A stretch of 64,000 bases of DNA from positions 1 through 64,000 of the forward strand of contig SVEI01000001.1 of the NCBI GenBank assembly GCA_015057445.1, in the 5' to 3' direction. Source of the stretch: Lachnospiraceae bacterium (lineage in GTDB: Bacteria > Bacillota > Clostridia > Lachnospirales > Lachnospiraceae). Below are positions 1-64,000 of the stretch, in pieces. A model generated the notes under the pieces. It searched no databases, was not told where the DNA came from, and saw nothing but the letters and a program-made list of their open reading frames with translations. Position numbers and translations under genes: made by a program. Within the stretch, counting starts at the first letter, position 1, and every line of letters starts with the position of its first letter.

Positions 1-1
1 T

Positions 2-70
2 GAAGAAATGACATCCATGCCTGTTAAGGCAATTAACATCTTCGTTGAAGGTGTAAGGGTTATAGATTAG
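2..70 (+). CDS. Asp23/Gls24 family protein, C-terminal end (partial)
   Basis: Only the last 22 codons are in the window; the frame reads EEMTSMPVKAINIFVEGVRV and ends ID-stop. This tail matches the conserved end of the Asp23/Gls24 (YloU) family, small cytoplasmic proteins tied to envelope homeostasis. The position just before a yloV/fakA-like gene, with a 16-base gap, is the usual yloU-yloV order of Firmicutes and supports the call. The start and most of the protein lie upstream, so the assignment rests on a short tail plus synteny. Confidence 0.7.
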   Translation, partial: EEMTSMPVKAINIFVEGVRVID

Positions 71-86
71 TAGGAGGAAAGTTAAA

Positions 87-1772
87 GTGGCTATTAAGAA
101 AATTGATGCAAGTATGCTTCAGAAGGCGTTTATTGCAGGTGCGTATAATTTAGAGAAGAATAAAGACTATATTAATGAACTTAATGTATTCCCTGTTCCA
201 GATGGTGATACAGGTTCTAATATGTCACTTACAATTATGGCCGCAGCTAAGGAGGTTAGCGCTTTATCTGATCCTTCTATAGCTGATTTGTCTAAGACTA
301 TATCTAGTGGTTCTCTTAGAGGAGCAAGAGGTAATTCAGGTGTTATTCTTTCACAGCTTTTAAGAGGATTTTGTAAAGAGATAAAGGATAAGAAGGTTAT
401 AACTCCAAAGATACTTGCTGATGGATTTGTAAGAGGCTGTGAGACAGCATATAAAGCTGTTATGAAGCCAAAGGAGGGTACAATTCTTACTGTTGCAAAG
501 GGTCTTGCTGAAAAGGCAGTAGAGGTTGCTGCTGAAGGTGTTGACTTTGTTGAAATGGGTGAGAAAGTTATAGAGTATGGTAATGAAGTATTAGCTAAGA
601 CTCCTGATATGCTTCCAGTCCTTAAAGAGGCAGGTGTTGTTGATTCAGGCGGACAGGGTCTTATGGAGTTTATTATAGGTGCTTACAATGGACTTACTGG
701 TAAAGAGGTAGTTGATGATAAGATTATGTCAGTTCCTAAGGTAAATGTATCTACTAATGTAAGCTCTGAGGATATTGATACTTCACATATTACCTTTGGC
801 TATTGTACAGAGTTTATTATTCTTCTTGAGAAGGAATGGAATATGGATATAGAGCTAAAGTTTAAGGAATTCTTAGGTTCTATAGGTGATTCTCTTGTTG
901 TTGTATCTGATGATGAGATAGTAAAGGTTCATGTTCATACTAATCATCCAGGTCAGGCCTTTGAGAAGGGTCTCGAATATGGACAGCTTACTAATATGAA
1001 GGTTGACAATATGAGAGAAGAGCACCGTGAGAAGGTTATTATGGAGCAGGATAGACAGAAGGCTGCCGAGAAAGACCTAGATGCTGTTGAAGCTAAGGCT
1101 AATGAGCCTAAGAAACCTTATGGCTTTGTTGCTGTTTCTGTAGGTCAGGGATTAAATAATATATTTCTTGATCTTGGTGTTGATTATATTATTCAGGGTG
1201 GTCAGACTATGAACCCAAGTACAGAGGATGTTCTTGGTGCTATAGCTAACGTCAATGCAGAGACAGTATTTGTTCTTCCTAATAACAAGAATATTATCCT
1301 TGCTGCTAATCAGGCTGCATCTATAGAGGATGATAAGAATGTAATTGTAATTCCATCTAAGACTATACCACAGGGTATTGGAGCTATGATTGGTTTCGAG
1401 GAGAGTATGTCTGCTGAGGATAACGAGGCAAGTATGACAGAGGCTATGTCTGCAGTTAAGTCAGGTCAGGTTACCTATGCTGTTAGAGATACATCTGTTG
1501 ACGGCAAAGAAATCAAGATTGGTGACTTTATGGGTATTGATGATACAGGTATTAAATCAGTTGGTACTGATATAGTTGAGGTTATCAAGGAGCTTATTAA
1601 GGAAATGTCAGATGAGGATTCAGAACTCTTAAGTGTATACTATGGTGAGGATGTATCTGAGGAGGATGCTGAGGCACTGGTAGCTACTCTTGAAGAGGAA
1701 TATCCTGATTACGAGATAGAGTTACATGCTGGTAATCAGCCAGTATATTATTATATTATTTCAGTTGAATAA
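87..1772 (+). CDS. fakA: DAK2-domain fatty acid kinase FakA-like protein (YloV)
   Basis: This 561-residue protein has the layout of FakA/YloV: an N-terminal DAK2 (dihydroxyacetone-kinase-like) nucleotide-binding domain over roughly residues 1-200, a middle domain, and a DegV-like C-terminal region. The motif NVFPVPDGDTGSNM near residue 33 is the family's phosphate/metal-binding signature, and RGARGNSGVILSQLLRG follows near residue 78. FakA phosphorylates fatty acids held by a FakB (DegV-family) partner, feeding phospholipid synthesis; no fakB is in the window. Translation starts at GTG, placed by a strong AGGAGG seven bases upstream. Codons ending in G (aag, gag, cag) are common, as in the other apparently highly expressed genes here. 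A strong terminator follows. Confidence 0.9.
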   Translation: MAIKKIDASMLQKAFIAGAYNLEKNKDYINELNVFPVPDGDTGSNMSLTIMAAAKEVSALSDPSIADLSKTISSGSLRGARGNSGVILSQLLRGFCKEIKDKKVITPKILADGFVRGCETAYKAVMKPKEGTILTVAKGLAEKAVEVAAEGVDFVEMGEKVIEYGNEVLAKTPDMLPVLKEAGVVDSGGQGLMEFIIGAYNGLTGKEVVDDKIMSVPKVNVSTNVSSEDIDTSHITFGYCTEFIILLEKEWNMDIELKFKEFLGSIGDSLVVVSDDEIVKVHVHTNHPGQAFEKGLEYGQLTNMKVDNMREEHREKVIMEQDRQKAAEKDLDAVEAKANEPKKPYGFVAVSVGQGLNNIFLDLGVDYIIQGGQTMNPSTEDVLGAIANVNAETVFVLPNNKNIILAANQAASIEDDKNVIVIPSKTIPQGIGAMIGFEESMSAEDNEASMTEAMSAVKSGQVTYAVRDTSVDGKEIKIGDFMGIDDTGIKSVGTDIVEVIKELIKEMSDEDSELLSVYYGEDVSEEDAEALVATLEEEYPDYEIELHAGNQPVYYYIISVE

Positions 1773-1784
1773 TGATTTATTTTT

Positions 1785-1820
1785 ACACCCGAACAAGTTG
1801 TTGTTCGGGTGTTATTTTAT
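1785..1820 (+). terminator. Rho-independent terminator after fakA
   Basis: A perfect 12-bp stem (ACACCCGAACAA / TTGTTCGGGTGT) with a four-base loop GTTG is followed by the T-rich run TATTTTATTTG. It separates fakA from the next gene. Confidence 0.9.
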
Positions 1821-1829
1821 TTGTTGGTA

Positions 1830-1858
1830 TTGATTAAATTAATATTGGGATATATACT
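1830..1858 (+). promoter_or_regulatory. Candidate sigma-A promoter for the small unknown gene and recG
   Basis: TTGATT, a 17-base spacer, then TATACT, placed just after the fakA terminator and about 80 bases before the small gene. The spacing is ideal and the boxes are near consensus. Confidence 0.5.
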
Positions 1859-1937
1859 AAAAAATAATGCTAATATTTAGTTAAAATAAAAAAGATAATT
1901 ATTGAAAAAATATATAATATTTGTGGAGTATGTAAAT

Positions 1938-2390
1938 ATGAAAATATTAGATTTGATATATTATTCCTATACGAATGAAGAAAAAAGAAAGGCTGATGAA
2001 GTAAATATAATGCTTCGTTCCTTTTGTGAGGCAAATCAACTTGATAAATTTCCGCATTATAGACAATTTCATACGGAAAAATCTAATAATCCATGTGGGA
2101 ATAGAGTGATTTTTATTGAAAATATGGGATATACTCTTGTAAGAGGTGACGGTGATAAAGGTTTAGGATGGATTATCGATGGAGTAGTTGTACATGAAAG
2201 AGAAGCTACAGTTTTTAGTAAGTATATTTTGAATAAAAGATTGAGCTTAAATTATACTGAGGAAGATTGGGATGAAATAGGGTTTATCAATGAACTAGAG
2301 ATATTTTTAGATTATATTTTAAAGGAATATTTTAATCTTTCATATACATCAAAGGATGTTTTGAAATATAGGGAGAAAACATGCAACTAA
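1938..2390 (+). CDS. Uncharacterised protein between fakA and recG
   Basis: I do not recognise this 150-residue protein. The ORF track starts it at a TTG (1902), but the ATG at 1938 is preferred because GGAG lies about nine bases before it. The sequence is soluble-looking, with no signal peptide or membrane segment; it has an aromatic-rich N-terminus (LDLIYYSY), a central GDGDKGLGWIIDGVVV stretch that looks like two beta strands joined by a turn, and an acidic, helical C-terminal third. It sits between genes that are normally close neighbours (yloV and recG), has a terminator and candidate promoter before it, and overlaps the recG start by 10 bases, so the two are probably co-transcribed and translationally coupled. 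It could be a lineage-specific insertion. Confidence 0.65.
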   Translation: MKILDLIYYSYTNEEKRKADEVNIMLRSFCEANQLDKFPHYRQFHTEKSNNPCGNRVIFIENMGYTLVRGDGDKGLGWIIDGVVVHEREATVFSKYILNKRLSLNYTEEDWDEIGFINELEIFLDYILKEYFNLSYTSKDVLKYREKTCN

Positions 2391-4399
2391 CCGACAACAT
2401 TACCACAATTAAAGGCATAGGTGAGAAGACTGCTGCCGCATTTGCTAAGCTTGGAGTTCATACTGTAGATGATTTGATTCATACCTATCCTAGGAATTAT
2501 CTGTCCTATGGAGAACCGGTTGACATTAAGGATACAGTAATAGGTGAGCGCCAGGCTATTTGTGCTGTTATTTCTTCCTATGTGGATACAAGAAAGGTTA
2601 GAGGTCTTACTTTGACTAATATTACAGCTAAGGACCACACTGGCAACATCAAAATTACATGGTTTAACTCACCATTTCTTAGGAATGTACTTCACAGAGG
2701 AGATACATACGTATTTGTTGGAACAGTAAAGGTCAAGAACAATATGCGTGTTATGGACATGCCTGAGTATTATAAGCTTGCACAGTACCAAGATATGAGA
2801 CAGGAGATGCAACCTGTATATCCACTAACATCTGGACTTTCTAACAAGACATTTCAAAAGGCTATAATTAGTACAAGAGAAATGATTTATAGTTTGGAGG
2901 ATTATCTTCCCGATGAGGTGAAATATGATTATAGTTTGATGGATATAAGTGAAGCTTATGAAAATATACATTTTCCAATGAATGAAGCTGTGCTGAAGAA
3001 TGCAATAAAAAGGCTTGCTTTTGATGAATTTTATAAGTTTTTATATGACATGGGCAAGCTTAAGGCTGAAAACATTCAGATTCCAAATAACCATAGGATA
3101 GTTCAAGGTAAGAATGTTGCTGAATTTGTAAATGATTTGTCCTTTAGTCTTACAAAGGGGCAACAACAGGCTATTGAGGATATATTAGCTGATATGGGCA
3201 GTGATAATGTTATGAATCGACTTGTTCAGGGAGATGTTGGTTCGGGTAAAACTGTTGTGGCTGAGGCTGCACTTTTTGCATGTATCAAAGAAGGATACCA
3301 GGGAGCTCTTATGGTACCCACTGAGGTTTTGGCAAAGCAACATTATGAAGAAATAAGTGAAATGTTCGACAAGTATGGCATAAAAACAGCTTGTTTGGTG
3401 GGTTCCACGCCTATGAAAGAAAAACGTCATATCTATGAAGGTTTAAAATCAGGAGATATAGATATAATAATTGGAACTCATGCCCTTATAGAGGATAAGG
3501 TGGAGTATAATAATCTTGGCCTGGTTGTAACAGATGAACAGCATCGATTTGGTGTAAATCAGAGAAAGAAGCTAACTGCAAAGGGTGATGCACCACATAC
3601 TCTTGTAATGAGTGCAACGCCTATTCCTAGAACTCTTGCTATTATAATGTATGCAGATCTTGATATATCAGTAATATCAGAGCTTCCAAGGGGCAGAAAG
3701 CCTATAAAGAACTGTGTTGTTGGAACTAATTACAGAAACACTGCATATAAGTTTATAGCTTCTCAGGTGGAAGAGGGGTCTCAGGTATATGTTATATGCC
3801 CTATGGTTGAGGAAAGTGAGACTATGGATCTTACTAATGTCACTGAATATACAGATACTATGAAAGCTAATCTTCCATCTAGTGTAAGGGTTGCTATGCT
3901 TCATGGAAAGATGAAGGCAGATGAGAAGAACTCTATAATGGACGACTATATTGCTGGTAATATAGATGTTTTGGTATCTACTACAGTTATAGAGGTAGGT
4001 ATTAACAATCCTAATTCTACTGTTATGATGGTTGAAAATGCCGAACGATTTGGATTGGCTCAGCTTCATCAGTTAAGAGGAAGAGTGGGACGTGGAAAGA
4101 AGCAGTCCTACTGTATTTTTATTAACGGAAAGGAAAGTAAGGAGTCTATGGACAGACTTAGGGTATTGGAGAATTCTAATGATGGATTCTTTATTGCCAG
4201 TGAGGATTTAAAACTTAGAGGTCCTGGTGATTTCTTTGGAATTAGACAAAGTGGTGAAATGCTGTTTATGTTGGCAGATATTTATAATCATGCTGATATG
4301 CTTAAAATAGCTCAAGAAATTCTAGCAAAGTACGGTGATAATTTAGGGCCAACTAAGTCTAAGATTATTACATCATTGAATGAAAATGCAGTATTATAG
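2381..4399 (+). CDS. recG: ATP-dependent DNA helicase RecG
   Basis: The 672-residue protein matches RecG in length and domain order: an N-terminal wedge/OB-fold domain (residues about 1-150, starting ITTIKGIGEKTA) and two helicase domains. Visible motifs are Walker A GDVGSGKT near residue 286, the DEQH box of motif II near residue 386, SATPIPRT motif III, and the C-terminal QLRGRVGRG motif VI followed by the RecG-type GPGDFFGIRQSG segment. RecG remodels stalled replication forks and branch-migrates Holliday junctions in the cytoplasm. The start overlaps the preceding unknown gene by 10 bases. No clear terminator follows; a 250-base gap leads to pnp. Confidence 0.97.
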   Translation: MQLTDNITTIKGIGEKTAAAFAKLGVHTVDDLIHTYPRNYLSYGEPVDIKDTVIGERQAICAVISSYVDTRKVRGLTLTNITAKDHTGNIKITWFNSPFLRNVLHRGDTYVFVGTVKVKNNMRVMDMPEYYKLAQYQDMRQEMQPVYPLTSGLSNKTFQKAIISTREMIYSLEDYLPDEVKYDYSLMDISEAYENIHFPMNEAVLKNAIKRLAFDEFYKFLYDMGKLKAENIQIPNNHRIVQGKNVAEFVNDLSFSLTKGQQQAIEDILADMGSDNVMNRLVQGDVGSGKTVVAEAALFACIKEGYQGALMVPTEVLAKQHYEEISEMFDKYGIKTACLVGSTPMKEKRHIYEGLKSGDIDIIIGTHALIEDKVEYNNLGLVVTDEQHRFGVNQRKKLTAKGDAPHTLVMSATPIPRTLAIIMYADLDISVISELPRGRKPIKNCVVGTNYRNTAYKFIASQVEEGSQVYVICPMVEESETMDLTNVTEYTDTMKANLPSSVRVAMLHGKMKADEKNSIMDDYIAGNIDVLVSTTVIEVGINNPNSTVMMVENAERFGLAQLHQLRGRVGRGKKQSYCIFINGKESKESMDRLRVLENSNDGFFIASEDLKLRGPGDFFGIRQSGEMLFMLADIYNHADMLKIAQEILAKYGDNLGPTKSKIITSLNENAVL

Positions 4400-4444
4400 T
4401 TGGAATTATATATAAAATATACTAATAGGTATTGTTATGATTTT

Positions 4445-4478
4445 TGTTAAGTAAATTATTTAAAACTGTTAAGTAAAT
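4445..4478 (+). repeat. Pair of 12-bp direct repeats upstream of the pnp promoter
   Basis: TGTTAAGTAAAT occurs at 4445 and again at 4467, a start-to-start distance of 22 bases, about two helical turns. The pair lies roughly 50 bases before the pnp -35 box. This is what a regulator site might look like, but no regulator is known from sequence alone. Confidence 0.4.
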
Positions 4479-4524
4479 AAATAAAAAATTAACAAGAAAT
4501 TATTGCAATACCTTTATTTTATGC

Positions 4525-4553
4525 TTGAAGAACAAGTGCTTTAATGATATAAT
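4525..4553 (+). promoter_or_regulatory. Candidate sigma-A promoter of pnp
   Basis: TTGAAG, a 17-base spacer and a perfect TATAAT. A start point near 4560 would give a leader of about 125 bases before the pnp ATG, beginning almost exactly at the base of the long leader stem. Confidence 0.7.
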
Positions 4554-4567
4554 GACATAGATTGCAT

Positions 4568-4653
4568 TGAGACCAAACCGAGACTTCTGAAAATGGTATT
4601 TTTTATCGAAAATTCAGCTTTAAAGTGCCATTTTCAGTTGTTTCGGCGTCTTA
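4568..4653 (+). promoter_or_regulatory. Long stem-loop in the pnp mRNA leader
   Basis: Read as RNA, three blocks pair in order: TGAGAC/GTCTTA (6 bp including G-U), CCGAGAC/GTTTCGG (7 bp including a G-U) and CTGAAAATGG/CCATTTTCAG (10 bp). The inner two blocks are separated by a symmetrical TT/TT internal loop and the terminal loop is about 31 bases. The stem ends 17 bases before the ribosome-binding site AAGGAG (4671). It is not followed by a T-run, so it is not a simple terminator. In E. coli, PNPase controls its own mRNA through a leader stem cut by RNase III; an analogous role here is inference. Confidence 0.65.
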
Positions 4654-4686
4654 ATGAAAAATAAATTTTTAAGGAGATATTGTATT

Positions 4687-6771
4687 ATGTACAAGAAGTT
4701 TGAGATGGAGCTTGCAGGCAGAACTCTTAGAGTTGATGTTGGCAGAGTTGCAAAGCAGGCTAATGGTGCAGCATTAATGCACTACGGTGACACAGTTGTT
4801 TTATCAACAGCTACAGCTTCTGAGAAGCCAAGAGAGGGTATTGATTTCTTCCCACTCTCAGTAGAGTATGAGGAGAAGCTATACGCAGTAGGTAAGATTC
4901 CTGGAGGCTTTAATAAGAGAGAGGGTAAGGCTAGTGAGAATGCTATCCTTACATCAAGAGTAATCGACCGTCCTATGAGACCACTTTTCCCTAAGGACTA
5001 TAGAAATGATGTTACTCTTAATAACATGGTTATGGCAGTTGACCCAGAGTGTTCACCAGAGCTTACTGCTATGCTTGGTTCAGCAATTGCTACTGCAATT
5101 TCTGATATTCCATTTGATGGACCATGTGCAACAACACAGGTTGGTATGATTAATGGTGAGTTTGTATTTAACCCTAATGCAGCTCAGAACCTTGTATCAG
5201 ACCTTAAGCTTACAGTTGCTTCAACTAGAGATAAGGTTATTATGATTGAGGCTGGTGCTAATGAGGTACCTGAGGCTAAGATGATTGAGGCAATTTATGC
5301 AGCTCATGAGTTGAATCAAAAGGTTATAGCTTTTATTGATGAGATAGTTGCAGAGTGTGGAAAGGCTAAGCATGAGTATACAAGCTGCGCTATTCCTGAT
5401 GAGCTTTTTGCAGCAATTAAAGAGATTGTTACTCCAGAGCAGATGGAGGTTGCAGTATTCACTGATGAGAAGCAGGTTAGAGAAGAAAATATTAGACAGA
5501 TTAAGGACAAGCTTGAGGAAGCCTTTGCTGATAAGGAGGATTGGTTAGCTGTTCTTGATGAGGCTGTTTACCAGTATCAGAAGAAGACAGTTCGTAAGAT
5601 GATTCTTAAGGATGGTAAGAGACCAGACGGCAGACAGATGACTCAGATTAGACCTCTTGCTGCTGAGACAGATATTATTCCTAGAGTTCATGGTTCAGCT
5701 ATGTTTACTAGAGGACAGACTCAGATTTGTAACGTAGTAACATTAGCTCCACTTTCAGAAGCACAGAAGTTAGATGGTCTTGATGAGCTTGTTACTAACA
5801 AGAGATATATGCACCACTATAACTTCCCATCATACTCAGTTGGAGAGACTAAGCCATCTAGAGGACCAGGAAGAAGAGAAATTGGTCATGGAGCCCTTGC
5901 TGAGAGAGCCCTTATACCAGTTCTTCCTTCAGAAGAGGAGTTCCCATATGCTATTCGTTCTGTATCAGAGACATTTGAGTCAAATGGTTCAACATCTATG
6001 GCTTCAACTTGTTCATCATGTATGGCGCTTATGGCTGCAGGTGTACCTATTAAGAAGATGGTTGCAGGTATCTCATGTGGTCTTGTTACTGGAGATACAG
6101 ATGATGATTACGTACTTCTTACAGATATTCAGGGACTTGAAGACTTCTTTGGAGATATGGACTTTAAGGTAACTGGTACTACTGAGGGTATTACAGCCAT
6201 TCAGATGGATATTAAAATTCATGGATTAACAAGACCTATTGTTGAAGGTGCTATTGCAAGATGTCGTGAGGCTAGAATGTTTATCATGGATACTTGTATG
6301 AAGCCGGCAATCGCTGAGCCAAGACCAAACGTTGGAGAGTTTGCTCCAAAGATTATCCAGACTGTAGTCGATCCTGAGAAGATAGGTGAGATTATTGGAC
6401 AGAGAGGTAAGACTATCAACTCAATTATTGAAGAAACTGGTGTTAAGATTGATATTGATGATGAGGGTAGAGTTTCAATCTGTGGCGTTGAGCAGGCAGG
6501 TATGGACAAGGCTCTAAAGATTATTCGTTCAATCGTTGATCCACTTGAGGTTGGTAAGACTTACGAGGGTAAGGTTGTTAGAATAATGAACTTTGGTGCA
6601 TTTGTAGAGCTTGCACCAAACAAGGACGGACTCATTCACATTTCAAAGCTTGCTCCAAATAGAGTTGAAAAGGTTGAGGATGTAGTAAATATCGGTGATG
6701 AAGTAAGAGTTAAAGTGCTTGAAATCGATAGAATGGGCAAGGTAAGCCTTAGCTTAAAGGACGCTGAGTAA
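4687..6771 (+). CDS. pnp: Polyribonucleotide nucleotidyltransferase (PNPase)
   Basis: PNPase degrades RNA 3'-to-5' by phosphorolysis. The sequence shows two RNase PH-like domains (first from about residue 5, second from about residue 305 at KRPDGRQMTQIRPL), the catalytic-region motif GDTDDDYVLLTDIQG near residue 470, then a KH domain (IGEIIGQRGKTINSI) and a C-terminal S1 domain (YEGKVVRIMNFGAFVEL). From the ATG at 4687 it is 694 residues, normal for the family. The ORF track's earlier ATG (4654) is rejected because AAGGAG lies ten bases before 4687 and the extra 11 residues are atypical. The usual partner rpsO is not upstream here; recG is. Codon use is of the highly expressed type. Confidence 0.97.
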   Translation: MYKKFEMELAGRTLRVDVGRVAKQANGAALMHYGDTVVLSTATASEKPREGIDFFPLSVEYEEKLYAVGKIPGGFNKREGKASENAILTSRVIDRPMRPLFPKDYRNDVTLNNMVMAVDPECSPELTAMLGSAIATAISDIPFDGPCATTQVGMINGEFVFNPNAAQNLVSDLKLTVASTRDKVIMIEAGANEVPEAKMIEAIYAAHELNQKVIAFIDEIVAECGKAKHEYTSCAIPDELFAAIKEIVTPEQMEVAVFTDEKQVREENIRQIKDKLEEAFADKEDWLAVLDEAVYQYQKKTVRKMILKDGKRPDGRQMTQIRPLAAETDIIPRVHGSAMFTRGQTQICNVVTLAPLSEAQKLDGLDELVTNKRYMHHYNFPSYSVGETKPSRGPGRREIGHGALAERALIPVLPSEEEFPYAIRSVSETFESNGSTSMASTCSSCMALMAAGVPIKKMVAGISCGLVTGDTDDDYVLLTDIQGLEDFFGDMDFKVTGTTEGITAIQMDIKIHGLTRPIVEGAIARCREARMFIMDTCMKPAIAEPRPNVGEFAPKIIQTVVDPEKIGEIIGQRGKTINSIIEETGVKIDIDDEGRVSICGVEQAGMDKALKIIRSIVDPLEVGKTYEGKVVRIMNFGAFVELAPNKDGLIHISKLAPNRVEKVEDVVNIGDEVRVKVLEIDRMGKVSLSLKDAE

Positions 6772-6806
6772 TTAATTAAACACACATTTTATTTTATGAA
6801 TGAACT

Positions 6807-6833
6807 TGTATCCCTGCTAAAAGCAGGGGTACA
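6807..6833 (+). promoter_or_regulatory. Hairpin between pnp and the cellobiose phosphorylase gene
   Basis: TGTATCCCTGC pairs with GCAGGGGTACA (11 bp with one G-U) around the loop TAAAA. The 3' side runs into ATATTAAT rather than a T-run, and the ribosome-binding site AGGAGG begins eight bases later. It could be a weak terminator for pnp or an RNA end that protects or gates the next message. Confidence 0.5.
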
Positions 6834-6853
6834 TATTAATAGGAGGGCAACAC

Positions 6854-9253
6854 ATGCGATTTGGTTATTTTGATGAAATTAACAAAGAATATGTTATAGA
6901 TAGACCAGACACACCAGCCCCTTGGGCAAACTATCTAGGTTCACCGGAATACGGTGCGATTATTTCTAATAATGCGGGCGGATATAGCTTTGTTAAATCA
7001 GGAGCTAACGGAAGAATACTTAGATATGTATTTAATAATTTTGACCAGCCTGGAAGATATATTTATCTTAGAGATAATGATAATAAGGACTTTTGGTCAG
7101 CATCATGGCAGCCAGTAGGTAAGGATTTATCCTTATATAAGAGTGAATGTCATCATGGTACAGGTTATACTAATATAAAAGCTTCTTACGATGGTATTGA
7201 TTCTGAAGCTTTATATTATGTTCCGCTAAATAAGACTCATGAAGTTTGGAAACTAAAAGTTACTAATAATTCAGATAAGCCTAGAAATCTTTCTGTTTTT
7301 GGATATTGTGAGTTTACAAATGATAATAACTATGAACAAGATCAGGTTAATCTTCAGTATACACTTTATATTACTAAGACATATTTTGTGAATAATAGAA
7401 TTAAGCAAGTTATTAATGAGAATGTTAATAAGGGTGCTGTAAATGGAAGTGTAGTATTTAATAGATTCTTTGGTCTTGCTGGAGCTCCGGTATCTAGCTA
7501 TTGTGGTGATAAGGAAGAGTTTATTGGTAGATATCATTCATATTCAAATCCTGTTGGAGTATTGAATGGTGATTGTGGTAATAAACTTAATTATAACTCT
7601 AATGCATGTGGTGCTTTGGAAACAAAGATTACTTTAGCACCTGGTGAAAGCAAAGAAATTGCATTTGTTCTTGGAATGAAAGATGATGCTGAGACAGAAG
7701 CGGTAATGAATTCATACAATGACGTATCTGCGCAGACAGCATCAGAACTTAAGGAATTGATTGATAACTGGCATGCAAAATTGGCTCATTTCCAGGTTAA
7801 TACACCAAGTGAAAGTTTTAACGCCATGATTAATACATGGAATGCATACCAGTGCTTTATGACATTTATTTGGTCAAGAGCGGCTTCGTTCTCTTATTGT
7901 GGACTTAGAAATGGTTATGGATATAGAGATACGGTTCAGGATATTCAGGGTATTATTCATCTTGAACCTGAGATGGCGCTTGATAAGATTCGCTTTATGT
8001 TATCAGCTCAGGTTGATAATGGTGGTGGACTTCCGCTTGTTAAGTTCGACCATAATGCAGGACATGAGGATACTCCTGATGATCCATCATATGTACAGGC
8101 AACAGGACATCCTGCATATAGGGCAGATGATGCTTTATGGTTGTTCCCAACAGTATATAAGTATATTGCTGAGTCTGGCAATGTGGACTTTATTGATGAG
8201 GTTATTGTTTTTGCTAATGGCGGTGAAGGTACAGTTTATGAGCACCTTAAGAGAGCAATTGATTTCTCTATGAATCGTCTTGGCAACAATAATATGCCAG
8301 CAGGTCTTCATGCAGACTGGAATGATTGCTTAAGACTTGGCAAAAAGGGTGAGTCAACATTTGTAGCAATGCAGCTTTATTATGCAATGACAGTGCTTCG
8401 TATGTTCTCAGAGATGAAGAAGGATACAGAGTACATCGCATACCTTGACAAGATTCAGAAAGAATTAGGAGATACTATCCAGACTAAGTGCTGGGAGGAG
8501 GACAGATATATCAGAGGTTATAAGGAAGATGGTATGATTATCGGTTCTAAGAAAGACCCTGAGGCTAATATGTGGCTTAATCCACAATCATGGGCTGTAA
8601 TTAGTGGTCTTGCTTCTAAGGAACAGGCTGAACTTGCTTTAGAGTCAGTTCACAGAGAACTTAGTACTCCTTATGGATGTAGAGTAATGGCACCTTCTTA
8701 TGTTGATCATGCATTTGAAGGAGCGTTGATGTTGCTGTTTAACCCATCTACTAAGGAAAATGGTGGTATATTCTCACAGCCACAGGGATGGATTATTCTT
8801 GCAGAAGCTCTTATGGGTCATGGAAATAGAGCATTTGAGTATTTTACAAATAGTTCACCAGCATCTATGAATGATAAGGCTGAGATTCGTAAGCTTGAAC
8901 CATATTGCCATGGACAGTTTACAGAGAGCTCAGAGTCACCATTTGAGGGACGTTCTCATGTACATTGGTTAACTGGTACAGCTTCAACTGTAATGGTTGG
9001 TTGTGTTGAGGGTATTCTGGGTATGAGACCAGATTTCTACGGACTTAAGATTGCTCCATCAATACCAAGTGATTGGAAAGAATTTACAATTACTAAGGAT
9101 TTTAGAGGTAAAAAGCTTAATATTAAGGTTCTTAATCCAAATGGAGCTGAGAATGGATTTACCAGTCTTACATTAAACGGAAAGTCTATGGACACTAATT
9201 ATATTAAGGAAAATGACCTTTCGGATGTAAATGATATTGTTTTAACAATGTAA
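6854..9253 (+). CDS. Cellobiose phosphorylase (glycoside hydrolase family 94)
   Basis: This 799-residue cytoplasmic enzyme is full length for GH94 cellobiose phosphorylase, which splits cellobiose with phosphate to glucose 1-phosphate and glucose, saving ATP. The start MRFGYFDEINKEYVI is typical. The N-terminal beta-sandwich (about residues 1-290) is followed by the (alpha/alpha)6 barrel; the catalytic acid is the Asp in HADWNDC near residue 488, and GLRNGYGYRDTVQDIQG near 350 is the family's substrate/phosphate-side segment. Related GH94 members act on cellodextrin or chitobiose, so cellobiose is the likeliest but not proven substrate. No transporter or regulator is adjacent; two terminators follow. 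Import of cellobiose must be encoded elsewhere. Confidence 0.92.
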   Translation: MRFGYFDEINKEYVIDRPDTPAPWANYLGSPEYGAIISNNAGGYSFVKSGANGRILRYVFNNFDQPGRYIYLRDNDNKDFWSASWQPVGKDLSLYKSECHHGTGYTNIKASYDGIDSEALYYVPLNKTHEVWKLKVTNNSDKPRNLSVFGYCEFTNDNNYEQDQVNLQYTLYITKTYFVNNRIKQVINENVNKGAVNGSVVFNRFFGLAGAPVSSYCGDKEEFIGRYHSYSNPVGVLNGDCGNKLNYNSNACGALETKITLAPGESKEIAFVLGMKDDAETEAVMNSYNDVSAQTASELKELIDNWHAKLAHFQVNTPSESFNAMINTWNAYQCFMTFIWSRAASFSYCGLRNGYGYRDTVQDIQGIIHLEPEMALDKIRFMLSAQVDNGGGLPLVKFDHNAGHEDTPDDPSYVQATGHPAYRADDALWLFPTVYKYIAESGNVDFIDEVIVFANGGEGTVYEHLKRAIDFSMNRLGNNNMPAGLHADWNDCLRLGKKGESTFVAMQLYYAMTVLRMFSEMKKDTEYIAYLDKIQKELGDTIQTKCWEEDRYIRGYKEDGMIIGSKKDPEANMWLNPQSWAVISGLASKEQAELALESVHRELSTPYGCRVMAPSYVDHAFEGALMLLFNPSTKENGGIFSQPQGWIILAEALMGHGNRAFEYFTNSSPASMNDKAEIRKLEPYCHGQFTESSESPFEGRSHVHWLTGTASTVMVGCVEGILGMRPDFYGLKIAPSIPSDWKEFTITKDFRGKKLNIKVLNPNGAENGFTSLTLNGKSMDTNYIKENDLSDVNDIVLTM

Positions 9254-9281
9254 AAACTTAAAATTTTCTGAAATGAGTTTT

Positions 9282-9323
9282 AAACAGGTAACTTTTAGTG
9301 GCTACTAAAGGTTGCCTGTTTTT
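9282..9323 (+). terminator. Rho-independent terminator after cellobiose phosphorylase
   Basis: AAACAGGTAAC pairs with GTTGCCTGTTT (one G-U), with an inner stem TTTAGT/ACTAAA, followed by TTTTGATATT. It is a long, stable hairpin directly after the gene. Confidence 0.85.
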
Positions 9324-9402
9324 GATATTATCAATTTAGTTAATCTGATTGAGTTTGGTGTCAATAAGATTTTCGTTTGGGGTGAAATTTCATATTTATG
9401 AA

Positions 9403-9454
9403 CGAAGAGATTATTTGCTTTGGGTAAGGAAGCATATAATCTCTTTGTTTTTTT
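9403..9454 (+). terminator. Second terminator, 80 bases further on
   Basis: An 18-bp stem with two mismatches (GAAGAGATTATTTGCTT against AAGCATATAATCTCTTTG), loop TGGGTAAGG, followed by seven T residues. The 80 bases between the two terminators hold no ORF that I can support. Confidence 0.8.
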
Positions 9455-9472
9455 ACATATTTTCTTTATAAT
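9445..9472 (+). promoter_or_regulatory. Candidate promoter of the ClpP-like gene
   Basis: TTGTTT, a 16-base spacer and TATAAT, overlapping the right arm and T-run of the preceding terminator, about 40 bases before the gene's ATG. Confidence 0.45.
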
Positions 9473-9512
9473 CTGCAAATTCTATTAATCAAATAAAATT
9501 TCGGAGGACAAT

Positions 9513-10235
9513 ATGGAAGTTAATAATTTAGATAATAAGGAATCAGATTCTAATATTGATGGTTGCAATATGGATGGATTGATAAAAGATTTTGGACAAA
9601 TTATTCTAAATAACAATAACAAGGGATATAAGATACATTTATTAAATATTATCGGCGAAATTGAAGGTCATGAAAACGCAGCTCCCGTTACAAAAACAAG
9701 TAAATATGAGCATATAATTCCTTTGCTGGCAGCTGTTGAGGAAAATCAAAGCATAGATGGTTTGCTTGTTATATTAAATACTATAGGTGGAGATGTAGAA
9801 TCAGGATTAGCTATTGCAGAAATGATTAGTTCTATAAGTAAACCTACTGTATGTCTTGTTTTAGGGGGAGGTCATTCTATAGGTGTGCCCCTTGCTGTAT
9901 CAGGTGATGTTACTTTTATAGTACCAACAGCAACTATGATAATACATCCAATTAGAGTGGGTGGGATGGTTCTTGGTGTTAAACAGAATTTCGAATATAT
10001 AGAGAGGTTGCAAGAAAGAATAATAGATTTTACCGTTAAACATTCTAATATGGATAAATCATTAATGAAAGAACTCATGTTTAATACAAAAGAACTAACA
10101 AAAGATATTGGTTCTATACTTGTGGGAGAACAAGCGGTCAAATGTGGATTAATTGATAGAGTGGGTGGAATAAATGATGCTCTTAATGAGTTATATGACT
10201 TGATAAATCAGTTAAAATATAATAAACTATCATAG
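9513..10235 (+). CDS. ClpP-family protease of the TepA/YmfB type
   Basis: The 240-residue protein has the ClpP/crotonase fold signatures: GGDVESGLAIAEMI near residue 92, the nucleophile-region GGGHSIGVPLAVSG near residue 119 with the expected Ser, and the His of MIIHPIR near residue 145. It is closer to TepA/YmfB than to housekeeping ClpP, because the serine motif is GGHSIG rather than the usual A-S-M-G form, and because it lies next to an ftsK/spoIIIE gene as tepA does next to spoIIIE in Bacillus. TepA has been linked to protein export and degradation of small spore proteins in Bacillus; whether that holds here is unknown. The start is fixed by GGAGGA nine bases upstream. Confidence 0.85.
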   Translation: MEVNNLDNKESDSNIDGCNMDGLIKDFGQIILNNNNKGYKIHLLNIIGEIEGHENAAPVTKTSKYEHIIPLLAAVEENQSIDGLLVILNTIGGDVESGLAIAEMISSISKPTVCLVLGGGHSIGVPLAVSGDVTFIVPTATMIIHPIRVGGMVLGVKQNFEYIERLQERIIDFTVKHSNMDKSLMKELMFNTKELTKDIGSILVGEQAVKCGLIDRVGGINDALNELYDLINQLKYNKLS

Positions 10236-10255
10236 TATAGTTTAAAATTGTGAGT

Positions 10256-10286
10256 ACTTTGTGCTTTTTTATATTAAGCACAAAGT
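10256..10286 (+). promoter_or_regulatory. Inverted repeat between the ClpP-like gene and ftsK
   Basis: A perfect 11-bp stem (ACTTTGTGCTT / AAGCACAAAGT) with a T-rich nine-base loop. It lacks a following T-run, so it may be a weak terminator or an RNA-processing element ahead of ftsK. Confidence 0.5.
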
Positions 10287-10312
10287 TTACATATGTTAAA
10301 GGAGAGAGAACT

Positions 10313-13018
10313 ATGGCAGCCAATAAGAATACCGTTAATTCCTCTAATAAAACTTCAGGTAAAAAAAGCAGCGGTAGTAAAAAAAATGGGAATACAACTT
10401 CAAAAGGAAGGAATTCATCGAATAGTCGATATACATCTGAAAGAAAAGCCGCTGCTAGAGCGGCACTTGATGAAGATGATGGAACTTCTAGAAGAAATGA
10501 AATATATGTTTTCATATATCTTGCAGTTGCAGTTTTTTTGATATGTAGCAATTTTGGATGGTGTGGAGTTGTTGGAAATTTTATATCTAAAATACTATTT
10601 GGATTAGTTGGTACAGTTTCATATATATTACCATTGTACATATTTTTATCTGCTGCCTTTTTATTTTCCAATGGAGCGCATAAAAAGGTTATAAAAAGAG
10701 TTTTGTGTGTTGCTATTTTTATTGTAGCACTTGCCTTTATTTGTCAGCTAATAAGTGGAGTAGATGGTGAAACGGCGAAAACACTATATAGTAACGGTTC
10801 AGCAAACAAACAAGGTGGTGGAGTATTATTTGGTGGATTGATTGTAATACTACACAAGCTGATAGGATTTACAGGATGTGTCATAGTGACAATACTACTT
10901 ATAATAATTGGAATTATAGTTGTTATGGATGTATCTATTATTGACACTATGAAATCAAGAATGGTTACATTTGATGACGATGACGAAGAAGATGAATATA
11001 TTGATAAAGATTTAGCTAAACTTTCAGGTGACGAAATAAGAAATCTTAAAAAAGATGATATTTTAGGTAATGTTAAGGTGTTGCAACCTAAAGAAACTAA
11101 AAAAACTAAGAATAAAAAAATAAAGAATGCTGTTGTGATTTCGGAGGAAGTTCATGAGTTGAAACCTATAAAGGCTACTGATGACTTTACCCTTGCTGAT
11201 GCAGTCAAAAGTGATGCACCTATTGATTTGAGCGGTTCTAGAGTTGATTTCTTTAATAAACCAGTAACTGAATTAAAACCTACAACTAATGATTTTATGG
11301 AAGATTCATTTGATGATTTTGGTAGTGGAGTGGAAGAAAATGTGAATGTTGCACCAAAGAGAAAGCCTAGAAAAACTAAGGAATCACAAGCAGAAGTAAT
11401 GGAAGCAACAGCTGCAGTATCAGAGAATATAAAAGGTGTTAGTGCTAGTGCTATTAATTCAAATAAAACAGATGATTCTATACAAGCAGAAAAAACAGAT
11501 AATGGTTTGAGTTTTTCTGGCGGTATAGATGATTCTATAAAAAAAGAATATGTTTTTCCGCCTCTTAGCTTGTTAAAGTCTGGAAAAGGTAAAGCCGGTC
11601 CAAATAATGAAGCATCTGTTCGTGAGACAGCAATGAAATTAAAAAGTACATTAGAAAGCTTTGGCGTAAATGTAACAGTTACAGATTATAGTTGTGGACC
11701 ATCTGTTACAAGATACGAGCTTCAACCTGAACAAGGTGTAAAAGTTAATAAAATTGTTGGTCTTGCAGATGATATAAAGCTTAATCTTGCAGCTGCAGAT
11801 ATAAGAATTGAAGCACCTATACCAGGAAAAGCTGCGATTGGTATTGAGGTACCAAATAAGGAAAGTACATCAGTTTATTTTAGAGATTTACTAGAATCTG
11901 TAAACTTTAAAAACTTTAATTCTAATTTAGCTTTTGGTGTAGGAAAAGATATAAGTGGTCAGGTTGTTGTTGCTGATATAGCTAAGATGCCACATTTGCT
12001 GGTAGCAGGAGCAACTGGATCAGGTAAATCGGTATGTATCAATTCCTTAATTATGAGTATTATTTATAAAGCAAAGCCTGAAGATGTTAAGATGATTATG
12101 ATAGATCCTAAGCAGGTTGAATTAAGTATATATAATGGTATACCACATATGCTTATTCCTGTTGTTACTGATCCTAAAAAAGCCGCAGGAGCACTTAATT
12201 GGGCAGTTATGGAGATGACTAATAGATATCAGCTATTTGCTCAATATAATGTAAGAAATCTTCAGGGTTATAATGAAAAGGTAAAATCTGTGACAGGACT
12301 TGAAGAAGGTAATGAAGAAATGAAAAAGTTACCACAGATTATCCTTATTGTGGATGAGCTTGCAGACCTTATGATGGTTGCACATCATGAAGTTGAAGAT
12401 GCTATTGTAAGGCTTTCCCAGCTTGCTAGAGCTGCAGGTATTCATCTTGTAATTGCAACACAAAGACCTTCGGTGGATGTTATAACAGGTCTGATAAAAG
12501 CCAATGTACCATCTAGAATAGCTATGACTGTTTCTTCAGGAGTAGATTCTAGAACAATTATTGATATGAATGGTGCTGAGAAACTTCTTGGAAAGGGTGA
12601 TATGTTGTTTTATCCAACAGGATATCCAAAACCTGTTCGAGTTCAGGGAGCGTTTCTCTCTGACGAGGAAATTGCAAGTGTTGTTGATTTTCTTAAATCT
12701 CAAAATGGTGAGACAACATATGATGATAAAATAACACAGGAGATATCAAGCGGTAATGTAGGTGCTGGAGGTTCTTCCGCTGGAGCTGAGTCAGATGTGG
12801 ATGAATATTTCGTAGATGCTGGAAAGTTTATTATTGGCAAAGATAAAGCTTCTATTGGAATGTTACAAAGAGTATATAAAATTGGTTTTAATAGAGCGGC
12901 CAGAATTATGGACCAACTTTCCGAAGTCGGCGTAGTTGGACCTGAGGAAGGTACAAAACCAAGAAAAGTTCTTATGACTTTGGAAGAATTTGAGAATTAT
13001 GTAGAGAACAATCTATAA
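10313..13018 (+). CDS. ftsK: DNA translocase FtsK/SpoIIIE
   Basis: From the ATG at 10313 (GGAGAG upstream) the protein has 901 residues; the ORF-track start at 10250 lies inside a hairpin and is rejected. A Lys/Ser/Asn-rich cytoplasmic start is followed by several membrane helices (about residues 60-205), an acidic/basic linker to about residue 410, then the FtsK motor: Walker A GATGSGKSV near residue 570, Walker B LIVDELADLM, and a C-terminal winged-helix gamma domain (ASIGMLQRVYKIGFNRAARIMDQL) that reads chromosome polarity sequences. The protein pumps DNA at the division or sporulation septum. Context beside a TepA-like gene matches B. subtilis spoIIIE. Spore genes elsewhere in the window make a forespore role plausible. 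Confidence 0.95.
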   Translation: MAANKNTVNSSNKTSGKKSSGSKKNGNTTSKGRNSSNSRYTSERKAAARAALDEDDGTSRRNEIYVFIYLAVAVFLICSNFGWCGVVGNFISKILFGLVGTVSYILPLYIFLSAAFLFSNGAHKKVIKRVLCVAIFIVALAFICQLISGVDGETAKTLYSNGSANKQGGGVLFGGLIVILHKLIGFTGCVIVTILLIIIGIIVVMDVSIIDTMKSRMVTFDDDDEEDEYIDKDLAKLSGDEIRNLKKDDILGNVKVLQPKETKKTKNKKIKNAVVISEEVHELKPIKATDDFTLADAVKSDAPIDLSGSRVDFFNKPVTELKPTTNDFMEDSFDDFGSGVEENVNVAPKRKPRKTKESQAEVMEATAAVSENIKGVSASAINSNKTDDSIQAEKTDNGLSFSGGIDDSIKKEYVFPPLSLLKSGKGKAGPNNEASVRETAMKLKSTLESFGVNVTVTDYSCGPSVTRYELQPEQGVKVNKIVGLADDIKLNLAAADIRIEAPIPGKAAIGIEVPNKESTSVYFRDLLESVNFKNFNSNLAFGVGKDISGQVVVADIAKMPHLLVAGATGSGKSVCINSLIMSIIYKAKPEDVKMIMIDPKQVELSIYNGIPHMLIPVVTDPKKAAGALNWAVMEMTNRYQLFAQYNVRNLQGYNEKVKSVTGLEEGNEEMKKLPQIILIVDELADLMMVAHHEVEDAIVRLSQLARAAGIHLVIATQRPSVDVITGLIKANVPSRIAMTVSSGVDSRTIIDMNGAEKLLGKGDMLFYPTGYPKPVRVQGAFLSDEEIASVVDFLKSQNGETTYDDKITQEISSGNVGAGGSSAGAESDVDEYFVDAGKFIIGKDKASIGMLQRVYKIGFNRAARIMDQLSEVGVVGPEEGTKPRKVLMTLEEFENYVENNL

Positions 13019-13027
13019 CAATTTGTA

Positions 13028-13052
13028 TTCATATATAAAAATTATATATGAA
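13028..13052 (+). terminator. Weak AT-only hairpin after ftsK
   Basis: TTCATATATAA / TTATATATGAA forms a perfect 11-bp, A/T-dominated stem with an AAA loop. There is no T-run after it, so any termination would be weak. Confidence 0.35.
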
Positions 13053-13122
13053 CCGATAAAATATAATTAAGTTGTTAAATTATATTAAGTGTAAATATTA
13101 AATTAGAGAGTAGGAGAACATT

Positions 13123-14793
13123 ATGTTAACAGATATTCAGATTGCACAGCAGGCACAACTTCTTAATATAAAAGATGTTGCTTCAAAGATTGGCATAACG
13201 GAGGATGACCTTGAAATGTATGGAAAATACAAAGCAAAGTTATCTGATGAGTATATGGATTCAGTTAAGGATAACAAGGATGGAAAACTCATTCTTGTTA
13301 CTGCTATTAACCCAACACCAGCAGGAGAAGGAAAAACTACTGTAACAGTTGGTCTTGGTCAGGCTATGCATAATCTTGGCAAGAAATCTATAATTGCTTT
13401 GAGAGAGCCATCATTAGGACCATGTTTTGGCGTAAAAGGTGGAGCAGCAGGAGGTGGTTATTCTCAGGTTGTTCCTATGGAGGATTTAAATCTTCATTTT
13501 ACAGGAGACTTTCATGCAATTACATCAGCTAACAACCTTTTGGCAGCTGTAATGGATAATCATATTCATCAGGGTAATACTCTTAGAATTGATCCAAAGA
13601 GAATCGTATTCAAACGTTGTCTTGATATGAATGATAGAGCTCTAAGAAGTATAATAGTTGGAATGGGTAAAAAGGCAGATGGAGTAGTTCGTCAGGATGG
13701 CTTTGTAATTACTGTTGCATCTGAAATTATGGCAATTCTTTGTCTTGCGGAGGATATTAACGATCTTCAGGAAAGGTTGTCTAAAATAATTGTTGCATAT
13801 AACTATGATAATGAGCCAGTTACAGCAGGAGAGCTTAATTGTGTAGGTTCTATGGCTGCGCTTCTTAAGGATGCTATTAAGCCTAACCTTATTCAAACAT
13901 TAGAACATTCACCTGCTATAGTGCATGGAGGACCATTTGCTAATATTGCACATGGATGTAATTCTGTTAGAGCAACTAAGACAGCTCTTAAGATAGCTGA
14001 TTATGTAATTACCGAGGCGGGCTTTGGGGCTGACCTTGGTGCTCAGAAGTTCTTTGATATTAAGTGTCGTATGGCAGGACTTAAGCCTGATGCAGTTGTA
14101 CTTGTTGCTACTGTTAGAGCTTTAAAATATAACGGTGGTGTAACAAAGTCCGACTTAAATAATGAGAATTTAGATGCTCTTGCAAAGGGAATTGTTAACC
14201 TAGAGAAGCATATCGAAAATCTTCAGATGTATGGTGTTCCTGTTGTTGTTACACTTAACAGATTTATTACAGATTCTGATGCAGAGCTTGCATATGTTAA
14301 GAAGTTCTGTGAAGATAGAAACTGTGATTTTGCTCTTGCTAATGTATGGGAAAAAGGCGGTGAAGGTGGAATAGACCTTGCAAATGCTGTCCTTAATACT
14401 TTGGAGACAAAAAAGAGTAATTTTAAGGTTTTATATGAAGACGATTTATCAATTAAAGATAAAATATCTACAATTGCAACCAAGATTTATGGTGCAAAAG
14501 ATGTTACTTATTCATCAGAAGCTTCAAATGCAATTGCTAAGATTGAAGCAATGGGTATGGGTAACATGCCTGTGTGTATGGCAAAGAATCAGTATTCCCT
14601 TTCTGATGATGCATCTCTACTCGGTAGACCAGAAGGATTTACTGTAAATATTCGTGAAGTGTACGTTAGTGCAGGAGCAGGTTTTGTAGTTGCGATTACA
14701 GGCGCAATTATGACTATGCCAGGACTTCCTAAGGTACCTGCAGCGGAGAGAATCTTTGTAGATGATAATGGCGTAATTAATGGTTTGTTTTAG
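13123..14793 (+). CDS. fhs: Formate--tetrahydrofolate ligase
   Basis: The 556-residue enzyme is full length and makes 10-formyl-tetrahydrofolate from formate, THF and ATP. The N-terminal third has the family P-loop [17 protein letters not shown] near residue 65 and [20 protein letters not shown] near residue 95; the end [22 protein letters not shown] is the conserved C-terminus. It begins a run with folD two genes downstream, forming the formyl-methenyl-methylene arm of one-carbon metabolism, used for purines and, in acetogens, for the Wood-Ljungdahl methyl branch. No acetogenic carbonyl-branch genes are visible, so biosynthetic use is the safe reading. Confidence 0.97.
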
Positions 14794-14819
14794 TGGTAAT
14801 TAACTGTTATGGGGGTAAT

Positions 14820-15659
14820 ATGGGGAAAAGGATAATTGCCTTAATTACATTTTTGTTAATTGTTCTTTCGTTTGGTGGTTGCTCAGTTGCATCAGAAAAA
14901 GAAATAGTTAAATATGCTAATGACAAATATGGTGAAGCCGAGTTGTTAAAAACTGAAAAACCTGATGATGAGAATACAATATGTTACTTTAAGGATAAAG
15001 AGTATGACTTTGAATACTATGTTAAAAGCTATATGAATGAAATCTTAATTGATGGTTCATCCTTTGGTTCAACAGAAAATAAGGGCAGTAACTTTGATAT
15101 ACAGTATTATAATTATATAAATAAAGAAGTTGGTTCTGATTTATCATTGCTTGAACAAAAGTATAATATTGATATTTCTGTATCGGATGGTACATATATA
15201 TACTATTTTGCAAGAATTTATTATAAGTCGTCTAATACATCAAATGTTTCAGCTGTTACTAAGGAAATAAGTGATTTGTATACTACTGTAGATACAAGAA
15301 ATTACTGGAAAGACTTAGTTGTGGAAGCCTATGATGAAAGTGGTAATTATTTGGGGTCATATCATCATAGTCGTAATGGCTGGATGACTTTTGAAGATGA
15401 GTATGATATTAAATATATTGATGAGATTGCAAATCTTTCGGATGATGCAAAGTATTTGAGAAAAGAACAACATTCGTTTACCGAAACAGGGGTTAATATT
15501 CAAGATGTTGTACAGGTGTTAGGTAACCCTGAAATTAAACCAGACTCAACAGTTACATATTATATTTTTACTGTTGATGGGCAAGAGTATTATATGTGTG
15601 ATTTTATGGTACATGATGATATTGGTGGATTTGAATGGTATACAAACTATAAAAAATAA
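14820..15659 (+). CDS. Uncharacterised lipoprotein between fhs and folD
   Basis: The protein has a clear lipoprotein signal: basic MGKR, a hydrophobic stretch, and the lipobox LSFGGC, with Cys near residue 22. The ATG at 14820 is chosen over the overlapping GTG (14793) because the signal sequence begins there and GGGGG precedes it closely. The mature part (about 257 residues) is rich in Tyr, Asp and Ser and carries no enzymatic motif I recognise; it would sit on the outer face of the membrane. Codon use is of the A/T-ending type, unlike flanking fhs. It lies 26 bases after fhs and 33 bases before folD, so it is probably co-transcribed with one-carbon genes, though no functional link is evident. 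Confidence 0.75.
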   Translation: MGKRIIALITFLLIVLSFGGCSVASEKEIVKYANDKYGEAELLKTEKPDDENTICYFKDKEYDFEYYVKSYMNEILIDGSSFGSTENKGSNFDIQYYNYINKEVGSDLSLLEQKYNIDISVSDGTYIYYFARIYYKSSNTSNVSAVTKEISDLYTTVDTRNYWKDLVVEAYDESGNYLGSYHHSRNGWMTFEDEYDIKYIDEIANLSDDAKYLRKEQHSFTETGVNIQDVVQVLGNPEIKPDSTVTYYIFTVDGQEYYMCDFMVHDDIGGFEWYTNYKK

Positions 15660-15692
15660 TTTAAATCAAATGAAGATAAGGAGGATATTAAA

Positions 15693-16532
15693 ATGGCACA
15701 AATTATAGATGGTAAGCTTATTTCTCAACAGATAAAGGATGAGCTTAAGGAAAAGGTTGCTGAATTAAAAGAAGAAGGAAAGGAAATATGTCTTGCTGTA
15801 ATTCAAGTTGGTAATGATCCAGCATCTACAGTGTATGTTGGTAATAAGAAAAAAGCATGTGAATATATTGGAATCAAGTCTCTTGCTTATGAGGTACCTG
15901 AAGAGACAACTGAAGCTGAGCTTCTTGATATAATTGATAAGCTAAATAAGGATGATAATGTTCATGGTATTCTTGTTCAGTTACCTGTACCAAAGCATAT
16001 TAATGAAGAGAAGATTATTAATGCTATTAGTCCATCTAAGGATGTGGATGGTTTCCATCCTGCAAGTGTTGGTGCTCTTAGTATAGGACAGAAAGGCTTT
16101 GTATCATGTACACCTGCAGGTGTTATTCAGCTTCTTAAACGTTCAAATATTGAGATTTCTGGAAAAGAATGTGTTGTAATAGGAAGAAGTAATATAGTTG
16201 GTAAGCCTATGGGTATGCTTTTACTTAGAGAAAATGGAACAGTTACAATCTGTCATTCAAGAACTAAGGATTTAAAAGAAGTTTGTAAGAGAGCAGATAT
16301 ATTAGTTGTTGCCATTGGAAAGCCACGTATGATTGATGCTTCATATGTAAAAGAAGGCGCTACGGTTATTGATGTAGGTATTCACAGAGATGAGAATAAT
16401 AAGCTTTGTGGTGATGTTGACTATGCATCTGTAGAACCAGTAGCAGGAGCTATTACGCCAGTTCCTGGCGGTGTAGGACCTATGACAATAGCAATGTTAA
16501 TGAATAATTGTGTGGAAGCAGGTTTAAATTAA
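15693..16532 (+). CDS. folD: Bifunctional methylene-THF dehydrogenase / methenyl-THF cyclohydrolase
   Basis: FolD interconverts 5,10-methylene- and 10-formyl-THF with NADP. The 279-residue length is typical. The catalytic-lysine segment YVGNKKKACEYIGI is near residue 50, the signature GILVQLPVPKHI near 90, the KDVDGFHPASVG signature near 118, and the Rossmann segment VVIGRSNIVGKPMG near 160. The C-terminal PVPGGVGPMTIAMLMNN is the second family signature. The ribosome-binding site AAGGAGG lies upstream. It works with the adjacent fhs product. Confidence 0.97.
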   Translation: MAQIIDGKLISQQIKDELKEKVAELKEEGKEICLAVIQVGNDPASTVYVGNKKKACEYIGIKSLAYEVPEETTEAELLDIIDKLNKDDNVHGILVQLPVPKHINEEKIINAISPSKDVDGFHPASVGALSIGQKGFVSCTPAGVIQLLKRSNIEISGKECVVIGRSNIVGKPMGMLLLRENGTVTICHSRTKDLKEVCKRADILVVAIGKPRMIDASYVKEGATVIDVGIHRDENNKLCGDVDYASVEPVAGAITPVPGGVGPMTIAMLMNNCVEAGLN

Positions 16533-16535
16533 GAT

Positions 16536-17870
16536 ATGAACATTTTGATGGTATCATTGGGTTGTGATAAAAATTTATGTGATAGTGAAGCAATGTTAGG
16601 TTTGCTTCGAGATAACAATTACAATATTACAAACGATGAATTAGAGGCAGATATAGTTGTTGTAAATACATGCAGCTTTATCCATGATGCAATGGAAGAA
16701 AGTATTAATACTATTTTGGAAATGTCTGAGTTGAAGAAGGGGCGTCTAAAATATCTTATTGTAACTGGTTGTCTTGCTGAAAGATTTAAAGATGAGATAT
16801 TTGATGAAATTCCAGAAGTTGATGCATGTATTGGGACAACAAGCTTTGATAAAATTATTCAAGTTATAAACAAACTTGAAAATAATGATTTTAACAATCA
16901 AAAGGTATCAGTTTATGATGATTTAAGTAGGTTAGCTATTGTTGAATCAAATAGAGTAATCACTTCTGGAACATTTATGGGATATCTTAAAATAGCTGAA
17001 GGCTGTGATAAATTCTGTACTTATTGTGTAATTCCACATATTCGTGGAAAATATAGAAGTATACCAATGGAGAAACTAATACATGAGGCAGAGTATATGG
17101 CTTCTCAAGGTATAAAAGAAATTATATTAGTTGCTCAGGAAACTACATGTTATGGTTTGGATATTTACGGTAAGAAGTCTTTGGCGGAATTAGTAAGAAA
17201 AATTGCTAAAATTGAAGGCGTGGAGTGGATAAGACTTATGTATTGTTATCCTGAGGAGATAGATGATGAGCTTATTGACTTATATGCTACAGAGTCAAAA
17301 TTATGTAAGTATATTGATATGCCGTTGCAACATTCTGAAGATATTATTTTAAGTAGAATGGGCAGGAAAACAGATAAAAAATCAATAAAAAATGTTATTA
17401 GTAAACTAAGAAATAAAGTACCTGATATTGCAATCAGAACATCACTAATAGCAGGATTTCCTGGTGAAACACAAGCTAACCATGATGCTCTTATGGAGTT
17501 TGTAGATGAGATGGAATTAGATAGAATAGGAGTATTTACATATTCTAAGGAAGACAATACACCAGCTGCGAATTTTCCTAATCAGGTTGATGCTGAAATA
17601 GCATCAGTATGGAGAGAAGAAATAATGGAACTTCAGCAGGAAGTATCTTATGATAAAAATCAGGAATTGATTGGTACTATTCAAGAGGTGATTGTTGAGG
17701 GGTATTCTCCTGATGATGATGTATATGTTGGAAGAACATATAGAGATGCACCAAATGTAGATGGACTAGTATTTATTAACTGTGATTATGAATTGATATC
17801 TGGTACAATTGTTAAAGTTAGAATAAATGAGGCTGGTCCTTATGACTTAATAGGAGGCGTTGAAGAATAA
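16536..17870 (+). CDS. rimO: Ribosomal protein S12 methylthiotransferase RimO
   Basis: RimO is a radical-SAM enzyme that adds a methylthio group to an Asp of ribosomal protein S12. The 444-residue protein shows the three parts: an N-terminal UPF0004 cluster-binding domain (SLGCDKNLCDSE at residue 7, further Cys at VNTCSF and TGCLAE), the radical SAM domain with CDKFCTYC (CxxxCxxC) near residue 154, and a C-terminal TRAM domain. The early SLGCDKN signature points to RimO rather than MiaB. It begins four bases after folD and overlaps pgsA by one base, indicating translational coupling with the lipid gene. Confidence 0.95.
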   Translation: MNILMVSLGCDKNLCDSEAMLGLLRDNNYNITNDELEADIVVVNTCSFIHDAMEESINTILEMSELKKGRLKYLIVTGCLAERFKDEIFDEIPEVDACIGTTSFDKIIQVINKLENNDFNNQKVSVYDDLSRLAIVESNRVITSGTFMGYLKIAEGCDKFCTYCVIPHIRGKYRSIPMEKLIHEAEYMASQGIKEIILVAQETTCYGLDIYGKKSLAELVRKIAKIEGVEWIRLMYCYPEEIDDELIDLYATESKLCKYIDMPLQHSEDIILSRMGRKTDKKSIKNVISKLRNKVPDIAIRTSLIAGFPGETQANHDALMEFVDEMELDRIGVFTYSKEDNTPAANFPNQVDAEIASVWREEIMELQQEVSYDKNQELIGTIQEVIVEGYSPDDDVYVGRTYRDAPNVDGLVFINCDYELISGTIVKVRINEAGPYDLIGGVEE

Positions 17871-18409
17871 TGAATTTACCTAATAAATTAACTGTATTAA
17901 GAGTAGTATTAATACCATTTTTCTTGGTGGCTTTGATGATTGATGCAATTCCTTATGGTAAGTGGATAGCAGTGGCAATATTTATTATTGCAAGTTTGAC
18001 TGATATGTTAGATGGAAAAATAGCTAGAAAGTATAACCTTATCACTAATTTTGGGAAATTTATGGATCCTTTAGCTGATAAATTGTTGGTTTGCTCTGCT
18101 ATGATTGCGTTAATAGAACTTGATAGAATACCTGCTTGGGTTGTGATTATTATTATTGCAAGAGAATTTATAATTAGTGGATTTAGACTTGTTGCATCGG
18201 ACAATGGAATTGTTATTGCAGCAGGGTGGTGGGGTAAAGTTAAGACAGTTGTTCAAATGGTGATGATAACTGTAATATTATGTGATTTTGGTGGAGCAGT
18301 AGTTTCAATTGTTGAAAATGTGTTGATTTATGCATCCCTTGCCTTGACAATTATCTCTTTGATAGATTACTTGGTTAAAAACAAGGATGTACTTGCAGAA
18401 CAAAAATAA
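17870..18409 (+). CDS. pgsA: CDP-diacylglycerol--glycerol-3-phosphate 3-phosphatidyltransferase
   Basis: PgsA makes phosphatidylglycerol phosphate, committing CDP-diacylglycerol to the anionic phospholipids. The 179-residue integral membrane protein has the CDP-alcohol phosphotransferase signature reading TDMLDGKIAR, then G and DPLADK in the required spacing (D-x2-DG-x2-AR-x8-G-x3-D-x3-D). About five hydrophobic helices are visible. The start is in the TAATG overlap with rimO. The rimO-pgsA order is common in Firmicutes. Confidence 0.95.
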   Translation: MNLPNKLTVLRVVLIPFFLVALMIDAIPYGKWIAVAIFIIASLTDMLDGKIARKYNLITNFGKFMDPLADKLLVCSAMIALIELDRIPAWVVIIIIAREFIISGFRLVASDNGIVIAAGWWGKVKTVVQMVMITVILCDFGGAVVSIVENVLIYASLALTIISLIDYLVKNKDVLAEQK

Positions 18410-18423
18410 AAAGGAATTTATAT

Positions 18424-19278
18424 ATGAATATTGGAATTATTGGTGCTGGTAAAATGGGTTATACATTAGGGAAGCATTTTTCTTTGAGTCATAATCCAGA
18501 TATTAATTTAGTAGGATATTATAGTAAAAATATAAATAGTGCTATTGATGCTGCAGAATTTACTGATTCTGAATTTTTTGACAACATAGAAAGCATTGTA
18601 CAACAATCAGATATTATATTTTTAACTGTACCAGATGGTGAAATTAAAGGTGTTGTTGATATTATAGAAAATGTATCATCAGCTAGTAAGGAGAAAATAA
18701 TATGTCACACTAGTGGAGCATTATCTTCAAAAGAAATTAAGGATAATATTTCCAATGTATATTTATTCTCAGTACATCCAATTTATGCTGTTAATTCAAA
18801 ATATGAATCTTATATAAAATTCAAAGATGCCTTTATTACAATTGAAGGTGATGTTGAATATATTCAAACTATAAAAGATATATTTGTGTCCTTGGGACAT
18901 AATGTTAAAGTAATTTCTGCTAATGATAAAGTTAAATATCATAGTGCGGCTGTATTTTCCAGTAACCTTGTAATAGGTTTATATCATATGGCAGAAGAAC
19001 TTTTGAAACAATGCGGGTTTGATGAAGATGAGGTAGAATTAGCGCTCAAACCATTATTTATTAATAATGCAAATAAAATTAATGAGACAGATTGTGCTTC
19101 AGCCTTAACAGGTCCTGTTGAACGATGTGATATTTGTACTATATCAAAACATATGTCTGTGCTAGATGATTATTATTTAGATGTATATCGGTTATTGTCA
19201 AGAGAACTTGTTAAAATTGCAACTAATAAAAATCCTAATAAAAATTATGATAGCGTAGATAAAGTGCTTAAATTATAA
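18424..19278 (+). CDS. Rossmann-fold and DUF2520 protein (putative NAD(P)-dependent oxidoreductase)
   Basis: The 284-residue protein begins with a dinucleotide-binding fold (GIIGAGKMGYTLGKHF) like that of pyrroline-5-carboxylate reductase or F420-dependent enzymes, over about residues 1-130. The second half (from about residue 150) is the DUF2520 helical domain, with the recognisable KYHSAAVFSSNLVIGLYHMAEEL and ALTGPVERCD segments. The substrate is not known. In Clostridia such genes often occur near pantothenate or folate genes; here it follows pgsA by 14 bases and ends the operon before a strong terminator. Confidence 0.85.
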   Translation: MNIGIIGAGKMGYTLGKHFSLSHNPDINLVGYYSKNINSAIDAAEFTDSEFFDNIESIVQQSDIIFLTVPDGEIKGVVDIIENVSSASKEKIICHTSGALSSKEIKDNISNVYLFSVHPIYAVNSKYESYIKFKDAFITIEGDVEYIQTIKDIFVSLGHNVKVISANDKVKYHSAAVFSSNLVIGLYHMAEELLKQCGFDEDEVELALKPLFINNANKINETDCASALTGPVERCDICTISKHMSVLDDYYLDVYRLLSRELVKIATNKNPNKNYDSVDKVLKL

Positions 19279-19302
19279 ATTGAATATATTTATTTATATT
19301 TT

Positions 19303-19334
19303 AAAGTCCTTAAGATATATTAAGGGCTTTTTTT
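19303..19334 (+). terminator. Rho-independent terminator ending the fhs-folD-rimO-pgsA run
   Basis: AAAGTCCTTAA pairs with TTAAGGGCTTT (one G-U), followed by a run of T residues (TTTTTTTAC). Confidence 0.88.
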
Positions 19335-19382
19335 ACTTGTGTAAATTAACTGGTAAAGAGCTAAAAATATTATAATATTAGC

Positions 19383-19411
19383 TTGAAATAATATAAGAAA
19401 AAGGTTATTAT
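19383..19411 (+). promoter_or_regulatory. Candidate promoter of the decarboxylase operon
   Basis: TTGAAA, 17 bases, TATTAT, about 70 bases before the first gene of the operon and just after the previous terminator. Confidence 0.55.
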
Positions 19412-19431
19412 TATAATCGGATGAAATTGGT

Positions 19432-19459
19432 TTTATTTTCGGATAAGGCCTAAAATAAA
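19432..19459 (+). promoter_or_regulatory. Leader hairpin of the decarboxylase operon
   Basis: TTTATTTTCGG / CCTAAAATAAA forms a 10-bp stem with one mismatch and a six-base loop ATAAGG, inside the predicted leader and 9 bases before the ribosome-binding site GGAGGA. It is mostly A-T pairs, so its significance is uncertain. Confidence 0.35.
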
Positions 19460-19478
19460 TTTTAACGGAGGACGTAAA

Positions 19479-20903
19479 ATGAGTAACAAACTTACTATGT
19501 CAGCAAGTGATAGAATAAACGCATTGCTTGATGACGCAAGCTTTGTTGAAGTTGGTGCATATGTAACTGCAAGAAGCACAGACTTTAACATGCAAGAAAA
19601 AGATACTCCTAAAGATGGTGTAATTACCGGCTATGGAGTGGTAGGTGACAAAGTTGTCTATGTTTATAGCCAGGATGCTTCAGTTCTTGGTGGTGCAGTA
19701 GGTGAAATGCACGCTAAGAAAATAGCTAAAATTTATGATATGGCTATGAAGGTAGGAGCTCCAGTTGTAGGTCTTATTGACTGTGCTGGACTTAGACTTC
19801 AGGAAGCTACAGATGCAATGAATGCATTCGGTGAGTTATATTTAAAGCAAACTCTTGCATCAGGACTTATTCCACAAATTACAGCTATTTTTGGTAACTG
19901 TGGTGGTGGTACAGCTCTTATTCCTGCTCTTACAGATTTTACATTTATGACAGCAGAGAATTCAAAGCTTTTTGTTAATAGTCCTAATGCTTTAGATGGA
20001 AATAATTCATCTAAGCTTGACACTGCAAGTGCTGATTATTTAAGTAATAATACTTCAGTTGTAGATGTGGTTTGTGAGGATGATGCAACAGTAATTTCTC
20101 AGATTAGAACTCTTATTGATATGCTTCCTTCTAACAATCAGGTTGAAGCATCTTCAGAGTGTACAGATGATTTAAATAGAGTAATACCTAATCTTGATGG
20201 ATTGGTTAAGGATGGTAGAGGTGTATTACAGAATATTGCTGATAATAATATATTCTTCGAAGTTAACAAGGACTTCGCAAAGGATGTAGTTATAGGTTTC
20301 CTTAAGCTTAATGGTGATACTGTTGGTTGTGTTGCTAATCAGGTTGAAGGTGGTAGTGATATGCTTTCAGCTGATGGCGCTAAAATAGCTGCAGATTTTG
20401 TGAATTTCTGTGATGCATTTGATATTCCTGTAATTACATTAGTAAATACCAAGGGATTTGTTGCGACTGTGGATAATGAAAAGACTGTTGCTGAGTCAGT
20501 AGCTAAGCTTACATATGCGTTTGCAAATGCTACAGTACCAAAGGTTACATTAGTTATGGGTGATGCATTTGGTACAGCTTATACAGTTATGAATTCAAAA
20601 GCAATTGGAGCTGATATGGTATATGCTTGGCCAACAGCAAAAATTGGTACAATGGATCCAGAGATGGCTGTTAAGATAATGTATGAGAAAGAGATTAATG
20701 CTGCTGATGATAAAGTTGCATGTGTTGCAGAGCTTAAGAAGCAGTATACTGATCTTCAGTCTAGTGCAATGGCTGCCGCAAAGAGAGGCTATATAGATGA
20801 TATTATAGAACCAGATGCTACTAGAAAGAGAATAATTGCTGCACTTGATATGCTTTATACTAAGAATGAGGATAGACCTTACAAGAAGCATGGAGCAGTA
20901 TAA
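19479..20903 (+). CDS. Biotin-dependent carboxyltransferase subunit (MmdA / 12S type)
   Basis: The 474-residue protein belongs to the acyl-CoA carboxyltransferase family (MmdA, PccB, transcarboxylase 12S). It has the two crotonase-like halves: an N-half with YVYSQDASVLGGAVGEMHAKKI near residue 65 and an oxyanion-type GNCGGGTALIPAL near 140, and a C-half with GVVGDKVV-like repeats, KGFVATVDNEKT and GDAFGTAYTVMNSKAIGADMVYAWPTAKIGTMDPE. Such subunits move carboxylate between an acyl-CoA and biotin. It is somewhat shorter than MmdA (about 510 residues) and the acyl-CoA-facing motifs look diverged, so the substrate is open. It heads an operon with OadG-like, biotin carrier, OadB and OadA-type genes, indicating membrane, sodium-coupled decarboxylation. 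Confidence 0.85.
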   Translation: MSNKLTMSASDRINALLDDASFVEVGAYVTARSTDFNMQEKDTPKDGVITGYGVVGDKVVYVYSQDASVLGGAVGEMHAKKIAKIYDMAMKVGAPVVGLIDCAGLRLQEATDAMNAFGELYLKQTLASGLIPQITAIFGNCGGGTALIPALTDFTFMTAENSKLFVNSPNALDGNNSSKLDTASADYLSNNTSVVDVVCEDDATVISQIRTLIDMLPSNNQVEASSECTDDLNRVIPNLDGLVKDGRGVLQNIADNNIFFEVNKDFAKDVVIGFLKLNGDTVGCVANQVEGGSDMLSADGAKIAADFVNFCDAFDIPVITLVNTKGFVATVDNEKTVAESVAKLTYAFANATVPKVTLVMGDAFGTAYTVMNSKAIGADMVYAWPTAKIGTMDPEMAVKIMYEKEINAADDKVACVAELKKQYTDLQSSAMAAAKRGYIDDIIEPDATRKRIIAALDMLYTKNEDRPYKKHGAV

Positions 20904-20920
20904 GGAGAGGTGACAACTAA

Positions 20921-21925
20921 ATGAAAATTAAAAAATTATTAGTATTAGTTTCCATGTTAGCTGTTATGTTCTCTCTTGCAGGATGTGGTGAAGAATTTGA
21001 CAAGCCTTTCGATTACGATGAAAGAGAAGTTGCTGTTCATGCAATGAATTCCTTTATGGCGTATGAGAAAATTACTGATGAATATATTGATTATTACATT
21101 ACTAGTGGTAATGATTATGAAAAGTCAGCAGTAAAGGGTATTGTTCAAGCTAGGGAAGCTGATAATGTTGGTGCATTTGAAGATTATTCAGCAACTGTAA
21201 CATCTCTTAGTAGTGGTATAATTACTTTAGAAGATGCAGATGTTGAAATTGAAAATAATAAAGATTATATTGTTGTAGTTTTAACAAATAATGCTGAAAA
21301 TAGAGATGTTGAAATCAGAGTAAAATACGTTGAGAACGGAGAGTATTATATTAAGTACAACGAAATTCTTGTACAAAATGGTATGGAGAGTCTTGAGTCA
21401 TATAAGAATAATGCTCAGCTTATCTCTGATAGCTATGGTGTTTCTATAGAAGATATTTGTTTACAGGCTGGAGTTTCTTCATTAGATGAACTTTACCAGA
21501 AGGATTTGAATTCTGTTCATGAGTCTCTTGCAGCCAATGGAATATATCCATATTTAGAAGAAGAAATGGTTGTAACTGCTGTCTACTCTAAAAAAGAACT
21601 TATTGGACAGGCTGGTATGAATACACTTATTGGTATGGGAACAGTATTTATCGTACTTATATTCATATCATTTATCATTTCATTATTTAAATATTTGCCT
21701 GCACTTTTTGCTAAGAAACCAAAAGTTGAGACAGAGAAGAAGGTTGAAACTCCAAAGGCAGAGTTGAAACCTGTTGTAACAACCAAGACAGAAAATCTTA
21801 CTGATGACTCACAGCTTGTAGCAGTGCTTACAGCTGCTATATATGCATATGAAGCTCAGTCAGGTAATAGTGCAGTAAGTAAGGACAAGCTTGTTGTTCG
21901 TTCTATAAAGAGAGTTAGAAAGTAA
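20921..21925 (+). CDS. OadG-like decarboxylase subunit with an extracytoplasmic lipoprotein domain
   Basis: Residues about 1-23 form a lipoprotein signal ending in LAGC. An extracytoplasmic region of roughly 200 residues follows, with mixed alpha/beta character and no motif I recognise. Near residue 225 the sequence becomes OadG-like: GMNTLIGMGTVFIVLIFISF, a single membrane helix, then a charged Lys/Glu/Pro linker and the C-terminal segment AVLTAAIYAYEA...VRSIKRVRK, which matches the end of OadG/MmdD subunits. OadG stabilises the decarboxylase complex and links the soluble and membrane parts. At 334 residues it is far longer than classical OadG (about 80-120). The genes on both sides belong to the same complex, supporting the role despite the extra domain. 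Confidence 0.8.
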   Translation: MKIKKLLVLVSMLAVMFSLAGCGEEFDKPFDYDEREVAVHAMNSFMAYEKITDEYIDYYITSGNDYEKSAVKGIVQAREADNVGAFEDYSATVTSLSSGIITLEDADVEIENNKDYIVVVLTNNAENRDVEIRVKYVENGEYYIKYNEILVQNGMESLESYKNNAQLISDSYGVSIEDICLQAGVSSLDELYQKDLNSVHESLAANGIYPYLEEEMVVTAVYSKKELIGQAGMNTLIGMGTVFIVLIFISFIISLFKYLPALFAKKPKVETEKKVETPKAELKPVVTTKTENLTDDSQLVAVLTAAIYAYEAQSGNSAVSKDKLVVRSIKRVRK

Positions 21926-21954
21926 TTTTACAACTATTTAGGAGGATATTAAAA

Positions 21955-22371
21955 ATGAAGAATTATAGAATTACCGTTAATGGTACAGCATATGACGTAG
22001 CAGTAGAAGAATTAGCAGCAGGTGCAGTAGCATCAGCTCCAGTAGCAACTGCAGCCCCAGTAGCAACTGCAGCCCCAGTAGCAACTGCAGCCCCAGTAGC
22101 AGCCCCAGCAGCTCCAGCTCCAGCAGCTCCAGCTCCAGCGGCATCAGGTTCAGCAGGTAGCGTAGTAGTATCTTCACCAATGCCAGGTAAGATATTAAGT
22201 GTAAAAGCAAGTGTTGGACAAGCAGTTAAGAAGGGTGATGTTATTCTTGTGCTTGAAGCTATGAAGATGGAAAATGAAGTAGTTGCTCCAGAAGATGGTA
22301 CAGTTGCTAGCATTAACGTTTCAGCAAACGATTCAGTTGAGGCTGGAGATACATTAGCAACATTAAACTAA
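21955..22371 (+). CDS. Biotin carboxyl carrier subunit (biotinyl/lipoyl-attachment domain)
   Basis: The 138-residue protein carries the biotin that ferries carboxylate from the carboxyltransferase to the membrane decarboxylase. The C-terminal domain (about residues 65-138) has the biotinylation motif EAMKMEN, with the Lys to be modified, and the SPMPGKILSVKASVGQAVKKGD barrel signature. Residues about 20-62 are an Ala/Pro/Val-rich flexible swinging arm encoded by tandem DNA repeats and locally richer in G+C than anything around it. The start follows AGGAGG. It resembles MmdC and the transcarboxylase 1.3S subunit. Confidence 0.95.
   Translation: MKNYRITVNGTAYDVAVEELAAGAVASAPVATAAPVATAAPVATAAPVAAPAAPAPAAPAPAASGSAGSVVVSSPMPGKILSVKASVGQAVKKGDVILVLEAMKMENEVVAPEDGTVASINVSANDSVEAGDTLATLN
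22041..22094 (+). repeat. Three perfect 18-bp tandem repeats in the carrier linker
   Basis: AGTAGCAACTGCAGCCCC occurs three times head to tail (starts 22041, 22059, 22077), encoding repeated Val-Ala-Thr-Ala-Ala-Pro, then passes into shorter GCTCCAGCTCCAGCA-type repeats up to about 22140. The identity at DNA level, including third positions, suggests recent expansion. Confidence 0.95.
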
Positions 22372-22414
22372 TTACCGGTAGATATTTACCTAAATTAACA
22401 GGAGGTAACGCTAA

Positions 22415-23542
22415 ATGAGCGGTTTTTCAGACGTATTAACGAATCTAGCTCTTCAGACCGGTTTTGCAACTCTTACATGGAAGCATTATATTATGATTTT
22501 AGTTGCATGCTTCTTTATGTATCTTGCAATAGTAAAGGGATTTGAACCATTACTTTTAGTACCAATTTCATTTGGTATGTTCTTGGTTAATATGTTCCCT
22601 GGTATTATGGATGAGGGCGGATTATTACATTATTTCTACTTACTTGATGAGTGGAGTATTTTACCATCACTTATATTTATGGGTGTTGGTGCGATGACAG
22701 ATTTCGGTCCACTTATTGCTAATCCAAAAAGCTTTATACTTGGTGCAGCAGCACAGTTTGGTATTTATTCAGCATATTTCCTTGCATTCCTTATGGGATT
22801 CAATGGCAAGGAAGCAGCAGCAATTTCAATTATTGGTGGAGCAGACGGTCCTACATCAATTTTCCTTGCAGGAAAGCTTGGAATGGGTGGAACTCTTATG
22901 GGTCCTATAGCAGTAGCAGCTTATTCCTATATGGCTCTTGTACCTGTTATTCAGCCACCTATTATGAAGCTTCTTACAACTGATAAGGAGCGTCACATTA
23001 AGATGGGACAGCTTCGTCCAGTAACAAAGCTTGAGAAGATTCTCTTCCCAATTATTGTTACATTAGTAGTTGTTATGATTCTTCCTACAACAGCTCCACT
23101 TGTTGGTATGCTTATGTTAGGAAACTTATTCAGAGAGTGTGGAGTTGTTAAGCAGCTTACTGAAACAGCTTCAAATGCAATGATGTATATCGTAGTTATC
23201 TTACTTGGTACATCTGTAGGTGCTACTACTAGTGCAGATGCATTCCTTCAGTTAAGTACACTTAAGATTGTTGCCCTTGGTCTTGTGGCATTTGCTTTTG
23301 GTACAGCGGCAGGTGTAATCTTTGGTAAGATTATGTGTTGGGCAACTAAGGGTAAGGTTAACCCACTTATAGGTTCAGCAGGTGTTTCTGCGGTTCCTAT
23401 GGCAGCAAGAGTTTCACAGAAGGTTGGAGCAGAATATGACCCTACTAACTTCCTTCTTATGAATGCAATGGGACCTAACGTTGCGGGTGTTATCGGTACT
23501 GCAGTTGCAGCCGGAACATTCCTTGCTATATTTGGTGTATAA
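22415..23542 (+). CDS. Sodium-translocating decarboxylase beta subunit (OadB/MmdB/GcdB family)
   Basis: This 375-residue integral membrane protein decarboxylates carboxybiotin and pumps sodium out of the cell. Roughly nine to eleven hydrophobic segments are visible. The conserved [16 protein letters not shown] near residue 140 contains the Asp known from OadB as essential for sodium binding, and [21 protein letters not shown] near the C-terminus is the other conserved ion-path segment. Length is that of the short MmdB/GcdB-like forms rather than the 430-residue OadB. It is in the middle of the operon, 43 bases after the carrier gene and 24 before the OadA-type gene. Confidence 0.95.
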
Positions 23543-23566
23543 TTATATTTACAGGAGGTTAGAGAA

Positions 23567-24976
23567 ATGGCAGTAGAAAAGAAACCGGTAAAGATTACCG
23601 AAACTATATTACGTGATGCTCATCAGTCACTTATAGCTACAAGAATGACTACAGAGCAGATGCTCCCTATCATCGAGAAGATGGATAAGGTTGGATATCA
23701 TTCAGTTGAGTGCTGGGGTGGAGCAACATTTGATGCATCACTTCGTTTCCTTAAGGAAGATCCATGGGAAAGACTTAGAAAGATTAAGGATGGTTTTAAG
23801 AACACCAAACTTCAGATGCTCTTTAGAGGACAGAATATCTTAGGATATCGTCACTATGCAGATGATGTTGTGGAATATTTTGTTCAGAAGTCAATTGCAA
23901 ATGGTATTGATATTATTCGTATCTTTGACTGTTTAAATGATATTAGAAACCTTGAGACAGCTGTTAAGGCTTCAAATAAGGAAGGTGGTCATGCTCAGAT
24001 AGCTCTTTCTTATACATTAGGAGAGGCTTATACTCTTGATTATTGGAAGGATATGGCTAAGAAGATTGAGGATATGGGTGCAAATTCTATCTGTATCAAG
24101 GATATGGCTGGTCTTCTTGTACCATATAAGGCTACAGAGCTTGTTACAGCACTTAAAGAGAGTACATCACTTCCTATTCAGCTTCATACACACTACACTT
24201 CAGGTGTAGCTTCTATGACATACATGAAGGCTGTTGAGGCTGGTTGTGATATTATTGATACAGCTATGTCACCACTTGCTCTTGGTACTAGCCAGCCAGC
24301 AACTGAGGTTATGGCAAAAGCATTTGAGGGTACAGAGTATGATCCAGGCTTTGATGAGAATCTTCTTGTTGAGATTGCTGATTACTTTAAGCCTATGAGA
24401 GAAGAGTGGTTAGCTAATGGTCTTCTTAATCCAAAGGTTATGGGCGTTGATATTAAGACACTTCTTTATCAGGTACCAGGTGGTATGCTTTCAAACCTTG
24501 TATCACAGCTTAAGGAGATGGGTGCTGAGGACAAGTTCCAGGAGGTACTTGAGGAGGTTCCACGTGTTCGTAAAGATTATGGTGAGCCACCACTTGTTAC
24601 TCCATCAAGCCAGATTGTTGGTACTCAGGCAGTTCTTAATGTTGTAACTGGAGAGAGATATAAGATGTGTACTAAGGAGTCTAAAGCTCTTGTTGCTGGT
24701 GAGTATGGTCAATCTGTACTTCCAGTAGATCCAGAGGTTAGAAAGAAGGTTATTGGTGATCAGGAGCCTATAACTTGTAGACCAGCTGATTTACTTGAGA
24801 ATGAGTTAGACAAGTTGGAGAAGGAAATGGCTCAGTACAAGAAGCAGGATGAGGATGTTCTTTCATATGCTTTATTCCCACAGGTTGCTATGGACTTCTT
24901 TAAGTACAGAGAAGCTCAGGAAACAGGTGTTGATGCTTCACTTGCTAATTCTGAAAACAAGACTTATCCAGTATAA
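23567..24976 (+). CDS. oadA: Oxaloacetate decarboxylase alpha / pyruvate carboxylase B-type carboxyltransferase (5S type)
   Basis: The 469-residue protein has the HMGL-like TIM barrel of pyruvate/oxaloacetate carboxyltransferases: ETILRDAHQSLIATRM at residue 12 (metal-binding Asp), ECWGGATFDASLRFL near 50, RGQNILGYRHYADDVV, the carbamylated-Lys type segment CIKDMAGLL near 183, and metal-binding HTHYTSG near 210, followed by the conserved carboxylase domain. It moves carboxylate between oxaloacetate/pyruvate and biotin. The C-terminal biotin domain of classical OadA is missing; the separate carrier gene two positions upstream would supply it. Coexistence with an MmdA-type subunit in the same operon is notable. 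A strong terminator follows. Confidence 0.92.
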   Translation: MAVEKKPVKITETILRDAHQSLIATRMTTEQMLPIIEKMDKVGYHSVECWGGATFDASLRFLKEDPWERLRKIKDGFKNTKLQMLFRGQNILGYRHYADDVVEYFVQKSIANGIDIIRIFDCLNDIRNLETAVKASNKEGGHAQIALSYTLGEAYTLDYWKDMAKKIEDMGANSICIKDMAGLLVPYKATELVTALKESTSLPIQLHTHYTSGVASMTYMKAVEAGCDIIDTAMSPLALGTSQPATEVMAKAFEGTEYDPGFDENLLVEIADYFKPMREEWLANGLLNPKVMGVDIKTLLYQVPGGMLSNLVSQLKEMGAEDKFQEVLEEVPRVRKDYGEPPLVTPSSQIVGTQAVLNVVTGERYKMCTKESKALVAGEYGQSVLPVDPEVRKKVIGDQEPITCRPADLLENELDKLEKEMAQYKKQDEDVLSYALFPQVAMDFFKYREAQETGVDASLANSENKTYPV

Positions 24977-24990
24977 TATATAAATTACTA

Positions 24991-25030
24991 AAGAGACGGA
25001 GTAGGTTATCCTGTTCCGTCTCTTAAAAAT
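24991..25030 (+). terminator. Rho-independent terminator of the decarboxylase operon
   Basis: AAGAGACGGA pairs perfectly with TCCGTCTCTT across a 14-base loop; A-rich sequence follows rather than a long T-run, but the stem is strong and well placed. Confidence 0.75.
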
Positions 25031-25047
25031 ATAAATGGAGCAATAAT

Positions 25048-26469
25048 ATGAGTAAAGAAGCTGTTAATGATAAAAATTTCAATCAGGTAAAAAAGATAAT
25101 AATAAATGAAAAGAAGAAAAGAATATCTACTACTAAAATTATAATACTTGGATTTTTATTTGTAATTCTTGTAGGAACCATTCTTTTATCTCTTCCTATA
25201 TCAAACGTAGAAGGGAATGTAGATATTTTGACTGCGCTATTTACATCTACTACATCTGTTTGTGTAACAGGTTTAGTTGTTGTGGATACTTTTTCTTATT
25301 GGACCTTGTTTGGTAAGGTTGTTATACTTGTATTGATACAGATTGGTGGTATGGGCATTATTGCTATAATATGTGGGATGATGCTTATGCTACATAAAAA
25401 AGTTAACTTAAAGGAACGATTGATTATTCAAGATGCGTATAATCTTAATAATCTTCAGGGGGTAATAAAATTTGTAAAAAAGATAATAATAGGCACCTTT
25501 GTTGTTGAATTTGTAGGTGCCTTACTATATATGATTGTTTTTATTCCGGAATTTGGAATTGCAAGGGGGATATGGTACTCCATATTTAATTCTATATCTG
25601 CTTTTTGTAATGCAGGAATAGATATTATTGGGCCAAGTAGTATGATTCCTTATCAAAGCTCACCCCTTGTTTTAATTACCACTATGATGCTTATCTTTAA
25701 TAGTGGTATAGGTTTTGTAGTATGGTGGGATGTTATAGATGTTGCAAAACAAATTCTTAAGAAAGAGATAAAACCAAGAGATTTCATCTCAAAATTAACT
25801 ATACATTCTAGATTAGTTTTATCTGTTACATTTTCGTTAATTTTTTCTGGAGCAGCGTTAGTTCTTTTGTTTGAGTGGAATAATAAAGGAACTATTGGTA
25901 ATATGAGTCTGTTTGACAAGATTCTAAATAGTTTGTTTCAGTCTGTTACCTTAAGAACTGCAGGATTTGCGTCTTTTAGTCAGGGTGATATGGAAGGTGC
26001 ATCGGTGCTTGTTTCTATTGTTCTTATGCTCATAGGTGGTTCTCCTGTTGGTACTGCTGGAGGTGTAAAAACTGTCACTGTTGCTGTTTTGTTTTTTGCT
26101 GTTGCTGCAGTTATTAAGGGTCGAAATGAAGCTATTGTTTTTAATAGAAGTATTAATCAGGATTTAATTAGAAAATCATTGGCTGTTGTACTCATAAGCT
26201 TGGTTGCTTTTGTTGTATTATCAATTCTTTTGATGATAACTAATGATTTTACTATGGAAGATTCTCTGTTTGAAGTGGCTAGTGCTATAGCTACTGTTGG
26301 TCTTTCCCGAGGCATTACAGCTGATTTAAATACAGCTGGACAATTAATTATAATTATAGGAATGTATTTGGGACGTATAGGACCTATATCTATGTTTATA
26401 GCATTTAGTAATAAATACAGCATAAAAAATTCATTACATTATGCTGAGGCAGATTTGATTGTTGGATAA
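25048..26469 (+). CDS. Potassium uptake protein, TrkH/KtrB family
   Basis: The 473-residue integral membrane protein has the four-fold M1-P-M2 layout of TrkH/KtrB. The four selectivity-filter glycines can be seen in TTSVCVTGLVV, FCNAGID, LRTAGFAS and ATVGLSRG. It forms the ion-conducting subunit of a K+ uptake system; many KtrB proteins are Na+-stimulated, which would fit a cell that runs a sodium pump, but this is inference. A basic N-terminal cytoplasmic segment precedes the first helix. The RCK regulator follows after 14 bases. Confidence 0.93.
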   Translation: MSKEAVNDKNFNQVKKIIINEKKKRISTTKIIILGFLFVILVGTILLSLPISNVEGNVDILTALFTSTTSVCVTGLVVVDTFSYWTLFGKVVILVLIQIGGMGIIAIICGMMLMLHKKVNLKERLIIQDAYNLNNLQGVIKFVKKIIIGTFVVEFVGALLYMIVFIPEFGIARGIWYSIFNSISAFCNAGIDIIGPSSMIPYQSSPLVLITTMMLIFNSGIGFVVWWDVIDVAKQILKKEIKPRDFISKLTIHSRLVLSVTFSLIFSGAALVLLFEWNNKGTIGNMSLFDKILNSLFQSVTLRTAGFASFSQGDMEGASVLVSIVLMLIGGSPVGTAGGVKTVTVAVLFFAVAAVIKGRNEAIVFNRSINQDLIRKSLAVVLISLVAFVVLSILLMITNDFTMEDSLFEVASAIATVGLSRGITADLNTAGQLIIIIGMYLGRIGPISMFIAFSNKYSIKNSLHYAEADLIVG

Positions 26470-26483
26470 TAAAGGAGGTAGCG

Positions 26484-27128
26484 ATGAAGAAATCATTTGC
26501 AGTTATAGGACTTGGAAGATTTGGAAGAAGCATAGCTATGGAACTTAGCAAGTTAGGTGCTGATGTCATGGTTATAGATAATGATGAAGAAAAAATTAAT
26601 AGATTATCAGATTATGTTACCTGTGCTATTAATGTGGATGTTTGTGATACTGATGCTTTGATAAGCACTGGTATTGCTAATATGGATGCGGTTATTGTTG
26701 CAATGGCTGATTATTTGGAGCCGAGTATCATGGGTGTTATAACAGCAAAGGACTTAGGTGTGCCTCTTGTTATAGCTAAAGCAAGAGATCATGTAACAGG
26801 TAGTATCTATGATAAGGTTGGCGCAGATAAGGTTGTGTTCCCTGAAAAAGAATCAGGAAAAAGAATATCAAAGCAACTGATGTGTGCTGACTTTTTGGAA
26901 TTTTTTGAGTTATCAGATAGTGTAAGCTTAATTGAATTAATGCCTAAAAAAGAATGGGTAGGAAAATCATTAAGAGAGCTTAATCTTAGACGTGATTATA
27001 AGATTAATGTCATTGCAGTTAAGGAAAACGAAGATGTTAACGTTGCAATGGATCCAGATGAACCGCTAAAGGCAGATTGTCCGTTAATTATAACAGTGAG
27101 AAAAGAAGATATGAAGAGGCTTATGTAA
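26484..27128 (+). CDS. Potassium uptake regulator, TrkA/KtrA (RCK) family
   Basis: At 214 residues this is a single-copy RCK protein: an RCK-N Rossmann domain (GLGRFGRSIAMELSKLGADV, nucleotide-binding; acidic VIDNDEEKI) over about residues 1-135, and an RCK-C domain (VGKSLRELNLRRDYKINVIAV) after it. One RCK unit of this size is like KtrA rather than the double-length TrkA. It forms a cytoplasmic ring that gates the membrane subunit in response to nucleotides. GGAGG lies upstream; its stop overlaps the next gene's start. Confidence 0.93.
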   Translation: MKKSFAVIGLGRFGRSIAMELSKLGADVMVIDNDEEKINRLSDYVTCAINVDVCDTDALISTGIANMDAVIVAMADYLEPSIMGVITAKDLGVPLVIAKARDHVTGSIYDKVGADKVVFPEKESGKRISKQLMCADFLEFFELSDSVSLIELMPKKEWVGKSLRELNLRRDYKINVIAVKENEDVNVAMDPDEPLKADCPLIITVRKEDMKRLM

Positions 27129-28351
27129 TGAAAAAAGTAACTATCGTTGGGGGCGGTGCTGCTGGAATGATGGCAGCGATAATTGCTTCTAAAAATGGGA
27201 AAAAAGTAACCTTAATAGAACAAAATGAAAAGCTTGGTAAAAAACTTTTCATAACAGGTAAAGGAAGATGTAATATAACAAATGCTTGTGATATAGAAGA
27301 TTTATTTCAAAGCGTTGTAACAAATCCCAAGTTTTTATATAGTTCATTTTATTCTTTTTCCAATGATATGGTAATGGATTTCTTTGAAAAAATTGGATTG
27401 CCTTATAAAGTAGAAAGAGGGAATCGTGTATTTCCTTTATCAGATCATTCGTCGGATGTTATTAAGGTATTGGAAAGAGAAATGAAAAATAATGGTGTAG
27501 AGATATTACTAAATACCAAGGTATCTTCTATAATAGTTGAAAACAACACCTGTAAAGGTGTAAATATTAAGGGTGGTAAAGCAATTTATTCTGATAGCGT
27601 AATTGTTGCAACTGGTGGTGTTTCGTATCCTCGAACTGGTGCTTGTGGAGATGGATATAAATTTGCGAAATCTGTAGGACATAGTATTATAGAAACTAAG
27701 CCTTCCTTGGTGCCTTTTGAATTAGCTGATTCTTGTTGTAAAGACTTAATGGGTATTTCATTAAAAAATGTGTCAGCTACAATATACGCAGATGGAAAGA
27801 AAATATATTCCGACTTTGGAGAGATGTTATTTACCCATTTTGGGGTCAGTGGACCGATTATTATAAAAGCAAGTGCCTATATTCATAAGTATTTAGATAA
27901 GGATTTAACCTTAACAATAGACTTAAAACCTGCACTTGACGAGAAACAATTAGATGAAAGGCTTATTAAAGATTTTAATATATTTATTAATAAACAGTTA
28001 AAAAATGGTTTGGAGAAATTATTGCTTAGGTCTCTTATTCCAGTTATAATTGATAAGGCTGGCTTAGATGGTGATAAGAAAATTAATGAACTTACTAAAG
28101 AGGAAAGACATAAGCTTCTTATTACTATAAAAAATGTTCCATTTAAAATAACAGGTTTAAGAGGATGGGATGAAGCTATAATTACCAAGGGTGGAGTTAA
28201 AGTAAAGGAGATTGACCCTGGAACAATGGAATCAAAACTTACATCAGGATTGTATTTTGCTGGAGAGGTGTTGGATTTAGATGCATTAACCGGTGGATTT
28301 AATCTTCAGATTGCATGGTCTACAGGATATTTGGCAGGTTTGAACTGTTAA
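27128..28351 (+). CDS. HI0933-family FAD-dependent flavoprotein
   Basis: The ORF track begins at 27077, but the ATG at 27128 (TAATG overlap with the RCK gene) fits the family start MKKVTIVGGGAAGMMAA, the FAD-binding dinucleotide motif. The resulting 407-residue protein has the family's KKLFITGKGRCNITNACD near residue 43, VATGGVSYPRTGACGDGY near 163, and the C-terminal GLYFAGEVLDLDALTGGFNLQIAWSTG. Family members (YhiN, BaiN) are NAD(P)/FAD oxidoreductases; BaiN is reported in gut bacteria to act in bile-acid reduction, but that activity cannot be assumed from this housekeeping position before cmk. Confidence 0.9.
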   Translation: MKKVTIVGGGAAGMMAAIIASKNGKKVTLIEQNEKLGKKLFITGKGRCNITNACDIEDLFQSVVTNPKFLYSSFYSFSNDMVMDFFEKIGLPYKVERGNRVFPLSDHSSDVIKVLEREMKNNGVEILLNTKVSSIIVENNTCKGVNIKGGKAIYSDSVIVATGGVSYPRTGACGDGYKFAKSVGHSIIETKPSLVPFELADSCCKDLMGISLKNVSATIYADGKKIYSDFGEMLFTHFGVSGPIIIKASAYIHKYLDKDLTLTIDLKPALDEKQLDERLIKDFNIFINKQLKNGLEKLLLRSLIPVIIDKAGLDGDKKINELTKEERHKLLITIKNVPFKITGLRGWDEAIITKGGVKVKEIDPGTMESKLTSGLYFAGEVLDLDALTGGFNLQIAWSTGYLAGLNC

Positions 28352-28398
28352 AGTAATAATTATAATATAATTAGAATGCGCATAAAAGGAGAAACATA

Positions 28399-29061
28399 AT
28401 GGCAAGTATTGCAATTGATGGTCCTGCTGGAGCAGGAAAAAGTACCATAGCTAAGCAGGTAGCTAAACAATTAGGTTATATATATGTTGATACTGGAGCA
28501 ATGTATAGAGCGATAGCTCATTATCTTGTGCAAAACAATATTAATATAGAAAATAATGATGAGTTAAAATCTGCTTGTGAAAGTATTGATATAGCTATAA
28601 AATACGAAAATGATTCGCAACAAGTGTATCTTAATGGAGAAAATGTAACTTCATTTTTAAGAACTGAGGAAACAGGTAATATGGCATCAAAGTCATCAGC
28701 AAAAGCTCCTGTTCGTGAAGCTCTTCTTGGGTTACAAAGAGATATGGCAAAAGAATATAATGTTGTAATGGATGGAAGAGACATAGGTACAAATGTGTTG
28801 CCTGATGCAGAAGTAAAAATATATCTTACAGCTTCATCAAAGGAAAGAGCTAATCGTCGATATAAAGAGTTAGTTGCAAAAGGTGAAACAGCTGATTTAG
28901 ACCAAATTGAAGCAGATATTATTGAAAGAGATGAACGTGACATGAACCGTGATATTGCTCCTCTTAAGCAGGCAGATGATGCGGTTTTAGTGGATAGTTC
29001 ATTTATGACTATTGATGAAGTTGTTGCTACGATTATGTTAGAAGCTAAAAAGATAGCTTAA
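28399..29061 (+). CDS. cmk: Cytidylate kinase
   Basis: Cmk phosphorylates CMP and dCMP. The 220-residue protein starts with the P-loop IDGPAGAGKSTIAKQVAKQ, then YVDTGAMYRA, the substrate-side MDGRDIGTNVLPDAEVKIYLTAS near residue 125, and RDERDMNRDIAPLK near 175, all typical of the bacterial family. It is followed 29 bases later by the ispH-S1 fusion, a conserved clostridial order (cmk-ispH-rpsA). Confidence 0.96.
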   Translation: MASIAIDGPAGAGKSTIAKQVAKQLGYIYVDTGAMYRAIAHYLVQNNINIENNDELKSACESIDIAIKYENDSQQVYLNGENVTSFLRTEETGNMASKSSAKAPVREALLGLQRDMAKEYNVVMDGRDIGTNVLPDAEVKIYLTASSKERANRRYKELVAKGETADLDQIEADIIERDERDMNRDIAPLKQADDAVLVDSSFMTIDEVVATIMLEAKKIA

Positions 29062-29090
29062 ATATTATATAATTAAAATCAGGGGTTAAT

Positions 29091-31055
29091 ATGGAGATTG
29101 TATTAGCGAAAACAGCTGGCTTTTGTTTTGGCGTTAAGAGAGCTGTAGATACTGTTTATAACGAAATAAATGATGATAAAGAAGTTGAAGTTTTCACTTA
29201 TGGTCCAATAATTCATAATGAAGAGGTTGTCGATGACCTTGATAAAAAGGGAGTAGTTGTTATTGATGAAAATAAATCTCTTTCGGATTATTTTCAAGAT
29301 GATAAAAAGCATAAGGTGATTATTAGATCTCATGGTGTTGGAAAATATGTGTATGAAGAACTAGAGAAATATGGTGTGCAAATTATAGAAGCTACATGTC
29401 CATTTGTTAAAAAAATCCATAAAATAGTTGCTGAGGAAAGTTCTAAAGGTAAGGAAATTATAATAATAGGTGATGAAAATCATCCAGAGGTAATTGGAAT
29501 CAAGGGATGGTGTTTGAATGAACCAATTATACTTGATAATAAAGAAAATGCTGAAAAAATTACGTTAGATTCCTATAAAGAATACGTTATTGTTGCTCAA
29601 ACAACATTTAATAATATAAAATTCAAAGAATTAGTTGAAATATTTACAAAAAAAGATTATAATGTTTATGTTTATTCAACTATTTGTAATGCTACATGGG
29701 AGAGACAAGAAGAAGCTAGACGATTGGCATCTGAAGTTGATACTATGATAGTTATTGGAGGTAAAAATAGTTCGAATACTCAAAAGCTTTATAATATAAG
29801 CAAAAAAGAATGCAAAAATACTTACTACATTCAGACACTTGTTGACTTGGATTTAACTGTTATTGAATCCGCTAAGAGGGTAGGTATTACAGCGGGGGCA
29901 TCTACCCCAAATCATATTATTAAGGAGGTTCAAGACAGTATGTCAGAATTAAGTTTTGAAGAATTATTAAACCAATCAGAAGAAAATGGTAATGCAGTAA
30001 GACCAGGTAGCGTTATCGAGGGAAAGGTAATTGGCGTAAAGTCAGATGTTATTTACGTAGATATTCAGTATAAGGCTGACGGTATTATTACAAGAGCAGA
30101 GTATTCTAATACTCCAGGTTTAGATCTTACAACTGTTGTAAATGTTGGAGATCCTATAACAGTTAAGGTAATTAAGACAAACGATGGAGAGGGACAGGTT
30201 CTTCTTTCATACAAGAGAGTAGCTGCTGAGAAGTCATATGAGAAGCTTCAGGAAGCTTTCGATAATCAGACAGTCCTTTCTGCTAAGGTTACTGAAATCT
30301 TAAAGGGCGGAATTGGTGTTATGGTTGATGAGTGTAAGGTGTTCATTCCAGCAAGTCTTGTATCAGATACTTTTGAGAAGGATCTTGATAAGTATTTAAA
30401 TCAGGAAGTTGAATTTGTTTTAACAGAGTTTGCACCTAAGAAGAGAAGAGTTATTGGTGATAGAAAGCAGTTACTTGTTGCTAACAAAGCAGAGGCTGCT
30501 AAGAAATTATTTGATTCAATAAATGTTGGTGATGTTGTAGAAGGTACAGTTAAGAATGTAACTCCATTTGGTGCATTTATTGATTTGGGTGGTGCAGATG
30601 GTCTTCTTCATATTTCAGAGATGTCATGGGGTAGAATTGATGATCCTAAGTCAGTTGTTAAGGTTGGAGATTCAATTAAGACTTTCATTAAAGATATTAA
30701 TGGTGAGAAGATTGCACTTAGCTTAAAGTTTGATGATAATAATCCATGGGTTAAGGCTGCTGAGAAGTATGCAATTGGAACAGAGGTTTCTGGTAAGATT
30801 GCTAGAATGACTGCATTTGGTGCTTTTGTTGAGTTAGAGCCAGGTGTTGATGCACTTCTTCATGTATCTCAGATTTCAAATGAGCATGTTGAAAAGCCAG
30901 AGGATGTTTATAAGATTGGACAGGAGATTACTGCTAAGGTAGTAGACTTCAAGGAAGAGGATAAGAAGATTAGTCTTAGTGTTAAGGCATTACTTGCTCC
31001 TGTTGAAACTGCTGAAGTTACAGAAGTTACAGAAGAGGAAACTACAGAGGAGTAA
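29091..31055 (+). CDS. ispH: Fused 4-hydroxy-3-methylbut-2-enyl diphosphate reductase (IspH) and ribosomal protein S1
   Basis: Residues about 1-283 are IspH, the last enzyme of the MEP isoprenoid pathway, with the three [4Fe-4S] cysteines at FCFGVKRAV (Cys12), EATCPFVKK and STICNATWERQEEA and the AGASTPNHII motif. Residues from about 298 are S1 with four repeated S1 domains: SVIEGKVIGVK, LSAKVTEILKGGIGV, EGTVKNVTPFGAFIDL and SGKIARMTAFGAFVEL. The C-terminus is acidic. This fusion is well known in Clostridia. Unusually clear here is an internal AAGGAGG plus in-frame ATG at the junction, and a change from A/T-ending to G-ending codons. Separate S1 production is therefore likely (inference). cheR starts four bases after it. 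Confidence 0.95.
   Translation: MEIVLAKTAGFCFGVKRAVDTVYNEINDDKEVEVFTYGPIIHNEEVVDDLDKKGVVVIDENKSLSDYFQDDKKHKVIIRSHGVGKYVYEELEKYGVQIIEATCPFVKKIHKIVAEESSKGKEIIIIGDENHPEVIGIKGWCLNEPIILDNKENAEKITLDSYKEYVIVAQTTFNNIKFKELVEIFTKKDYNVYVYSTICNATWERQEEARRLASEVDTMIVIGGKNSSNTQKLYNISKKECKNTYYIQTLVDLDLTVIESAKRVGITAGASTPNHIIKEVQDSMSELSFEELLNQSEENGNAVRPGSVIEGKVIGVKSDVIYVDIQYKADGIITRAEYSNTPGLDLTTVVNVGDPITVKVIKTNDGEGQVLLSYKRVAAEKSYEKLQEAFDNQTVLSAKVTEILKGGIGVMVDECKVFIPASLVSDTFEKDLDKYLNQEVEFVLTEFAPKKRRVIGDRKQLLVANKAEAAKKLFDSINVGDVVEGTVKNVTPFGAFIDLGGADGLLHISEMSWGRIDDPKSVVKVGDSIKTFIKDINGEKIALSLKFDDNNPWVKAAEKYAIGTEVSGKIARMTAFGAFVELEPGVDALLHVSQISNEHVEKPEDVYKIGQEITAKVVDFKEEDKKISLSVKALLAPVETAEVTEVTEEETTEE
29922..29942 (+). 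promoter_or_regulatory. Internal ribosome-binding site and ATG for stand-alone S1
   Basis: AAGGAGG, an 11-base gap and an in-frame ATG (codon 284 of the fusion) yield a protein starting MSELSFEELLNQSEE, just how separate S1 proteins begin. Chance occurrence of such a strong site exactly at the domain border is unlikely. Confidence 0.7.
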
Positions 31056-31059
31056 TTGT

Positions 31060-31839
31060 ATGGCATATGGGTACGAAGAATTCAAGAGAGATGTTTATAA
31101 GTTAACAAACATTAACTTGAGCTTGTACAAGGAACGCCAGATGAAAAGAAGAATAGAATCACTGATTACCCGTAAAGGGTTTGATGGATTTGAAAGTTTT
31201 TTCCAAGGTATGAAGCAAGATGATGTCTTGCTTCGTACCTTTGTTGGTTATTTAACTATTAATGTTTCTCAATTTTATAGAAATCCAATGCAATGGGAAC
31301 ATTTTGAACAAATAATTATTCCTTATTTAAAAGAACATTATGGTGATAACATAACAATCTGGAGTGCTGCCTGTTCCACAGGTGACGAACCTTATACAAT
31401 TGCAATGATTATGTCAAAATATTTTTCTCTTGATAAGATAAAAATAACTGCAACAGATATTGATGATGATGTATTAGCGTTTGCTGATGCAGGAATTTAT
31501 TCTGCAAAAAGTCTAGTTGATTTGCCGAAGGAATATTTAAACGCTCATTTTTCAAAAGTTGATGACAAAAACTATGCAATTTCTGATAAAATTAAGAAAT
31601 GCGTCACTTTTAAAAAACATAATCTATTAGAAGATAAATACTTTACAAATATGTCTATGATTGTGTGTAGAAATGTAGTTATATATTTTACAGATGAAGC
31701 AAAGGATAAGGTGTACAAACAATTTCATGACTCCCTTAGAAAGGATGGCATTTTGTTTATTGGAAGCACGGAACAGATTTTACGTGCAAAAGAGCTTGGC
31801 TTTGAAACATTAAAAACATTTTTTTACAAAAAGAAGTAA
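31060..31839 (+). CDS. cheR: Chemotaxis protein methyltransferase CheR
   Basis: CheR uses SAM to methylate glutamates of chemoreceptors in adaptation. From the ATG at 31060 (AGAGGAG upstream, overlapping the end of the S1 gene) the protein has 259 residues; the longer ORF-track start is rejected. The N-terminal helical CheR_N domain (YGYEEFKRDVYKLTNINLSLYKERQMKRR) is followed by the SAM-binding motif WSAACSTGDEPYTIAMI near residue 98, TATDIDDDVL and MIVCRNVVIYF, typical of CheR. There is no C-terminal extension. It stands apart from any chemotaxis operon; it implies receptors, and probably motility, elsewhere in the genome. Confidence 0.93.
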   Translation: MAYGYEEFKRDVYKLTNINLSLYKERQMKRRIESLITRKGFDGFESFFQGMKQDDVLLRTFVGYLTINVSQFYRNPMQWEHFEQIIIPYLKEHYGDNITIWSAACSTGDEPYTIAMIMSKYFSLDKIKITATDIDDDVLAFADAGIYSAKSLVDLPKEYLNAHFSKVDDKNYAISDKIKKCVTFKKHNLLEDKYFTNMSMIVCRNVVIYFTDEAKDKVYKQFHDSLRKDGILFIGSTEQILRAKELGFETLKTFFYKKK

Positions 31840-31846
31840 TTCATAC

Positions 31847-31875
31847 TTGATTTAATTAGATTTATATGTTATATT
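31847..31875 (+). promoter_or_regulatory. Candidate promoter of rplS
   Basis: TTGATT, a 17-base spacer, TATATT. A start near 31882 would give a leader of about 69 bases before the rplS ATG. Confidence 0.6.
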
Positions 31876-31881
31876 TGTGAA

Positions 31882-31950
31882 GTTGTGAAAAAAGGGATGG
31901 TCCTCTGTGTATTATACATAAGAACGTCTAAAATTATTAGGAGGTCACAC
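31882..31950 (+). promoter_or_regulatory. rplS leader, possible L19 autoregulatory RNA
   Basis: The leader is unusually G-rich for this genome at GGGATGGTCCTCTGTG and has a small hairpin TGTGTA/TACATA, ahead of the ribosome-binding site AGGAGG. Firmicute rplS genes often carry an L19 leader motif in this position. I cannot confirm the match without a covariance-model search. Confidence 0.4.
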
Positions 31951-32295
31951 ATGAACGATATTATTAAGAGCATTGAAGCTGCTCAGATCAAAGAAGTAAC
32001 TAGTTTTAACGTTGGTGATACTATTAAGGTATATGCTAAGGTTAAAGAGGGTAACAAGGAAAGAATTCAGGCTTTCGAAGGAACTGTACTCAAAAAGCAG
32101 GGTGGAAGCAACAGAGCAACATTCACAGTTAGAAAAACTTCTAATGGTGTAGGTGTTGAGAAGACTTGGCCACTTCATAGTCCAACAATCGAGAAGATTG
32201 AGGTTATTAGAAGAGGTAAGGTTAGAAGAGCTAAACTTAACTACTTACGTGAGAGAGTTGGTAAGAAGGCTAAGGTTAAAGAGCTTATCAAATAA
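31951..32295 (+). CDS. rplS: 50S ribosomal protein L19
   Basis: L19 sits at the 30S-50S interface. The ATG at 31951, eight bases after AGGAGG, gives a 114-residue protein of normal length; the earlier ORF-track start is inside the leader. Recognisable segments are [43 protein letters not shown] and the basic C-terminus [25 protein letters not shown]. It is monocistronic here, with its own promoter and terminator; trmD/rimM, its usual partners, are absent upstream. Confidence 0.98.
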
Positions 32296-32312
32296 GAGTT
32301 ACGATTAACTAG

Positions 32313-32347
32313 ATGACTGGAGATTATACCTTCTCCAGTCATTTTTA
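32313..32347 (+). terminator. Rho-independent terminator after rplS
   Basis: ATGACTGGAGA pairs perfectly with TCTCCAGTCAT across an eight-base loop, followed by TTTTTATAAT. Confidence 0.92.
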
Positions 32348-32374
32348 TAATAATTATTTTTTTTGGAGAATGAT

Positions 32375-32974
32375 ATGGGTATGAGATTTAAAAGAAAGCA
32401 TACTGATTCAGATGATGTGATTAAAACAAAACCTTCAGAAAACAAAGAACATCTTTTAAATAGTATTTTTATATGGTTTGTAGTTGTTTTATCAGGTGCA
32501 ATTTTTGGTTATGCATTAATTACTTTTGTATTTCAAACTGTACATGTAATTGGACCTTCAATGAATCCTACATTGGAGGATGGTGAAGTTGTTATTGTTA
32601 ATAAATTTATATATAATGTTTCAGATGTTAAAAGATATGATGTAGTAGCTTATTCTTTGATTGAAGAAGATGGCTATTACGATATTAAACGTATTATTGG
32701 TATGCCTGGGGAAGAAATAACTATTAAAGATGGTTTTATTTATGCCGATGGTAAACAGCTTAAAGATTTGCCTTTTACTGATAGGATTATTACATCTGGT
32801 TTAGCAGCAGATACTATCTACTTAGGAGATGGTGAATATTTTGTATTAGGTGATAATGTAAATAATAGTGAAGATTCAAGATATTCAAATGTTGGTAATA
32901 TTTCAGAGGTTGAGATATTAGGTAAAGTAAGTTTTATCGTAAAAGCTGATGATAAAAAAGGTAAGGTAAAATAG
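32375..32974 (+). CDS. lepB: Signal peptidase I (first copy)
   Basis: The membrane-bound Ser/Lys protease removes signal peptides after export. From the ATG at 32375 (GGAG six bases before; the TTG at 32363 overlaps that site and is rejected) it has 199 residues. A cytoplasmic start is followed by one membrane helix (about residues 30-52), then GPSMNPTLEDGEVV with the catalytic Ser near residue 66, the general-base Lys in YDIKRIIGMPGE, and the GDNVNNSEDSR box E. It lies two genes from a second, distinct copy. Confidence 0.93.
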   Translation: MGMRFKRKHTDSDDVIKTKPSENKEHLLNSIFIWFVVVLSGAIFGYALITFVFQTVHVIGPSMNPTLEDGEVVIVNKFIYNVSDVKRYDVVAYSLIEEDGYYDIKRIIGMPGEEITIKDGFIYADGKQLKDLPFTDRIITSGLAADTIYLGDGEYFVLGDNVNNSEDSRYSNVGNISEVEILGKVSFIVKADDKKGKVK

Positions 32975-32975
32975 T

Positions 32976-33821
32976 ATGAAAGATATTCAATGGTATCCTG
33001 GTCATATGACTAAAGCCAAACGTATGATGCAGGAGAACATAAAACTTATAGATATTGTAATTGAACTTGTAGATGCTAGAATTCCACTAAGCAGTAAAAA
33101 TCCAGATATAGATGAACTAAGTAAGAATAAATTTAGAATGATTCTTCTTAATAAAGTTGATTTGGCTGATTCAAAAGTTACATCACAGTGGGAGAAATAC
33201 TTTAAAGAAAAAGGTTATTATGTTTATTGTCTTGATTCAAGAAAGAATACTGGAATGAAAACAATAACAGATATGATTCAAGAAGCATGTAAAGAAAAAA
33301 TTGAAAGAGATAGGAAAAGAGGAATCTTAAATAGACCTATTAGAGCTATGGTTGTTGGTATTCCTAATGTTGGCAAATCAACTTTTATAAATTCATATGC
33401 AAAAAAAGCATGTGCAAAAGTTGGTAATAAACCTGGAGTTACAAAAGGTAAGCAATGGATACGCATTAGCAAGAATGTTGAGTTACTTGATACCCCAGGA
33501 ATTCTATGGCCAAAGTTTGAAGATCAAGAAATTGGAAAAAAATTAGCTTATATAGGTTCGATTAATGACGAAATTATTGAAAGAACAGAATTAGCATATA
33601 ATTTCATAGAATTTTTAAAAAATAATTATTGTAATGTATTAAACGAAAGGTATAATATTAATGAAGAGCTTTCTAGCTATGATATATTATCAGAGATAGC
33701 TATAGTGAGAAAGTGTCTCGTTAAAGGGAATGAACCAGACATTAACAAAGCATCAATTTTATTATTTGATGATTTTAGATCCGGAAAGTTGGGCAGTATA
33801 AGTCTGGAAATACCAGAATAA
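32976..33821 (+). CDS. rbgA: Ribosome biogenesis GTPase RbgA (YlqF)
   Basis: RbgA is a circularly permuted GTPase needed for late assembly of the 50S subunit. In the 281-residue protein the order is permuted as expected: the G4 motif LNKVDLAD near residue 56 comes before the G1 P-loop GIPNVGKST near 127 and G3 DTPGILWPKF near 174. The start MKDIQWYPGHMTKAKR is the family hallmark. It begins one base after the first signal peptidase gene and is followed by the second, an arrangement that couples export and ribosome genes as in B. subtilis (sipS-like, ylqF, rnhB). Confidence 0.97.
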   Translation: MKDIQWYPGHMTKAKRMMQENIKLIDIVIELVDARIPLSSKNPDIDELSKNKFRMILLNKVDLADSKVTSQWEKYFKEKGYYVYCLDSRKNTGMKTITDMIQEACKEKIERDRKRGILNRPIRAMVVGIPNVGKSTFINSYAKKACAKVGNKPGVTKGKQWIRISKNVELLDTPGILWPKFEDQEIGKKLAYIGSINDEIIERTELAYNFIEFLKNNYCNVLNERYNINEELSSYDILSEIAIVRKCLVKGNEPDINKASILLFDDFRSGKLGSISLEIPE

Positions 33822-33836
33822 TATAGGAGTACCATT

Positions 33837-34562
33837 ATGAATAATGATTTAATGGAAGCAGGGGAATTAGCTGAAGCGGAAAAATCCGTTGAAGACATTC
33901 TCTCTGAGAACGAAATTGAGAAAGATAATGCCAAAGAAGAGAAAAAGGCTAACAAAAAAATAAATAAAGAGAATAAAAAGAAATTAAAATCTCAAAAAAA
34001 GAAGTCTAAGAATAATACAAAGCCAGAAGATATTAATATAGTTAAAGAGCTTTTGAGTTTAATTGTTTATATTGGAATTGTAGTTATTGCATGTTTTCTT
34101 ATTATAAATTATGTTGGATGTCGTTCCTTGGTAGATGGAACATCAATGGAAGCCACTCTTCATAATGGAGATAATTTGTGGGTTGATAAATTATCATACA
34201 CTATTGGCGATCCTGAGAGATTTGATGTCATTGTTTTTTATTATGACGAGGAAACAACATATATTAAACGAATTATAGGTCTTCCAGGAGAAACTGTTCG
34301 TATTGATCAAAATGGTAATATTTTTGTCGATGAGATGTTGCTTAAAGAAAACTATGGAAAAGAGCGCATTTTACCACATAATATAGGAAGAGCCAGCCAA
34401 ACCATTTTATTAGGTGAAGATGAATATTTTGTACTTGGTGATAATAGAAATAATAGTCAAGATAGTAGAATATCATCTGTAGGAAATGTAAAAAGAGAAG
34501 ATATCCTTGGTAAGGCCGTTCTCAGAATATATCCATTCAAAGATTTTGGAATTGTAAAATAA
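33837..34562 (+). CDS. Signal peptidase I (second copy, with charged N-terminal extension)
   Basis: This 241-residue protein repeats the signal peptidase I signatures: DGTSMEATLHNGDNL with the catalytic Ser, TYIKRIIGLPGE with the catalytic Lys, and GDNRNNSQDSR. It differs from the first copy by a roughly 65-residue, very Lys/Glu/Asn-rich cytoplasmic extension, probably a coiled coil or disordered region, before the single membrane helix (about residues 68-88). Overall the two copies are only moderately alike, so they are old duplicates with perhaps different substrates. It ends just before a long inverted repeat. Confidence 0.92.
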   Translation: MNNDLMEAGELAEAEKSVEDILSENEIEKDNAKEEKKANKKINKENKKKLKSQKKKSKNNTKPEDINIVKELLSLIVYIGIVVIACFLIINYVGCRSLVDGTSMEATLHNGDNLWVDKLSYTIGDPERFDVIVFYYDEETTYIKRIIGLPGETVRIDQNGNIFVDEMLLKENYGKERILPHNIGRASQTILLGEDEYFVLGDNRNNSQDSRISSVGNVKREDILGKAVLRIYPFKDFGIVK

Positions 34563-34614
34563 AATTAAGGACTATACACTGTACTTATATATTTTTTGTG
34601 TATAGTCCTTAATT
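34563..34614 (+). terminator. Perfect 17-bp inverted repeat between signal peptidase and rnhB
   Basis: AATTAAGGACTATACAC pairs perfectly with GTGTATAGTCCTTAATT across an 18-base T-rich loop. No T-run follows the stem, and the rnhB ribosome-binding site AGGAGG begins seven bases later. It may be an intrinsic terminator of the signal peptidase run or an RNA-processing structure. Confidence 0.6.
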
Positions 34615-34639
34615 GCATAAAGGAGGTTATTTAACTATT

Positions 34640-35431
34640 ATGAGTACAGAATCAATTAAATACACAGAAATAAATACTGAATACAAACAATTAGATTATG
34701 AAAATAGTAAGTCTCTGATTGAATTTATTGATAAATATATAAACGATACAAGAGGAAATGTATCTGCACTGGTAGATAAAGCCACAAAAAAACATGAAAA
34801 GCTTTTAGCAGAAATATCTAGAACAGAAACAATGTATTCCTTTGAAGATAAATATCGCGGACTGGGAAATGAATTTATATGCGGTATAGATGAGGTAGGT
34901 AGGGGGCCTTTGGCAGGACCAGTTGTTGCAACAGCAATAATTCTTCCGAAAAACGAGAGGATATTATATTTAAATGATTCAAAACAACTTTCTAAGAAGA
35001 AAAGAGAAGAATTGTATGATATAATATTAGATAAAGCAATAGCATGTGGTATTGGTGTAGTTTCAGAACAGATAATTGATGAGATAAATATATTACAGGC
35101 TACATATAAAGCTATGCAAATAGCAATAAATAATCTTAAGGTTAAACCAGATATTTTACTTAATGATGCAGTAAAAATACCCGATATAGATATTAGGCAG
35201 GTTCCTATTATTAAAGGAGATACTTTATCGGCATCTATTGCTGCTGCAAGTATTGTTGCTAAGGTAACCAGGGATAGAATGATGGAAGAATATGATAAAA
35301 TATACCCAGGTTATGATTTTGGTAAAAGTTCAGGATATGGAACAGCTAATCATATCAAAAAACTTAAGGAAGATGGTCCTTGTGAAATACATCGAAAATC
35401 ATTTTTAAAGAAAATACTTAATCAAGAGTAA
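34640..35431 (+). CDS. rnhB: Ribonuclease HII
   Basis: RNase HII cuts RNA in RNA-DNA hybrids, including single misincorporated ribonucleotides. The ATG at 34640 follows AGGAGG and gives 263 residues. An N-terminal helical extension of about 70 residues, as in Bacillus RNase HII, precedes the catalytic core: ICGIDEVGRGPLAGPVVATA (DEVGRG motif) near residue 80, LNDSKQLSKKKRE near 115, and the catalytic Asp in VAKVTRDRMM. The C-terminus GYGTANHIKKL...HRKSF is conserved. Confidence 0.96.
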   Translation: MSTESIKYTEINTEYKQLDYENSKSLIEFIDKYINDTRGNVSALVDKATKKHEKLLAEISRTETMYSFEDKYRGLGNEFICGIDEVGRGPLAGPVVATAIILPKNERILYLNDSKQLSKKKREELYDIILDKAIACGIGVVSEQIIDEINILQATYKAMQIAINNLKVKPDILLNDAVKIPDIDIRQVPIIKGDTLSASIAAASIVAKVTRDRMMEEYDKIYPGYDFGKSSGYGTANHIKKLKEDGPCEIHRKSFLKKILNQE

Positions 35432-35459
35432 AATACAAAGTATATCAAGGAGAAAGTGA

Positions 35460-37202
35460 ATGAATATCTCAGATAGTACTATAAATTTTAATATTTCAAC
35501 AAACAATTCTGGAATTAAAGTAAGTACTCCAAGTATTTCTGATGGTGGTGCTGTTACTGCTAATTCTCAGATTACTATGGCCAAAGAAGGACAGATATTC
35601 AATGGGAAGATACTTGATATAACTAATAATAAAGTAAGTATTATGCTAGATAATAACAAAACTTTATATGCTCAGATGACTGAGGCAATTAATATGAACA
35701 TTGGTGACGCATTAACTTTTATGATAAAAGAAAATAATGGTTCCAATGTTTTGATTAAACCATATGGTTCTGGCGTACAGAACATGAAAGATAATGCTAT
35801 ATTCAAGATTCTTGATAGTAATTCTATATCAATTACAGAAAAAAATTATCAAATTACAGAGGGATTAATGAAGAATAATATGCCTGTTGATAAAGGTTCT
35901 ATGCAAAGAATAATGCAACAGTCATATAAATTTCCGGATGCTTCTATTGATACTATTATTAATTTGAATAAAATTGGTATGCCCGTTAATGAAGCGAATA
36001 TTGCTCAATATGAAGCATATATGACAAATAATCATCAGTTAACACAAGATATAAGTAATCTTAGTATATCAATAGTAGATATGAATAAAGAAACCGTAAG
36101 TAATATACTTAATCAAATGGGGACAACTTCTGAAGAAGGAATTAAGCAGTTATTTTCTTTTAATTCTAATTTGCTTGGGGCGCTTTCTGATACGTATGAT
36201 AATGCGAATATTGTTATTGATGATATATTAAAGAATGTACAGAATTTTAATGAAAATGATTCGGATATATGGGCGAATGTAGATAATAAACCTAATTTAA
36301 TTATTGATAATAGTGTAAATACAGATATACCAACTGAATTTACAGATAAACTTACAGATTTTTCTAATAAAATTAATATTAAGCTAGAAAAAATAGAAGT
36401 TTTAATAAAAGAACTAAAGAGTGCAGGTATAAGTGATAATATTGTAAATTCAATAATAGATAAATCAGAAACTCCTATGCAATTATTGAATAATATTAAT
36501 GAGGTTATTTCTCATTCAAAGACATTAAATATTAATTCAGAGAATATAAAAGATTTACTGTTAAGTGATTCTTATAACCAGGTTTTGTCTGAAACAATTA
36601 AGGATAAATTATCACTTAACCCTAAAGATATGGATAATCCAAAGGAAATTGATGATTTATATAAAAGTATATATGATAAAACAAATAAGTTATTAGATGC
36701 ATTTTCATCAGGTGGCAATTCACAAGCAGGAGATAACATGTCTCAGGCAGCGAAGTCTATGCAACAAAGAATAGATTTTATGCAAAACTTAAATAATATG
36801 TTTGCATATGCTCAGTTGCCAATAAAATTAGATTCTAATCAAATGAACTCAGATTTATTTGTTTATATGAATAAAAGAAATTTGAGGGGAAATAAGGAAG
36901 ATGTAAGTGCATTATTGCATCTTGATATGGATCATCTTGGTGCAACTGATGTACATGTAAGTTTGCATGGCACCAATGTACATACCAAATTCTATGTAGA
37001 AGATGAACTTAGTGCAAAGATTATTGATGAACACATGACAATGCTAGAAAAAGCAATTAGTGAAAATGGATTTAATCTTACAAATGAAGTGATAACTAGG
37101 GAACCTACACTTGCAACAGGACCTAATATGGCAATTAAAGAAATGTTAGGGGATGATTTGGAAAAAAGTGTAAAAAGATACTCGTTTGATGTTAGAATGT
37201 AA
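35460..37202 (+). CDS. FliK-like hook-length-control domain protein (YlqG-like)
   Basis: The 580-residue protein is low in complexity and rich in Asn, Asp, Ser and Ile over its first three-quarters, with no signal peptide. The last 110 residues (LLHLDMDHLGATDVHVSLHGTNVHTKFYVEDE...LEKAISENGFNLTN) match the beta-rich C-terminal domain of flagellar hook-length control proteins (FliK). The next gene encodes an FlhB C-terminal homologue, the natural partner of FliK, and the same pair (ylqG-ylqH) follows rnhB in B. subtilis. The pair is outside any flagellar operon; its cellular role is not established. AAGGAG precedes the start. Confidence 0.75.
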   Translation: MNISDSTINFNISTNNSGIKVSTPSISDGGAVTANSQITMAKEGQIFNGKILDITNNKVSIMLDNNKTLYAQMTEAINMNIGDALTFMIKENNGSNVLIKPYGSGVQNMKDNAIFKILDSNSISITEKNYQITEGLMKNNMPVDKGSMQRIMQQSYKFPDASIDTIINLNKIGMPVNEANIAQYEAYMTNNHQLTQDISNLSISIVDMNKETVSNILNQMGTTSEEGIKQLFSFNSNLLGALSDTYDNANIVIDDILKNVQNFNENDSDIWANVDNKPNLIIDNSVNTDIPTEFTDKLTDFSNKINIKLEKIEVLIKELKSAGISDNIVNSIIDKSETPMQLLNNINEVISHSKTLNINSENIKDLLLSDSYNQVLSETIKDKLSLNPKDMDNPKEIDDLYKSIYDKTNKLLDAFSSGGNSQAGDNMSQAAKSMQQRIDFMQNLNNMFAYAQLPIKLDSNQMNSDLFVYMNKRNLRGNKEDVSALLHLDMDHLGATDVHVSLHGTNVHTKFYVEDELSAKIIDEHMTMLEKAISENGFNLTNEVITREPTLATGPNMAIKEMLGDDLEKSVKRYSFDVRM

Positions 37203-37211
37203 GGTGATATT

Positions 37212-37514
37212 ATGTCAGAAAAAAACAATTTAAATCAACCTAAAAAAAAGGCTGTTGCTCTTTTGTATGACCCATCTAATCAAGCTCCACAGGTTGTAGC
37301 TTCTGGTAAAGGTGTATTAGCAGATAAAATAATCGCTACAGCCAAGGAAAATGATGTGCCTTTATATAAGGATACTAATCTTACGGAAACGCTTCTTAAG
37401 CTTGATATAGGTGATTGTATACCACCAGAGTTATATGGAGTCGTAGCTGAAATATTGGTATATGTTGACAGAATGGATAAAATTAGGGAGAAAATTGATA
37501 GGGTAAATGGATAG
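37212..37514 (+). CDS. FlhB C-terminal domain homologue (EscU/YscU-type export switch, stand-alone)
   Basis: This 100-residue protein corresponds to the part of FlhB after its self-cleavage site: KKAVALLYDPSNQAPQVVASGKG aligns with the segment that follows NPTH in FlhB, and the rest (IATAKENDVPLYKDTNLTETLLKLDIGDCIPPELYGVVAEILVYV) follows the same fold. The NPTH motif itself and all membrane helices are absent. In the full protein this domain switches substrate specificity from hook to filament when FliK signals. Gene order with a FliK-like neighbour suggests the two proteins interact. Nine bases separate it from that gene, and it overlaps yraN by eight. Confidence 0.85.
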   Translation: MSEKNNLNQPKKKAVALLYDPSNQAPQVVASGKGVLADKIIATAKENDVPLYKDTNLTETLLKLDIGDCIPPELYGVVAEILVYVDRMDKIREKIDRVNG

Positions 37515-37875
37515 AATGGATAATAAAAGGAAAACAGGCACTACATATGAAGAATTAGCAATAAAGTATCTTGAATCAAAAGGATACTTTATAATACAGA
37601 AAAATTTTCAAGTTAGGCAAGCTGAAATAGATATAATAGCCAGACAAGGTAATACTATTGTATTTGTAGAAGTTAAGTATAGAGCAAGTAGTGCTAGTGG
37701 TCATCCGTTGGAAGCTGTAACTATTGCTAAGCAGAAAAAAATCTGTAAGGCAGCATTATTTTATATGAATAATAATAAAATTTCTCCAGATAATTCAAAT
37801 TTTAGATTTGATGTTATAGGCATTCTTGGTGATGAGATTACCCATATTGAGAATGCTTTTGATTTTATAATATAG
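37507..37875 (+). CDS. yraN: YraN family protein (UPF0102, predicted endonuclease fold)
   Basis: The 122-residue protein has the PD-(D/E)xK-like signature of the YraN family: GTTYEELAIKYLESKGYFIIQKNFQ, then AEIDIIARQGNTIVFVEVKYRAS, where Glu/Asp and the E-x-K pair form the putative metal site. The family is thought to be Holliday-junction-resolvase-like, though no activity is firmly known. It overlaps the FlhB-C gene by eight bases; an alternative start is the ATG at 37516, three codons later. It is usually next to rnhB, as here. Confidence 0.9.
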   Translation: MDRMDNKRKTGTTYEELAIKYLESKGYFIIQKNFQVRQAEIDIIARQGNTIVFVEVKYRASSASGHPLEAVTIAKQKKICKAALFYMNNNKISPDNSNFRFDVIGILGDEITHIENAFDFII

Positions 37876-37887
37876 TAAGGAATAAAT

Positions 37888-38772
37888 ATGAATAGATTAA
37901 ATGAATTAAAATATAGAAATAAAGTAGTAAATAATAGAACTACAAAAATTGATGTTATTGATGTATCTGGTAACGGGGATTTAGTTCCTGTTATTAAATA
38001 TAAGGCTTTTGAAGAGTATCCTAATGTTGTACATGGTTTTTCTACTAGGTTAGGTGGAGTGAGTTCAGAACATTTGTATAGCTTAAATTTGAGCTTTTCA
38101 AGGGGAGATGAATTAGATAATGTTATAACTAATAATCTTAGATTCGCGAAAGCTGTTGGTTACGACTTTGATAATCGAGCATTTTCAGATCAGGTTCACG
38201 ATGTGAAGATTTATGTAGTTACAGAAAAAGATAAAGGAAAAGCTGAAAAGTTAAAAGATATTATTAAGAATATAGATGGTTTAGTTACAAATATTAAAGA
38301 TATACCATTAATAACCTTTTATGCAGATTGTGTTCCATTATATTTTTTTGATAAGATTAATAATGTTGTTGGTCTTGCGCATTCTGGTTGGAAGGGAACT
38401 GTTAATAATATTGCTAAAGAAATGATTAAAACAATGAAAAATACATATGGAACTAATCCGGAAGATGTTATTGTTGCTATAGGTCCTTCTATATGTATGG
38501 ATTGCTACGAGGTATCAGATGATGTGGCAAATCAATTTATCAATAATTATGATAGTTTGGAGATTGAACACATACTTTTAGATAAGGGAAATGGAAAGTA
38601 TCAGTTAAATCTACATGAAGCGTGTAAGTATAATTTGTTAAATTCTGGTGTTTTAGAGAAGAATATATCTATGCCAGATATTTGTACATGCTGTAACCCT
38701 GATATTATGTATTCTCATAGAGCATCTAATGGGCTTAGAGGTAATTTAGCAGCGGTTATTATGATTAAATAA
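37888..38772 (+). CDS. pgeF: Peptidoglycan editing factor / purine nucleoside phosphorylase, laccase-domain family
   Basis: The 294-residue protein belongs to the YfiH/PgeF (DUF152) family, zinc enzymes reported to act on purine nucleosides and, in E. coli, to remove mis-made cell-wall precursors. Family motifs are HGFSTRLGGVSSEHLYSLNLS near residue 50, the metal-binding ADCVPLYFFD and GLAHSGWKGTV near 165, IGPSICMDCYEV and a late CTCCNPDIMYSHRA. It has about 40 extra N-terminal residues compared with the minimal family length. It is placed between yraN and a DUF512 gene. Confidence 0.9.
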   Translation: MNRLNELKYRNKVVNNRTTKIDVIDVSGNGDLVPVIKYKAFEEYPNVVHGFSTRLGGVSSEHLYSLNLSFSRGDELDNVITNNLRFAKAVGYDFDNRAFSDQVHDVKIYVVTEKDKGKAEKLKDIIKNIDGLVTNIKDIPLITFYADCVPLYFFDKINNVVGLAHSGWKGTVNNIAKEMIKTMKNTYGTNPEDVIVAIGPSICMDCYEVSDDVANQFINNYDSLEIEHILLDKGNGKYQLNLHEACKYNLLNSGVLEKNISMPDICTCCNPDIMYSHRASNGLRGNLAAVIMIK

Positions 38773-38805
38773 TTATATTATTTTACAGAAAGGAATAAGT
38801 GCAAT

Positions 38806-40134
38806 ATGAAAAAGCATCTTATTGAAAATGTAATAGTAGATAGTATTGCATGGGAACTTGAGATAGAAGCAGGTGATTATCTTGTTTCTATAAATGATAA
38901 AGAAATAAATGATATCTTTGATTATCATTATCTTTGCGAAGATGAATACCTTGAAATATTAATAGAGAAAAAGAATGGAGAAGAATGGCTTCTAGAGGTT
39001 GAAAAAGATGAAGATGAAGAATTAGGTCTTGTTTTTTCTGATTCTCTTATGGATAAATATAAAAGATGTCACAATAACTGTGTTTTTTGTTTTATTGATC
39101 AAAATCCAGAAGGTATGAGAGATACTATTTATTTCAAAGATGATGATACAAGACTTTCATTTTTGCAAGGAAATTATGTTACATTCACTAATTTACAAGA
39201 TAAAGATATAGATAGAATAATAGAATATAAATTAGCACCAATTAACATTTCTGTTCATACAACCAATGAAGAGTTAAGATGTAAGATGCTTAATAATCGT
39301 TTCGCTGGTAAAGTAAATTCTATTATGAAACGATTATATGATGCTCAGATTCCTATGAATGCACAGATTGTTCTTTGTAAAGGACTTAATGATGGTGAAG
39401 AACTGGAAAAAACATTAACAGATTTATTTCAATATGCCCCTGTTATGCAAAGTTTATCCATAGTACCCGTTGGTCTTACTAAACATAGAGAAGGACTTTA
39501 CCCATTAGAAAGCTTTAATAAGGACGATGCTATAAAGTTAATTAAAACTGTAGAAAAGTATCAAGCTTTAGCATTAGAAAAGGGTGTAAATCATTTTGTA
39601 CATGCCAGTGATGAATGGTATATCAATGCTGGTATTGATTTTCCTGATGAAGACAACTATGATGGATATATTCAATTGGAAAATGGTGTTGGTATGTCTA
39701 GATTATTGTTAAATGAGTTTGATGATGCCATTAATGATTATTTAGAGGAACATGGTGGACCAAATTATATTAATAAAAAGGTAACAACTATTACTGGTGT
39801 TTTGGCCTATGAGACCAAGCTACAGCTTAAAAGTAAGCTAAAAGAATGCGCACCAAATATAGAATTTAATATATATCCTATAGTTAATAAATTTTTTGGT
39901 GAAAAGATTACTGTAACTGGACTTCTTACAGGTCAGGATATTATTAATCAGTTAAAAGATAAGGATTTAGGTGATGTATTACTAATTCCTTGCAATACAC
40001 TCAAAAGTGATGAGGATATTTTCCTTGATGATGTTACATTAGAGGAACTTCAAAATGCTTTACAAGTTAAAGTAGTTGTTGTACAATCTAGCGGTATGGA
40101 TTTATTTAACAGGATTATTGAAACGGAGAGTTAA
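38806..40134 (+). CDS. DUF512 radical-SAM-like protein with N-terminal PDZ-like domain
   Basis: The 442-residue protein starts with a PDZ-like fold (about residues 8-65: LEIEAGDYLVSINDKEI), followed by a radical-SAM-type cluster motif CHNNCVFC (CxxxCxxC) near residue 87 with FIDQNPEGMRDTIYFKDDD, then a barrel region and the DUF512 domain (from about residue 290: GVGMSRLLLNEF). The function is unknown. It lies four bases before der, an order widely kept in Clostridia, so a role near ribosome maturation or tRNA has been suggested by context only. Confidence 0.88.
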   Translation: MKKHLIENVIVDSIAWELEIEAGDYLVSINDKEINDIFDYHYLCEDEYLEILIEKKNGEEWLLEVEKDEDEELGLVFSDSLMDKYKRCHNNCVFCFIDQNPEGMRDTIYFKDDDTRLSFLQGNYVTFTNLQDKDIDRIIEYKLAPINISVHTTNEELRCKMLNNRFAGKVNSIMKRLYDAQIPMNAQIVLCKGLNDGEELEKTLTDLFQYAPVMQSLSIVPVGLTKHREGLYPLESFNKDDAIKLIKTVEKYQALALEKGVNHFVHASDEWYINAGIDFPDEDNYDGYIQLENGVGMSRLLLNEFDDAINDYLEEHGGPNYINKKVTTITGVLAYETKLQLKSKLKECAPNIEFNIYPIVNKFFGEKITVTGLLTGQDIINQLKDKDLGDVLLIPCNTLKSDEDIFLDDVTLEELQNALQVKVVVVQSSGMDLFNRIIETES

Positions 40135-40137
40135 GAC

Positions 40138-41463
40138 ATGGGAAGACCCGTAGTAGCCATTGTAGGCAGGCCAAATGTTGGTAAATCAACTCTTTTTAAC
40201 ACCCTTGCAGGTGATAAGATATCAATTGTTCAGGATACTCCTGGTGTTACAAGAGATAGAATTTACGCAGACGTTAATTGGTTAAATTACAATTTTACAA
40301 TTGTTGATACAGGTGGAATTGAACCTGAAAGCAACGATATTATTTTAAAGAGTATGAGAGAACAGGCTGAGATAGCTATATCTACGGCTGATGTTATCAT
40401 GTTCATTACTGATGTTAGGCAAGGACTTGTAGATGCTGATGGTAAAGTTGCCGATATGCTTCGTCGATCTGGGAAACCAGTGGTTCTTGTTGTTAATAAG
40501 GTTGATAGCTTTGAGAAGTTTATGCCGGACGTATATGAATTTTATAATCTTGGCATAGGTGATCCTATGCCTGTTTCTGCTGCCTCACAGCTTGGTCTTG
40601 GAGATATGCTTGATGAAGTAGTAAAGTATTTTGATGCTTCCGCAACAGAAGAAATTGAGGATGAGAGACCTAGAGTTGCCATAATTGGTAAACCAAATGC
40701 TGGAAAATCTTCAATAATTAATAAACTTTTAGGTGAAGATAGAGTTATTGTTTCGGATATTGCTGGTACAACAAGAGATGCAATAGATACCACAATTACT
40801 AGAAATGGCACAGAGTATGTATTTATAGATACTGCTGGACTAAGAAAGAAAAATAAAATAAAGGAAGAAATTGAACGTTATAGCATAATTCGTACTGTTT
40901 CAGCTGTAGAAAGATGTAATGTTGCGGTTCTTGTAATTGATGCCACTGAAGGAATTACAGATCAGGATACAAAGATAGCAGGAATTGCTCATGAGCGTGG
41001 TAAGGGTATGATCATTGTTGTAAATAAATGGGATGCTCTTGAAGAGAAGAATGACAAATCTGTTTATAAGTTTACAAATAAGATTAGAGAAGAATTTGCT
41101 TATATGCCTTATGCTGAGATACTTTTTGTATCCGCTAAGACTGGTCAAAGACTTCCAAAATTATTTGAAACCATTGATGCTGTTATAGAGAATCATTCAC
41201 TGCGTATAGCTACAGGTGTATTAAATGAGATAATGGCTGAGGCTGTTGCTTTAAATCAGCCACCTTCTGATAAGGGTAAGAGACTTAGACTATATTATAT
41301 TACCCAGGTTTCTGTAAAACCACCTACATTCGTAATTTTTGTTAACGATAGGGAACTTATGCACTTCTCATATACCAGATATATTGAGAATAAAATTAGA
41401 GAAGCATTTGGTTTTAGAGGAACGCCACTTAAATTTATTATACGCGAGAGGAAAGAAAAATGA
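40138..41463 (+). CDS. der: Ribosome assembly GTPase Der (EngA)
   Basis: Der has two GTPase domains in tandem and a KH-like C-terminal domain and is needed for 50S maturation. In this 441-residue protein the first domain has [14 protein letters not shown] and NKVD; the second has [10 protein letters not shown] near residue 183, DTAG and NKWD. The KH-like region contains [19 protein letters not shown] and the end [16 protein letters not shown]. Its stop overlaps the start of plsY by four bases. Confidence 0.98.
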
Positions 41464-42134
41464 TAATATATAGATTACTTTGTTTACTTGGTGGATACTG
41501 TTTTGGTATGATTCAGACTTCTTATATTTACGGAAGAATGAATGGTATTGACATTAGAGAACATGGTAGTGGAAATGCTGGAACTACAAATGCACTTAGA
41601 GTTCTCGGTAAGAAAGCAGGTATTATAGTATTCTTTGGCGATTTACTAAAAGGTTTTTTTGCAGCCCTTGTAGCTAGACTAATTTTTAACCAAATATGTC
41701 CGGATGATGTATACCTATATATAGCTTATGCAGGCTTTGGAACAATTTTAGGACATAATTTCCCATTTTATCTTAAGTTTAGAGGTGGAAAGGGTATAGC
41801 TGCTACAGGCGGTGTAATCTGTGGTTTCTTAGACCCAATCTTGGTGTTAAGTGCAGCAGTTGTATTTTTTGGATTATGTATTATTACAAAATATGTTTCT
41901 GTAGCTTCTATATGCTTAGTTATTAGTTTCTTTATAGAATATACATTATCAGCTATAAACGAAAGATATTCTTTCGATTTAAGTAATCCTGATTCAAAAG
42001 CGGCTATGATAGAAAGCATTATAATAGTTGGTATAATGACAATTATGGCTATTTATCGTCATAAAGATAATATTAAGAGACTTATTAAGCATGAAGAAAA
42101 TAAACTTTTTTCCGGCAAGAAAAAAGAAGCATAA
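41460..42134 (+). CDS. plsY: Glycerol-3-phosphate acyltransferase PlsY
   Basis: PlsY transfers the acyl group of acyl-phosphate to glycerol 3-phosphate, the first step of phospholipid synthesis. The 224-residue membrane protein shows the three family motifs: [18 protein letters not shown] near residue 38, [21 protein letters not shown] near 98 and a third near residues 170-180. About five to seven hydrophobic helices are visible. The ATGA overlap with der and the following gpsA (16 bases) form a compact der-plsY-gpsA unit that makes and uses glycerol 3-phosphate. Confidence 0.95.
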
Positions 42135-42149
42135 ATAGGAGGTTTTTGT

Positions 42150-43157
42150 ATGAATATAGGTGTTCTTGGAGCTGGTAGCTGGGGAATAGCCCTTACAAAG
42201 CTTTTAAGTGGTAATGGACATATGGTTACAGTTTGGTCCATAGATAAAGAAGAGATAGCTATGTTAAATGAACATAGAGAGCATTTGTCAAAGCTTCCAG
42301 GTGTAAAAATCGGAGATAATGTTTCATTTACAACGGATGTAAGGGAGGCTTGTGATGATAAACAGATGTTGGTTATGGTTGTCCCATCACCATTTATAAG
42401 AAGTACAGCTAAAACAATCGCTCCTTATGTTACAAAGGAACAAATAATTGTTAATGTATCTAAAGGAATAGAAGAAAGTACCCTTATGACTTTAACTGAA
42501 GTTATATGTGATGAGATAAAAGATGCAAATGTAGCTGTTCTTTCTGGTCCTAGTCATGCAGAGGAGGTTGGTAAAGGAATGCCAACCACAGTGGTTGCTG
42601 GAGCTTCTACAAAAGAGATTGCTGAACTTGTACAGGATACATTTATGAGTGATTATTTTAGAGTATACACAAGCCCAGATGTTACTGGAATTGAGCTTGG
42701 TGGAGCTTTAAAAAATGTTATAGCACTTGCTGCAGGTATTGCTGATGGTCTTGGTTGTGGAGACAATGCAAAAGCTGCTATTATAACAAGAGGAATAGCT
42801 GAAATTTCCCGACTTGGATGCGCTTTAGGGGGTAGTGAATCTACTTTTTCCGGACTTTCTGGAATAGGAGATTTAATTGTTACCTGTGCATCAAAACATA
42901 GTCGAAATAGAAATGCAGGTTTCCTTATGGGACAAGGTAAAACCTACAAAGAAGCTTTAGAAGAAGTAAAGATGGTTGTTGAAGGAGTTTATTCAGCTAA
43001 AGCCGCTTTAAAACTTAGTCAAAAGCTTAATATTGAGATGCCTATTGTTGAAATGGTTAATAAAATTCTTTTTGAGGATTTACCTGCTGAGGAAGCAATG
43101 GTAATACTGTTAACAAGAATGAAAACATCCGAAGATAAGGATTTGATTTGGAAATAA
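42150..43157 (+). CDS. gpsA: NAD(P)-dependent glycerol-3-phosphate dehydrogenase
   Basis: GpsA reduces dihydroxyacetone phosphate to glycerol 3-phosphate, the substrate of the neighbouring PlsY. The 335-residue protein has the Rossmann motif GVLGAGSWGIALTKLL at its start, VNVSKGIEESTLMTL near residue 108, LSGPSHAEEVGKGMPTTVV near 132, the catalytic Lys in LGGALKNVIALAAGIADGLG near 185 and the GLSGIGDLIVTC signature near 235. AGGAGG lies upstream. Confidence 0.97.
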   Translation: MNIGVLGAGSWGIALTKLLSGNGHMVTVWSIDKEEIAMLNEHREHLSKLPGVKIGDNVSFTTDVREACDDKQMLVMVVPSPFIRSTAKTIAPYVTKEQIIVNVSKGIEESTLMTLTEVICDEIKDANVAVLSGPSHAEEVGKGMPTTVVAGASTKEIAELVQDTFMSDYFRVYTSPDVTGIELGGALKNVIALAAGIADGLGCGDNAKAAIITRGIAEISRLGCALGGSESTFSGLSGIGDLIVTCASKHSRNRNAGFLMGQGKTYKEALEEVKMVVEGVYSAKAALKLSQKLNIEMPIVEMVNKILFEDLPAEEAMVILLTRMKTSEDKDLIWK

Positions 43158-43220
43158 TAATATAAAAACATGTTATACCTTCATGCTTTTCTACATATAT
43201 TTATTGTAAGTGAATATGCT

Positions 43221-43248
43221 GGATATAGAGCATATTAATACATAAATA
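43221..43248 (+). promoter_or_regulatory. Candidate sigma-E-type promoter of spoIVA
   Basis: GGATATA, a 13-base spacer and CATAAATA resemble the mother-cell sigma-E consensus. A second option is GAATATG (43212) with CATATTAA (43231). spoIVA is sigma-E-dependent in Bacillus and Clostridium, which supports looking here, but either match could be chance in this AT-rich gap. Confidence 0.35.
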
Positions 43249-43268
43249 CATAGCATGGAGGTATTTTT

Positions 43269-44729
43269 ATGGACATTTATAATGATATTAAAGTTAGAAC
43301 TAATGGAGAAATATATATTGGGGTAGTAGGACCAGTAAGAACGGGTAAATCAACATTTATAAAACGATTTATGGAACTTATGGTTTTGCCTAATATTAAT
43401 GATGAATACATAAAACAAAGAACAATAGATGAATTACCACAGTCATCAGGTGGAAAAACTGTTATGACTACAGAGCCCAAATTTATCCCCAAGGATTCAA
43501 TAGAAACATTTATATCCGATAATGTAAAATGTAAATTAAGGCTTATCGATTGTGTTGGGTATATGGCAAAGGGTGCGGAAGGTCATATGGAGGATGGAAA
43601 GGAACGTTTAGTAAAAACACCTTGGTACGATTATGAGGTTCCATTTACAAAGGCCGCAGAAATTGGTACGAAGAAAGTTATATTTGAACATTCAACTGTA
43701 GGTATAGTGATAACATCAGATGGTAGTGTTACAGATATTGAAAGAAGTGGTTACATAGAAGCTGAAAATCGTGCAATTTCAGAGCTTAAAGGTTTAGGTA
43801 AACCATTTGTTGTGCTACTAAATACAAAAACACCTAGTTCTCAAGGTGTAATTAAAATGGCTAAAGATATGAGCGAACATTATGGTGTATCTGTTATTCC
43901 TTTAAATTGTAATGAGTTGTCTAAGAACAATATTTATTCTATTTTTGAACAGTTATTGCTGGATTTCCCTATTAATTCATTGAATTTTAATATTCCTAAG
44001 TGGGTTGAAGCGGTTGATTCAGATAATGAAATAAAAAACTATCTAGTTGAACTTTCGAAAAGTATATTTAAAGATGTAAATCATATGAGGGATGTATATA
44101 AAATTACTAGTGATTCAGATGAATATATAGAGTCAATCTCAGTTAATAAAGTAAACCTTGCTGATGGAGAAATTAATATAAATATTAAGTTATTTGATAA
44201 ATATTATTATGATATGTTATCAAAGTTGTTTGGAACAAATATTAATAATGAATATGAGTTTATTAAAGAAGTTTATGATTTGGCAGATACTAAGAATAAA
44301 TGTAGGAAAGTAAGTCAAGCACTACTTCAGTCTACAAAAACAGGATATGGTTCTGTCACTCCTGAGAAAGCAGAAATTCGTTTAGATCCACCAGAATTAA
44401 TAAAGTCAGGAAATAAGTATGGTGTAAAATTAAAAGCAAGTGCACCTTCTATTCATTTAATTAAAGCTAATATTACAACAGAAATAGCTCCTATTGTAGG
44501 AAGTGAAGAACAAGCAAAAGATCTTATTTCTTATATAAAAAAAGATGGTATGGAAAGAGATGATATTTGGAGTGTTAGTATATTTGGAAAAACAATTAGA
44601 CAGTTAATTGAAGAAGGATTAGAGAGCAAGATTAATAAAATCAACCAAGAAAGTCAACAAAAGCTTCAAGATACAATGGAGAAAATAGTAAATGATTCAA
44701 ACGGTGGAATGGTTTGCATTATAATTTAA
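43269..44729 (+). CDS. spoIVA: Stage IV sporulation protein A (SpoIVA)
   Basis: SpoIVA is a mother-cell ATPase that polymerises on the forespore surface and forms the basement layer of the spore coat. The 486-residue length and start (MDIYNDIKVRTNGEIYIGVVGPVRTGKSTF) are typical, with the Walker A GPVRTGKST near residue 20 and the DCVGYMAKGAEGHMEDG region near 99. The hydrophobic/glycine end GGMVCIII matches the conserved C-terminal tip that helps membrane targeting. This is the best single indicator that the organism forms endospores. A possible sigma-E promoter lies just upstream. Confidence 0.98.
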   Translation: MDIYNDIKVRTNGEIYIGVVGPVRTGKSTFIKRFMELMVLPNINDEYIKQRTIDELPQSSGGKTVMTTEPKFIPKDSIETFISDNVKCKLRLIDCVGYMAKGAEGHMEDGKERLVKTPWYDYEVPFTKAAEIGTKKVIFEHSTVGIVITSDGSVTDIERSGYIEAENRAISELKGLGKPFVVLLNTKTPSSQGVIKMAKDMSEHYGVSVIPLNCNELSKNNIYSIFEQLLLDFPINSLNFNIPKWVEAVDSDNEIKNYLVELSKSIFKDVNHMRDVYKITSDSDEYIESISVNKVNLADGEININIKLFDKYYYDMLSKLFGTNINNEYEFIKEVYDLADTKNKCRKVSQALLQSTKTGYGSVTPEKAEIRLDPPELIKSGNKYGVKLKASAPSIHLIKANITTEIAPIVGSEEQAKDLISYIKKDGMERDDIWSVSIFGKTIRQLIEEGLESKINKINQESQQKLQDTMEKIVNDSNGGMVCIII

Positions 44730-44775
44730 CCTGTGTTAAAATGATTTTCGGAAATTTAACATAAAGGATATTTGT

Positions 44776-45531
44776 ATGCAAGATAAATTAGAGTTTAAAA
44801 TCAATGAGTTTCAAGGTCCGCTTGATCTTTTGCTACATTTGATTGAAAAAAATAAATTTAATATATTTGATATTCCTATAGTTGAAATTACAGAGCAATA
44901 TTTAGAGTATGTAAATGCTATGCAAGAGTCTAATCTTGATATAATGAGTGAATTCTTAGTTATGGCAGCTACTTTAATAAGTATTAAAGCAAAGATGCTC
45001 CTTCCTAAAGAAGAGGAAGAGGAAGAAGAGGAAGAAGATCCAAGAGCAGAACTTGTGAGAAGACTTCTTGAGTATAAGATGTATAAATATGCCTCTTACG
45101 AACTTAAGGATATGGAGATGGATGCTGTAAGAGCATATTATAAAGGTGCTTCAATACCTGATGAAGTAAAGCAATATAAGGAAGAAATAGATCCTGCAGA
45201 AGTTGTTGGAGATACGACTTTAGCAATGTTAAATGAAATCTTTAATCAAGTTATGAAACGTACCGTTGATAGAGTAGATCCTATTAGAAGTAAGTTTGGT
45301 ACCATAGAGAAGGAAGAAGTTCGTATAGAGGATAAAATGGATGAAATACGAACAAGTGTTAAAGGTTTAAAAGGTATTAATTTTAAAACTTTACTAGAGA
45401 TGCAAGCATCTAAGATTAATATTATCGTTACTTTTTTAGCTGTACTTGAGCTAATGAAGGTGGGAGATATTGTAATTAGACAGGATGAATTATTTGGAGA
45501 TATTATAATCGACTCTTTAGAGTTGGATTAG
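44776..45531 (+). CDS. scpA: Segregation and condensation protein A (kleisin)
   Basis: ScpA bridges the two SMC heads of the bacterial condensin. The 251-residue protein begins with the family signature FQGPLDLLLHLIEKNKFNIFDIPI, has the helical SMC-neck-binding N-terminal domain, an acidic poly-Glu stretch near residue 78 (KEEEEEEEEEDPRAELVRRLLEYKMYK) and a C-terminal winged helix. It is followed after ten bases by scpB; the SMC gene itself is not in the window. Confidence 0.95.
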   Translation: MQDKLEFKINEFQGPLDLLLHLIEKNKFNIFDIPIVEITEQYLEYVNAMQESNLDIMSEFLVMAATLISIKAKMLLPKEEEEEEEEEDPRAELVRRLLEYKMYKYASYELKDMEMDAVRAYYKGASIPDEVKQYKEEIDPAEVVGDTTLAMLNEIFNQVMKRTVDRVDPIRSKFGTIEKEEVRIEDKMDEIRTSVKGLKGINFKTLLEMQASKINIIVTFLAVLELMKVGDIVIRQDELFGDIIIDSLELD

Positions 45532-45541
45532 TGGAGGAAGT

Positions 45542-46117
45542 ATGGAAGATAGTATAGTTAAGAATCAAGCAGCCATTGAAGCGATACTTTTTTCAATGGG
45601 AGATGCAGTTTCTGTAAAAGATCTTGCAAAAGTACTTGAATTGGATGAAAAAGACATAGTCAAATTAATTACAGATATGATGGATAAATACGAAAACGAT
45701 GAGAGGGGTATTCGTATTGTTAAGCTGGAAGATTCATATCAGCTTTGTACCAAAAATGAATATTATGATATTTTAAGTCAGCTTGTAAATATGCCTAAGA
45801 AACATAATCTGACAGATTCTCTTATGGAAACTTTATCTATTATAGCTTATAAACAACCAGTTACAAGACAGGAGATAGAAGCTATAAGAGGAGTGTCTTG
45901 TGTTCATGCAATAAATAAGCTTGTTGAATATAAGTTAGTTGCCGAGGTTGGTAGATTGGATGCTATTGGTAGACCTATTTTATTTGGAACAACAGAAGAT
46001 TTCTTGAGAAGTTTTGGTGTTACGTCTATGGATGAGCTACCAATAATAACTCCTGACAAAATTGAAGATTTTAAACAAGAAGCTATGGAAGAAGCCCAAT
46101 TAAAAATAGAGGTGTAA
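45542..46117 (+). CDS. scpB: Segregation and condensation protein B
   Basis: ScpB dimers bind the ScpA kleisin in the SMC complex. The 191-residue protein has two winged-helix domains; recognisable segments are AAIEAILFSMGDAVSVKDLAKVL near the start and TLSIIAYKQPVTRQEIEAIRGVSC near residue 98, followed by LVEVGRLDAIGRPILFGTT-like sequence. GGAGG precedes the start. The gene ends inside a bidirectional terminator. Confidence 0.95.
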   Translation: MEDSIVKNQAAIEAILFSMGDAVSVKDLAKVLELDEKDIVKLITDMMDKYENDERGIRIVKLEDSYQLCTKNEYYDILSQLVNMPKKHNLTDSLMETLSIIAYKQPVTRQEIEAIRGVSCVHAINKLVEYKLVAEVGRLDAIGRPILFGTTEDFLRSFGVTSMDELPIITPDKIEDFKQEAMEEAQLKIEV

Positions 46118-46133
46118 ATCACCTCTATTTTTT
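46103..46133. terminator. Bidirectional terminator between scpB and the HD-GYP gene
   Basis: AAATAGAGGTG pairs perfectly with CACCTCTATTT around the loop TAAAT, flanked by A-run and T-run, so it can stop transcription from both convergent sides. The scpB stop codon lies in the loop and the HD-GYP stop codon lies at the right edge. Confidence 0.9.
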
Positions 46134-47214
46134 ATAGTATACTTTCAATGGATACATTATAATTTTTTGATAAGTCAATGAAATTATCTTTTGTTTTAAC
46201 CAGTGGTTTTGATAAACTCACTTTATTAATGTAAACAATGTCGCCTTCTTCACCATTGCTTAATTTTACTTTACAGTTCATATAACTATTTACAACATTC
46301 TCCAAAAATGTAAGCAAAAATTTTGGATTATATTTACGAAGACCGTTTTCTTCAAAGTTATTTATAACTGTAAATGGACTAAGTGCGCCACGATAAACTC
46401 TTTTTGATGTCATAGCTTCGTATATATCTGCAATAGTAACAATTTGTGCAGCCCAGTCAATTTGATTGTCAGTAAGACCAAGAGGATAACCTGTACCATC
46501 ACATTTTTCATGATGCATAAGAGCAGCATACTGAACATGAATATCTGCATTTTTCTTCTTTAATAAATCATATCCTAGCTTAGAATGAGTTTTAATTATT
46601 TTATATTCTTCGTCAGTTAATTTACCAGGCTTTTTTATAATGTCTTCTGGTATAAGGAGTTTTCCTATATCATGAAATAGGCCACATGTAGTTACTATTT
46701 CAATATCCTCATCTGATAAATTAAGCCACTTACCAAAAATATTACATATAAGAGAAACATTTAGTGAATGATTAAATGTTGAATCATCATAATCTTTCAT
46801 AGTTGATAGCATGGTAAATATGCTTAGAGGAGAATCGGTTGATTTAATGATATTTAAGGTTGAATTAAGCATAGTATCAATTTCGATAGATGCATTTTTA
46901 TGTACTATATCATTTAAGTGATCACTTATATCCTGAACGTTTTTTTCGTATCTTCTCTTGAACTTTTTATATTCAGGTTTAGATTTTACAGTTTCTTCGT
47001 CTATTGCAAAATTCTGAAATGAAATATCATCTGATTTTAGTTCTACAGCTTCATCTTCAATTTCAACAAATAAAACATCGTTGCTTACAAGTTTTGATAT
47101 AATACTTTTGGTGATTACGGTATTTTTAGGCAAAATCAACTTACCCTTAGTTGAATAGGTATCAGTAAGGGTAATCATGCCTTCTTTTAATTCTGATGTA
47201 AATTTTGAACCCAT
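46132..47214 (-). CDS. HD-GYP domain protein (putative cyclic-di-GMP phosphodiesterase)
   Basis: The 360-residue protein has an N-terminal region (about residues 1-125) with two short beta-rich segments resembling domains found before HD-GYP, and a C-terminal HD-GYP domain: HSLNVSLICNIFG near residue 139, the metal-binding HDIGKLLIPEDIIKKPGKL near 183, HHEKCDGTGYPLGL near 240 (the full HHExxDGxGYP motif) and IVTIADIYEAMTSKRVYR. The intact motif predicts cleavage of cyclic di-GMP, affecting motility or surface life. It is alone on the minus strand between scpB and a carboxypeptidase gene, with its own promoter. Confidence 0.92.
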   Translation of the reverse strand: MGSKFTSELKEGMITLTDTYSTKGKLILPKNTVITKSIISKLVSNDVLFVEIEDEAVELKSDDISFQNFAIDEETVKSKPEYKKFKRRYEKNVQDISDHLNDIVHKNASIEIDTMLNSTLNIIKSTDSPLSIFTMLSTMKDYDDSTFNHSLNVSLICNIFGKWLNLSDEDIEIVTTCGLFHDIGKLLIPEDIIKKPGKLTDEEYKIIKTHSKLGYDLLKKKNADIHVQYAALMHHEKCDGTGYPLGLTDNQIDWAAQIVTIADIYEAMTSKRVYRGALSPFTVINNFEENGLRKYNPKFLLTFLENVVNSYMNCKVKLSNGEEGDIVYINKVSLSKPLVKTKDNFIDLSKNYNVSIESIL

Positions 47215-47242
47215 ATATTTTTTCCTTTGATTTTATACAAGT

Positions 47243-47271
47243 ATTATACATAAAAATGCATTGATTTTCAA
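47243..47271 (-). promoter_or_regulatory. Candidate promoter of the HD-GYP gene
   Basis: On the minus strand: TTGAAA, 17-base spacer, perfect TATAAT, about 29 bases before the gene's ATG. The predicted leader is about 20 bases. Confidence 0.7.
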
Positions 47272-47339
47272 TTATAAATGTATATTAAAAGAAGACAACT
47301 AATATAATGTAATAATGAATATAATTTTGAGATGGTATT

Positions 47340-48518
47340 ATGAAAATTAATAAATTTTTTGTTTGTTTATTGACAGTTATATTGATATTTTCAAATTATA
47401 ATATAATTTGTTATGGTCAAAATAATAATTCCCAGGTTAATAATCTTTATTCTCTTTCTGCTGCGTTAATTGATGGTGATTCAGGTAGGGTATTATATGA
47501 AAAAAATGGTTATGAACAAAGACCAATGGCAAGTACTACAAAAATAATGACATTAATAATTGCATTAGAGTATGGAAATTCAAAGGATATTATATCAGTA
47601 AGCTCTTATGCTTCAAAAATGCCGGATGTTCAACTTGGAATTAATGAAGGGGAGCAATACAAATTAGATGATTTGTACTATTCCTTAATGTTAGAAAGTC
47701 ATAATGATGTTGCAGTTGCAATCGCAGAACATATTGGTGGAAGTGTTGGTGGTTTTGCTTTAATGATGAATAAAAAAGCAGCTGAATTAGGATTAAACAG
47801 TACATATTTTATTACACCGAACGGATTAGATGATATAGATAACAAAGGGGTGCATTCAACAACAGCAATAGATCTTGCAAAATTAATGAAGTATTGTGTT
47901 ATGGAGTCTCCAAAAAGAGAAGAATTTGTTGCGATATGTCAGACTAGAGATTACTCATTCTGTAATTATGATAAAAGTAGAAGCTTTAATGTATATAATA
48001 AAAATGCATTTTTAGATATGGTGGATGGCGTTGTTGCAGGGAAAACAGGATTTACAGCTGATGCAGGTTATTGTTATGTTGTAGCTGTAACAAGAGATGA
48101 TAAAACATTTATAGTAGCTTTATTGGGTTGTGGTTGGCCTAATAATAAGAATTACAAATGGGAAGATACTAGGAAACTAATTGAATATGGATTTGATAAT
48201 TACTATTATTCTCAAATTACTGATATAGGTACTCCCATGAAAACCGTTGATGTTATAAACGGAACACCTAAAGACTATGTTAATACCTATATTAACGACT
48301 ACGTAAATATATTAATTTCAAAACAAGATAATATAAAATTAGAATATAACTTACCATATAAAATAAAACCACCGATTAGTCAAGGTGATATTATAGGTAG
48401 CATTAATGTAATAGTAAATGATGAAATTATAAGAACTATTAATGTTTATTCTTCCGATACGTCATATGTAAAAGATTATAGGTATTATCTTAATTTACTG
48501 GTAGATGTTATTTTTTAG
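47340..48518 (+). CDS. D-alanyl-D-alanine carboxypeptidase (DacF-like, first copy)
   Basis: This penicillin-binding-protein-5-type enzyme trims the terminal D-Ala of peptidoglycan stem peptides. The 392-residue protein has a signal peptide (about residues 1-27), then the active-site motifs ASTTK (SxxK) near residue 63, SHN near 120 and GKTGFT (KTG) near 236, in the normal order and spacing, and a C-terminal beta-rich domain. It ends in a short hydrophobic helix that could anchor it outside the membrane. Immediately upstream of dpaA and near spoIVA, it may act on spore cortex like DacF/DacB; that is inference from position. A second copy lies at 53 kb. Confidence 0.9.
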   Translation: MKINKFFVCLLTVILIFSNYNIICYGQNNNSQVNNLYSLSAALIDGDSGRVLYEKNGYEQRPMASTTKIMTLIIALEYGNSKDIISVSSYASKMPDVQLGINEGEQYKLDDLYYSLMLESHNDVAVAIAEHIGGSVGGFALMMNKKAAELGLNSTYFITPNGLDDIDNKGVHSTTAIDLAKLMKYCVMESPKREEFVAICQTRDYSFCNYDKSRSFNVYNKNAFLDMVDGVVAGKTGFTADAGYCYVVAVTRDDKTFIVALLGCGWPNNKNYKWEDTRKLIEYGFDNYYYSQITDIGTPMKTVDVINGTPKDYVNTYINDYVNILISKQDNIKLEYNLPYKIKPPISQGDIIGSINVIVNDEIIRTINVYSSDTSYVKDYRYYLNLLVDVIF

Positions 48519-48520
48519 TT

Positions 48521-48547
48521 ACACTTTATTTTTTTATGCATATTATA
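48521..48547 (+). promoter_or_regulatory. Candidate sigma-K promoter of dpaA-dpaB
   Basis: AC, 16 bases, then CATATTATA match the mother-cell sigma-K pattern AC-N16/17-CATAnnnTA, located two bases after the carboxypeptidase stop codon and about 25 bases before the dpaA start. Dipicolinate synthase is sigma-K-dependent in Bacillus. Confidence 0.45.
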
Positions 48548-48571
48548 ATATATAAATAGGGGGTAAAGAAT

Positions 48572-49336
48572 TTGAATTTTGCAGTAATAGGAAATGATGC
48601 AAGAATGGATTATGTGGCTGAACAATTATATTTTTTAGGTTGTCAGGTTACAAGAAATCTAAATAATTTAAGTTACAAAAGTAATATTATTGTTCCACCA
48701 CCAGTAAATGATGAATTATGGAACGATTTAGAGCCTTATGCTGATAAAATAAGTATAATATATGGTGGTTCTATATCTGAAAAATTTAAAGAAAAAAATA
48801 TAGATGTTCCAATCTTTGATTATCTTAGTTGGCATAATGTAATTAGTGAAAATGCTAATTTGACTGCTAAAGGGATAATTAAAGAAGCAATTTCAATGGG
48901 AGCATATTTAAAAGATAGTAAAATCATCATTACTGGCTTTGGTTATTGTGGAAAAGCTTTAGCATGTGAGTTAAATTATTATGATACTGAAATTACAATT
49001 GCTGTAAGAAATAATATAATAAAAAATGAAATATTGAATTTGGGATATTCATATATTGATTTAAACTCCTTGAGTGATAATAATTTAAAACAATATAATT
49101 ATATTTTTAATACAGTTCCAGCTTTGGTTATAAATAAGGATGTAATTGATTGCTTAGATGATGATATAATGATTTTTGATATAGCATCTAAACCTGGCGG
49201 AGTTGATTTTGAATATTGTAATACTAAATCCATTACTTCAGTTTTAAGTTTAGGTATTCCTGGTAAGAAATATCCTAAAGAAGCTGGATATCTTATAGCA
49301 AATGCATGTTTCCAACATTGTAAAAATCTAAGCTAA
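48572..49336 (+). CDS. dpaA: Dipicolinate synthase subunit A
   Basis: DpaA with DpaB makes dipicolinic acid in the mother cell for import into the spore core. The start is a TTG placed by AGGGGG eight bases upstream. The 254-residue protein has an N-terminal dehydrogenase-like fold (NFAVIGNDARMDYVAEQLYFLGCQV) and a second Rossmann unit with IITGFGYCGKALACEL near residue 118, then FDIASKPGGVDFEYC near 210. It is shorter than the Bacillus protein (about 297 residues), as in other Clostridia. dpaB follows 36 bases later. Confidence 0.93.
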   Translation: MNFAVIGNDARMDYVAEQLYFLGCQVTRNLNNLSYKSNIIVPPPVNDELWNDLEPYADKISIIYGGSISEKFKEKNIDVPIFDYLSWHNVISENANLTAKGIIKEAISMGAYLKDSKIIITGFGYCGKALACELNYYDTEITIAVRNNIIKNEILNLGYSYIDLNSLSDNNLKQYNYIFNTVPALVINKDVIDCLDDDIMIFDIASKPGGVDFEYCNTKSITSVLSLGIPGKKYPKEAGYLIANACFQHCKNLS

Positions 49337-49372
49337 TTTTTTATTCCTATTGTTTTGAAAGGAATTAAAACT

Positions 49373-49948
49373 ATGTTATCAGGGTGTAAAATTGGTTTGG
49401 GTATAACTGGATCATTTTGTACTTTTGATAAAATTTTATCACAAATAAAATTTCTTAAAGATGAAGGAGCTGAAGTTACTCCTGTATTTTCGTTCAATAC
49501 ACAGAACATGAATACAAGATTTTATGCTGCAAATGATTTTATAAATAACGTAGAATCCATTACAGGCAATAAGGGTATATACACAATTCAACAAGCAGAA
49601 CAAGTAGGGCCAAAGAAGCTATTTGATATTATGGTTATTGCACCATGCACAGGTAATACCCTTGCAAAGCTTACAAATGGAATTACAGATACTCCCGTAT
49701 TAATGGCATCTAAAGCTCATCTTAGAAATGAACGACCATTATTAATAGCTATTTCAACTAATGATGGATTAGGTATGAATTTTCAAAATATTGGTAGAAT
49801 TATGAATACAAAAAACATTTATTTTGTGCCTTTTGGTCAAGATGATTGTATAAAAAAGCCTAATTCCTTAGTTGCCTATCTTGATAAGCTAAAGCCATCA
49901 ATACTATCATCGCTAAATGGTAAACAAATTGAACCAGTAATATATTAA
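49373..49948 (+). CDS. dpaB: Dipicolinate synthase subunit B
   Basis: The second subunit of dipicolinate synthase is a flavoprotein of the phosphopantothenoylcysteine decarboxylase fold. The ATG at 49373 (AAAGGA ten bases before) gives 191 residues; the ORF-track TTG at 49355 overlaps that site. The N-terminal KIGLGITGSFCTFDKIL and the FDIMVIAPCTGNTLAKLTNGITDTPVLMA segment near residue 84 are typical flavin-binding regions. It ends the short sporulation stretch and is followed by a bidirectional terminator. Confidence 0.93.
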   Translation: MLSGCKIGLGITGSFCTFDKILSQIKFLKDEGAEVTPVFSFNTQNMNTRFYAANDFINNVESITGNKGIYTIQQAEQVGPKKLFDIMVIAPCTGNTLAKLTNGITDTPVLMASKAHLRNERPLLIAISTNDGLGMNFQNIGRIMNTKNIYFVPFGQDDCIKKPNSLVAYLDKLKPSILSSLNGKQIEPVIY

Positions 49949-49952
49949 AAAT

Positions 49953-49984
49953 AGGGAAGTGACATAAGTTATGTCACTTCCCTT
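49953..49984. terminator. Terminator between convergent dpaB and asnB
   Basis: AGGGAAGTGACATA pairs perfectly with TATGTCACTTCCCT (14 bp) around a three-base loop. An A-rich left flank gives a T-rich tail on the minus strand, so it probably serves both genes. Confidence 0.85.
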
Positions 49985-49989
49985 ATTGC

Positions 49990-51834
49990 TTATAATGACA
50001 AGGAATATTTTCTCATCCAGTAGTCAATTTGTATTAAATAAGCAAACATTTGAGGTTTTGCCATTAATTGTCCGTACCATGGTTTAACATTATTTTCTGG
50101 GCTATTAAGAAGTTGTTCTATAGCGGTAATGTTAAGATATGGCTTTAAAGGAGAAGAATAGTCATTAATTATTTCTCTAATTCTTATTTTTAGTAGCTCT
50201 TCATATTTTGGATGATAGGTTTTTGGATATGGACTTTTGGGTCTGTTCATAATATTTTCTGGTAAATAATCCTTTGCAATATATCTAAGTAATCCTTTTG
50301 GTGTGTTATTATATAATTTAAATTTCCATGGTATATTGAATACATAGTCAATTAACCTGTAATCAGCGAAAGGAACTCTAGCCTCTAATCCATTATGCAT
50401 AGATGTTCGGTCCATTCTATCAAGTAGAGTTTGCATAAACCATCTTATATTTAAATAAGATATTCGACGTAGTTTCTTTTCCGCATCGGATTCTAGTGGA
50501 AGATAATCAATTTCTGTAACAGTTTTATTATATGCTTTTTTTACGTATTTTTCCATTTGTAATGTGGCTGCAAACTCTGGGTTTAATATAGATTTTCTAA
50601 ATGTAATATCGCTCATCCATGGGAAAGTGCCCTGGTTAATCATTTCTTCTTTAAAAAACCAAGGATAACCACCAAAAATTTCATCTGCACATTCCCCAGT
50701 TAAAGCAACTTTATGTTTTTTTGATACAAGAGAACAAAAATACAAAAGAGATGAGTCTATATCTGCCATATTTGGAAGACATCTTGAATCCACAGATGTT
50801 TCAAGTAAATCATATAAGGTTTCGTACTTACAATTAAGATAAGTGTGATCTGAATTTATATAATTTTTCATAATATCAACATAAGGTCTATCTTGACTTA
50901 ATTGAAAACTATGTGATTCGAAATGTTTATCATTATCTTCATAATCAAAAGAGTAGGTTGCAAGCTTTTCATCTTTAGGGAGATTATTATTACATATTGA
51001 ACTAACAATGGAAGAGTCAATACCACCTGATAAAAATGTACATATTGGAACATCAGATATCATCTGTGATTTAATGCTATCCTCAAGAAGGAACCTTGTC
51101 TTTTCAACAGTTTCATTGAAATTATCCTGGTGAGGTTTAGTTGATAATTTATAATAAAATTTCTTTCTTATTCCTTCTGGAGAGTAGGATATATATTCAC
51201 CAGGTAACACTTCGTTTATTCCAAAAAAAACGCCAGTTCCGTATGTTTTAGCAGGACCTATAGTGAATATTTCGTTAAATCCACGAATATCAATACTTGG
51301 TTTTACTCTTGGGTATTCAAATAAAGTATCGATTTTAGATGCAAAAATTAATGTTTTATTAAGTTCGGTGTAATAAAGTGGTTTTATTCCGAAATGGTCT
51401 CTATATAAAAATAAAGAATTTTCTTGTTCATCATATATTGCTATTGCAAATATACCATTAAGTTTTGAAACAAAACCTGGACCATATTTTATAAACATAT
51501 TTAATATAACTTCAGTATCAGAAGTAGTATTAAAAGTATATCCTTCGGATATTAATCCTTGTTTTAATATTTTATGATTGTAAATCTCCCCATTATATAT
51601 AATGTGATATTTATTGCCATTAAAAGAGAGGCTCATTGGCTGGCTCCCCTTATCAAGATCTATAATAGATAATCTTGTGTGGGCAAGACAGCAGGAGTTG
51701 ATTATCTTTGTACCATCTCCATCAGGGCCTCTTCTTTTAATGGACTTAACCATATTATTTAGTATTTTAAAATTATCTTTTGGATTGCTTCCGAAATTAA
51801 TGTTCGGGTTATAAAAACCAGCAATTCCACACAT
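49990..51834 (-). CDS. asnB: Asparagine synthase, glutamine-hydrolysing
   Basis: AsnB makes asparagine from aspartate using glutamine nitrogen and ATP. The start at 51834 is chosen because the mature enzyme must begin MCGIAGFYN with the N-terminal nucleophile Cys2, and AAAGGAAG is well placed; the ORF-track start adds 11 residues. The 614-residue protein has the class II glutaminase domain (about 1-220, RRGPDGDGTKI, YNGEIYNH, SDTEVIL) and the synthetase domain with the PP-loop FLSGGIDSS near 262 and GECADEIFGGYPW near 372. It is the last gene of a minus-strand pair with DAHP synthase, whose stop codon is 43 bases upstream of it. Confidence 0.95.
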   Translation of the reverse strand: MCGIAGFYNPNINFGSNPKDNFKILNNMVKSIKRRGPDGDGTKIINSCCLAHTRLSIIDLDKGSQPMSLSFNGNKYHIIYNGEIYNHKILKQGLISEGYTFNTTSDTEVILNMFIKYGPGFVSKLNGIFAIAIYDEQENSLFLYRDHFGIKPLYYTELNKTLIFASKIDTLFEYPRVKPSIDIRGFNEIFTIGPAKTYGTGVFFGINEVLPGEYISYSPEGIRKKFYYKLSTKPHQDNFNETVEKTRFLLEDSIKSQMISDVPICTFLSGGIDSSIVSSICNNNLPKDEKLATYSFDYEDNDKHFESHSFQLSQDRPYVDIMKNYINSDHTYLNCKYETLYDLLETSVDSRCLPNMADIDSSLLYFCSLVSKKHKVALTGECADEIFGGYPWFFKEEMINQGTFPWMSDITFRKSILNPEFAATLQMEKYVKKAYNKTVTEIDYLPLESDAEKKLRRISYLNIRWFMQTLLDRMDRTSMHNGLEARVPFADYRLIDYVFNIPWKFKLYNNTPKGLLRYIAKDYLPENIMNRPKSPYPKTYHPKYEELLKIRIREIINDYSSPLKPYLNITAIEQLLNSPENNVKPWYGQLMAKPQMFAYLIQIDYWMRKYSLSL

Positions 51835-51877
51835 TTTAATGCTTCCTTTATTATAAACTTTATTCATTATATGCAGT

Positions 51878-52906
51878 TTATAATAAATCTGCCACTTCTA
51901 ATAAAAGTTTTTCTGTTTTCTCCCAGCCAAGACATGGGTCAGTTATTGATTTTCCATACACACCATCACCAATTGCCTGGTTTCCATCTTCAATATAACT
52001 TTCAACCATAACACCTTTAACTAATTTTTTAATATCGTCATTATGGCGGCAGGAGTGGAGTACTTCCTTAACAATACGTGGCTGTTCAGCCCATTTTTTT
52101 CCTGAATTATTGTGATTAGCATCTACAATACAGGCTGGATTTACAACATCAAATTTGCTATATTCGTCAACAAGTCTAACTAAATCATCGTAATGATAAT
52201 TTGACATTGATTTTCCATATTTATCTAAACCACCTCTTAAAATACAATGTGTATATGGATTTCCAGAAGTTTCTACCTGCATTCCCTTATAACTAAACAT
52301 ATGAGATGTTTGACCTGCAAGACATGAGTTAAGCATAACTGTTAAATCTCCGCTTGTAGGATTCTTCATACCGACAGGTACGTCAATACCACTAGCTGTA
52401 AGCCTGTGCATCTGATCCTCTACGCTTCTTGCACCAACAGCATGATAAGCAATTAAATCATCCACATATCTTGTGTTTTCTGCGTAGAGCATTTCGTCAG
52501 CAGCAGCCATACCAGTTTCTGCAATTGCTCTTAAATGAAGTTTTCTTATAGCAATTAAACCTTCAGACATATCTGTTTTTTTATTTGGATCTGGCTGATG
52601 AACCATTCCTTTATATCCAGCGCCTGTTGTTCTAGGTTTACCTGTATAGATTCTTGGTATAATCAGTATTTTTTCTTTAACTTGTTCCTGAACCTTGGCT
52701 AGTCTATGAATATAATCCATAACTGGTTCTTCACTATCTGCAGAGCATGGTCCAATTACAAAAATAAATTTGTCAGAATTCCCTGCAAAAATATCTTTAA
52801 TTTCATTGTCTCGCTTTTCTTTAATGGATTTTAATTCATCTTTTAAGGGAAGCATACTTTTTAATTCTTCCTCTGTTGGTAATTTTTGAATAATCTTAAT
52901 GCTCAT
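51878..52906 (-). CDS. 3-deoxy-7-phosphoheptulonate synthase (DAHP synthase, AroF/G/H type)
   Basis: The enzyme condenses phosphoenolpyruvate and erythrose 4-phosphate, the first step towards aromatic amino acids. The 342-residue protein is the class I-alpha (AroFGH) form: FVIGPCSADSEEPVMDYIHRL near residue 48, PRIYTGKPRTTGAGYKGMVH near 84, and IVDANHNNSGKKWAEQPRIVKEV near 262 with metal-binding residues. Which aromatic amino acid inhibits it cannot be told from the sequence alone. AAGGAG precedes the start. It heads the minus-strand pair with asnB. Confidence 0.95.
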   Translation of the reverse strand: MSIKIIQKLPTEEELKSMLPLKDELKSIKEKRDNEIKDIFAGNSDKFIFVIGPCSADSEEPVMDYIHRLAKVQEQVKEKILIIPRIYTGKPRTTGAGYKGMVHQPDPNKKTDMSEGLIAIRKLHLRAIAETGMAAADEMLYAENTRYVDDLIAYHAVGARSVEDQMHRLTASGIDVPVGMKNPTSGDLTVMLNSCLAGQTSHMFSYKGMQVETSGNPYTHCILRGGLDKYGKSMSNYHYDDLVRLVDEYSKFDVVNPACIVDANHNNSGKKWAEQPRIVKEVLHSCRHNDDIKKLVKGVMVESYIEDGNQAIGDGVYGKSITDPCLGWEKTEKLLLEVADLL

Positions 52907-52947
52907 AATAATTTCTCCTTGTTTATATGAAATATAAATTACTTTAA

Positions 52948-52976
52948 AGTTTAGCAGTGTAAAGTGGAAAAGTCAA
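52948..52976 (-). promoter_or_regulatory. Candidate promoter of the DAHP synthase-asnB pair
   Basis: On the minus strand TTGACT, 17 bases, TAAACT, about 42 bases before the DAHP synthase ATG. No T-box or leader hairpin follows. Confidence 0.55.
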
Positions 52977-53043
52977 TATAATTTATTCATTTTATTTTAT
53001 TTATCATAGTATAATATACTAATATATAATAATAGGAGTTTAT

Positions 53044-54261
53044 ATGAAATATATATTATCCTTCGTATTACCTTTAATATTAACATTAAATTATGGATTC
53101 TGTAATTTCAAAATTGCGTATGACGAATCTAAGATAAGTACAAATACAGATTGTTATGTAGATGATAGTGGAGTTGACCTAAATATTACTTCAAAATCAG
53201 CTGTATTGATAGAAGCTAAGTCAGGAAAAGTATTATACGAAAAAAATCCAAATGATAAATTAAAACCTGCATCAGTAACTAAAATTATGACTTTATTGCT
53301 TTGCTATGATCAAATAAAATCTGGTAATATGAACTATGATGATACCATTACTATATCAGAACATGCAGCATCCATGGGTGGTTCTCAGTGTTTCTTTGAG
53401 GCTGGGGAGCAACAAACTGTATTTGATATTATAAAATGTATAGAAATCTCATCTGGAAATGATGCCGCAGTAGCAATGGGAGAACACATTGCTGGTTCTG
53501 AAGAAGAGTTTGTAAAATTAATGAATAGTAAAGCAAAAGAATTAGGAATGAATGATACAAATTTTGAAAATGCATGTGGTCTAGATAGTGACAATCACTA
53601 CACATCCGCTTATGATATTGGAATTATGTCAAGAGAGTTAATAACTAAGCATCCTGAGATATTTGAAATATCAACTATTTGGATGGATCATATTATTCAT
53701 AAAACATCTAAGGGTGAATCTCGATTTGATTTGGCTAATACTAATAAGTTTTTACGTCAGTATACAGGGGCTAATGGATTAAAAACAGGATATACATCAG
53801 ATGCGGGATATTGTATGAGCGGTACCGCAACAAGAGATGATATTACATTAATTGCAGTAGTTATGGGGGCTGAAACCAAAGAAATAAGAAATGAAGAAGT
53901 AGGAAAACTATTAGACTTTGGATTCTCTAAATGTACAGTTTATACAGACGATAATGTGTTAGACAATACAAATAGTGTGCCTGTAAAAAATGGAGTTAAA
54001 AAATATGTTACACCTCAAAAAATTAACGAACATACCATTACGTTAGTTGATGCTGACATAAGTAACATAAAGAAAGACATACTTTTATATGATAATTTAA
54101 AAGCTCCAATAAGAGAAGGAGATATCATAGGATTAGTTAAATATACTCATAATAACGAAATTATTGATGAGATACATATTTATTCTTCAGAAAATATATT
54201 AAAAAAATCATATTCTTTAAGTATTAGGGATTTATGTAACAGGTTTTTTGTGGTAGAATAA
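53044..54261 (+). CDS. D-alanyl-D-alanine carboxypeptidase (second copy)
   Basis: The 405-residue protein has an N-terminal signal peptide (about residues 1-20) and the penicillin-binding motifs ASVTK near residue 78, SGN (EISSGNDAAVAMGEH) near 138 and LKTGYTS near 246, then a C-terminal beta domain and a short final helix that could anchor it. It is clearly related to the 47-kb copy but not a recent duplicate: the overall residue identity looks moderate and the DNA differs throughout. It is divergent from the DAHP synthase gene and followed by a metallophosphoesterase 26 bases later. The role is trimming of peptidoglycan pentapeptides, in growth or in sporulation. Confidence 0.92.
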   Translation: MKYILSFVLPLILTLNYGFCNFKIAYDESKISTNTDCYVDDSGVDLNITSKSAVLIEAKSGKVLYEKNPNDKLKPASVTKIMTLLLCYDQIKSGNMNYDDTITISEHAASMGGSQCFFEAGEQQTVFDIIKCIEISSGNDAAVAMGEHIAGSEEEFVKLMNSKAKELGMNDTNFENACGLDSDNHYTSAYDIGIMSRELITKHPEIFEISTIWMDHIIHKTSKGESRFDLANTNKFLRQYTGANGLKTGYTSDAGYCMSGTATRDDITLIAVVMGAETKEIRNEEVGKLLDFGFSKCTVYTDDNVLDNTNSVPVKNGVKKYVTPQKINEHTITLVDADISNIKKDILLYDNLKAPIREGDIIGLVKYTHNNEIIDEIHIYSSENILKKSYSLSIRDLCNRFFVVE

Positions 54262-54287
54262 CTTGTATTTACGAAAGGAACTAAAGT

Positions 54288-55160
54288 ATGAATTTGATAT
54301 ACATATTTTGCATTATATTTTTAATTATATTAATTTTTGTGATAATTGAAAGTATAATCGAAATAAGACAATTAAAAATTACTAATTATGATATTAAGAA
54401 TTCTAAGTTGCCTAAAGAATTTATAGGATATAAATTAATTGTATTAGCAGATATTCATAATTGTTTTTATAATTCAAAAAAAATCATAGAAATAATTAAA
54501 GAAGAAAAACCTAATGGAGTCATTTTGGCTGGTGATATGCTAGTATATGATGATAATCAAACAATTAATAATATGAAGTCATTAGAATTAATTAAAGAAA
54601 TTTCAAATTATTCGGACGTGTATTATGCACCAGGTAATCATGAAATGGGATATATGATGAAAAAAAATCACGAATGGATAGACTACGAAAAATGTCTAAT
54701 AAATAATGACATAGATAATATTTATTATTTGGATAATAAAGTTATAGATATAACAAGAAACAAATCATCTATAAAAATTTATGGATTACATCTTACAGAT
54801 GGCTATTACAAAAGAATTATTAAGCAACCATTAGATAAAGACGTAATAAATAAATTATTAAATGAATCAGAGACTGATAAATTTAATATTTTGATTGCAC
54901 ATAATCCAGACTATTTTAAAGAATACTGCAATTGGGGAGCTGATCTTGTTATTAGTGGACACAATCATGGTGGACTTATTAATCTACCGATATTAGGTGG
55001 TGTAATATCTCCACGTTTAAGGATTTTTCCAAAGTATGATAGTGGACTATTTTATGAAAATGATTGTGTTTTGGTTCTTTCAAGTGGTATAGGTGCACAT
55101 ACATTAAAAATAAGAGTTAATAACAAACCTGAATTAATTATTTTAAAACTAAATGCATAG
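54288..55160 (+). CDS. Membrane-anchored metallophosphoesterase
   Basis: The 290-residue protein begins with one strong membrane helix (about residues 1-22) and continues into a calcineurin-like phosphoesterase domain. The two-metal site motifs are in order: VLADIHN near residue 53, ILAGDML near 82, YAPGNHEMGY near 112, a single His in the LLIAHNPDYF region and SGHNHGGLI near 222. It resembles YkuE/YaeI-type enzymes thought to act on phospholipid or UDP-lipid pyrophosphates, but the substrate is unknown. It lies between two cell-wall enzymes, which may hint at envelope work. Confidence 0.85.
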   Translation: MNLIYIFCIIFLIILIFVIIESIIEIRQLKITNYDIKNSKLPKEFIGYKLIVLADIHNCFYNSKKIIEIIKEEKPNGVILAGDMLVYDDNQTINNMKSLELIKEISNYSDVYYAPGNHEMGYMMKKNHEWIDYEKCLINNDIDNIYYLDNKVIDITRNKSSIKIYGLHLTDGYYKRIIKQPLDKDVINKLLNESETDKFNILIAHNPDYFKEYCNWGADLVISGHNHGGLINLPILGGVISPRLRIFPKYDSGLFYENDCVLVLSSGIGAHTLKIRVNNKPELIILKLNA

Positions 55161-55216
55161 AATTAAACTATATATGCAATTTAATTCATAAACTTTATAA
55201 AGTTTCAATTAATTTG

Positions 55217-55245
55217 TTGAAAAATATATTAATTTAATATATTAT
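55217..55245 (+). promoter_or_regulatory. Candidate promoter of the L,D-transpeptidase gene
   Basis: TTGAAA, 17 bases, TATTAT in the 120-base gap before the gene. A 16-base perfect palindrome (AAACTTTATAAAGTTT, 55190-55205) sits just upstream and might be an operator, or just AT-rich chance. Confidence 0.5.
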
Positions 55246-55280
55246 ATCAAGGATTATAAATTTTTGTGAGGAATATTGAC

Positions 55281-56936
55281 ATGGACGATAAAAATCTGAA
55301 AGAAAATACAAATGATTCATTATTAGATAATGAAAACCATGAAAAAAGAGATAATGAGTCAGAAACTAAAGAAAAAGTCGAAGATAATAGTACAAAAAGT
55401 ACTGAAACTAATGAAAATATTGTAGATAATAATTCGAAGGATATAGAATCAAAGAGTAGTGAAAACAATGATGGAGAATTTGCTATTCCTTTTATTGACC
55501 CTACAGTATATACATACAAGAAAAAAAGACATATTAAAAGATATGTTTTGGGTGGAATTATAGGTTTGATACTTGTGGTTTATTTTACTGGTGTCATATA
55601 TTTCCATAATCATTTTGGAACATATACAACAATTAATGGATATAACGTATCTGGTTATACTGTGGATGAAGTGGAAGAATTAATCTTAAGAGATATGAAT
55701 GCATATGAGGTTACCATTAGATTTAAGAATGGTGAAGAAAAGATTAATAATGGTGATGGAAGTTTAGATATTAATACATCTGCAACAGTTTCTCATATTA
55801 AAGATAATTATAATCCTTTTTTATGGTTTACATATTTGGATACAACTAAAGAACATACTTTAGAGTTCGTAATTAATTATGATAAAGAAACTATGAAGCA
55901 GTATATTTCAAAATCTCCATTCATGGACGAAAGTCAAATGAAAGAATCGACAAATGCCAAAGTTCTTATGGAGGACGGAAAGGTTCTTGTTGTTCCAGAT
56001 GTAACGGGAACAGTTTTAGATAAAGAAAAGGTATATGAAACAATTTTTAACACTTTAGATAGTGGAAATATTATTGTTTCATTAGAAGAAAGTGATTGTT
56101 ATATTCCAGCAGAGATAACCTTAGATTCTGAAATTATTAAGAAAAGTGCTGAGAATGCAGAAGCTTTTTTAGCTATAGACGCGAATTATGATTTTATGGG
56201 AACCATTTATACAATTCCAAAAGAGGATATGTGCTCCATGGCTTATCTTGATGAGGAAACAGGTGAAATAAAATTAAGTAAATCAAATATAGAAATGTAT
56301 GCAAGACAATTCGCAGAGAAATATACAACAATTAACAAAAAACGTAAATTTAGAACTCATGATGGTTTATTAATATATATTCAAGGTCAAGATGGTTATG
56401 GATGGGAAATCGACCCTGATCAAGAGGCTATTGAATTATATGATTGTATGACTAAAATGAAAAGTTTCACAAAAGAACCAGCCATACTTCAGGAAGGTTA
56501 TGCTTTCTGGGAGCTTAATGATATAGGTGGTAGTTATGTAGAAGTAGATCTTACAGAACAACGTGTTTATGTTTATAAAGATGGATATAGGGTGTATGAA
56601 ACACCATGTGTTACTGGAAATGATGATTATATTCATAAAACTCCAGGTGGTTTATATGATATTACCTATAAAGCCACATATGTAACTTTAAAAGGACCTG
56701 GATATGAATCTCCGGTAACATATTGGATGCCATTTAATCAAGACATTGGATTACATGATGCAACATGGAGAACAGATGATCAATATACTCAGGATAGATA
56801 TACTTGGGATGGTTCTCATGGTTGTGTTAATTTACCTTTTGCAGCAGCTGCAAAAATATATGAATATGTAGAGGCTGGCTCACCAGTAGTATGTTATTGG
56901 GAAGATGAGCTTGAATTTGTTCCTATAGGAGATTAA
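55281..56936 (+). CDS. L,D-transpeptidase (YkuD domain) with N-terminal membrane anchor
   Basis: The ATG at 55281 (GAGGAA upstream) gives 551 residues. The first 80 residues are an acidic, Asn/Lys/Glu-rich cytoplasmic tail, followed by a basic stop and one membrane helix (VLGGIIGLILVVYFTGVIYF). The outside part has a repeat-containing linker domain with YTVDEVEELILRDM and IDANYDFMGTIYT segments like the PG_binding_4 domain, and a C-terminal YkuD domain (about residues 410-545) ending in SHGCVNLPFAAA, with the catalytic Cys. It would make 3-3 cross-links in peptidoglycan, which are insensitive to most penicillins. metH follows 12 bases later. Confidence 0.92.
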   Translation: MDDKNLKENTNDSLLDNENHEKRDNESETKEKVEDNSTKSTETNENIVDNNSKDIESKSSENNDGEFAIPFIDPTVYTYKKKRHIKRYVLGGIIGLILVVYFTGVIYFHNHFGTYTTINGYNVSGYTVDEVEELILRDMNAYEVTIRFKNGEEKINNGDGSLDINTSATVSHIKDNYNPFLWFTYLDTTKEHTLEFVINYDKETMKQYISKSPFMDESQMKESTNAKVLMEDGKVLVVPDVTGTVLDKEKVYETIFNTLDSGNIIVSLEESDCYIPAEITLDSEIIKKSAENAEAFLAIDANYDFMGTIYTIPKEDMCSMAYLDEETGEIKLSKSNIEMYARQFAEKYTTINKKRKFRTHDGLLIYIQGQDGYGWEIDPDQEAIELYDCMTKMKSFTKEPAILQEGYAFWELNDIGGSYVEVDLTEQRVYVYKDGYRVYETPCVTGNDDYIHKTPGGLYDITYKATYVTLKGPGYESPVTYWMPFNQDIGLHDATWRTDDQYTQDRYTWDGSHGCVNLPFAAAAKIYEYVEAGSPVVCYWEDELEFVPIGD

Positions 56937-56948
56937 ACTAATTTTATT

Positions 56949-59363
56949 ATGAATAAGATATTATTTGACAAATTATTTGAAGATAGATTGGTTATACTTG
57001 ATGGTGCCACAGGCAGTAATCTAATGAACTGTGGTATGCCGATTGGAGTATGTACTGAACAGTGGATTTTAAATAATCCCCAACATTTAATTAAGTTACA
57101 AAGAGAATATATCAAGGCAGGTAGTAATATAATACTTGCACCTACATTTACTGCTAATAGAATAAAGCTTGCTGAATACGGACTTGAAGATAAAGTAAAT
57201 GAAATAAATACGCAGTTGGTTGCTTTGTCCAAGAAAGCAGTTGAATTAGAAGGCCATAGAGGTTATGTGGCTGGTGATTTAACCATGACTGGTAAACAGC
57301 TAAAGCCAATTGGTGATCTAGATATTGATACTTTAATTGATGTTTATAAAGAACAAGCTAATGCTTTATATAATGCAGGAGTTGACTTGTTTGTAGTAGA
57401 AACAATGATGTCTCTTGCAGAAGCAAGAGCTGCTGTCATAGCAATAAAAGAAGTTTGTGATTTACCAATTATGGTAAGTTTAACTTTTAATGAAGATGGC
57501 AAAACTTTATTTGGTTCTACCCCTGAATCATCAGTAGTTGTACTTCAATCTTTAGGTGTGTCCGCGGTAGGTATTAATTGTTCCACCGGTCCAAAGGAGA
57601 TGAATTCTTTGGTTTCATCAATGTTAGATTATGCTAAAGTACCTATATTTGTTAAACCTAACAATGGTAAGCCAGAGCTTATAGATGGTAAAACAACATA
57701 TAAAATGACACCTGAAGAATTTGCACAATTAGCAAGAGAACTTGTAGATTTAGGAGTTAATGCTGTTGGTGGTTGTTGTGGTACAACACCAAAACATATT
57801 TCATGTTTAAAAGCACTTGTAAGAGGATGTAAATCCACAAAACCTGTTCCAAAATATAAAAGTGTTCTTTCTAGCGAAAATAAAGTAGTTAATATTGACA
57901 TAAATAGTAATTTTATGGTTATTGGAGAAAGAATTAATCCAACAGGTAAGAAAAAGCTTCAAGAAGAACTTAGAAATAATTCCTTAAGTTTAGCTCTTAA
58001 AATGGCAGAAGAGCAGACATCAAATGGAGCAAGTATTCTTGATGTAAATATGGGAATGAATGGTATTGATGAAATTTCCATGATGGAAAACATTATTAAT
58101 GAATTGCCAGCAGTTACTAATCTGCCACTTTCTATAGATTCAAGTTATATTGAAGTAATCGAGAGAGCGTTAAGGGTATATCCAGGAAGAGCAATTATTA
58201 ATTCTATTTCTTATGAAGAAAGAAAATGTAGACCTTTAATGAAAATAGCATCTAAATATGGTGCAATGGTTATATTGTTGCCTTTGTCTGATAAAGGATT
58301 GCCAGAAAATTTAGATGAAAAGAAAGATATAATTAATAAGTTACTATCTATTGCTGAAGAAGAAGGTATATCTAAAGATAGTATTGTAATAGATGGACTT
58401 GTTACTACAGTTGGAGCAAACAAATTAGCTGCTATTGAAACATTAGAGACAATAAGATACTGCAAGGAAGAACTGAAATTGCCAACAGTTTGTGGTCTTT
58501 CCAATATATCTTTTGGTTTACCTGAGAGAATTAATGTTAATACCGCATTTTTAACTATGGCAATTGCCAATGGACTTACAATGGCTATATGTAATCCTGA
58601 TCAATCAACACTTATGAATGCAGCTTTGGCATCGGATTTATTACTTGCAAAAGATAATGCCGACAACAATTATGTTGAAAATGTTGTTTCAGTCACTACA
58701 GAAGCTGTTTCAAAAAACAGTATATCTTTAGAAAGTAATGATTCCATTATCTTTAATGATGTAGTTAAGGGGAATAAGGCAGAGATTGAAAAGCATATTC
58801 AAACTGCACTTGATAAAGGAGTAAATCCGCAATATATTATAGACAATGAGTTAATACCAGCTGTCACAAAAGTAGGAAATCTTTTCGAAGAAAAGAAATA
58901 CTTTCTTCCACAGCTTATTGCTGGAGCTACTGCTATGGATATTGCTATTAACTATTTAACACCATATCTTAAAATTGGTGAAAATGTGTCATCCAAAGGA
59001 ACTGTTGTTGTGGCTACAGTTGAAGGAGATATACATGATATAGGCAAAAACTTAGTTGTTTTAATGCTTAAAAATTACGGATACAAGGTAGTTGATCTTG
59101 GAAAAGATGTTAAAAAAGAAGTAATAATAGAGGCTGCCATAAAAGAAAAAGCTGATATTATTGGTTTATCTGCTTTAATGACTACAACTATGATGCGTAT
59201 GAAAGATATTTGCGAAGAAATTCGTGAAAAGAAGTTACCATTTAAGGTTATTGTTGGTGGTGCAGTAGTATCACAGAGCTTTGCTGATGAGATTGGTGCT
59301 GATGGTTATTCTGAGGATGCCAATGAGGCAGTAAAAGTTGTTGATAAACTATTATGTAAATAG
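56949..59363 (+). CDS. metH: Cobalamin-dependent methionine synthase, without reactivation domain
   Basis: MetH moves a methyl group from methyl-THF to homocysteine through cobalamin. In the 804-residue protein the order is: homocysteine-binding domain (about 1-290, DGATGSNLMNCG, GINCSTGP and the zinc-binding GGCCGT), methyl-THF domain (about 315-570, MVIGERINPTGKKKL and DVNMG), helical cap (about 595-670) and the B12 domain (about 680-800) with the DIHDIGKNLVV motif that contributes the lower axial His. The C-terminal SAM-binding reactivation domain of E. coli MetH is missing, which is frequent in Clostridia; a separate reactivation protein must exist elsewhere. It fits the one-carbon genes fhs and folD. 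Confidence 0.93.
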   Translation: MNKILFDKLFEDRLVILDGATGSNLMNCGMPIGVCTEQWILNNPQHLIKLQREYIKAGSNIILAPTFTANRIKLAEYGLEDKVNEINTQLVALSKKAVELEGHRGYVAGDLTMTGKQLKPIGDLDIDTLIDVYKEQANALYNAGVDLFVVETMMSLAEARAAVIAIKEVCDLPIMVSLTFNEDGKTLFGSTPESSVVVLQSLGVSAVGINCSTGPKEMNSLVSSMLDYAKVPIFVKPNNGKPELIDGKTTYKMTPEEFAQLARELVDLGVNAVGGCCGTTPKHISCLKALVRGCKSTKPVPKYKSVLSSENKVVNIDINSNFMVIGERINPTGKKKLQEELRNNSLSLALKMAEEQTSNGASILDVNMGMNGIDEISMMENIINELPAVTNLPLSIDSSYIEVIERALRVYPGRAIINSISYEERKCRPLMKIASKYGAMVILLPLSDKGLPENLDEKKDIINKLLSIAEEEGISKDSIVIDGLVTTVGANKLAAIETLETIRYCKEELKLPTVCGLSNISFGLPERINVNTAFLTMAIANGLTMAICNPDQSTLMNAALASDLLLAKDNADNNYVENVVSVTTEAVSKNSISLESNDSIIFNDVVKGNKAEIEKHIQTALDKGVNPQYIIDNELIPAVTKVGNLFEEKKYFLPQLIAGATAMDIAINYLTPYLKIGENVSSKGTVVVATVEGDIHDIGKNLVVLMLKNYGYKVVDLGKDVKKEVIIEAAIKEKADIIGLSALMTTTMMRMKDICEEIREKKLPFKVIVGGAVVSQSFADEIGADGYSEDANEAVKVVDKLLCK

Positions 59364-59378
59364 ACGTTATACATTGAC

Positions 59379-59407
59379 TTGACATTAACACGTTAAAATA
59401 TTAAAAT
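59379..59407 (+). promoter_or_regulatory. Candidate promoter of ilvN
   Basis: TTGACA, 17 bases, TAAAAT: nearly consensus, placed 16 bases after the metH stop codon and about 48 bases before the ilvN ATG. Confidence 0.65.
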
Positions 59408-59454
59408 AAAAAATAGCGAATTTTTGAGATACATGTTGAAAGGTGGATACTATA

Positions 59455-59949
59455 ATGAAAAAAATGGTTTTATCATTATTGGTTGACAATACTTCCGGTG
59501 TTTTAAGTAGAGTATCCGGAATGTTCAGCCGTAGAGGATATAATATTGACAGTTTAACTGTAGGTGTAACCGAGAACCCACAGTACTCACGTATGACAGT
59601 TGCTGTAAGTGGAGATGACAGAATTTTAAGTCAGATAAAAAAACAGCTTCTTAAGCTTGAAGATGTTATATCTATTACAGAGCTTAAAGATGGTGAGTCT
59701 GTATGCAGAGAACTTGTTTTAGTAAAGATTAAGGCATCTACTGATGAGAGACAGCAGATTATTTCTTTAGCTGATGTTTTTAGAGCTAAGGTTGTTGATG
59801 TTTCTAAGGATTCTGTTATGTGTGAGATAACAGGTAATGTATCAAAGATTGAGGCATTTATATCACTTCTTGATGGATTTACCATTGAAGAAATGGTTAG
59901 AACAGGACTTACTGGCCTTACAAGAGGTCATATTAAGTATGAGGATTAG
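59455..59949 (+). CDS. ilvN: Acetolactate synthase small (regulatory) subunit
   Basis: IlvN activates the large subunit and gives valine feedback. The ATG at 59455 follows AAAGGTGG and gives 164 residues, in place of the GTG four codons earlier that lies inside this site. An ACT domain is seen at residues about 1-75 (LSLLVDNTSGVLSRVSGMFSRRGYNIDSLTVG), with a C-terminal regulatory domain (ELVLVKIKASTDERQQI, VCEITG, GLTGLTRG). No large-subunit gene ilvB/ilvG is next to it, unlike most ilv operons. ilvC follows 79 bases later. Confidence 0.93.
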   Translation: MKKMVLSLLVDNTSGVLSRVSGMFSRRGYNIDSLTVGVTENPQYSRMTVAVSGDDRILSQIKKQLLKLEDVISITELKDGESVCRELVLVKIKASTDERQQIISLADVFRAKVVDVSKDSVMCEITGNVSKIEAFISLLDGFTIEEMVRTGLTGLTRGHIKYED

Positions 59950-59986
59950 TTTTAATTCTTGTATTTTAGGTAATTACTTACTGTAA

Positions 59987-61048
<1,062 letters not shown>

Positions 61049-61068
61049 TTATTATAATTAACTACATA

Positions 61069-61107
61069 AGAACCTGGACCTAAGAACGGGTCTAGGTTCT
61101 TTGTTTT
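61069..61107 (+). terminator. Rho-independent terminator after ilvC
   Basis: AGAACCTGGACC pairs with GGTCTAGGTTCT (one G-U) across an eight-base loop, followed by TTGTTTT. Confidence 0.9.
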
Positions 61108-61137
61108 AATTAAGCTTTTTGGAAAGGAGGACAAAGT

Positions 61138-61680
61138 ATGACTTGTTTAGAAGCCCAATCTAATATTATGGCCTTTGTTGATAATAAACTTGCTGATGAA
61201 AAGACAACGGACTTTGTCCGACATATGAAACATTGCGACAATTGTTGTGAAGAATTAGAAATTTATTATACTTTAATTGTTGGTACGAGGCAGCTAGATA
61301 ACAACGAAGAACTGTCTCATGATTTCAAAAAAGATTTACATGAACAGCTTATAAAAATTGAAAATAAAGCAAAAAATGCAAAAAGATTTAAATTTTCTAC
61401 TTTTGGAATTGTATTTACTCTTGCTGTAGTTGTATTTTTTTTATTTTATTCCAGCGTACTTAGTAAAGTATATACAATTGAACAGAATATGATTAAGGAA
61501 GAACAGGGTGATTACTATTTTTATAATCATCTTTCAAAATATATTGAAATAACTAGTGAAGATGTAATAGTTCGAAATAAAGAATTGTATAAACCTATAG
61601 AGAAAACTTTTTATCAAAAAATACATTCTTATAATATTACGCATCCGGTGTGGTCTGATACGGAAAATGAGGAGGAATGA
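61138..61680 (+). CDS. Zinc-finger (zf-HC2) anti-sigma-factor-like membrane protein
   Basis: The 180-residue protein starts with a zf-HC2-type domain: MTCLEAQSNIMAFVDNKL and HMKHCDNCCEE, which supplies the H-x3-C-x2-C zinc ligands of ZAS anti-sigma factors. One membrane helix follows (about residues 84-106, FGIVFTLAVVVFFLFYSSVL), then about 70 residues outside the membrane with no known motif. Such proteins usually bind an ECF sigma factor encoded next door, but none is visible; instead polA starts two bases after the stop codon. It may have become a stand-alone sensor. AAAGGAGG precedes the start. Confidence 0.8.
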   Translation: MTCLEAQSNIMAFVDNKLADEKTTDFVRHMKHCDNCCEELEIYYTLIVGTRQLDNNEELSHDFKKDLHEQLIKIENKAKNAKRFKFSTFGIVFTLAVVVFFLFYSSVLSKVYTIEQNMIKEEQGDYYFYNHLSKYIEITSEDVIVRNKELYKPIEKTFYQKIHSYNITHPVWSDTENEEE

Positions 61681-61681
61681 T

Positions 61682-64000
61682 ATGAATAAACTATTGTTAG
61701 TTGATGGAAATAGTATATTAAACAGAGCTTTTTATGGTTTGCCAGATTTGACAACAAAAGATGGTCGACATACCAATGCAGTTCTTGGTTTTTTAAATAT
61801 AGTTTTAAGAGTTATAGAGGAAGAAAAAGCTACACATTTATGTGTGGCTTTTGATGTTAAACATCCAACATTTAGACATGAGATGTATCCAGACTATAAA
61901 GGGACTAGAAAAGGTATGCCTGACGAATTAAGAGAGCAGGTACCTTTAATAAAAGAAGTTTTAAAAACAATGAATATTACAATTCTAGAAAGACCAGGTT
62001 ATGAAGCAGATGATATACTTGGAACTTTATCTAGAATTGGCGAGAAAAAAGGATTTGTTGTTACATTATTGTCTGGTGATAGAGATTTGTTGCAACTTGC
62101 TACTGATAAAATTAAGGTGAAATTACCAAAAACAAAAGCTGGTAAAACAATAATAGAGGAGTATTATGCGTCTGATGTAGAAGAAATTTATGGTGTTAAC
62201 CCTATTACTTTTATTGATATGAAAGGTCTGATGGGAGATACATCTGATAATATTCCAGGTGTGCCTAAAATTGGAGAAAAAACAGCATCAAAACTTTTGA
62301 TTGATTATGGCTCTTTAGATGGAATATATGCTGGAATCGATTCCATGAAACCAAGTAAAATGAAGGATAATTTGATAGAATTTAAAGAACTAGCTTATTT
62401 ATCTAAGGAACTTGCCACAATCAAGTTAGATTGTGAATTAGATGTAGATATTGATTCTTCTAAATTAAATAATATTTTTAATCAAAAGTCTTTTGATCTT
62501 TTTTCTGAGCTTGAATTTAAGAGTTTATTAAAAAGATTTGATGGGAATATGTCGTCGACGAATTTAGAATTTAAAACTATAATTATTGAAGATTATGATA
62601 CTTATGTAGACATAATTAATAAAATCAAGGCATGTAAAAGGTTTGGATTTTCACTGATTCCAGGTGTTGATGCTCTGGTTGGTGCTTCCTTATGTTTTGA
62701 AGACAATATAACATATCATATTCCATTTATAAATTTTATAACAGATGAATTAGTTATTAATGATATTATGGATGCAATGAGTGATAATGTGTGTTGTTTT
62801 ATGGACTTAAAATCTCATTTACCCTATATGAAACTAGATTTGAATAATAAAATATTTGATTGTTCAGTTGCAGCTTATTTAATCAATCCATTAAAGAGCA
62901 CCTACGGGTACGATGATATAGCAAGAGATTATATAGGAGTAAATGTAGAATCCCCAAAGGATTTATTGGGTAAAACAGATATTAATTTATTCACTGTTAA
63001 TGATGAAGATATTATTAAACATTATGCATATGCAACCTTAATTCCCTATCTTTCATTTGATGAAATCAATAAGGAACTTGATGAAAAAAATATGTATAAT
63101 TTGTATTATGATATTGAAATTCCTTGTTTATTTTCGCTTTATGATATGGAAAAAAATGGAATAAAGGTAAATAAAGAAGCATTAATTGAATTTGGTAAGA
63201 AACTAGAATGTGATATTAACTCATTAGAAAAAACTATATATGAGTTGGCAGGTAAAGAATTCAATATTAATTCCACAAAACAATTAGGGGAAGTTTTATT
63301 TGAAGATTTAGGACTTAAAGCAGGTAAAAAAACTAAAACAGGATATTCCACAAGTGTTGATGTATTGGAAAAGATATCTAGAGAGCATCCTATAGTGCCT
63401 AAAATTTTAGAATATAGATCACTTACAAAGCTTAATTCAACTTATGTAGTAGGTTTGTTACCGTATATTAAAGAAGATGGTAGAATTCATGGTAAATTTA
63501 ATCAGACAGTAACTGCTACTGGAAGAATAAGCTCAACTGACCCGAATCTTCAGAATATACCTACAAGAACGGAGCTTGGAAGAGAAATAAGAAAAGTATT
63601 TGTACCAGAAGAAGGGTTTATTTTCCTTGATGCAGACTATTCACAAATTGAATTAAGAGTTTTAGCTCATTTTTCTGAAGATGATACTTTGATTAATGCT
63701 TATAATAAAGATTCAGATATTCATGCTATTACAGCTGCTGAGGTGTTTGGTGTTCCTATGGAACAAGTAGATGGTTTAATGCGTAGAAGAGCAAAAGCAG
63801 TCAACTTTGGTATTGTATATGGAATTAGCTCCTTTGGATTAGGTCAAGACTTAGATATTTCTAGAAAAGAAGCTGAGATGTATATTAACAAATATTTTGA
63901 AACCTATCAAGGCGTTAAACGCTACCTAGATAATACTGTATCAAAGGCAAAAAAAGATGGCTTTGTGGACACTATATATGGAAGGCGTAGACCTGTTCCT
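61682..64000 (+). CDS. polA: DNA polymerase I (5' part; runs off the window)
   Basis: The open frame from the ATG at 61682 (GGAGGA five bases before) continues unbroken for 773 codons to the window edge. Residues about 1-290 are the 5'-3' exonuclease (LLVDGNSILNRAFYGLP, YEADDILGTLSR, GDRDLLQLA, GDTSDNIPGVPKIGEKTA). Residues about 310-460 correspond to the 3'-5' exonuclease fold, but the catalytic DxE site is not visible (FGFSLIPGVDAL at that place), so proofreading is probably lost, as in Bacillus. The polymerase domain shows motif A DADYSQIELR and motif B RRRAKAVNFGIVYG. About 100 residues, including motif C, are beyond the end. Confidence 0.95.
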   Translation, partial: MNKLLLVDGNSILNRAFYGLPDLTTKDGRHTNAVLGFLNIVLRVIEEEKATHLCVAFDVKHPTFRHEMYPDYKGTRKGMPDELREQVPLIKEVLKTMNITILERPGYEADDILGTLSRIGEKKGFVVTLLSGDRDLLQLATDKIKVKLPKTKAGKTIIEEYYASDVEEIYGVNPITFIDMKGLMGDTSDNIPGVPKIGEKTASKLLIDYGSLDGIYAGIDSMKPSKMKDNLIEFKELAYLSKELATIKLDCELDVDIDSSKLNNIFNQKSFDLFSELEFKSLLKRFDGNMSSTNLEFKTIIIEDYDTYVDIINKIKACKRFGFSLIPGVDALVGASLCFEDNITYHIPFINFITDELVINDIMDAMSDNVCCFMDLKSHLPYMKLDLNNKIFDCSVAAYLINPLKSTYGYDDIARDYIGVNVESPKDLLGKTDINLFTVNDEDIIKHYAYATLIPYLSFDEINKELDEKNMYNLYYDIEIPCLFSLYDMEKNGIKVNKEALIEFGKKLECDINSLEKTIYELAGKEFNINSTKQLGEVLFEDLGLKAGKKTKTGYSTSVDVLEKISREHPIVPKILEYRSLTKLNSTYVVGLLPYIKEDGRIHGKFNQTVTATGRISSTDPNLQNIPTRTELGREIRKVFVPEEGFIFLDADYSQIELRVLAHFSEDDTLINAYNKDSDIHAITAAEVFGVPMEQVDGLMRRRAKAVNFGIVYGISSFGLGQDLDISRKEAEMYINKYFETYQGVKRYLDNTVSKAKKDGFVDTIYGRRRPVP

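What the first reader, a model, noticed from the sequence alone, without database searches (positions are those of the whole stretch)
4568..4653. Long, interrupted stem in the pnp leader: possible PNPase/RNase III autoregulatory site
Seen: a strong promoter (TTGAAG-17-TATAAT) would start the mRNA about at the foot of a stem of three paired blocks (6, 7 and 10 bp) with a symmetrical TT/TT internal loop, a 31-base terminal loop and no T-run, ending just before the ribosome-binding site. Known: E. coli pnp is autoregulated through a leader stem processed by RNase III and then degraded by PNPase. Inference: a comparable but separately evolved control in this clostridial lineage. The absence of rpsO upstream makes pnp independently transcribed, which would favour its own control.
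Basis: partly seen in the sequence, partly recalled or inferred. Interest (0 to 1): 0.6.

Follow-up and report, generated by a model that had tools for sequence, protein, structure and literature searches.

The report
Transposon-like hairpin leader of pnp mRNA
The messenger RNA for the RNA-degrading enzyme PNPase begins, across most of the gut-bacterial family Lachnospiraceae, with a conserved long hairpin whose core matches the end of a mobile DNA element; it is probably a domesticated transposon remnant that now lets the cell adjust how much of the enzyme is made.

Summary
The stem is real and larger than described: 9, 7 and 16 bp (window 4565-4656), z about -6, starting about 4-6 nt after the predicted transcription start. 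It is conserved. All 28 same-genus pnp leaders with full upstream sequence have it, as do 73 of 88 other Lachnospiraceae genera inspected; 0 of 22 pnp genes from sister families do. All 30 top model hits lie directly before pnp. Rfam has no match. In a phylogeny-aware test on 69 sequences, 12 column pairs covary: 11 are base pairs of the stem and the twelfth is a central non-Watson-Crick mismatch (C-A, U-U, A-C, C-U). The core is also conserved as sequence: CCGAGAC-NN-CTGAAAA / TTTTCAG-NN-GTTTCGG.

Unexpectedly, the 5' core is identical (14/14) to the terminal inverted repeat of an IS1182-family insertion sequence and its miniature copies, which insert into hairpin loops; a full copy lies in another Lachnospiraceae genome. 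The leader is most likely a domesticated IS1182-type hairpin, gained once and lost several times.

Mechanism (inferred): a duplex at the mRNA 5' end, cut by RNase III and then attacked by PNPase, giving negative feedback as in E. coli. No cleavage data exist. Loss of rpsO is not the cause: many relatives have rpsO just upstream and still carry the leader.

The parts
4525..4553 (+). pnp promoter: -35 TTGAAG (4525-4530), 17-nt spacer, -10 TATAAT (4548-4553), extended TG
   Evidence: in all 28 same-genus leaders with full upstream the -10 end lies 25-27 nt before GAGAC
4559..4564 (+). predicted transcription start and first bases AGATTG, at the foot of the stem
   Evidence: inferred from the -10 position; GATTG is conserved in almost all same-genus leaders
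4565..4573 (+). outer stem, 5' arm CATTGAGAC (pairs with 4648-4656)
   Evidence: both-sided changes; observed score 7.5 vs 3.8 shuffled
4578..4584 (+). core 5' arm CCGAGAC, pairs with GTTTCGG; includes a nearly invariant G-U wobble
4585..4586 (+). 5' side of the central internal loop (UU here); the base next to CCGAGAC is the conserved covarying mismatch
   Evidence: columns 26/65
4587..4602 (+). inner stem, 5' arm CTGAAAATGGTATTTT; CTGAAAA matches the IS1182 terminal repeat
4603..4621 (+). distal loop, variable: 33-61 nt between the cores in most genera, up to about 207 nt
4622..4637 (+). inner stem, 3' arm AAAGTGCCATTTTCAG
4638..4639 (+). 3' side of the central internal loop (UU)
4640..4646 (+). 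core 3' arm GTTTCGG
4648..4656 (+). outer stem, 3' arm GTCTTAATG
4671..4676 (+). ribosome-binding site AAGGAG, left free by the stem
4687..6771 (+). pnp, polyribonucleotide nucleotidyltransferase, 694 aa
   Evidence: NF008805, 949.9 bits (cut-off 471)
2381..4399 (+). recG, upstream neighbour in place of rpsO
   Evidence: NF008168, 815.1 bits (cut-off 718)

Best explanation
This is a conserved cis-acting 5' leader hairpin of pnp in Lachnospiraceae. SHOWN: a long imperfect duplex at the predicted mRNA 5' end, conserved across the family and only before pnp, with covarying arms, a sequence-conserved core, one conserved non-Watson-Crick mismatch and a free ribosome-binding site. SHOWN: the core equals the terminal inverted repeat of IS1182-family elements that insert into hairpin loops. 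INFERRED: it descends from such an element (probably a miniature copy) that inserted into a hairpin between rpsO and pnp in the family's ancestor and was then domesticated. INFERRED: it works as an autoregulatory duplex. The stem protects the mRNA 5' end until RNase III cuts it near the central mismatch. PNPase then removes the short upstream strand, exposing the message to decay, so PNPase limits its own synthesis.
For: Stable fold, z -5.6 to -6.2. Same genus 28 of 28 with fixed promoter spacing. Sister families 0 of 22. Covariation 0/500 in shuffles and 93% pairing against 38-47% for slid controls. Phylogeny-aware test: 12 significant pairs, 11 in the stem plus the mismatch. Outer stem better than shuffles. 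No terminator. IS origin: multicopy GAGACYACTGAAAAA in 5 genomes, with a near-zero reversed control; IS1182 transposase; loop insertions with about 8-nt duplications; consensus arms 14/14 and 12/14 identical to the repeat; published stem-loop targeting by IS1272 of the IS1182 family (PMC5678879). One gain and several losses. RNase III gene present. Known precedent: RNase III cleavage of the E. coli pnp 5' UTR speeds decay (PMC5371410).
Against: No RNA data: transcript start, RNase III cleavage and PNPase feedback are all untested. Fifteen of 88 genera lack the element, so it is dispensable. Outside the window's genus the promoter at the foot is only moderately enriched (26 of 74 against 14 in control positions). 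A 5'-end stabiliser or another binding protein would leave much the same traces. The homology with IS1182 rests on about 14-16 bp per arm. Part of the alignment was gathered by a finder that required pairing in the core and first inner pairs, although six of the significant pairs and the mismatch lie outside that requirement.
Confidence: 0.58

Rival explanations
1. 5'-end stabiliser: the hairpin shields the transcript's first nucleotides from 5'-dependent ribonucleases and keeps pnp mRNA stable, with no feedback.
For: The stem starts about 4-6 nt after the predicted start, with spacing fixed in the genus; the outer stem is selected for pairing, not sequence.
Against: Does not explain the near-invariant core sequence, the nearly invariant G-U wobble or the covarying mismatch, nor why the element is found only at pnp.
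Confidence: 0.2
2. Binding site for another RNA-binding protein (PNPase itself as repressor, or another factor) that acts on translation or decay without RNase III cleavage.
For: Sequence-conserved core and a conserved non-canonical pair are typical of protein recognition; the ribosome-binding site lies nearby.
Against: The stem does not sequester the ribosome-binding site and the distance from core to start codon varies from about 28 to 140 nt or more.
Confidence: 0.15
3. Passive transposon relic or repeated independent insertions of a miniature IS1182 element, without function.
For: Core equals the IS1182 terminal repeat; such miniature elements are common in other Clostridia.
Against: Single position, covariation in all parts, a fixed mismatch and wobble absent from the perfect repeats, conservation across more than 70 genera and presence in the earliest-branching lineages.
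Confidence: 0.04
4. Attenuator or terminator between rpsO/recG and pnp.
For: It is a strong hairpin between genes.
Against: No T-run: 0 terminator-like sites in the window region, 3 of 74 leaders with TTTTT after the stem; no conserved competing structure seen.
Confidence: 0.03

Closest known systems
E. coli pnp leader (RNase III/PNPase autoregulation)
   Same: Long imperfect hairpin in the pnp 5' UTR, near the mRNA 5' end, no terminator, ribosome-binding site outside; between rpsO and pnp in many relatives. The E. coli leader folded here gives a comparable interrupted long stem.
   Different: No similarity of the core noted; feedback is unproven here; the Lachnospiraceae stem has a conserved sequence core, a conserved mismatch and an apparent IS1182 origin.
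Actino-pnp RNA motif (Rfam RF01688, Actinomycetales; Weinberg 2010, PMC2864571)
   Same: A conserved structured cis element before pnp found by comparative genomics.
   Different: No Rfam match in the window or in 17 related loci; different phylum.
IS1182-family terminal inverted repeats and their miniature copies (cf. IS1272, PMC5678879)
   Same: GAGACCACTGAAAA / TTTTCAGTNGTNTC arms, nested inside an outer hairpin as after insertion into a hairpin loop.
   Different: Vertically conserved at one locus, two fixed changes in the 3' arm (wobble and mismatch), no transposase, no target duplication established.

Membership tests
E. coli-type pnp autoregulatory leader | Long interrupted stem in the pnp 5' UTR near the transcript start | tested here: met
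   (start predicted, not mapped)
E. coli-type pnp autoregulatory leader | RNase III cleaves the stem | not testable with these tools
   only the presence of an RNase III gene was shown
E. coli-type pnp autoregulatory leader | PNPase level feeds back on pnp mRNA stability through the leader | not testable with these tools
   needs mutants and RNA measurements
E. coli-type pnp autoregulatory leader | Position between rpsO and pnp | tested here: inconclusive
   not in the window's genus (recG upstream) but in many relatives rpsO lies 60-300 nt upstream of the core
Actino-pnp (RF01688) | Match to the covariance model at gathering score | tested here: not met
   no match
IS1182-family element or miniature copy | Terminal inverted repeat GAGACYACTGAAAAA in both arms | tested here: met
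   consensus arms 14/14 and 12/14 identical over 14 positions; repeat defined from a complete IS in G119 with transposase NF033551, 307.9 bits, cut-off 270
IS1182-family element or miniature copy | Transposase gene or multicopy dispersal in the same genome | tested here: not met
   one locus per genome, always before pnp where fetched; hence at most a fossil or domesticated remnant
IS1182-family element or miniature copy | Insertion in a hairpin loop with duplication of about 8 nt | tested here: inconclusive
   outer stem present, but no direct repeat established at the pnp leader; seen clearly in L200-L202 and L344
Intrinsic terminator or attenuator | T-run after the stem | tested here: not met

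The most novel reading that the evidence does not exclude
A transposon end was domesticated in the ancestor of Lachnospiraceae as the autoregulatory RNase III/PNPase switch of pnp, and a covarying non-Watson-Crick pair in its centre, absent from the mobile element, was selected as the specificity determinant of cleavage or binding. It would be a convergent re-invention of the E. coli pnp switch from mobile DNA.
Probability: 0.4. Interest if true: 0.85.

Novelty: new variant of a known kind. Interest (0 to 1): 0.68.

Why it matters
It adds a structured RNA family, absent from Rfam 15, before a central RNA-decay gene in one of the main gut-bacterial families. It suggests that pnp control by a leader duplex arose independently in different phyla. 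It also gives a traceable case of a mobile hairpin becoming a conserved regulatory RNA, with the changes that set the domesticated form apart (one wobble, one mismatch) visible and testable.

Tried and rejected
(1) That loss of rpsO goes with the leader: at first the motif-negative genera seemed to be those with rpsO upstream, but the full table showed rpsO upstream of 54 motif-positive loci too. (2) rliD (Listeria antisense RNA, Rfam RF01494) matched below its cut-off, on the minus strand and overlapping the pnp coding start; probably a shadow of coding conservation. (3) Weak model hits in other families of the class are not before pnp; following them led to the IS1182 elements. (4) Antisense function: minus-strand hits come from the palindromic shape and score far lower (101 vs 47 bits). 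(5) Terminator: no T-run. (6) The phylogeny-aware test on the 22 same-genus sequences alone found no significant pair: too few changes, so the covariation claim rests on the family set. (7) The PNPase-leader paper Jarrige et al. 2001 was not held, so details of the E. coli mechanism beyond PMC5371410 are from general knowledge. (8) Literature searches found no report of this element, but the library lacks most subscription journals.

Full report
OBSERVATION. The finding concerns the leader of pnp (start 4687; NF008805, 949.9 bits) in a Lachnospiraceae genome (the nearest named records are Lachnospiraceae). The promoter TTGAAG-17-TATAAT is at 4525-4553. The RNA folds into one long interrupted hairpin, 4565-4656: 9 bp, a 4/1-nt linker, 7 bp, a UU/UU internal loop, 16 bp and a 19-nt loop; -40.5 kcal/mol, z -6.2, none of 200 shuffles as stable. 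There is no terminator, and AAGGAG at 4671-4676 is unpaired.

CONSERVATION. pnp upstream regions were taken from the genus. All 28 with full upstream sequence keep the stem, with -10 to core spacing of 25-27 nt, while the distal loop varies. A covariance model (R1) hit 131 of 250 family genomes, nearly all from different genera; all 30 fetched hits lie immediately before pnp. I then read the pnp upstream regions of 88 other genera, including 40 that the model had missed. 73 have the motif and 15 do not, and 25 of the 40 model-negatives carry it. Extrapolated, roughly four fifths of genera have it (inference). In 22 pnp loci of other families of the order there is none. On a PNPase tree the family is one clade, its earliest branches are motif-positive, and negatives are scattered (at least 10 changes forced), which fits one gain and repeated loss. 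Cultured carriers include Faecalimonas umbilicata, Robinsoniella peoriensis, [Clostridium] polysaccharolyticum, Murimonas intestini, Velocimicrobium porci and Anaeromicropila populeti.

STRUCTURE EVIDENCE. On 69 diverse sequences (alignment A2), 93.1% of cells pair against 38-47% when the partner is slid, and the covariation score is 0.425 against 0.146 shuffled, 0/500. I also ran an R-scape-like test with null alignments simulated along a tree: 12 column pairs are significant. Eleven are pairs of the stem. The twelfth, columns 26/65, is the central mismatch next to CCGAGAC/GTTTCGG. Over 101 leaders this position is C-A 39, U-U 36, A-C 9, C-U 7, U-C 3, U-G 3 and A-G 1; the only C-G cases (3) are leaders in which the mismatch has moved by one position. 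So the mismatch is maintained while its bases change, as expected of a selected non-canonical pair. Core and first inner pairs were used to find some sequences, so their pairing is partly by selection; six of the significant pairs and the mismatch were not used. The outer stem, with variable linkers, scores 7.5 against 3.8 for shuffled flanks. The core is also conserved as sequence, including a G-U wobble in 68 of 69. Rfam 15 has no match in the window or in 17 relatives.

AN UNEXPECTED RELATIVE. Weak model hits outside the family were not near pnp but showed the same core in dispersed hairpins. The 15-mer GAGACYACTGAAAAA is multicopy in five other Clostridia genomes (4-10 copies each), with almost no hits for the reversed control. 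Near one copy lies a transposase with DUF772 and DDE_Tnp_1_6 domains. In the Lachnospiraceae genome G119 a complete 1.7-kb element carries the repeat at both ends around an IS1182-family transposase (NF033551, 307.9 bits). Miniature copies in G557 and the G119 element sit in loops of hairpins with about 8-9 nt duplicated, and published work shows that IS1272 of the IS1182 family targets stem-loops (PMC5678879). The leader's consensus arms match this repeat at 14/14 and 12/14 positions; the two differences, both in the 3' arm, create the G-U wobble (73 of 73 carry T) and the mismatch. A hairpin inside an outer hairpin is what such an insertion leaves. I judge common descent likely (about 0.75) but not proven, since it rests on about 14-16 bp per arm.

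MECHANISM. The genome has RNase III. E. coli pnp is known to be cleaved by RNase III in a 5' UTR structure, which speeds its decay (PMC5371410), and its leader folds here into a comparable interrupted stem. A duplex at the mRNA 5' end, always before the gene for PNPase, with a free ribosome-binding site and a strongly constrained centre, is best explained as the same kind of feedback device: RNase III cuts, PNPase removes the upstream strand, and the message decays. That step is inference. A simple 5' stabiliser is the main rival, but it leaves the conserved core and mismatch unexplained.

COMPARISON AND VERDICT. It works like the E. coli leader by position and shape; membership in that mechanism cannot be tested here. 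It is not Actino-pnp (RF01688). It is not an active IS1182 element.

Noticed in passing
L199-L202 (genome G557), L344 (G119): Miniature IS1182-type elements and one full IS sit in the loops of hairpins, in G557 often terminator-like, with the loop (about 8-9 nt) duplicated on both sides.
   Followed up: partly
L152 (G649), L154 (G678): Perfect hairpins CAGACTACTGACAAA.../TTTGTCAGTAGTCTG in other class members resemble the same terminal repeat.
   Followed up: no
L062/L325 (genome G071): A leader-less relative keeps the promoter and the first transcribed bases (GATTGTA) but lacks the whole stem: a natural deletion.
   Followed up: no
L094, L084, L070, L026: Some leaders carry large insertions (about 70-170 extra nt) in the distal loop with the core intact, so the loop tolerates extra sequence.
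   Followed up: no
window 4584-4800, minus strand: Sub-threshold Rfam match to Listeria rliD, which overlaps the pnp coding start.
   Followed up: partly
window 4654: The mechanical ORF call places the pnp start at 4654; the ribosome-binding site and relatives place it at 4687.
   Followed up: yes
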